IMG/VR virus record: IMGVR_UViG_3300044972_000142
Span: 1 to 22,548 of that record
DNA: 22,548 nucleotides
Direction: 5' to 3' (one strand)
DNA from: a virus
Shown here: positions 1 through 22,548 of the stretch, in pieces
Layout: each line of letters opens with the position of its first letter
Numbering within the stretch: the stretch's first letter is position 1
The notes under the pieces: generated by a model
Seen by the model: only the letters and a program-made list of their open reading frames with translations
Database searches by the model: none
Told to the model about the DNA's origin: nothing
Made by a program: the position numbers and the translations under genes

Positions 1-108
1 TACGAGTATTATCCTAAGTATATCGATCTGCTAGAAGCAGCTTATCAAACTATAGAAGAGGTTCAAAATCAAGTATCTACCGAAACAGAAAATAATCCTG
101 ACAGTTAG
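1..108 (+). CDS. 3' end of an unrecognised gene (partial)
   Basis: An open frame enters from the left edge and stops at TAG 106-108, giving 35 residues. The visible tail is acidic and polar, beginning YEYYPKYIDLLEAAY and ending in a Glu/Asn/Thr-rich stretch. I do not recognise a family and cannot see the N-terminus. Its last 32 bases overlap, tail to tail, the 3' end of the minus-strand HNH endonuclease. This suggests either that the endonuclease insertion created or trimmed this C-terminus, or that the two genes merely share dense coding space. Coding status rests on the uninterrupted frame running to the window edge. Confidence 0.55.
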   Translation, partial: YEYYPKYIDLLEAAYQTIEEVQNQVSTETENNPDS

Positions 109-775
109 TATTAATTTTCCATCCTTTACAGGATTTATATTTACCTGCTGTTAATTTCCATACTTCAGCTTTGTGATATGATTTGTTGAAAATTTCTGAA
201 AATTCTCTACATAGAGATTGAATGCTTCCAACGAATTCACCATGTAACGGGTGTATAAATGAATATACGACACCCGTTCCTTTCCTTGACTCACTTATTT
301 TTTTACAATGTTCTTGCGTCATTGGAGGTTGTGTTATACTAACGCCTTTTTTCTTTTTTGAAATTAAATCTTTTGTTTCTTGTGTATGTTTTTTGCCAAA
401 GAAAGTGTTATTTTCGCCCTTGCGATTTGCCCCATACATTCCATTCCCATTTCCGGATCGTAATTTGCTATTCACTTTTGAATACTCTTCTTTAAAAAAA
501 TGATAACTTTTAGAGTTATATAATTTTCTTCCGGACATGATTGTGTAAGCATAAAGCATCTTTTGATATGCGATACCATCTGTCATCTTAACAAGCAATA
601 AATGACAAAGATAATGTTCTCTAGGAGTTAGATTTACCAAATTATTGGCATCATCTAATCCCCCTAGTGATTTAGGAATTATATGATGGCATTCAGTATA
701 ACCAAAAATAGATCTTGATTTTGCCTTTTTTATTATGTTATAATAAGTTTTTGTGTACTTGTTTTCTTTAAACAT
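77..775 (-). CDS. Free-standing HNH homing endonuclease with NUMOD3-type DNA-binding repeats
   Basis: 232 residues. An HNH nuclease core lies at about residues 26-60: ECHHIIPKSLGG (28-39), then the NLVNLTPREHYLCH segment (46-59) carrying the central Asn and distal His of the beta-beta-alpha-metal fold. Residues 112-140 hold the GMYG...NNTFFGKKHTQETK pattern typical of NUMOD3 modules. The C-terminus (about 170-221) looks like a DNA-binding helix-turn-helix module ending GKYKSCKGWKI. This layout is typical of phage mobile endonucleases that cut an allelic site to spread. It is on the opposite strand to its neighbours and sits between genes rather than in a recognisable intron. A late-promoter-like octamer CATAAATA ends 5 bases before the ATG. 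Family assignment is firm; the DNA target is unknown. Confidence 0.9.
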   Translation of the reverse strand: MFKENKYTKTYYNIIKKAKSRSIFGYTECHHIIPKSLGGLDDANNLVNLTPREHYLCHLLLVKMTDGIAYQKMLYAYTIMSGRKLYNSKSYHFFKEEYSKVNSKLRSGNGNGMYGANRKGENNTFFGKKHTQETKDLISKKKKGVSITQPPMTQEHCKKISESRKGTGVVYSFIHPLHGEFVGSIQSLCREFSEIFNKSYHKAEVWKLTAGKYKSCKGWKINTNCQDYFLFR

Positions 776-780
776 AACAT

Positions 781-788
781 TATTTATG
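781..788 (-). promoter_or_regulatory. T4-like late promoter octamer for the HNH gene
   Basis: Read on the minus strand this is CATAAATA, one base from the T4 late consensus TATAAATA. Only 5 bases separate it from the ATG at 775, so a transcript starting at the T4-typical distance would begin at or next to the start codon. Confidence 0.5.
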
Positions 789-812
789 ATGTTTTACTAA
801 ATTGGGATTTTA

Positions 813-1406
813 ATGATAGGAAAGATAATTTTAACAGATATCGATGGTTGTGTGTTAGATTGGGAGTGGGCATTCAATGTTTGGATGCAACAACATGGAT
901 TTGAAGAAGTTCCCGGTTCCAAACTAAACTATGACATGTCTGTCAGATATGGTATTCCACGTGATCAGGTAGTAAAACTAATACGCATATTCAATGAAAG
1001 TGCTGCTATTGGGTTCCTGCCACCCATGCGTGATTCCATGTATTACATAAAAAGATTGCATGAGGAGTTTGGATATAAGTTTCATGCTATTACTTCATTG
1101 AGTTTAGATCCTAATGCTCAAAAGCTACGGGAAATGAATCTCCATAAGTTGTTTGGCCCTACTGCATTTGAGCGTATTGTATGTTTAGATACTGGTGCTG
1201 ATAAAGACGAAGTATTGGCGGAATATAAAGATTCTAGATATTACTGGATTGAAGATAAGTGGGCCAATGCCGAAGCCGGCTATCTCGCCGGACTCAAATG
1301 TATAGTATTAGAACATGGTCATAATATGCACGAGTATCATTCAGAAATTACTATCTTAAAAAACTGGAAAGAAATATTTGACTATATTACTATTATAAAT
1401 AGTTGA
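813..1406 (+). CDS. HAD-superfamily phosphatase, 5'(3')-deoxyribonucleotidase-like
   Basis: 197 residues. HAD motif I is TDIDGCVLD, with nucleophile D9 and general acid/base D11. Motif II is probably the ITS segment at 94-96, and motif IV is YYWIEDK with E148/D149 as metal ligands. The length and motif spacing fit the small NT5C/YorS-like deoxynucleotidase group seen in phages, which dephosphorylate nucleoside monophosphates in the cytoplasm. The exact substrate cannot be read from sequence. The stop TGA overlaps the ATG of the radical SAM gene (TGATG, 1404-1408), so the two are probably translationally coupled. The start at 813 is preceded by only a weak GGGA. It could also act on another phosphoester, since HAD specificity is broad. 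Confidence 0.75.
   Translation: MIGKIILTDIDGCVLDWEWAFNVWMQQHGFEEVPGSKLNYDMSVRYGIPRDQVVKLIRIFNESAAIGFLPPMRDSMYYIKRLHEEFGYKFHAITSLSLDPNAQKLREMNLHKLFGPTAFERIVCLDTGADKDEVLAEYKDSRYYWIEDKWANAEAGYLAGLKCIVLEHGHNMHEYHSEITILKNWKEIFDYITIINS
1394..1401 (+). promoter_or_regulatory. Perfect T4-type late promoter octamer before the radical SAM gene
   Basis: TATAAATA, an exact match to the T4 late promoter. It lies inside the last codons of the HAD gene and ends 4 bases before the ATG at 1406. It would let the radical SAM gene be expressed late and without an mRNA leader, separately from the HAD gene. Confidence 0.6.
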
Positions 1407-2350
1407 TGACCTTACCTAAAATTATAGAAGTTAAACAAGAAAATCCAGATAATGTACATATAACATGGATAGTTAATAATATTTGTCCTAATAGTTGTAG
1501 CTATTGTCCAGCACAGTTACATAATGGATCTAATCATAATTATGATTGGAATAATGCCCGTAGATTTGTAGAATTATTATTAAAAAAATATAAAACTATA
1601 CATTTTTCAATAGGTGGCGGAGAACCTTCTATGTCACCATTTTTTCCTGAGTTAGTGCGAATGATTTATGATAATGGGCATACTATATCAATAACGTCAA
1701 ACGCATATAAATCTCAAGATTACTGGAGGGACATTGGTCAATATATTAATAGTATATCATTCAGTTATCATCCTGAGTTTTCAACTGAACAGTATTTTAA
1801 AAATGTCGAAGCAGCGGCTGAGGTAAGTCGTGTCACTGCTCGTGTAATGATGTTAAGTAAGCAATGGGATAAATGTATAGCCGCATATGAACGATTAAGT
1901 TCAAATAAATTATATATAACAGAAATGGTTAGAATATATGACTGGGGAACTAATAGCGGAACTGAAATATATACAGATGAACAGTTACAACGTTTTAACA
2001 GTAATACCAGATCACCAGGATTCAACCCTAACGTACCAAATAAAGAAATATCCCAAACAGGGGCCACATACCTATTTGACGATGGGTCCATTGGGCACAA
2101 CGGGCTTAATGTTCAATATGTTAATCGTGGACAAACTAATTTTATGGGCTATGAATGTGATATTGGATTGAGAAGTCTATTTATTAGTAGTCTAGGTGAA
2201 GTTAAACGCGGTAATTGTATGGCAGGTGGTATTATTGGCCACATTAATGAACCAGAACATATACAATGGCCCAATGAACCCATTATTTGCCCATATAACA
2301 TATGTGGATGTGTTTCGGATGTTTCAGTCAGTAAACGACTAAAAGCATAA
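1406..2350 (+). CDS. Radical SAM enzyme with C-terminal SPASM-like cysteine cluster
   Basis: 314 residues from the ATG at 1406; a TTG three bases upstream is in frame but less likely. The SAM-cluster motif CPNSCSYC (C27, C31, C34) is canonical CxxxCxxC, followed by the GGGEP SAM-binding loop. The C-terminal third has ECDIG, then an IxxxGEVxRGNC segment, then CPYNICGC. This spacing matches SPASM domains, which hold auxiliary iron-sulfur clusters and are usual in enzymes that modify peptides or proteins. No obvious small precursor peptide lies next to it, so the substrate is unknown; a host or phage protein is possible. It overlaps the HAD gene by one base and ends at a two-way terminator. The class is clear; the reaction is not. 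Confidence 0.85.
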   Translation: MTLPKIIEVKQENPDNVHITWIVNNICPNSCSYCPAQLHNGSNHNYDWNNARRFVELLLKKYKTIHFSIGGGEPSMSPFFPELVRMIYDNGHTISITSNAYKSQDYWRDIGQYINSISFSYHPEFSTEQYFKNVEAAAEVSRVTARVMMLSKQWDKCIAAYERLSSNKLYITEMVRIYDWGTNSGTEIYTDEQLQRFNSNTRSPGFNPNVPNKEISQTGATYLFDDGSIGHNGLNVQYVNRGQTNFMGYECDIGLRSLFISSLGEVKRGNCMAGGIIGHINEPEHIQWPNEPIICPYNICGCVSDVSVSKRLKA

Positions 2351-2368
2351 AGCCCCTTTCGGGGCTTT
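2349..2368. terminator. Two-way hairpin terminator between convergent genes
   Basis: A perfect 8-bp stem, AAAGCCCC / GGGGCTTT, with a 4-base loop. Read on the minus strand the loop is GAAA, a stable GNRA tetraloop. It separates the converging radical SAM gene and phoH, whose stop codons lie within a few bases on either side, so it can terminate both. The U-tracts are short in both directions. Confidence 0.75.
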
Positions 2369-2370
2369 GT

Positions 2371-3105
2371 CTAGTCTGAGTAAAGTCGAAGCACGGAATC
2401 AATGATTCTGTGCCGCTGTATGTCTCGAGCATCTAGCTCGCACACAGCTATTCCATTTACACCTCCTTTCAACAATCTTTTGCATAAATCTGCGAGGCCG
2501 TTGTTACCTTTAGTGCGGTCAGCTTGTTCAATATCTCCCGTTATGACGATTTTACTACCTTCGCCTATACGTGTCATTAGCATCTTACATTGTGCTGGAG
2601 TAGCGTTCTGCATCTCGTCAGCGATAATGTATGCGTTCTTAAAGGTTCTACCCCTCATAAACGCCAGCGGTGCTATCTCTATTTGTTGATCCTCTAACAT
2701 ACCAGCAATGTCCTGCTGTCTGTAATATTCTCTAAGAATATCTGTTAGTGGCCTTACCCATGGATCCATTTTTTGATTTAAATCTCCTGGCAAAAATCCA
2801 TGTTTTTCATCTTCTACGCCTACTGCTGGTCGTGTTAGGATTATACGATCAACTTCTCCTTCTCGGAATGCCTTAACAGCGGCTAACATAGCAAGATAAG
2901 TTTTACCTGTGCCAGCTGGGCCTGCTGTGATTACAATATGTTGGGCTTCATCTTGCAATGCCAATACCAATTTCTCTTGATTTCGTGTTCTAGGCACAAT
3001 ATCAATGGAACGTTGTTTTACTGGTTTTGTTTGAGTGAAGTTTATTGTGTTTTCTTGAAATATCGTATCACGGCGTTGTGATTTTACTGCTCTGTGTCTA
3101 CTCAT
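2371..3105 (-). CDS. phoH: PhoH-like ATPase
   Basis: 244 residues forming one P-loop NTPase domain of the PhoH family. Walker A is GPAGTGKT (62-69), Walker B is IIADE (160-164) followed by MQNATPAQCKML, and ITGDIEQ (188-194) is the sensor-like strand. TRPAVGVEDEKHGFLPGD (91-108) is a strongly conserved PhoH signature. The N-terminal 40 residues are basic and polar. PhoH proteins are common in marine and T4-like phages; proposed roles include RNA metabolism and phosphate stress, but the phage function is not settled. The start is supported by AGAGG four bases upstream. It is read divergently from the gene at 3291 and converges on the hairpin at 2349-2368. Confidence 0.93.
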   Translation of the reverse strand: MSRHRAVKSQRRDTIFQENTINFTQTKPVKQRSIDIVPRTRNQEKLVLALQDEAQHIVITAGPAGTGKTYLAMLAAVKAFREGEVDRIILTRPAVGVEDEKHGFLPGDLNQKMDPWVRPLTDILREYYRQQDIAGMLEDQQIEIAPLAFMRGRTFKNAYIIADEMQNATPAQCKMLMTRIGEGSKIVITGDIEQADRTKGNNGLADLCKRLLKGGVNGIAVCELDARDIQRHRIIDSVLRLYSD

Positions 3106-3290
3106 AGTGCCTCTTGTAGAAGTTAGATTACTGCTAACAGCGCCTTGCTGTCCATATTATTTACTAAGGGTAAATTTTATATTCTATGGGCACTATAAAG
3201 TTATTCTATCGGGATAAGTATTTGGCTCGGCAGCATCTTTTCAAATTTTCAATATTATGCCATATTTAAATTCACACTAAATACATTACT
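3106..3290. promoter_or_regulatory. Divergent intergenic region between phoH and the gene at 3291
   Basis: 185 bases with no credible gene. It contains a short hairpin (ACAGC 3137-3141 / GCTGT 3147-3151) in the phoH leader, a minus-strand AGTAAATA (3158-3165) and the sequence TATAAA further upstream that could serve phoH, and a plus-strand ACTAAATA next to the gene at 3291. I found no convincing sigma-70 pair. Confidence 0.45.
3276..3283 (+). promoter_or_regulatory. T4-like late promoter octamer upstream of the gene at 3291
   Basis: ACTAAATA, ending 7 bases before the ATG at 3291. The same core and near-identical spacing recur before the genes at 9909 and 12166. No Shine-Dalgarno sequence lies between it and the start. 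Confidence 0.5.
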
Positions 3291-3887
3291 ATGGCAAACA
3301 AAGCATTCGACTCAGAAATATTCAAAGATCATGAAGATTATTGGCAAGTAGCCAAAAATATCAAAGACATTTATATGTCAGAGGGAACTCTGTTGACATT
3401 ACTTGATTTTGAACGTGTATTAGATTCTATGGATCTATATGCATTTAAGAACTGGGAAATAGGCGAGCTTGTGCAAGGCCCAACCATTACAAAATATAAA
3501 GTTTCTTGCGTATTTTTATGGCCCGAGAATTTAATGCCTGATCCACGCGGCGGACGACGTTTGTTACCATTTGACTGTGAAGTAAAATTCAAACGCACTA
3601 ACATGAAAATACCTCTTAAAATAGAGGATCCTAAAGATTATCGACCTGGTACTAAAATAGCTAGAATCATTGAGAAGAAAGTTTGGCTAGTAGAAATTAC
3701 TATGCCAAAAGCATTGATGAGTGATATACGTACTGGAAGTGTTGAGCTAGAAGAACAAGAACTTGATTTAGAAGAATTAGATAACGAATATTATAAAGAT
3801 AAATCAGCAAGTCAACCTGAAGCTGAACCAGCTCCAACTGATCAACCGAGTGGCATAGAAAATGTACAAGCACAACCCCAACAATAA
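3291..3887 (+). CDS. Conserved phage protein of unknown function
   Basis: 198 residues. A compact domain spans about 1-150, with the block FKNWEIGELVQGP (53-65), then PENLMPDPRGGRRLLPFDCE, then DYRPGTKI and KKVWLVEITMPKALM. The last 45 residues are an acidic, then Pro/Gln-rich tail. The block pattern looks conserved, as in virion-cluster proteins of T4-like phages, but I cannot name a function, and no catalytic motif or membrane segment is visible. The next gene starts 26 bases before this one ends, in another frame, so the pair is probably co-expressed. A late-type octamer sits 7 bases upstream, suggesting late expression and hence a structural or assembly role (inference). Confidence 0.85.
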   Translation: MANKAFDSEIFKDHEDYWQVAKNIKDIYMSEGTLLTLLDFERVLDSMDLYAFKNWEIGELVQGPTITKYKVSCVFLWPENLMPDPRGGRRLLPFDCEVKFKRTNMKIPLKIEDPKDYRPGTKIARIIEKKVWLVEITMPKALMSDIRTGSVELEEQELDLEELDNEYYKDKSASQPEAEPAPTDQPSGIENVQAQPQQ

Positions 3888-4419
3888 TCTTATATTCGAA
3901 ACTTTAGAATATAAAGACATGGAAGGCTTATTAAAGCCAACTATTCACGTAGACGAGTTTACTTCGAAAATGGGAGATGACGATGATATCATTGTTGTTT
4001 CATTTTTTGTTCGTGATTCATCTGCTGCTAAAGATCTTATGAATTGGTTTGAACGTGGGTACGATTTTGTACTTGATGCTGACCGTAGTCCAGGTGAAAT
4101 TAAAACAAATCGGTACTTAGTGTTTGTCGAAATTCGTCGTCGCAGCACCGCAGGCGCACATGTGCATCAATTGTTAGATGATTTGGCTACATTAACTGAA
4201 TATGAACCAAAAGATTGGACAATGGTATACGAAGGCACAGATACACCATTTACACAAGAAGATTTTGAGCGCATAGTTCCATTATCGCCCAAAGCATACC
4301 GTGAGACTCATGACAAAGATTTGAATGAAGTTCGTATTGCAGCAGGATTGCCAGTAAAAGGATTCTACGAGAAGGATGACGATATCAAGTCTATGCAATC
4401 GGCTGCTGGCATACTGTAA
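3862..4419 (+). CDS. Conserved phage protein of unknown function, paired with the preceding gene
   Basis: 185 residues, acidic. There is an Asp run (MGDDDDIIVVSFFVR, about 37-51), then DLMNWFERGYDFVLDADRSPGEIKTNRYLVFVEIRRR in shorter blocks, and a C-terminal LSPKAYRE...LNEVRIAAGLPVK segment. No enzymatic motif is evident. The first ATG (3862) lies inside the preceding gene; a second in-frame ATG at 3919 would remove 19 residues. I prefer the first because the extra residues (MYKHNPNNNLIFETLEYKD) look natural. Neither has a good Shine-Dalgarno, so coupling to the upstream gene is likely. It ends one base before the convergent o-spanin gene, with no visible terminator between them. Confidence 0.85.
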   Translation: MYKHNPNNNLIFETLEYKDMEGLLKPTIHVDEFTSKMGDDDDIIVVSFFVRDSSAAKDLMNWFERGYDFVLDADRSPGEIKTNRYLVFVEIRRRSTAGAHVHQLLDDLATLTEYEPKDWTMVYEGTDTPFTQEDFERIVPLSPKAYRETHDKDLNEVRIAAGLPVKGFYEKDDDIKSMQSAAGIL

Positions 4420-4420
4420 T

Positions 4421-4678
4421 TTACTTTACTGAATCAAATATTTTCTTTTGTTCTGTATACCAATTATTCCACGCATCTACCTTGTAACTACATTCATGGT
4501 ATTTTCCATAGTTTGTAGTTACATTAGATATTAAAACACTTAGTTTATTAGTTACTGGCGCAGCAGTAAGTTGTTCACATGCTGCGGTCAATGACGCAGG
4601 AACATCTGGAAAATTTCTTGCTACAGGCGTTGCGACACATCCTGTCAATAATAAAGATAAAATTATAACTGATTTCAT
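4421..4678 (-). CDS. Outer-membrane spanin lipoprotein (o-spanin, Rz1-like)
   Basis: 85 residues. A short signal sequence (MKSVIILSLLLTGC) ends in the lipobox LTGC, so C14 would be lipidated and the mature protein anchored to the inner face of the outer membrane. The mature part has two further Cys and the pattern NYGKYHECSYKVDAWNNWYTEQKKIF near the C-terminus, typical of phage lipoproteins in lysis cassettes. Its ATG overlaps the last codons of the upstream gene by 4 bases (4675-4678), as expected for paired i-spanin and o-spanin. Function: fusing inner and outer membranes in the last step of lysis of a Gram-negative host. Lipoprotein status is clear; the spanin role comes from context. Confidence 0.8.
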   Translation of the reverse strand: MKSVIILSLLLTGCVATPVARNFPDVPASLTAACEQLTAAPVTNKLSVLISNVTTNYGKYHECSYKVDAWNNWYTEQKKIFDSVK

Positions 4679-5121
4679 TTCTTAACTCCCACTGACGCTG
4701 CTTGGTTTAATATGTTAATAGCAAGCGGATCAACTGTACAAGTTAAGTCAAGTTTAGCAGCGTTCTTGTTAATGCGATTTTGAACTACATACTGAACTTC
4801 TTTCACAACTTTAACACGATCTACATATACCGTTTCAATCTTGCCATTAGCTTCGGCAGCAGCTTTCTCTGCCTTAGCTACTTTTATCTCAAGCTCAGCG
4901 ACTCTTGCTGCCCACTTAGCTTCATTAGCAATTCCGCCTTCTATCCACACACAGAATACAATAAGCACGGCACTGGCAATACGAATTACAAATGCATTGG
5001 TTGTGATAAAAGGAACCATTTTAAGAATGTAGCTGGCACCAAATGCTAGTATAGCAAATATTAACAATAAATGATATACAAAGTCAGGTAATAAAGATAA
5101 CAGCCACATTATTTGCCACAT
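4675..5121 (-). CDS. Inner-membrane spanin-like protein (i-spanin, Rz-like)
   Basis: 148 residues. Two hydrophobic segments (about 10-35 and 42-60) are followed by an Ala/Glu/Lys-rich coiled coil (about 66-95) and a Val/Lys-rich region to a Cys-containing C-terminus (LDLTCTVDPLAINILNQAA). Coiled coil after a membrane anchor, plus overlap with a lipoprotein gene, fits an inner-membrane spanin spanning the periplasm to meet the o-spanin. Classical Rz has one transmembrane segment, so two is unusual and leaves open a holin or antiholin role. AGGGG upstream of the ATG supports the start. It follows the endolysin gene with one base between. Confidence 0.65.
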   Translation of the reverse strand: MWQIMWLLSLLPDFVYHLLLIFAILAFGASYILKMVPFITTNAFVIRIASAVLIVFCVWIEGGIANEAKWAARVAELEIKVAKAEKAAAEANGKIETVYVDRVKVVKEVQYVVQNRINKNAAKLDLTCTVDPLAINILNQAASVGVKK

Positions 5122-5122
5122 A

Positions 5123-5752
5123 TTATGCCCCTAGTACGTGACAAGCATGTTGATAGTGTTTTTCTCTGTCAGCAAGGCCAATGGTGCCACCATTGATTCG
5201 TTTAGTTAATGTCAATATATCACCGGCATCAGCCCACTGATTTAGGTTGTTAACTTCCCAAAACCAACATGCACTTTGTACAGCACCTTCAAATGTTGCT
5301 AGATATTCTGGCAATTGCTCCACAGGAGTTTCTATACTTTCAGCAAATCTTGTATAATTGTCCTTGCCTGTTAGCTGAATAAGACCTTTTCCAGCATAGC
5401 GCCAACCATCACCGCTAGATTCTGGGCCGTTACCCATTCTGTCGCAATACGCACGATTAGCAATCATTTCTTGATTATGTGCGTATTGTTCTGCGATGCC
5501 AGGCGGAAAACGACTAGGCCATACACGGCTTAATGATGCGGCTGTGTAGTTTAAGTTTTCTTTTAATGCTGTGAAATTAGCACTTTCATGAGCGCATTGT
5601 GCTAGAAAAGCAGCTACACGGTTCACGGTGTTAATTTCATAATCAGGTAATATACGTGATACAGCATCATACCACTCTGCTACATACGGATTATTTGGTA
5701 TAATCTGTGCCAGTTGTTCTGGCGTAAAGTTGAATGCGAATCCTTGACTCAT
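5123..5752 (-). CDS. Endolysin, glycoside hydrolase family 19 (chitinase-like muramidase)
   Basis: 209 residues, all catalytic domain. AFLAQCAHESANFTALKENLNY (about 48-69) carries the two likely catalytic acids, E56 (AHES) and E65 (KENLNY). WRYAGKGLIQLTGKDNY (117-133) is the substrate-cleft signature of bacterial and phage GH19 proteins, and TKRINGG (183-189) is also conserved. The enzyme would cut the peptidoglycan glycan backbone. No signal peptide is seen, so release needs a holin. No separate cell-wall-binding domain is fused to it; a secreted peptidoglycan-binding protein is encoded just upstream. AAGGAA lies a few bases before the ATG. Confidence 0.92.
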   Translation of the reverse strand: MSQGFAFNFTPEQLAQIIPNNPYVAEWYDAVSRILPDYEINTVNRVAAFLAQCAHESANFTALKENLNYTAASLSRVWPSRFPPGIAEQYAHNQEMIANRAYCDRMGNGPESSGDGWRYAGKGLIQLTGKDNYTRFAESIETPVEQLPEYLATFEGAVQSACWFWEVNNLNQWADAGDILTLTKRINGGTIGLADREKHYQHACHVLGA

Positions 5753-5763
5753 TTAATTTTCCT

Positions 5764-6120
5764 TTATTTTTTAGGTACTAGGTGACCAAACTGAGCTTCA
5801 GCACGGCGTGTGCCTGGGCCAGTAATTCCATCTGCTGTGATTTTAGCTCCAGCAGCAATTAGTTCTTTTTGACGTTTCTGTACAGCTGGATCAAATCCTG
5901 GTGGGTTAGCAGCTGGTTTAGCAGGAGCCTTAGCAGGTACTGCTGTGCCATCATATTTCTTGTGTACTTTAATAGTACGGCAAGTTTGCTTGGTTGTTCC
6001 ATCTTTATTTAACACAACCTGCCCAGCCTTGTCTTTAATTGGAGTACATACTTGTTTTGTTTCGGCGGCATTAGCCGAAGCTGTTATGCCTAATATAATT
6101 ATTGCTAATAGAGTTTTCAT
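5764..6120 (-). CDS. Secreted protein with peptidoglycan-binding-like C-terminus
   Basis: 118 residues. A clear Sec signal peptide (MKTLLAIIILGITASANAA) is followed by a Cys-containing basic region (CTPIKDK...TCRTIKVHKK), a Pro/Ala linker (about 61-74), and a C-terminal stretch ITADGITGPGTRRAEAQF that matches the core of PG_binding_1 repeats. Only about half a usual repeat pair is present. It lies between the holin and endolysin genes, 11 bases from the endolysin start. I infer that it works in the periplasm on peptidoglycan during lysis, possibly supplying the wall-binding function the endolysin lacks. AAGGAA upstream supports the start. Confidence 0.75.
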   Translation of the reverse strand: MKTLLAIIILGITASANAAETKQVCTPIKDKAGQVVLNKDGTTKQTCRTIKVHKKYDGTAVPAKAPAKPAANPPGFDPAVQKRQKELIAAGAKITADGITGPGTRRAEAQFGHLVPKK

Positions 6121-6129
6121 TATTGTTCC

Positions 6130-6657
6130 TTATAGTGGGGGATCTATTTGTGCTGCTGGGCCTGGTTTGCCAGCATACATAGATTTTGCAGGGGCATTGC
6201 CGAATCCAGATGAGGGACTGTTAAATCCGGGAGATGGACTGTTAAATCCAGTTGATTGATTACCAAATCCCGAAGATGGATTATTACCATATCCAGGTGA
6301 TGGATTACCAAACCCAGACGATGGATTATTACCATATCCTGAATTATTGCTGTATCCTGAATTCATTCCGGGAGAGTTAACCCCGGCTAATTTCTCTTGA
6401 GTACGCCCAAATGCTGCTACTCCAATTATGGCGCCCATTGCCATATGAAATAACCCCGCACCCTGTAGCGTTATAGGTTGCCATTGTGTTTCGACACGAC
6501 CGCCATGTGCAGCCTGTATCAAACTCCATAATATTGGAAATACTACAAAATCGCACATACATACAAACATATACATCCAACCCATCATTGGACGCCATTT
6601 TGCATTCATCCAATCTTCTTTTTTCTTTTCGCTTTTAGATTGTTCAATATCCGGCAT
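6130..6657 (-). CDS. Putative holin with a Gly/Asn/Pro/Ser repeat tail
   Basis: 175 residues. Residues 1-22 are charged. A hydrophobic segment lies at about 24-48 (WMYMFVCMCDFVVFPILW), a polar stretch follows, then WQPITLQGAGLFHMAMGAIIGVAAFGRTQEK (59-89) gives a second membrane segment. This matches the small phage holin family with a conserved TLQGxGLFHxAMGAxxG block found beside endolysins. Residues about 97-156 are an added low-complexity tail of repeated GYGNNPSSGFG and GFNSPSPGF units, which standard holins lack. It is first in the minus-strand lysis operon and has AAGGAT before the ATG and a late-type octamer 23 bases upstream. The holin role rests on fold and position. Confidence 0.75.
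   Translation of the reverse strand: MPDIEQSKSEKKKEDWMNAKWRPMMGWMYMFVCMCDFVVFPILWSLIQAAHGGRVETQWQPITLQGAGLFHMAMGAIIGVAAFGRTQEKLAGVNSPGMNSGYSNNSGYGNNPSSGFGNPSPGYGNNPSSGFGNQSTGFNSPSPGFNSPSSGFGNAPAKSMYAGKPGPAAQIDPPL
6195..6366. repeat. Degenerate 15- to 45-base repeats in the holin tail
   Basis: The DNA encoding the Gly/Asn/Pro/Ser tail is a degenerate tandem repeat. One 20-base segment occurs identically at 6275-6294 and 6320-6339, 45 bases (15 codons) apart. Shorter copies of AAATCC..GA(T/G)GGA fill the rest. Such arrays expand or contract by slippage, so the tail length may vary between relatives. Confidence 0.8.
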
Positions 6658-6680
6658 ATTTTATCCTTAAATTGCACAGA

Positions 6681-6688
6681 TATTTATC
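6681..6688 (-). promoter_or_regulatory. Late promoter octamer for the lysis operon
   Basis: Read on the minus strand it is GATAAATA, 23 bases before the holin ATG, leaving room for a leader with the AAGGAT ribosome-binding site. Late expression fits a lysis operon. Confidence 0.5.
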
Positions 6689-6707
6689 TATTTTTTTAAA
6701 TAATAAC

Positions 6708-6736
6708 TTGACATAAATATCGTTTTAGTATAAAAT
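6708..6736 (+). promoter_or_regulatory. Sigma-70-type promoter for the dnaJ-like gene
   Basis: TTGACA (6708-6713), a 17-base spacer, then TAAAAT (6731-6736): six of six and five of six matches to the consensus. It is read divergently from the lysis promoter and predicts transcription by unmodified host RNA polymerase. Confidence 0.65.
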
Positions 6737-6766
6737 AAAGCATGACTATTTGCTATCTTATGAAAT

Positions 6767-7555
6767 ATGAGTGATCCTTATCAAACATTAGGCGTTCCAA
6801 AGAACGCTACTCAGGACGACATCAAAAAGGCTTACCGAAAACTTGCTAGTGCAACCCATCCGGATAAGGGTGGGGATACTAAAAAGTTTCAAGATATCCA
6901 ATCTGCGTATGCTATATTAAGTGACGAACAAAAACGAGCACAATATGACAATCCAGCCCAGAACGTAGAATTCAACTTTGGGCCAGGCGGGTTTGACTTC
7001 AATACCATATTCAATATGTTTGGAGCCGGGCAAGGAGCTCCACGACCCGGGCAACATCCTAGGCAAACTCAAACCCGCATGAGTTTATGGATTACATTGC
7101 AAGATGTAGCTAAGGGTGGCAAACGCACAGTAAGCGTTGGGACTCAGCATGGCACTTCCAATATTGAAATTGAAATTCCACTGGGCATTAATGATGGAGA
7201 CAATGTTCAGTATAACGGCATAGGGCCAGGCGGCACTGATTTGATCATCAACTATCGTATACATCCTAATCCAAAATGGCAAAGAAGTGGACTAACAGTG
7301 GTAACAGAACATATTGTATCTATCTGGGATTGCCTAGCTGGATGTGACACTGAAGTAGCCGACTTACTGGGCAATCAATATACTGTAAATATTCCTCCGC
7401 TAACTCCCCCTGGTAGTTTGATGAGATTGAAGGATAAAGGATTACGCAATGGACAAGGAAAAACTGGCGATTTCTTAATAAGAGTACAAGCTAAAATGCC
7501 TAGTGCAATCAGCGAAGAATTACTGACTTTGATTAAAGCGGCACAACTTAAATAA
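6767..7555 (+). CDS. DnaJ/CbpA-like co-chaperone
   Basis: 262 residues. The J domain spans 1-63 with the HPD triad at 31-33 (HPDKGG), which stimulates DnaK ATPase. A Gly/Phe-rich linker follows (about 68-98, with GPGGFDF and MFGAGQG). Two beta-rich C-terminal substrate-binding segments run from about 105 to 245; the second includes DCLAGCDTEV, PPLTPPGS and RLKDKGLRNG, characteristic of DnaJ C-terminal domains. The four CxxCxGxG zinc repeats are absent, so this is a type II, CbpA-like protein. It probably recruits host DnaK. No good Shine-Dalgarno precedes the ATG. The clpA-like gene follows 58 bases later with its own promoter. Confidence 0.92.
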   Translation: MSDPYQTLGVPKNATQDDIKKAYRKLASATHPDKGGDTKKFQDIQSAYAILSDEQKRAQYDNPAQNVEFNFGPGGFDFNTIFNMFGAGQGAPRPGQHPRQTQTRMSLWITLQDVAKGGKRTVSVGTQHGTSNIEIEIPLGINDGDNVQYNGIGPGGTDLIINYRIHPNPKWQRSGLTVVTEHIVSIWDCLAGCDTEVADLLGNQYTVNIPPLTPPGSLMRLKDKGLRNGQGKTGDFLIRVQAKMPSAISEELLTLIKAAQLK

Positions 7556-7564
7556 TTGTATTAC

Positions 7565-7593
7565 TTGACTTTCCCATTAACCAGCTATATACT
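7565..7593 (+). promoter_or_regulatory. Sigma-70-type promoter for the clpA-like gene
   Basis: TTGACT (7565-7570), a 17-base spacer, TATACT (7588-7593): five of six matches in each box. A ribosome-binding site, AAAGGA (7604-7609), stands four bases before the ATG. Confidence 0.7.
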
Positions 7594-7613
7594 AACAGTA
7601 CTAAAAGGAATCT

Positions 7614-9893
7614 ATGCAGAATAACAAAGAAATTGAACTTATTGTCAATCAGTCTATTAAAATAGCACGAGACAAACATCACGACTATGTTCTTACCGAA
7701 CATGTATTGCTGGCGCTAATTCGCCACGAGCCTTTTCGTAAGGCGTTAGAAGGCTTTGGCACCAGTGTAGATTTAATGGATCTAGAATTGGATTCATATC
7801 TTCAAGGCATGGCAAGTATCACCAGCAAGAAAAAAGAAGTTAATCCACGCAAAACTAATGCTCTTGAGCGTTGCTTTAATCGTGCTATGACAGCAGTATT
7901 ATTTCAAGGACGTCGCACAATGACTACCTATGATTTATATCTTGCTATGACTAGTGAGCATAACAGCCATGCCAATTACTTCCTTATGAAATATGGTGTG
8001 AAAAAGCAAGAGTTCAAAGACTATTGGGATGCCCATTACAAGTACGAAGAAGCTGAAATTACAACCTCAGAAGCTGATGAAATTCTTACTGAATACTGTG
8101 TAAATCTAACTAAATTAGCAGCTGAAGATAAACTAGAACCAATGATTGGTCGCTCATCTGAATTAGATGAAATCATCACTGTACTAGCTCGTAAGTTTAA
8201 AGCTAACGTATTGATGGTAGGTGATCCAGGTGTTGGTAAGACTGCTATTGCTGAGGGTCTTGCTCAAGAAATTATTAAAAATAATGTACCTACATTCCTT
8301 AATGGGCATGAAGTATGGAGTTTGGAAATCGGGTCATTGCTTGCTGGTAGTAAGTATCGTGGCGAGTTTGAAGAGAAATTCAAACAAGTCATCGGTGCAT
8401 TAGAAGCAAAGAAAAATTGTATTCTATTTGTTGACGAAGCACATACAATGAAAGGTGCTGGCGCAAGTTCACAATCATCCCTGGACTTTGCCAACATGTT
8501 AAAGCCTGCTATTACTAAGGGTTATCTTAAAGTAATCGCAAGCACTACATGGGAAGAGTACTACGAATCATTTGAAAAAGATCGTGCGTTAATGCGTCGA
8601 TTCCATCGTGTATCGATTGACGAACCTAACGCAGAAGTTACAGAGCAGATTCTTATTGGACTGTCACCTCGCCTTGAAAAATTTCATGATGTACTGATTG
8701 ATACTGATGCAATTAAGGCAGCGGTAGATTTGTCGGGCCGTTACATACATGATCGCAAAAATCCAGATAAATCAATTGATCTTCTTGATGGTGCTTGTGC
8801 TAAGGAACGTGTCAAGGATAAAGGTAATGTTAATGTTACTAAAGAAATGATCATGGCACAGTTAAGCCGTGTTACTGAAGTTCCAATGGATCGCTTACAA
8901 AATGAGCGTTCAACTAACATTGTCGGACTTGAAAACAACATTAAAGAAAAGTTGTATGGGCAAGATGACGCAGTAGATTCTGTACTCGAACGTGTATACA
9001 TTAACTTCTCGGGCATCGGTAACGAAAATCGTCCTATTGCCAGTTTCTTATTCTTAGGACCAACTGGCACAGGTAAAACTGAATTGGCTAAACTACTATC
9101 ACAACATCTTGACATGAAATTGTTAAAGTATGATATGAGTGAATTTCAAGAGAAACATACAGTTAGTTCCTTAATTGGTGCTCCTCCGGGTTATGTTGGC
9201 TTTGAAGATGGCAACATTGGTGGTGGTAAACTTATTAGTGATATCTCTAAGAATCCATATTCAATCTTGTTGTTTGATGAAATTGAAAAGGCTCACCCAG
9301 ATGTTATTAACATCATGTTACAAATGCTCGATGAAGCACGTATTACTGGTGCTAATGGTAAAACTGTCAATCTCAAGAACTGTATCATTATTATGACCAG
9401 TAACCTTGGTGCTCGCGACAACGAAACTAATAACATTGGTTTTGGTAAGTCACTTGAAAAGACAGGATCAGAAGATAAAGCAATGAAGGACTTCTTTAAG
9501 CCAGAATTGCGTAATCGTATTGATCAAATTTGTCGCTTCAAGAAATTAGATACATTAGCTATTAAGAAAATTGTATTGAAATTTGTTGACCAGTTACAAA
9601 CAAGTTTGTCTACCAAGAACATCAAACTCAACTTAACAGAAGCAGTGGTTGATATGTTGGCTGATAAAGGATATGATAACAAAATGGGTGCTCGTCCATT
9701 AAATCGCAAGATTGATGAACTTATTCGTGTACCACTTAGTAAGAAAATCTTGTTTGAACGTTTAGATAACTGTATTATCAATGCTATTATGACTGATGAT
9801 AAGATTGAATTTACCATTATTCCTACAGCGCAAGTAGCTACAGTAGATAACTCGGGCATCATTATGTTGGGCGGCGAAGCACCTACTGTTTAG
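7614..9893 (+). CDS. ClpA-like AAA+ protein unfoldase
   Basis: 759 residues, almost exactly the length of E. coli ClpA. An N domain (about 1-140) opens with the ClpA-like pattern VNQSIKIARDKHHDYVLTEH. The first AAA+ module has Walker A GDPGVGKT (203-210) and Walker B ILFVDE (270-275). The second has GPTGTGKT (482-489) and ILLFDE (551-556). The two modules follow directly, without the long coiled-coil middle domain of ClpB, so it is not a disaggregase of that type. An IGF tripeptide (608-610) sits where ClpA carries its IGL loop for docking onto ClpP. The protein therefore probably threads substrates into a ClpP peptidase; no clpP lies in this window, so host ClpP is the likely partner. Frame and motifs are complete. 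Confidence 0.93.
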   Translation: MQNNKEIELIVNQSIKIARDKHHDYVLTEHVLLALIRHEPFRKALEGFGTSVDLMDLELDSYLQGMASITSKKKEVNPRKTNALERCFNRAMTAVLFQGRRTMTTYDLYLAMTSEHNSHANYFLMKYGVKKQEFKDYWDAHYKYEEAEITTSEADEILTEYCVNLTKLAAEDKLEPMIGRSSELDEIITVLARKFKANVLMVGDPGVGKTAIAEGLAQEIIKNNVPTFLNGHEVWSLEIGSLLAGSKYRGEFEEKFKQVIGALEAKKNCILFVDEAHTMKGAGASSQSSLDFANMLKPAITKGYLKVIASTTWEEYYESFEKDRALMRRFHRVSIDEPNAEVTEQILIGLSPRLEKFHDVLIDTDAIKAAVDLSGRYIHDRKNPDKSIDLLDGACAKERVKDKGNVNVTKEMIMAQLSRVTEVPMDRLQNERSTNIVGLENNIKEKLYGQDDAVDSVLERVYINFSGIGNENRPIASFLFLGPTGTGKTELAKLLSQHLDMKLLKYDMSEFQEKHTVSSLIGAPPGYVGFEDGNIGGGKLISDISKNPYSILLFDEIEKAHPDVINIMLQMLDEARITGANGKTVNLKNCIIIMTSNLGARDNETNNIGFGKSLEKTGSEDKAMKDFFKPELRNRIDQICRFKKLDTLAIKKIVLKFVDQLQTSLSTKNIKLNLTEAVVDMLADKGYDNKMGARPLNRKIDELIRVPLSKKILFERLDNCIINAIMTDDKIEFTIIPTAQVATVDNSGIIMLGGEAPTV

Positions 9894-9901
9894 TATAAAT
9901 A
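9894..9901 (+). promoter_or_regulatory. Perfect T4-type late promoter octamer before the gene at 9909
   Basis: TATAAATA, exact, one base after the clpA-like stop codon and 7 bases before the ATG at 9909. No Shine-Dalgarno lies between. Confidence 0.65.
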
Positions 9902-9908
9902 ATAGACT

Positions 9909-10277
9909 ATGACAACTTTCACAAACGAAGTATTACTACCACTCACAACATACGGAACTCCGTCAGGCAATTATGATGGATCTAGTACCAGTTTTATTGG
10001 TAATGCTATTCCAGCTGCAAACTATTACGGCGGGCAGGGCTCAGCTCAGACCGCCGTAGTACAATCAACTGGATTTGTGGGAGTTGTTACTATTGAAGCT
10101 ACACTAAATGATTGGACACAGCAAGCACTATGGTTTGAAGTTGAAACTTATGGCAATGCCAATGTCGCTACTACTGATACACAAGCAATTAACATGATCG
10201 GTAATTTTGTATGGTTACGTGCTAAAGTAACCGACTTTACTGCCGGTTCCTTAAACTCAGCAAATGTGGTTTATTAA
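9909..10277 (+). CDS. Small probable virion structural protein
   Basis: 122 residues, rich in Gly, Thr, Ser, Asn and aromatic residues, with no Cys and little charge, as in beta-rich phage tail, neck or head-decoration proteins. Recognisable blocks are LPLTTYGTPSGNYDGSS, QSTGFVGVVTIEATL and GNFVWLRAKVTDFTAG. I do not know a named function; the structural role is inferred from composition and from the perfect late promoter directly upstream. Its TAA overlaps the ATG of the nucleotidyltransferase by one base (TAATG), suggesting coupled translation. Confidence 0.8.
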   Translation: MTTFTNEVLLPLTTYGTPSGNYDGSSTSFIGNAIPAANYYGGQGSAQTAVVQSTGFVGVVTIEATLNDWTQQALWFEVETYGNANVATTDTQAINMIGNFVWLRAKVTDFTAGSLNSANVVY

Positions 10278-11101
10278 TGAAAACTTTAGTAATTTATCCG
10301 GGCAGGTTTCAGCCAGGACATCTAGGTCACAAATCTAGCTATGATTATCTTGTTGATAAATTTGGCGAAGAAAATGTATATGTGGCCACTAGTGATGTAA
10401 CTGCCCCGGTTACTAATCCATTTAATTTCGATGATAAAGTACAAGTATTGACCAAGCTGGGAATTCCTGCTAGTCACATTGTTAAGGTACGTAATCCGTA
10501 CCAGGCTCAAGAAATTGTTAAGGATGTAGCAGATCCGGAAGATACTGTTTTAATTTTTGCGGTAAGTGAAAAAGACATGGATGGCGATGCTGCTAGATTT
10601 AAGTTTGGCATCAAGAAAAATGGTGAAGCTAGCTATATGCAGCCGTATCCAGAAGGTGGTAAAAAATTAAAATCAATGAGTAAACATGCTTATGTCATGA
10701 TAACTCCTACAGTTGATTTTAAAGTAATGGATAAGGATGCCAATGGTGCCAGCACTATTCGTGACTTATACGCAAATGGTAATGATAATGATCGTGGGTA
10801 TATTATTCATGATTTATATGGTATGGATGATTATGCTATTAGGGAATTGTTTGATAAGAAACTTGGTGTGGCTAAGAAATTAGCCGACATCGTAGTTCAA
10901 GAACCAAGCCTTGATGGTGATGTAATAGATCAACCTATGCCCGTAGTACGAAATGAAAACAAACAACGAAGAACTAAACTAGCAAAATTGCTAGAATCAA
11001 CCCTAGTTGCTGAAAGAGACGCAACTTTAAGCTATAGCATAACTAACGAAGATTTAATTCCTAACTACATCGACGAGAAAACAGGTAGAAAATTTTACTA
11101 G
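10277..11101 (+). CDS. HxGH-type nucleotidyltransferase (NMN adenylyltransferase / cytidylyltransferase superfamily)
   Basis: 274 residues. The N-terminus YPGRFQPGHLGH has the nucleotide-binding HxGH (H15-H18) of the alpha/beta-phosphodiesterase nucleotidyltransferases. ANGASTIRDLY (155-165) corresponds to the family's ISxTxIR-like loop near the C-terminal end of the fold. Candidate reactions are adenylyl transfer to nicotinamide mononucleotide (NAD synthesis) or cytidylyl transfer to a sugar or alcohol phosphate. GRFQP is common in NadM/NadR-like enzymes, so NAD metabolism is my first guess. Residues about 205-274 extend beyond the fold and contain a basic stretch and LLESTLVAERDA. The gene is coupled to the upstream structural gene. 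Confidence 0.8.
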   Translation: MKTLVIYPGRFQPGHLGHKSSYDYLVDKFGEENVYVATSDVTAPVTNPFNFDDKVQVLTKLGIPASHIVKVRNPYQAQEIVKDVADPEDTVLIFAVSEKDMDGDAARFKFGIKKNGEASYMQPYPEGGKKLKSMSKHAYVMITPTVDFKVMDKDANGASTIRDLYANGNDNDRGYIIHDLYGMDDYAIRELFDKKLGVAKKLADIVVQEPSLDGDVIDQPMPVVRNENKQRRTKLAKLLESTLVAERDATLSYSITNEDLIPNYIDEKTGRKFY

Positions 11102-11103
11102 GC

Positions 11104-11131
11104 ATGTGCTGTAGCGTAAATATTAGCACAT
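11104..11131. promoter_or_regulatory. Inverted repeat enclosing a late-promoter-like motif
   Basis: A 7-bp inverted repeat, ATGTGCT (11104-11110) and AGCACAT (11125-11131), flanks a 14-base loop containing CGTAAATA (11115-11122). It could be a hairpin ending the upstream mRNA or an operator over a late promoter. The glycosyltransferase ATG follows at 11150, with GAGGAA at 11141-11146 as its ribosome-binding site. Confidence 0.5.
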
Positions 11132-11149
11132 AATTTAACAGAGGAATTT

Positions 11150-12094
11150 ATGCCAACTACACAACAAGCCGATACAACAGCGGCACCTACTACACAAACA
11201 CCAACCGCTGCGGCTGCTCCAGTAGATCAAGCTCCACAAGCAGGGCAAGTACAAGTCAACGTTGACTTCTTAAAAACAACAAGAGTACATATCTGTATGC
11301 CATGCTATGGTGGTATGCTCACTGAATCTACTTTCATGAGTTACATTAAATGGGCTAACACAGCACGACAGTTAGGCATTGATTGGACTATGGAAACAAT
11401 GACAAACGAATCATTGATTTCTCGTGCTCGTAACACACTTACAGCTAAGTTCCTCTCAAATCCAGAATCAACACACTTAATGTTTATTGATGCTGATATT
11501 GGCTGGGAGCCATGGCATTTGTTAGTCATGCTAAACCGTGACGTAGATGTTATTGGTGGGTTGTATCCTATGAAATCCTTACCAGTTAAATGGTGTGTTA
11601 ATGGATTTGACGGCGCAGAAGAAGGGCCAGATGGATTACAAGAAGTTACCAAAACAGGTACAGGCTTCTTATTGATGAAGCGTGGTGTATTTGAGAAGTT
11701 AAACGCTCACCCTGCTGTTAAGCCATTCAATAGTGATATCGGCCTTCCACCAGAGTTAAATGTTTACATGAAAACATACTTTGATACAGCAGTTCGTGAG
11801 AACCGTTACTACAGTGAAGATTGGACATTCTGTGAAAACTGGCGTGATATAGGTGGTAAAGTATGGGTTGACAAACGTGTATTGTTACGCCACACTGGCA
11901 CTTACGTTTTCGACTATGCGACACAAGATCAGTTATACAAAGATCTTCATGCGTTAGCTATGCAGAACCAAGCACAATCAGTAGTACAGACTGCTCCTGT
12001 AGTTCCTGCTGTAGCAGATACTTCGCCCCCGCCAGCTCCAGCTGCTCCAGTAGCAAAAGTAGTTGCATCAAGCAAAGGCAAGAAAAATAAGTAA
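11150..12094 (+). CDS. GT-A fold (GT2-like) glycosyltransferase with Ala/Pro/Thr-rich tails
   Basis: 314 residues. After a low-complexity Ala/Thr/Pro/Gln lead (1-35), the core opens with VHICMPCYGGM (46-56). The nucleotide-sugar and metal site is FIDADIGW, with the DxD-type D114-A-D116, followed by VDVIGGLYPMK and TGTGFLLMKR, both typical of phage GT-A enzymes. EDWTFCENW (223-231) supplies the probable catalytic acidic residue, and RHTGTYVF closes the core. The last 50 residues are again Ala/Pro/Val-rich, then Lys-rich. It could glycosylate phage DNA, a virion protein or host surface sugar; the sequence does not decide. A GAGGAA site supports the start, and a strong terminator follows. Confidence 0.85.
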   Translation: MPTTQQADTTAAPTTQTPTAAAAPVDQAPQAGQVQVNVDFLKTTRVHICMPCYGGMLTESTFMSYIKWANTARQLGIDWTMETMTNESLISRARNTLTAKFLSNPESTHLMFIDADIGWEPWHLLVMLNRDVDVIGGLYPMKSLPVKWCVNGFDGAEEGPDGLQEVTKTGTGFLLMKRGVFEKLNAHPAVKPFNSDIGLPPELNVYMKTYFDTAVRENRYYSEDWTFCENWRDIGGKVWVDKRVLLRHTGTYVFDYATQDQLYKDLHALAMQNQAQSVVQTAPVVPAVADTSPPPAPAAPVAKVVASSKGKKNK

Positions 12095-12109
12095 TTAGTA
12101 GTTTATAAG

Positions 12110-12149
12110 AAAACCGTCATAGTTGATTCTATGGCGGTTTTTGTTTTTT
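12110..12149 (+). terminator. Strong Rho-independent terminator after the glycosyltransferase
   Basis: A 13-bp stem (12110-12122 with 12129-12141) has a single G-U wobble and the loop TTGATT. It is followed by a broken U-tract, TTTTT G TTTTTT. It isolates the downstream cluster, whose late octamer begins at 12150. Confidence 0.9.
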
Positions 12150-12157
12150 GCTAAATA
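12150..12157 (+). promoter_or_regulatory. T4-like late promoter octamer before the three-domain fusion gene
   Basis: GCTAAATA, directly after the terminator U-tract and ending 8 bases before the ATG at 12166. There is no Shine-Dalgarno. Confidence 0.5.
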
Positions 12158-12165
12158 TAATTACA

Positions 12166-14313
12166 ATGAATATTAATCAACTTGAATCTTATAACTTAGC
12201 AGATGCTGTCAAGTTCCATGACACACTCAATCCCCTATTATGGGATCGGCGTGAAAATTTGCACCCTGAAATACATGATCAACTAATGGCCATAGTCGCT
12301 GATTTCAGTGAGTTTTTAGGAGTCAAAGATTTAGATCTTAAAGATATAACTATATCCGGTAGCAATGCTGCATACTCATATACTCCAAATTCCGATATAG
12401 ATTTACATTTAATTGTTGATTTATCTAACGTAGAACATGAAGAAGTTTATAGAGAATTGTTTACTGCTAAGAAAGCTATCTATAATAAAGAAAATACTAT
12501 TACTATAAAAGGCATTCCTGTTGAATTATATGTGCAGGATGCTACACAACAACATCATAGTCAAGGCATTTATAGTTTGTTAAATAGCAGCTGGATTCAA
12601 ATTCCTCGTCGTATTCAAGCTGATATAGATGATATGAGTGTACGTAGCAAATACGAAGATTTAAGTAAACGCATTAACAAAGTAATTAAAACCAAAGATC
12701 TAGTTAAGATGAATGAGCTTATGGATAAAATTAGACTTATGCGTAGCGCAGGGTTGGCTGAACACGGTGAGTTTGGTCCTGAAAATTTAGCATTTAAATT
12801 ATTACGTAATACGGGCGAAATTCAAAAATTACAAACTGCTAGACAACAAGCAAAAGATTTAGAATTAAGTTTAAAAGAACGTGTTCGCAAGCCTGTTACA
12901 TATGGATATGGAGTTGACTATATTGAAGAAGTTGGCTTAACTCCGGATGGCACTAACCCTACTACCAGTGAGTTTACCAATGAATCGCAGTTAGATGAAG
13001 TTGGCTTAACACCAGATGGCACTAATCCTACTACAAGTCAATTTACTAACGAAACACAAGATGCTCACAAAAACGTCATTGAAGATTTTATGATATTTTG
13101 TGCCGATCAATTAGGTATAGAAAAAGACATAAATTTAAGAGTACGCCGTGATCCACAATGGTCAGTACGCAATAAGACATTTGGCAGATACAATGATGGC
13201 ACTAATGAATTAGAAGTTGGCATTGGTGGCAGGCATATCATGGATGTACTACGAACTGTTGCACATGAGTTAGTACATCAAAAGCAAAATCAACATGAGC
13301 AAGTGCCTATGGATGCTGGTGCTGACGGTAGCAAATATGAAAACGAAGCTAATGCTCGAGCTGGTGTACTGATGCGACAGTATGGCAAATTACATCCTGA
13401 GTTATTTGCCGAAGGTATTGAATTAAAAGAAGCATCAGGATATATTCCTACGGCAGCAGAAGCCGATGATCCACGTTTTGAAATGGCATTAACAGTTGAC
13501 GTCAGACCAGGCGCATTAGGCAAAGCTGCTAATAGTTTTTTATTAAACACTGATAGTCAAGGTCATCCACAGGAACTACGTCCAGATGGATTAGTTAAAC
13601 GTATGACAGAAGAATTGGCATTATTTAAAAAAAAACAAACGATTAAACTAACTGAAAATAAGTTAAGATTTAGTCGTGATAAACTAGACGATCTCTTAAA
13701 TGATTTATGCGAAAAAGTCATTAAGGCACAAGCAAAAGCTCCTGACTTTTATGGTATGGTAGCTGCTGCTGTTATTGATCCTACTGGAAAACTAGCAACA
13801 GGAATAAATTATCTTTACGGCAATGAGCGTATACATGCTGAAAGAGATGCCATAGACAATTATGAAAAAAAGTATGGCGAATTACCACCTGATTGTATTG
13901 TAGTTACTACACTAAGTCCGTGTAATCAAGATACAGGTGACATAAAAGAAGTGACCTGTACCGAAGTACTAAACAAAAAGAACATTAAAATAGCCTATTG
14001 TGGATACAAAGATCCAACACAGCATAAAGAAGATAACGATTTTACAATCCTTATTACAAAAAATGAAAAAATAGAGCAAATGTGCAAAGAATTGGCCGAT
14101 ACCTTTTTAGATGAAAATGCAAAAGGAATTGGCATTAATGTATATGAAAACTTTGCCGACGGTAAAGGCCCAGGGCGTCCAGGTGACAGTGTCAGACATG
14201 GTATTCCTAAAAAAGCTACAAAAGCTGAATTAACTAAGGCAAGTCATGCGAAGGGTCGTAAAGGGCAATTAGCCCGTTGGCAATTAAACATGAGAAATGG
14301 GCGCAATAAGTAA
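12166..14313 (+). CDS. Three-domain fusion: nucleotidyltransferase fold, HExxH metallopeptidase, RibD-like deaminase
   Basis: 715 residues. Domain 1 (about 1-240): ISGSNAAYSYTPNSDIDLHLIVD (63-85) is a minimal nucleotidyltransferase signature, with G65-S66, metal ligands D77/D79 and a likely third acid E120. Linker (about 250-298): two tandem 23-residue units starting EVGLTPDGTNPTTS. Domain 2 (about 299-415): VAHELVHQ, zinc ligands H368 and H372, catalytic E369, and probable third ligand E394 in YENEANARAG. Domain 3 (about 500-650): deaminase with HAE (557-559), PC586 and C598, then YCGYKDPTQ, resembling RibD/dCMP deaminases. The tail (about 668-715) is basic (RPGDSVRHGIPKK...QLARWQLNMR). All catalytic residues appear intact. 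[LI]-x-E sites occur at both domain boundaries (IEE|V and LDE|V in the linker, LKE|A at 420-423). An in-frame TTG at 12148 is a less likely start. Confidence 0.85.
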   Translation: MNINQLESYNLADAVKFHDTLNPLLWDRRENLHPEIHDQLMAIVADFSEFLGVKDLDLKDITISGSNAAYSYTPNSDIDLHLIVDLSNVEHEEVYRELFTAKKAIYNKENTITIKGIPVELYVQDATQQHHSQGIYSLLNSSWIQIPRRIQADIDDMSVRSKYEDLSKRINKVIKTKDLVKMNELMDKIRLMRSAGLAEHGEFGPENLAFKLLRNTGEIQKLQTARQQAKDLELSLKERVRKPVTYGYGVDYIEEVGLTPDGTNPTTSEFTNESQLDEVGLTPDGTNPTTSQFTNETQDAHKNVIEDFMIFCADQLGIEKDINLRVRRDPQWSVRNKTFGRYNDGTNELEVGIGGRHIMDVLRTVAHELVHQKQNQHEQVPMDAGADGSKYENEANARAGVLMRQYGKLHPELFAEGIELKEASGYIPTAAEADDPRFEMALTVDVRPGALGKAANSFLLNTDSQGHPQELRPDGLVKRMTEELALFKKKQTIKLTENKLRFSRDKLDDLLNDLCEKVIKAQAKAPDFYGMVAAAVIDPTGKLATGINYLYGNERIHAERDAIDNYEKKYGELPPDCIVVTTLSPCNQDTGDIKEVTCTEVLNKKNIKIAYCGYKDPTQHKEDNDFTILITKNEKIEQMCKELADTFLDENAKGIGINVYENFADGKGPGRPGDSVRHGIPKKATKAELTKASHAKGRKGQLARWQLNMRNGRNK
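12928..13065 (+). repeat. Tandem 69-base repeat encoding the linker of the fusion protein
   Basis: Two 69-base units (12928-12996 and 12997-13065) encode two copies of a 23-residue sequence, EVGLTPDGTNPTTS followed by EFTNES or QFTNET; the last few residues of each unit differ. Differences between copies are mostly third-position changes, which suggests selection on the protein. Confidence 0.85.
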
Positions 14314-14315
14314 TT

Positions 14316-14323
14316 ACTAAATA
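14316..14323 (+). promoter_or_regulatory. T4-like late promoter octamer before the gene at 14328
   Basis: ACTAAATA, ending 4 bases before the ATG at 14328, just past the stop of the fusion gene. It would start transcripts at or beside the ATG. Confidence 0.45.
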
Positions 14324-14327
14324 CAGT

Positions 14328-14612
14328 ATGACAAAACAATTTGTACGCATACTGAGTAATATTGATTGCGAATGGGAAGGACTCAGTCCCATTTATCGAT
14401 TATATGTTAATGACGAGTTATTTTCTGAACGTACTTGGATTTGGACTGATAGTACTTTAGAAGAGAATTTACAAATTGAAGCTGAACCTGGTGTATATAC
14501 ATTGCGTTATGATCTATTATCACCAAATTTAGCCCAGTTGAAAGTGGGCAGTTTAAGTGTAGATTATGGTCCTGCTGAAGTAATAGACGATACACATTTT
14601 AGGATAGTATAA
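14328..14612 (+). CDS. Small conserved phage protein of unknown function
   Basis: 94 residues, predicted mostly beta. The block ISPxYRLYVNDELFSERTWIW is recognisable at about 17-40 (in this copy LSPIYRLYVNDELF), followed by EENLQIEAEPGVYTLRYDLL and a short beta-rich C-terminus. It is acidic, with no signal peptide or membrane segment. The name is unknown to me; the fold may be an immunoglobulin-like or beta-sandwich virion part (inference). The TAA overlaps the next ATG by one base (TAATG, 14610-14614), the same coupling seen between 9909 and 10277. Confidence 0.75.
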   Translation: MTKQFVRILSNIDCEWEGLSPIYRLYVNDELFSERTWIWTDSTLEENLQIEAEPGVYTLRYDLLSPNLAQLKVGSLSVDYGPAEVIDDTHFRIV

Positions 14613-14818
14613 TGAGATTATTTGAAATAGTAGGACTTAAAGAAGAAGCATCTGCGGGTTCTACTAGCAGCGGAAGCATTGCTACTGTATCTATGCCACT
14701 AGGAACTGTACAAAAAAGAATTCCTGCAGATAGTCTATTTTCCACTAAATATACTAATGATGAGAATCCAACGCCTAACACGCCAGATTCTTATAAAACA
14801 TATAAGCGGAACAAATGA
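14612..14818 (+). CDS. Small protein with capsid-targeting-like N-terminus
   Basis: 68 residues. The N-terminus MRLFEIVGLKEEASAG is short, amphipathic and followed by a Ser/Thr/Gly-rich region (STSSGSIATVSMPLG) and a polar basic tail (YKTYKRNK). It has the look of T4 internal-protein leaders (MKTYQEFIAEA-like), where the prohead protease cuts after [LI]-x-E; here L9-K10-E11 would be such a site. No enzyme motif is present. It is coupled on both sides (TAATG upstream, ATGA downstream to the Dps-like gene), so a role with its neighbours, perhaps inside the virion, is inferred. Coding status is supported by tight packing and composition. Confidence 0.65.
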   Translation: MRLFEIVGLKEEASAGSTSSGSIATVSMPLGTVQKRIPADSLFSTKYTNDENPTPNTPDSYKTYKRNK

Positions 14819-15258
14819 TGCTATCAGACTTAATGAAAACTTTATTAGCCAGTGACTTCAGTTATTATTTGAAGGCTCACTTTTTCCATTGGAACGTTGA
14901 AGGGAAAGATTTTTATCAATATCATCAATTTCTTCAGGCAGTATATGAAGATGCATATGAAGCTGTGGATAATATTGCTGAAATGATCAGAACTTTAAAC
15001 GAATATGCACCTGGTAGCTTTACACGTTATAATGAATTATCCCGTATTCAAGATCAAACCAAAGTGCCAAGAGCACAATTAATGCTTGAGGAATTATTGC
15101 ATGATTCCCATACTATGATTGAACTTCTTAATGAATGTTTTGCTGCCGCAGAAGCAGAGAACAAGCAAGACATTGCTAATTTTATCGCTGAAAGATTAAC
15201 TGCTACAAATAAGTTTATCTGGATGTTATCAAGTTTTTTAAGAGAAGCTAGAGCATAA
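14815..15258 (+). CDS. Dps-like ferritin
   Basis: 147 residues (146 if translation starts at the second of two adjacent ATGs). The signature YYLKAHFFHWNVEGKDFYQYH is followed by YEAVDNIAEMIR. Counting from the first Met, ferroxidase-site positions align as H25, H37, D52 and E56; the fifth, an Asp four residues after H37 in typical Dps, is Q41 here. The rest is a four-helix bundle ending IWMLSSFLREARA. Dps shells bind DNA and store iron while consuming peroxide; a phage copy could protect or compact DNA, or sequester iron. Loss of one ligand may weaken iron oxidation. It overlaps both neighbours by 1-4 bases. Confidence 0.85.
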   Translation: MMLSDLMKTLLASDFSYYLKAHFFHWNVEGKDFYQYHQFLQAVYEDAYEAVDNIAEMIRTLNEYAPGSFTRYNELSRIQDQTKVPRAQLMLEELLHDSHTMIELLNECFAAAEAENKQDIANFIAERLTATNKFIWMLSSFLREARA

Positions 15259-16211
15259 TGACAAACGACATTTACAGTATAATCGAAAGGTTAGCTATTC
15301 TAGAGGGGCGTATTGCTCCCAAGGACAGTAAGCCCATTACCGAAACCAAACAAAAGAAGCCTGCACTTTTCAATAACTTGAAAAAAACAGATGAAATGTT
15401 TATGCCCTCAGTTGGCGGTGTAGAAATGGCTGAAGATAACATGGAAGAAGATGTACTGTCAAAAGTCAAGGCCAGTTTAGCTGATTATTTACAATCTGCA
15501 GAAGCAGAAATTAATCAAGATAGAGATTTACTTGCTAAAAAGAAACAAGATTTAGATCTTAAGAAGAGAGAATTAAGAGATTTAGCATTACAAACTAAAC
15601 CCAATCATCAATCGAAAGATTCTTTGAAAGAATTTGTACCAAGCGACGGCGGCGATGATGGTAATGATGGATTTGATGAAGACACATTAAAGCGCCTTGC
15701 TGCCCAGTGGTACAACGGTGATGAAGATCCTGCTGTAGAACGTACTTTAATGGCTGCTGGTTGGGAAATTGGCCAGGATGAAGGCTATGAGGACGAACCT
15801 GGTGTATTTGTAGTCATGTCCGGTGATGAGCATGGTAAAACTTATATAAGCTGGCCAGCGGAAGAATTACGACAGAATATAGACGAAGAACCAAATCAAA
15901 CTCCGGCTGGCGGCGAAGCACCGTCTGGATTATCGAATCCAACATATGCCGAAAGTATAGGCTCTGCTCCGGTCAAAACAATACATGTTCCAGTCGACGA
16001 AGAAGTTGGACTTAGTGGTGGCGGTGGTGCTGTATTAGTTGAAATACATGGTGATGAGCGTGACGGGTTTCGTATTTGTCGCGCTGGCAAAGAATTACCC
16101 ACAAGATTTAGAACTTTGGAAGAATGTGAAATGGCATTAGAAATGTACATAGCACGGCGCAAGGCACAACACGTTGCAGATGAATCTGCCGATTATATTG
16201 AGGAAGCATAA
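15258..16211 (+). CDS. Acidic multidomain phage protein, probable virion-associated
   Basis: 317 residues. The N-terminus IYSIIERLAILEGRI is a short amphipathic leader with an I14-L15-E16/G17 site. A coiled coil spans about 63-112, then an Asp/Gly-rich linker (128-142). A small domain follows at about 143-200 (LKRLAAQWYNGDEDP...AAGWEIG...GVFVVMSGDEHGKTYISWP). A Pro/Ser linker then ends in DEEVGLSGGGG (247-257). A separate C-terminal module covers about 258-303 (VLVEIHGDERDGFRICRAGKELPTRFRTLEECEMALEMY, in blocks). I know no name for it. The DEEVGLS boundary closely resembles the linker units of the fusion protein at 12166. It is coupled to the Dps-like gene and to the next gene (TAATG at both ends). 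Confidence 0.75.
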   Translation: MTNDIYSIIERLAILEGRIAPKDSKPITETKQKKPALFNNLKKTDEMFMPSVGGVEMAEDNMEEDVLSKVKASLADYLQSAEAEINQDRDLLAKKKQDLDLKKRELRDLALQTKPNHQSKDSLKEFVPSDGGDDGNDGFDEDTLKRLAAQWYNGDEDPAVERTLMAAGWEIGQDEGYEDEPGVFVVMSGDEHGKTYISWPAEELRQNIDEEPNQTPAGGEAPSGLSNPTYAESIGSAPVKTIHVPVDEEVGLSGGGGAVLVEIHGDERDGFRICRAGKELPTRFRTLEECEMALEMYIARRKAQHVADESADYIEEA

Positions 16212-19200
16212 TGAATTTGTTTGACTTATTTGAAAGTAACCGCCTGTCAGAAGACAATGAGGGTAATCCAGTAGTAAGTGCTATCCTTCGTCGAATTTTG
16301 CACAACCCACGTCATAGTGTAATAGAGATGTATGGTGCCCGTGCTGTTATGGATGCAGTTAAAGAGGTAGCTGAGTGGGTAGGTGATGTTGACGAAATTG
16401 GCACCAGTGACGTTAGTGGTTGGGTAGCACAAGTTGAAGATATATTGAGATCGAATCCCAAAGAAGGTGAAATTGATGAGAAAATGGGATCATCATTAGT
16501 GAATAGACGCCAAGCGCATTCATTTATCACTAAGTTCAAAAAACCTAAATTTAACTTTGAAGAAGATGATGTAGATGAGGCAGCAATGAGTGATAAACAT
16601 AAAGAAAATCACCTTGCGGCAGTTCGTGCTTACCACGCTAAGAAAAAGGCCGATAAAGAACAACGAACAGCAGATAGTCGAGAGGCTTTTGGTAGTTGGT
16701 TTGGCGGCAGTTCTTCGGATCTAACAAAGAATCTTAAGATTAGAGACGAATCTAAAAAAAAAGAAGTAATTGATGCAGTAGTAGCTCATGGCTATGCGTA
16801 TAATCGCCAAGATCAACGTGTAGCATGGACTAAAGAATTTGCCAGCGAAGCAGAAGCCAAAGAATGGGCACGTCGTCGTAATGCTACTTTATTAAGCATT
16901 GTTCCAAAACAAGATGTAACAGAAGGTCGATTTGAATTAAATCGCAAGACTGGACAAATGAGTCATAATACATCAGATGCTGATCAGCGTCATGGATTAT
17001 ACATCAACAGCAAATTAGTTAAAACTTGCAACTCACGCGAAGAAGCAGAAAATGTCAAAAAACGTGATGCTAAATTTAAAGATGCTACTGTTAAAAAGAT
17101 AGCCGAATCTGCCGAAAACAAAAATAATTTATTGCTAGAAAGTATTTGTCATTCGATGACGCTTGAACAAAGACGAATTGTTGAAGGCATTGTAAAAGAA
17201 CTACGTCCATTAAATGAAATTGCATTAAATCCTAATCAAGTTCAACAGATATTTCAAACTGCTCAACAAGATTCTACCACTGCTGGTGGTAATCGCACAG
17301 TAATAGGACAGGGCAAAGATGTTGCTGTTAAAGTTAATGACACAATCAACAAAGTAGGCAAATGGTTACAAGATACAAGGCCAGTTCAGGGATTTGACAA
17401 AAAATTCGAACAACTTAAAACTATAGCTGGTAAAAAGTTTCCACAATTAGACAAACAACTTACATCAATGGGTGCTTGGGCTAAACAAAATCCAGGAAAA
17501 ACTGCGGCTATTATTGGTATACTGACCACTATTGCCGCATTGGCAGGCGGACCGGTTGGAGGCGCCATTGCTGGGCAAGTATTACGTGGCACTACTGAAT
17601 TATTGAAAGGTGAAAAGGTTTCAACTGCTATTGGTAAAGGCCTTAAATCTGCTGCGTTTGGTTATTTGACAGGTTCAGTATTAGACACCATTGGCGATTG
17701 GTTACGCACATGGACCTTAAACATGGTACAATACACTCCTGATATCAGACAAGCCAAATTTAGTTGGAGCGAGAAAATTTCTTGGGGTGATTCCGCTAAT
17801 GGCGGATCGCAAACTATATCTAGATCTTTAGACAGCGGATATTTTTTAAATGCTGATGCAGATCGTCTATCGCAATTAGTCAAAACTTTCAACAGTACTG
17901 GAAATCCTGCAACTAAAATTCAGACGTTTGAAGAATTTAAAAAACTGTTAGCAAAATGTGCAGAACCTGAATATTTTGAACGTGCTACAATTACCGACAA
18001 ATTAGATCGAGCTTTAGCCATAGCTAACAACAAATTGTATCAGAATACCGTTGAATTAACCAAAGACATAGCAGCAGGTGCACAAGGTGCGGTACAAGCT
18101 GCTACAGGAAATACAAAGAAACCAGCAGCAACTACTACTCCTGAGTCGATTAATCGTAACTTTGGTAGCGTTCAGTTGACTAACGAAGGTATTGGTGATA
18201 TGTTCAAAAAAGCCGCTGGTAAAGTAGGCCAATGGGCACAGACTAAAGGGCAAAACTTAACAACTAAAGTTACAGCAGACAAATTACAATCAGCATGGAA
18301 AAAAGCTGGCAGTCCAACAGATAGTGATGAGATTGCTAAGATATTACAAAGTGCCGGCGTTAATACAAAGATTATTACCCAAATTTACACTTCTATGAAT
18401 ATTCCGGCTCCAGCAGAACCAGCTCCGGCTCAAACGTCTACAGCACACCCAGCTCCGGCTCAAACGTCTACAGCACAACCAGCTCAACCAGCTCCAGCTC
18501 AACCAGCTCCAGCTCAAACGTCTACAGCGCAACCAGCTCAACCAGCTCCGGCACAAACAACAGGTGGGGCAGGTGCATTTGGACAAATGGTAAATCAATT
18601 AGGCGGGGTATCGAAAGCAGCGCCAGCAGTGCCAGCAACAACACCGAAACGTACACGTACAAAAAAATCACAAGCAGTTGCAGCTCCGGCTAAACAGCCA
18701 ACAACAGGTGGGGCAGGTGCATTTGATCAAATGACAAAGCAACTTACAAAAGAAGAAAGTATGAACTCCGCATCACACAATCCATCTGGGGCTAAGTTTG
18801 GCGGATACTACAAAGGTACACAGAAAGGGGCTCCACGCCCGGTACAAGGATTTGGTTCTATGGAAGAAGGTATTGCTGGCAATATGACTGTACGTTCTGA
18901 TCCATTAACTAAATTAAAGAAACCTGAAGATTTGAAAATGAAAGCAGCAGATCCTTTCAAAGGCATGCCTAATCGTAATAATCTAGTAAGCGCACAAGCA
19001 AGAAATTTAGTGGCAAAAGGCGCTCAAACAGCAGGTCCAGGCACTGGTGCTCATAAAAATAAAGCACTAGCGGTTAGTAAAGGTAAATTCCGCGATATCA
19101 AACACAAAGGTAAATTTGATTTAGGCGAAGCACCTAACTTTTTAACTTGGGCTATGACTGCTGGATATAATGTAATTGGTAATCCTGCGGTATACGAAGA

Positions 19201-19402
19201 TGCCAAACGTGTATATAATAGTTTATTAAATGAAGATAAATCAGATTTAAAACCCGGACAATATTATATTTGGACAGCTTATTTTGATGATGGCACTAGT
19301 AAACGTATTAAGATTAAAGATGAAAAATTTGATGTAACTAAATATTACGCTGACAAAAATCAAGTGGTAGTAGACGTTGATTACAATTGGGAAGCGCATT
19401 AA
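16211..19402 (+). CDS. Large modular protein with glycine-zipper segment and Pro/Ala/Gln repeats, probable virion-internal
   Basis: 1063 residues. Leader MNLFDLFESNRLSEDN, with L12-S13-E14. Small alpha domain (about 17-80). A Lys/Ala/Glu helical region (127-160). Two small alpha/beta modules: 183-232 (KKEVIDAVVAHGY..RRRNATLLSIV) and 239-298 (FELNRKTGQMSH...DQRHGLYINSKLVKTCNSREEAENVKKRD). A helical part has a Gly/Ala-rich hydrophobic stretch at about 430-460 (GILTTIAALAGGPVGGAIAG), resembling a glycine zipper. A mixed region covers 500-620. A module around 655-730 contains AWKKAGSPTDSDEIAKIL and AGVNTKIITQIY. Pro/Ala/Gln/Thr repeats fill 731-785, two TTGGAGAF blocks follow, and a C-terminal domain runs from about 960 to 1063. 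No catalytic motif is seen. Membrane-active or packaged function is inferred. Confidence 0.75.
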   Translation: MNLFDLFESNRLSEDNEGNPVVSAILRRILHNPRHSVIEMYGARAVMDAVKEVAEWVGDVDEIGTSDVSGWVAQVEDILRSNPKEGEIDEKMGSSLVNRRQAHSFITKFKKPKFNFEEDDVDEAAMSDKHKENHLAAVRAYHAKKKADKEQRTADSREAFGSWFGGSSSDLTKNLKIRDESKKKEVIDAVVAHGYAYNRQDQRVAWTKEFASEAEAKEWARRRNATLLSIVPKQDVTEGRFELNRKTGQMSHNTSDADQRHGLYINSKLVKTCNSREEAENVKKRDAKFKDATVKKIAESAENKNNLLLESICHSMTLEQRRIVEGIVKELRPLNEIALNPNQVQQIFQTAQQDSTTAGGNRTVIGQGKDVAVKVNDTINKVGKWLQDTRPVQGFDKKFEQLKTIAGKKFPQLDKQLTSMGAWAKQNPGKTAAIIGILTTIAALAGGPVGGAIAGQVLRGTTELLKGEKVSTAIGKGLKSAAFGYLTGSVLDTIGDWLRTWTLNMVQYTPDIRQAKFSWSEKISWGDSANGGSQTISRSLDSGYFLNADADRLSQLVKTFNSTGNPATKIQTFEEFKKLLAKCAEPEYFERATITDKLDRALAIANNKLYQNTVELTKDIAAGAQGAVQAATGNTKKPAATTTPESINRNFGSVQLTNEGIGDMFKKAAGKVGQWAQTKGQNLTTKVTADKLQSAWKKAGSPTDSDEIAKILQSAGVNTKIITQIYTSMNIPAPAEPAPAQTSTAHPAPAQTSTAQPAQPAPAQPAPAQTSTAQPAQPAPAQTTGGAGAFGQMVNQLGGVSKAAPAVPATTPKRTRTKKSQAVAAPAKQPTTGGAGAFDQMTKQLTKEESMNSASHNPSGAKFGGYYKGTQKGAPRPVQGFGSMEEGIAGNMTVRSDPLTKLKKPEDLKMKAADPFKGMPNRNNLVSAQARNLVAKGAQTAGPGTGAHKNKALAVSKGKFRDIKHKGKFDLGEAPNFLTWAMTAGYNVIGNPAVYEDAKRVYNSLLNEDKSDLKPGQYYIWTAYFDDGTSKRIKIKDEKFDVTKYYADKNQVVVDVDYNWEAH
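18409..18556 (+). repeat. Tandem Pro/Ala/Gln/Thr-coding repeats
   Basis: Two 30-base units at 18421-18450 and 18451-18480 differ at one base, followed by degenerate copies of CCAGCTCCAGCTCAA to about 18556. They encode PAPAQTSTAQPAQ-type linkers. Slippage could vary the copy number. Confidence 0.9.
18557..18725 (+). repeat. Pair of identical 25-base direct repeats
   Basis: Identical segments at 18557-18581 and 18701-18725 encode TTGGAGAF at the ends of the two linker blocks. The repeat marks a duplicated TTGGAGAFxQMxxQL segment (residues about 783-797 and 831-845) in the large protein. Confidence 0.85.
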
Positions 19403-19403
19403 A

Positions 19404-19478
19404 ATGTATCCAGTATATCCCGAACAAGAAGAAGGCGACGATAGCGATTATAAACGTAATCCTTACGCGCCTACTTAA
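19404..19478 (+). CDS. Possible 24-residue microprotein
   Basis: An ATG one base after the stop of the large modular gene opens a 24-residue frame, MYPVYPEQEEGDDSDYKRNP then YAPT, ending at TAA 19476-19478. It is Pro/Tyr/acid-rich with no known motif. Position right behind a stop codon favours translational coupling. Length alone gives little statistical support, so it stays tentative. Confidence 0.35.
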   Translation: MYPVYPEQEEGDDSDYKRNPYAPT

Positions 19479-19526
19479 TATTGCCATAACACTCGCATTA
19501 CAGTCAGCAATATAATATAATAGTAC
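19478..19526. promoter_or_regulatory. AT-rich leader with inverted repeat before the GT-B glycosyltransferase
   Basis: A 7-bp inverted repeat, ATATTGC (19478-19484) and GCAATAT (19507-19513), encloses 22 bases. The sequence TATAATATAAT follows at 19511-19521, close to the ATG at 19527. I could not pair the -10-like boxes with a -35 at good spacing, and there is no Shine-Dalgarno. Confidence 0.35.
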
Positions 19527-20894
19527 ATGACACTAAAACAGACTAAAAGAATTGGTGTACTGGTTGCTCGAAACAACTTTGTATACCGTGGGGTTGGTGC
19601 CTATGCCAAAAGCATCATTGATTGGGCTTTAAATGCAGGGTACCACATTGACGTTATATCAGATGATGCCGTTAGAGACAACGGGTTATTTAATACGTAT
19701 ATAGGCAAAGTACAATGGATACAACCAGATAACTTTGTCGAAGATCGAATTTACAAAGAGCTAAGTTCATTTTCAAAACCATTTGATACTGCATTATCAC
19801 TAAACTTCCGAAACGCACTGGTAAAGGCATTAAGTAAGCATACTTACGACATGATTATTACCAACGTTGGCGAAGCATTAGATGCTGTGACTGGCATTGG
19901 TGTACACAAATATTGTACCGTTTTACATGCCACACATCACGAATCAGAAGCCGGAGTTAAAGTATTACATGATATATTTTCTCCTGGAGTAACTGATCAT
20001 TACAGAGCATTATGTAATTTACCAGACGTCTTACTAGCTTGTCAAAGTGAATGGGTGCAATCAAAATCTCAAGCACAATACACTAACAAAACAAAAGAAT
20101 GTTTGATAGTACCTCCATTGGTCCCTGAACAAGAATTACTTGATTTCACTACACTACCCACAGAACGTTGGGGTGTTGGATTTGTTGGGCCATGGGAACC
20201 ACGCAAGAATCCCGAAGCATACATCAACGCATTAAAAGCATCAGGATTACCAGGTGTAGTATTAGTACCATCTAGTGCAAGCGCCAAGAAATTTGAGGAA
20301 AGATTTAAGAAAGAAGGTATTGAATACAAAATACACATTGGCGTTACTGGACTTGAAAAAACAAGAATTATTCAAAGTTTAGGTGCAGCATATCATCCTG
20401 CTGTAAGTGAAACATTTGGGTTAGGTGCATTAGAAACAGCGCATACTTGCCCAACTATTTTACTTAAAAAGAATGATTGGAGTCATGCACACAAAGACTA
20501 CGCTATTATTGTAGATGAAAGTGAAGTTGCAGATGTACTTAAAGAAGTATATGGGACTGGAGTAGTTGAACCTATACAACAACAATTAATCAAACGTAAT
20601 GACGATATACGCAAACTATTATGTCAATTGGCTGAACGTGAAAAAATTGCAACAGTTCCAAAAAATAACTTTTATAAAGAATTAGAAGCTAAGGGCTTGA
20701 TTAAGCATAGTGATTTTACACAGGCACAAAGTACGTTTTGTACTGATGAAATTTACAAGATGCTTAAGATACCGGCAGTGGAAATAGTAGAAGTATTACA
20801 CAGCTATAATGAAACATATTATAGAACTCGAGGAAGTAATTTATTGCCGGATGAGTCAGGCGATCCGCGCAGTAACTTGTTTAATTTCGATTAA
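19527..20894 (+). CDS. GT-B fold (GT4-like) glycosyltransferase
   Basis: 455 residues. The N-terminal Rossmann half opens with RIGVLVARNNFVYRGVGAYAK, a GT4-style acceptor-side Gly loop. The C-terminal half begins with WGVGFVGPWEPRKNPEAYINAL (215-236), and the donor-binding EX7E motif is SETFGLGALE, with E295 and E303. The final 80 residues (from about 375) extend beyond the fold and end RGSNLLPDESGDPRSNLFNFD. The enzyme would move a sugar from a nucleotide donor to an unknown acceptor (DNA base, capsid or tail protein, or host glycan). It stands alone between the virion-like cluster and the replication genes. Fold confidence is high; substrate unknown. Confidence 0.82.
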   Translation: MTLKQTKRIGVLVARNNFVYRGVGAYAKSIIDWALNAGYHIDVISDDAVRDNGLFNTYIGKVQWIQPDNFVEDRIYKELSSFSKPFDTALSLNFRNALVKALSKHTYDMIITNVGEALDAVTGIGVHKYCTVLHATHHESEAGVKVLHDIFSPGVTDHYRALCNLPDVLLACQSEWVQSKSQAQYTNKTKECLIVPPLVPEQELLDFTTLPTERWGVGFVGPWEPRKNPEAYINALKASGLPGVVLVPSSASAKKFEERFKKEGIEYKIHIGVTGLEKTRIIQSLGAAYHPAVSETFGLGALETAHTCPTILLKKNDWSHAHKDYAIIVDESEVADVLKEVYGTGVVEPIQQQLIKRNDDIRKLLCQLAEREKIATVPKNNFYKELEAKGLIKHSDFTQAQSTFCTDEIYKMLKIPAVEIVEVLHSYNETYYRTRGSNLLPDESGDPRSNLFNFD

Positions 20895-20907
20895 CAATAG
20901 CCAAACC

Positions 20908-20938
20908 ATTTGGATTATACCAAATATTATTTTATAAT
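20908..20938 (+). promoter_or_regulatory. Sigma-70-type promoter overlapped by an inverted repeat, before dsbA-pol
   Basis: TTGGAT (20910-20915), a 17-base spacer and TATAAT (20933-20938) form a good promoter. The -35 box lies inside an inverted repeat, ATTTGG (20908-20913) / CCAAAT (20920-20925). A competing CCAAA (20901-20905) / TTTGG (20909-20913) pair is also possible. The arrangement suits repression by a dimeric protein. Confidence 0.65.
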
Positions 20939-20959
20939 GTAACACTAAAGGAGACTTAA

Positions 20960-21220
20960 ATGTCAGATAGAACTTTTTCAGGCGAGCAAACTAAAAAACT
21001 CGAACAAATGATTAACGAAGGTATGAGCGTTATGATGGAAATCGAAACACTTACCGGCGGATTAAACGATACTGTGAAAGCAGTAGCAGAAGAATTAGAA
21101 ATCAAACCAGGTATTCTTAAAAAAGCAATTCGTTTAGCACATAAAGCTGAGTTTGGTAAAGAACAGCAGGACCACAGTTTGTTAGAAACTATTTTAACAC
21201 AAGTTGGAAAAACACTCTAA
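20960..21220 (+). CDS. dsbA: DsbA-like small double-stranded-DNA-binding protein
   Basis: 86 residues, helical and charged. The pattern INEGMSVMMEIETLTGGLNDTVKAVAEELEIKPGILKKAIRLAHKAEF resembles T4 DsbA, a dsDNA-binding protein linked to late transcription: an N-terminal helix, a GLNDT turn, then a xAEELxIKPGxLKKAI helix-turn-helix-like block. AAAGGAG (20947-20953) stands six bases before the ATG, the best Shine-Dalgarno in the window. It is read from a sigma-70-type promoter and lies 80 bases before the DNA polymerase gene, probably in one transcript. In T4, dsbA lies elsewhere (near genes 33 and 59), so the order differs. Family call is moderate, based on similarity of a short protein. Confidence 0.65.
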   Translation: MSDRTFSGEQTKKLEQMINEGMSVMMEIETLTGGLNDTVKAVAEELEIKPGILKKAIRLAHKAEFGKEQQDHSLLETILTQVGKTL

Positions 21221-21230
21221 TATAGAGTGT
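21212..21230 (+). promoter_or_regulatory. Hairpin over the dsbA stop codon
   Basis: A perfect 8-bp stem (ACACTCTA / TAGAGTGT) with loop ATA includes the TAA of dsbA. No U-tract follows, so it is not a standard terminator. Its 3' arm overlaps the 5' arm of the next structure, making the two mutually exclusive. Confidence 0.6.
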
Positions 21231-21289
21231 GGCATTAAGAGTCGTTCACTTACGAACATGAAGAATGGTATGTGGACCATAAGCCACGC
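21227..21289 (+). promoter_or_regulatory. Possible three-way-junction RNA leader of the DNA polymerase gene
   Basis: A closing stem GTGTGGC (21227-21233) / GCCACGC (21283-21289, one G-U) surrounds two hairpins: GTTC-acttac-GAAC (21244-21257) and ATGGT-atgtgg-ACCAT (21265-21280). The Shine-Dalgarno AGGA (21290-21293) begins immediately after it, 7 bases before the ATG. T4 gp43 represses its own translation through an RNA operator next to its ribosome-binding site, so a similar role is plausible. Confidence 0.45.
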
Positions 21290-21300
21290 AGGAAAAGTAT

Positions 21301-22548
21301 ATGAGTTACGTAGACGCATTATATTCACGGGATTCAGATCGTATCCATGTAGTAGAACGAGTTGATGGCAAAAGAGTTTATAAAGAATATCCTGCCAATT
21401 ACATTTACTATTATGACGATCCCAGAGGTAAGTTCCAATCAATCTATGGAACTCCTGTGGCCCGTTTCTCAACACGCAACTCAAAAGAGTTTCGTAAGGA
21501 AGTTGCTATGCATCAAGGCCGGCAACTATATGAATCTGATATTAATCCTATATTTCGTTGTCTAGAAGAAAACTATAAAGGTAAAGATGCGCCAACATTA
21601 CATGCGGCGTTTTTCGATATTGAAGTAGACTTCCACGAAGAAAAAGGATTCTCTCCTACATCAGATCCATTTAATCCTGTTACAGCTATATCTGTTTATC
21701 TGCAATGGATGGAACAGTTAGTTACATTGGTAATTCCCCCTAAACATATGAGCATGGAAACAGCAATAGATATTGCTGCTGACTTTGAAAATACCATTGT
21801 GTTTAGCAATGAAGAAGAAATGTTTAAAACATTCTTAGACTTGATTGAAGATGCTGATGTGTTGTCAGGGTGGAACAGCGAGGGTTATGATATACCTTAT
21901 ACTGTAAATCGTATTACTCGTGTGTTAAGTAAAGACGATACACGTAGATTTTGTCTATGGGGACAACATCCAAAAGCACGTGACTTTGAACGTTACGGTG
22001 CTACCAGCACTACATATGACTTAGTGGGTCGTATTCATATGGATTATATGCAATTATATCGCAAATATACATACGAAGAAAGACACAGTTATAGTTTAGA
22101 TGCTATTGCTGAATATGAGTTAGGCGAGCATAAAACACAATACGAAGGAACATTGGATCAACTGTACAATCAAAACTTTAAAAAGTTTATTGAGTATAAC
22201 AGACAAGATACAATGATCCTACATAAACTTGATACTAAATTAAAGTTTTTAGATTTGTCTAATGAACTTGCTCATGCTAATACAGTATTACTCCCAACTA
22301 CAATGGGTGCTGTGGCTGTAACTGAACAGGCTATTATCAACGAAGCGCATGAACGTGGACTCGTTGTACCTAATCGTAAATCAAGGTCAGATAAAGATGA
22401 CACCGCAGCAGCAGGAGCGTATGTCGCGTATCCTAAAAAAGGAATACATCCTTGGGTAGGGGCTGTGGATATTAACAGTCTGTATCCTTCTGCCATTCGT
22501 GCGCTTAACATGGGAATGGAAACTGTTGTTGGGCAATTGCGTCCTATA
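21301..22548 (+). CDS. 43: Family B DNA polymerase, T4 gp43-like (5' part)
   Basis: 416 codons are visible; the frame is open at the right edge, and full-length relatives are near 830-900 residues. The N-terminal domain is followed by the 3'-5' proofreading exonuclease: Exo I FFDIEVD (D106, E108), Exo II GWNSEGYD (N192, D197) and Exo III YNRQDT (D303). Polymerase motif A, DINSLYPS (390-397), begins the palm, with D390 as the first catalytic metal ligand. All visible catalytic residues are intact. This is the replicative polymerase of T4-like phages. AGGA 7 bases upstream supports the start. It is likely co-transcribed with dsbA and may be regulated through the structured leader. Confidence 0.97.
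   Translation, partial: MSYVDALYSRDSDRIHVVERVDGKRVYKEYPANYIYYYDDPRGKFQSIYGTPVARFSTRNSKEFRKEVAMHQGRQLYESDINPIFRCLEENYKGKDAPTLHAAFFDIEVDFHEEKGFSPTSDPFNPVTAISVYLQWMEQLVTLVIPPKHMSMETAIDIAADFENTIVFSNEEEMFKTFLDLIEDADVLSGWNSEGYDIPYTVNRITRVLSKDDTRRFCLWGQHPKARDFERYGATSTTYDLVGRIHMDYMQLYRKYTYEERHSYSLDAIAEYELGEHKTQYEGTLDQLYNQNFKKFIEYNRQDTMILHKLDTKLKFLDLSNELAHANTVLLPTTMGAVAVTEQAIINEAHERGLVVPNRKSRSDKDDTAAAGAYVAYPKKGIHPWVGAVDINSLYPSAIRALNMGMETVVGQLRPI

Follow-up and report, generated by a model that had tools for sequence, protein, structure and literature searches.

In the window, by which we mean the whole 22,548-nt stretch of viral DNA analysed here (IMG/VR record IMGVR_UViG_3300044972_000142), five genes follow one another between positions 14328 and 19402 (Table 1), and since all the junctions in this interval are overlaps of 1-4 bases we treat the five as one chain. 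The junction between the genes for the 94-aa and 68-aa proteins is TAATG (1-base overlap), and the starts at 15258 and 16211 are both taATG. Between the 68-aa and Dps-like ferritin genes the sequence reads ATGATG, giving an ATGA overlap of 4 bases or, from the second ATG (14818), of 1 base; this second ATG is where Dps homologues start. Three of the five gene products have a short N-terminal leader that closes with [LI]xE, the glutamate of the motif being E11 in the 68-aa protein, E16 in the 317-aa protein, and E8 or E14 in the 1063-aa protein (MNLFDLFE..LSE). An earlier note on this DNA had described four genes with 1-4 base overlaps and [LI]-x-E leaders on three; the junctions and N-termini bear out both statements and lengthen the chain by one gene. 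The leader set of the operon can be written as MRLFEIVGLKE, MNLFDLFESNRLSE, MTNDIYSIIERLAILE. The 715-aa protein encoded upstream had Pfam matches to dCMP deaminase (9e-9) and NTP_transf_2 (0.0028), and its family has modules in common with the 1063-aa family, as seen in relatives. Of the 35 distinct Dps loci compared, most repeat the gene order of the chain.

The late gene set is carried by freshwater giant phages. The relatives are Rak2/PA5oct-like T4-type jumbo phages, which have a T4-type gp21 protease, a gp22-like scaffold and a gp23-type major capsid protein (MCP). A gp21-type prohead protease is encoded in 6/6 of the longest related contigs and 8/8 cultured relatives; neither a protease nor an MCP gene lies within the 22.5-kb window, which is a fragment. 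Upstream of the operon, the sequence CTAAATACAG[TC]ATG is kept in 17/17 relatives while its flanks diverge, and 42/182 and 61/432 genes have the pattern [ATC]TAAATA no more than 60 nt upstream (4.2 and 6.2 expected); these include the portal gene and several that resemble baseplate, sheath or fibre genes. The conserved TAAATA element thus points to late expression, as in T4-type internal proteins.

Table 1. Positions of the genes and sequence features at the locus (a slash marks a cleavage site or module border)
Feature	Position	Strand	Remarks
715-aa multidomain protein, upstream	12166..14313	+	Nucleotidyltransferase-like and deaminase; no clear leader
T4-like late-promoter element CTAAATAC	14317..14324	+	Ends 3-4 nt before first start codon
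94-aa protein, opens chain	14328..14612	+	Without leader or family match; conserved as a neighbour in relatives
68-aa protein	14612..14818	+	Carries a leader, a predicted gp21 site, a mimic of the mature MCP N-arm and a basic tail
68-aa protein leader MRLFEIVGLKE	14612..14644	+	Predicted cleavage after E11; aligned with MCP site KYLKE/NATSG
Coat-arm mimic LKEEASAGSTSSGSIATVSMPLGTVQKRI	14636..14722	+	hhalign match to MCP arm
Dps-like ferritin	14815..15258, start probably 14818	+	Leaderless; Pfam, PHROG and PDB matches
317-aa cargo-type protein	15258..16211	+	Leader MTNDIYSIIERLAILE/G (15258-15305)
1063-aa mosaic protein	16211..19402	+	Leader MNLFDLFE(SNRLSE); internal [LIVM]xE[GAS] sites
Helical module, residues 10-85 of 1063-aa protein	16238..16465	+	C-terminal position in other family members
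C-terminal modules common across 1063-aa family	18860..19399	+	Borders MEE/GIAGN and LGE/APNF

The Dps-like ferritin

The ferritin gave matches to Pfam Ferritin (2.9e-19), PHROG 3636 (1.6e-30) and Dps in the PDB (1.2e-22), and its ferroxidase residues H25, H37, D52 and E56 are intact and invariant in 12 sequences. It starts in helix A, and we found at its N-terminus neither a leader nor [LI]xE, nor a Lys-rich DNA-binding tail of the E. coli type, and along its length no excess of gp21-type sites; in these respects the suggestion that the ferritin itself is virion cargo was not supported. Its upstream neighbour is the arm protein (22/33) or the mosaic (6/33), its downstream neighbour the 317-aa family (22/35) or an IP-leader protein (8/35), and loci in which both neighbours have been replaced still have cargo-type genes on either side of it. 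Because it is mostly sandwiched in this way, packaging of Dps in the head is plausible, if unproven; it is the weakest step of our proposal, and we rate it a little below an even chance.

A serious contender, though we would not favour it, is that the leaders and cargo are real and Dps goes unpackaged, being a late intracellular protein, coupled for expression only, that shields phage DNA during replication or scavenges iron. This would suit a protein lacking the leader, the site excess and the Lys-rich tail, and a gene that we found in none of nine cultured relatives searched, but it fits less well with the persistent cargo-type flanks, or with SOD, another antioxidant enzyme of the group, which has a leader and whose PA5oct homologue is flagged by virion mass spectrometry (MS).

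The 68-aa protein and the capsid arm

In hhalign comparisons with the MCP that these phages themselves encode, the 68-aa protein matched the mature N-arm together with its cleavage site at a score of 41.7 (prob 94), compared with 19.2 for the next best of 70 families and a maximum of 18.4 for column shuffles. The match is confined to residues 8-37, with cleavage site and arm in register, and no HK97 fold follows the arm. Direct tblastn searches with the 68-aa and 1063-aa proteins across 50,697 phage records returned no match; orthologues of the 68-aa protein were revealed only by per-genome profile search, which found the family conserved in the cultured jumbo phages GAP32, CBB, 121Q, RaK2 and Vibrio 2.275.O. 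With the arm profile, seven cultured jumbo phages had clear matches, and each has the MCP arm and a further arm protein. The PA5oct segment lies within a 498-aa protein, EST35_0203, recorded as virion MS-positive, and the segment is also fused to larger bodies in SCTP-2 (gp237) and a second freshwater clade. Covariation of the arm mimic with its own MCP was marginal and not significant (1378/20000 permutations).

One contig of 235,812 bp (G005) seemed a counterexample, with a different MCP and an arm protein; we set it aside as it appears chimeric, 0-155 kb matching the group at only about 30% and 160-235 kb at 70-80%. The predicted post-cleavage starts include NASSGATSAG... for 121Q_22, AASSVKK... 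for the PA5oct SOD and ETASAGASSAGG... for EST35_0203.

The in-register mirroring of the MCP cleavage site and arm might also be expected of a protein that regulates assembly, a decoy resembling a substrate, which would either tune gp21 or compete with MCP arms before expansion and would not stay in the mature head. The CBB orthologue, CBB_293, is absent from the CBB virion MS table although both its neighbours, CBB_292 and CBB_294, were detected (PMC5259590), as such a role would predict. We nevertheless consider it unlikely, given that the PA5oct segment is carried by a protein recorded as virion MS-positive and that both SCTP-2 and the second freshwater clade have the segment fused to larger bodies.

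Leaders and gp21-type sites

The pattern [LIVM]xE[GAS] was in highest excess in the gp22-like scaffold (65 sites, 12 expected) and the 1063-aa family (149, 53 expected), and the 317-aa family also had an excess (64, 30 expected); the excess was absent in D and K controls, and the ratio was near 1 in housekeeping families. The 1063-aa protein itself has 8 sites where 2.6 are expected, with internal ones at E123, E238, E299, E310, E325, E886 and E973. Across its family the module borders fall on such sites (124 vs 38 for module starts, 70 vs 29 for ends), most strongly with a hydrophobic residue at P3, and the enrichment disappeared when E was replaced by D, Q, K or S/T. A 'QGVxEG' motif at the joints is genuine though rare, with 12 sites. 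The 1063-aa protein had no Pfam or PHROG match and no recognisable conflict or enzymatic domains. Its helical module was modelled by AlphaFold as five helices (pLDDT 74), the model having no fold match in the PDB. Mosaic proteins often have short, acidic linkers that recombine, and the sites could in principle be flexible linkers or recombination joints that go uncleaved; we think this improbable, since the enrichment requires E at P1 and is best with a hydrophobic P3, and the gp22-like scaffold, from a known class of gp21 substrate, shows the signature most strongly.

The whole-proteome position profile of [LIVF]xE is nearly flat, and the case for the leaders therefore depends on a stricter pattern and on comparative evidence. 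N-termini of the leader class numbered 8, 10, 10 and 3 in four relatives' genomes against shuffled means of 1.5, 1.9, 1.8 and 0.9, the count of 3 being within chance. Comparison with homologues, which the earlier note had proposed as a check, upheld the leaders, as the motif is kept in most of them, even before unrelated bodies: nearly all 317-aa homologues keep [LI]xE at about 15-18, and 137 pairs from the 1063-aa family with unrelated residues 19-160 still average 5 identities across the first 8 residues. The leader type recurs in relatives on about 30 unrelated proteins, including SOD, GNAT, HD (HD_4), ART and lysozyme (GH19), so that, as with T4-type CTS/internal proteins, non-homologous proteins of one phage have a common leader type. 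In PA5oct, virion MS flags SOD, the MKSFRDYY protein EST35_0202 and the arm-bearing EST35_0203; overall, leaders were found on 10/89 MS-positive proteins vs 20/311 others (p=0.17, not significant). That this is an ordinary non-virion operon with chance amphipathic helices for leaders is very improbable, for although [LI]xE is fairly common by chance near the N-termini encoded in AT-rich genomes, the leader is conserved before unrelated bodies, and the late promoter, arm mimicry and site pattern also count against chance.

Proposed route into the head, and known systems

We propose that the locus is probably a late, translationally coupled operon from which a T4-type (Rak2/PA5oct-like) jumbo phage makes proteins of the virion interior. 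The part of this that is based on sequence comprises the leaders, the relatives' gp21, scaffold and MCP, the late-promoter element, the arm mimicry and the module borders at gp21-type sites. The earlier reading as a cargo operon thus stood as regards leaders, protease, late element, gp21-type sites and PA5oct MS flags, and was not supported as regards the ferritin, which is leaderless and without site excess. Cleavage and injection of the operon products we infer. Leaders would dock the proteins onto the scaffold core and be stripped by gp21 during prohead maturation, and within the head gp21 would also divide the 1063-aa mosaic into its individual modules. Cut at its MCP-type site, the 68-aa protein would expose an N-arm-like segment that may occupy an MCP-arm site in the shell, or anchor cargo at that site, its basic tail turned towards the DNA. 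The Dps cage would be co-assembled into the head through contact with partner proteins, where it could limit iron/peroxide damage to packaged or injected DNA. More tentatively, and on balance we would expect otherwise, the cleaved 68-aa family may fill MCP N-arm sites of the shell and, where it is fused to other proteins (EST35_0203, SCTP-2 gp237, second freshwater clade), tether this cargo to the capsid wall. The 1063-aa family, in this view, may enter the head as a polyprotein, be split by the prohead protease into its shuffled effector modules and be delivered along with the Dps cage.

Together, the leader, the gp21-type sites at module joints and the arm mimic form a sequence rule that lists predicted head-interior proteins, applicable to giant phages of a large group in which most genes have no known function. 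The rule offers testable candidates for what giant phages bring into the cell first (SOD, HD, GNAT, ART, Dps), and it highlights a small, conserved protein related to the capsid, which lacks annotation in RaK2 and is listed as hypothetical in the other well-studied jumbo phages.

The T4 CTS and its cleavage by gp21 are the precedent for leader-directed head cargo (PMC9026906). T4 IPI-III and Alt (PMC9026906, PMC5694885) are alike in their short [LI]xE leader, gp21-type protease, late expression and a leader separable from unrelated bodies; unlike them, the present group has a larger cargo repertoire (SOD, GNAT, HD, ART, lysozyme), a many-site mosaic protein and Dps inside the operon. The inner-body proteins of phiKZ and SPN3US are a further parallel, as the prohead protease there processes many proteins of the head interior, which is what we predict here, but several of those propeptides exceed 100 aa and the motif is A/SxE, whereas here leaders are 8-16 aa with [LIV]xE (PMC5694885). 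Compared with the N-arm and N-fist of T4 gp23/gp24 (PMC9958956), the 68-aa protein matches the MCP at the cleavage site and over the first ~25 residues of its mature arm and, like gp24, has a short propeptide, but after the arm it has just a short basic tail in place of a capsid fold; we recognised no gp24 paralogue in the genomes. The ferritin matches the Dps family (PDB 8ff9, 1ji4) over its whole length with intact ferroxidase residues, differing in its missing N-terminal Lys-rich tail and its location in a capsid-cargo operon. Polyvalent proteins, for which a polyprotein analogy was made explicitly (Iyer et al. 2017, PMC5512222), are also multidomain mosaics near late/virion genes that are predicted to be packaged and injected, and the 1063-aa family resembles them in being a mosaic whose modules occur in other contexts; their release is attributed mainly to embedded peptidases, whereas here the joints carry sites of the type that the phage's separate gp21-type prohead protease cuts.

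Architecture of the ferritin operon

The window, which is the complete IMG/VR record of 22,548 bases, carries the chain of overlapping genes that the earlier note had claimed, and with its TAATG or ATGA junctions this chain runs through five genes across 14328-19402. The [LI]xE leaders reported there on three of the genes were also found, at E11, E16 and E8/E14; the ferritin is without one. Searching viral contigs with the Dps query returned 58 loci, and the order 94-aa, 68-aa, Dps, 317-aa and ~1000-aa protein was retained with Dps identities as low as about 60%. Where Dps identity drops to 48-51% (a second clade), the Dps lies 3' of a different mosaic protein (MSNILKGI[LI]NE...) and is often followed by a protein with a T4 internal-protein (IP)-like leader (MRATEFIIEN...). 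An arm protein (the 68-aa family) or mosaic protein was upstream of 28 of 35 distinct Dps genes, and a 317-aa family member or IP-leader protein was downstream of 30. At some loci (L011-L013, L015-L017) an opposite-strand gene, MSIYYLYKKTRRITGLQYLGQ... (a GIY-YIG endonuclease by appearance) or MSIYRKDSYHRKIYEDHYG..., is inserted between the 68-aa gene and the Dps.

The sequence CTAAATACAG[TC]ATG was present 5' of the first operon gene in 17/17 relatives. The element [ATC]TAAATA occurred upstream of genes generally at 42 versus 4.2 and 61 versus 6.2 expected, including those for portal, superoxide dismutase (SOD), several leader proteins, and several baseplate-, sheath- and fibre-like proteins. 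Since the gap between this late-promoter element and the start codon is only a few nucleotides in each of the 17 relatives, the sequence suggests that the first gene's mRNA may be nearly leaderless.

Coordinates of features in the window and in related phage DNA
Feature	Record	Position	Remark
HNH-type endonuclease-like ORF	window	77-775 (-)	similar ORF beside the MCP gene of a related genome, G006
Border gene	window	9909-10277	homologue of EST35_0299
Multidomain protein	window	12166-14313	nucleotidyltransferase-like and dCMP-deaminase domains; duplicated segment EVGLTPDGTNPTTS[EQ]FTNE
Late-promoter element	window	14317-14330	
94-aa protein	window	14328-14612	
68-aa protein	window	14612-14818	
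Dps-like ferritin	window	14815-15258	
317-aa protein	window	15258-16211	
1063-aa mosaic protein	window	16211-19402	
Border gene	window	20960-21220	homologue of EST35_0310
68-aa orthologue, unannotated ORF MKKTINENASSGSTSSGSIASTTNGLHYPLVTRLPKTNFFG...	RaK2, JQ513383	about 120.6-120.9 kb (L178:2640-2860)	
Fe/Mn SOD, leader MRNEINLIE/AST	L099	8097-8639	
Fe/Mn SOD, leader MRNEINLIE/AST	L125	3160-3702	
Fe/Mn SOD, leader MRNEINLIE/AST	L116	1434-1988	
HD_4-domain protein, leader MKINELLE/S	L138	10809-11306	resembles small ppGpp hydrolases
(/, predicted cleavage point)

Head-assembly genes and the coat-arm mimic

A gp21-type (prohead) protease was identified in the six longest related records and in 8/8 cultured relatives tested, and in related records it adjoins a gp22-like scaffold and a gp23-type major capsid protein (MCP). 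The closest cultured MCPs are those of PA5oct, Vibrio 2.275.O, Phosso and the GAP32/CBB/121Q/RaK2 group. A single full gp23-family gene was found per genome (L148-L155, G001-G006), and a clear gp24 (vertex paralogue) in none of them; Phosso has two additional short partial gp23-family matches. One related viral contig of 235,812 bases (G005, IMGVR_UViG_3300032562_000004, L075-L086) shifts abruptly in relatedness along its length, and by sequence it appears chimeric, with 0-155 kb from a different T4-like phage and 160-235 kb from the present jumbo group.

The 68-aa protein and the MCP align at VGLKE/EASAGSTSSGSIATVSMPLGTVQKRI and KYLKE/NATSGSTASGNIATLNRVILPVIRRV, respectively. Against the nearest genome's proteome, own family excluded, the top match of the window protein was the MCP (score 67; maximum 58 among 40 shuffled queries). 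Since single-sequence matches in two other related genomes (G002 and G003) were not significant, the arm-mimic claim rests on the profile, which scored 41.7 against the MCP N-arm (probability 94; column shuffles ≤18.4) and, among 70 conserved families, 37.6 against the full-length MCP versus 19.2 for the next best. One relative also matched the PA5oct MCP by single-sequence BLAST (E-value 3.9e-5). In cultured phages the profile matched the MCP arm and a second protein per phage (GAP32_288, CBB_293, 121Q_22, NVP2275O_020 and an unannotated RaK2 ORF), the segment being fused into a larger protein in PA5oct (EST35_0203) and SCTP-2 (gp237); additional matches in Phosso and Atu_ph07 were weak. Pairing of mimic to own MCP across genomes was marginal only. 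The N-terminal region of T4 gp23* becomes ordered upon expansion, with an N-arm/N-fist touching four subunits (PMC9958956). We infer that the 68-aa protein may fill sites of this type in the shell.

Protease-type sites in the mosaic protein

When 1,979 proteins were ranked by [LIVM]xE[GAS] excess, gp22-like scaffolds and the 1063-aa family came at or near the top. Observed versus expected counts were 65 versus 12 for the scaffold, 149 versus 53 for the 1063-aa family, 64 versus 30 for the 317-aa family and 19 versus 5 for second-clade arm proteins, compared with 42 versus 31 (ClpB-like), 5 versus 4.7 (PhoH/rSAM) and 16 versus 19 (Dps), family z-scores being inflated because family members are homologous; the window's 1063-aa protein alone has 8 sites versus 2.6 expected (z 3.2). 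Homology-block boundaries coincided with these sites (starts 124 versus 38, ends 70 versus 29); the coincidence was weak for E with a polar P3, and there was none with D, Q, K or S/T replacing E. In five or six relatives, the counterpart of residues 10-85 of the window protein is C-terminal or nearly so. From these patterns we infer that the 1063-aa family would be a head-loaded polyprotein with predicted cleavage. The new parts are the coat-arm mimic and this protease-bounded mosaic; no published description of either was found in the open-licence papers searched.

Ferritin, virion proteins and leaders

The ferritin gene product has Pfam PF00210 and PDB Dps matches, and H25, H37, D52 and E56, the ferroxidase ligands of Dps proteins, are invariant. 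It is without a Lys-rich tail, and no Dps homologue was found in the nine cultured relatives searched. We rate packaging of the Dps, via co-assembly with its operon partners, as slightly less likely than not.

Virion evidence for PA5oct consists of the mass spectrometry (MS) flags carried by its record. Flagged proteins include the SOD EST35_0261 (leader MNDSIKKYISIAE/AASS), which is homologous to the SODs tabulated above; EST35_0202, which is homologous to the MKNFKDYLTE family; and EST35_0203, which with the MCP holds the only two arm-like segments in this phage. Leaders as a whole were not enriched among flagged proteins. EST35_0299 and EST35_0310, also flagged, are homologues of the two window genes that border the cargo region on either side. 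Virion MS of CBB detected the arm gene's neighbours 292 and 294 and did not detect 293 (PMC5259590).

In four genomes the numbers of proteins with IP-like leaders were 8, 10, 10 and 3, versus 1.5, 1.9, 1.8 and 0.9 in shuffles, the count of 3 being not above chance. With all loci pooled such leaders were present on about 30 unrelated families, among them Fe/Mn superoxide dismutase, GNAT, HD_4, GH19 and GP88 by Pfam, and ART-PolyVal with a match below cut-off. When two members of the 1063-aa family are unrelated over residues 19-160, on average 5 of their first 8 residues are nevertheless identical. The SOD gene of G002 also has the late-promoter element, and the HD_4 protein is possibly a packaged alarmone enzyme. 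For the leader proteins, the idea of a cargo operon in the earlier note is well supported, and the T4 precedent for these leaders is the capsid targeting sequences, of 10-19 residues (PMC9026906).
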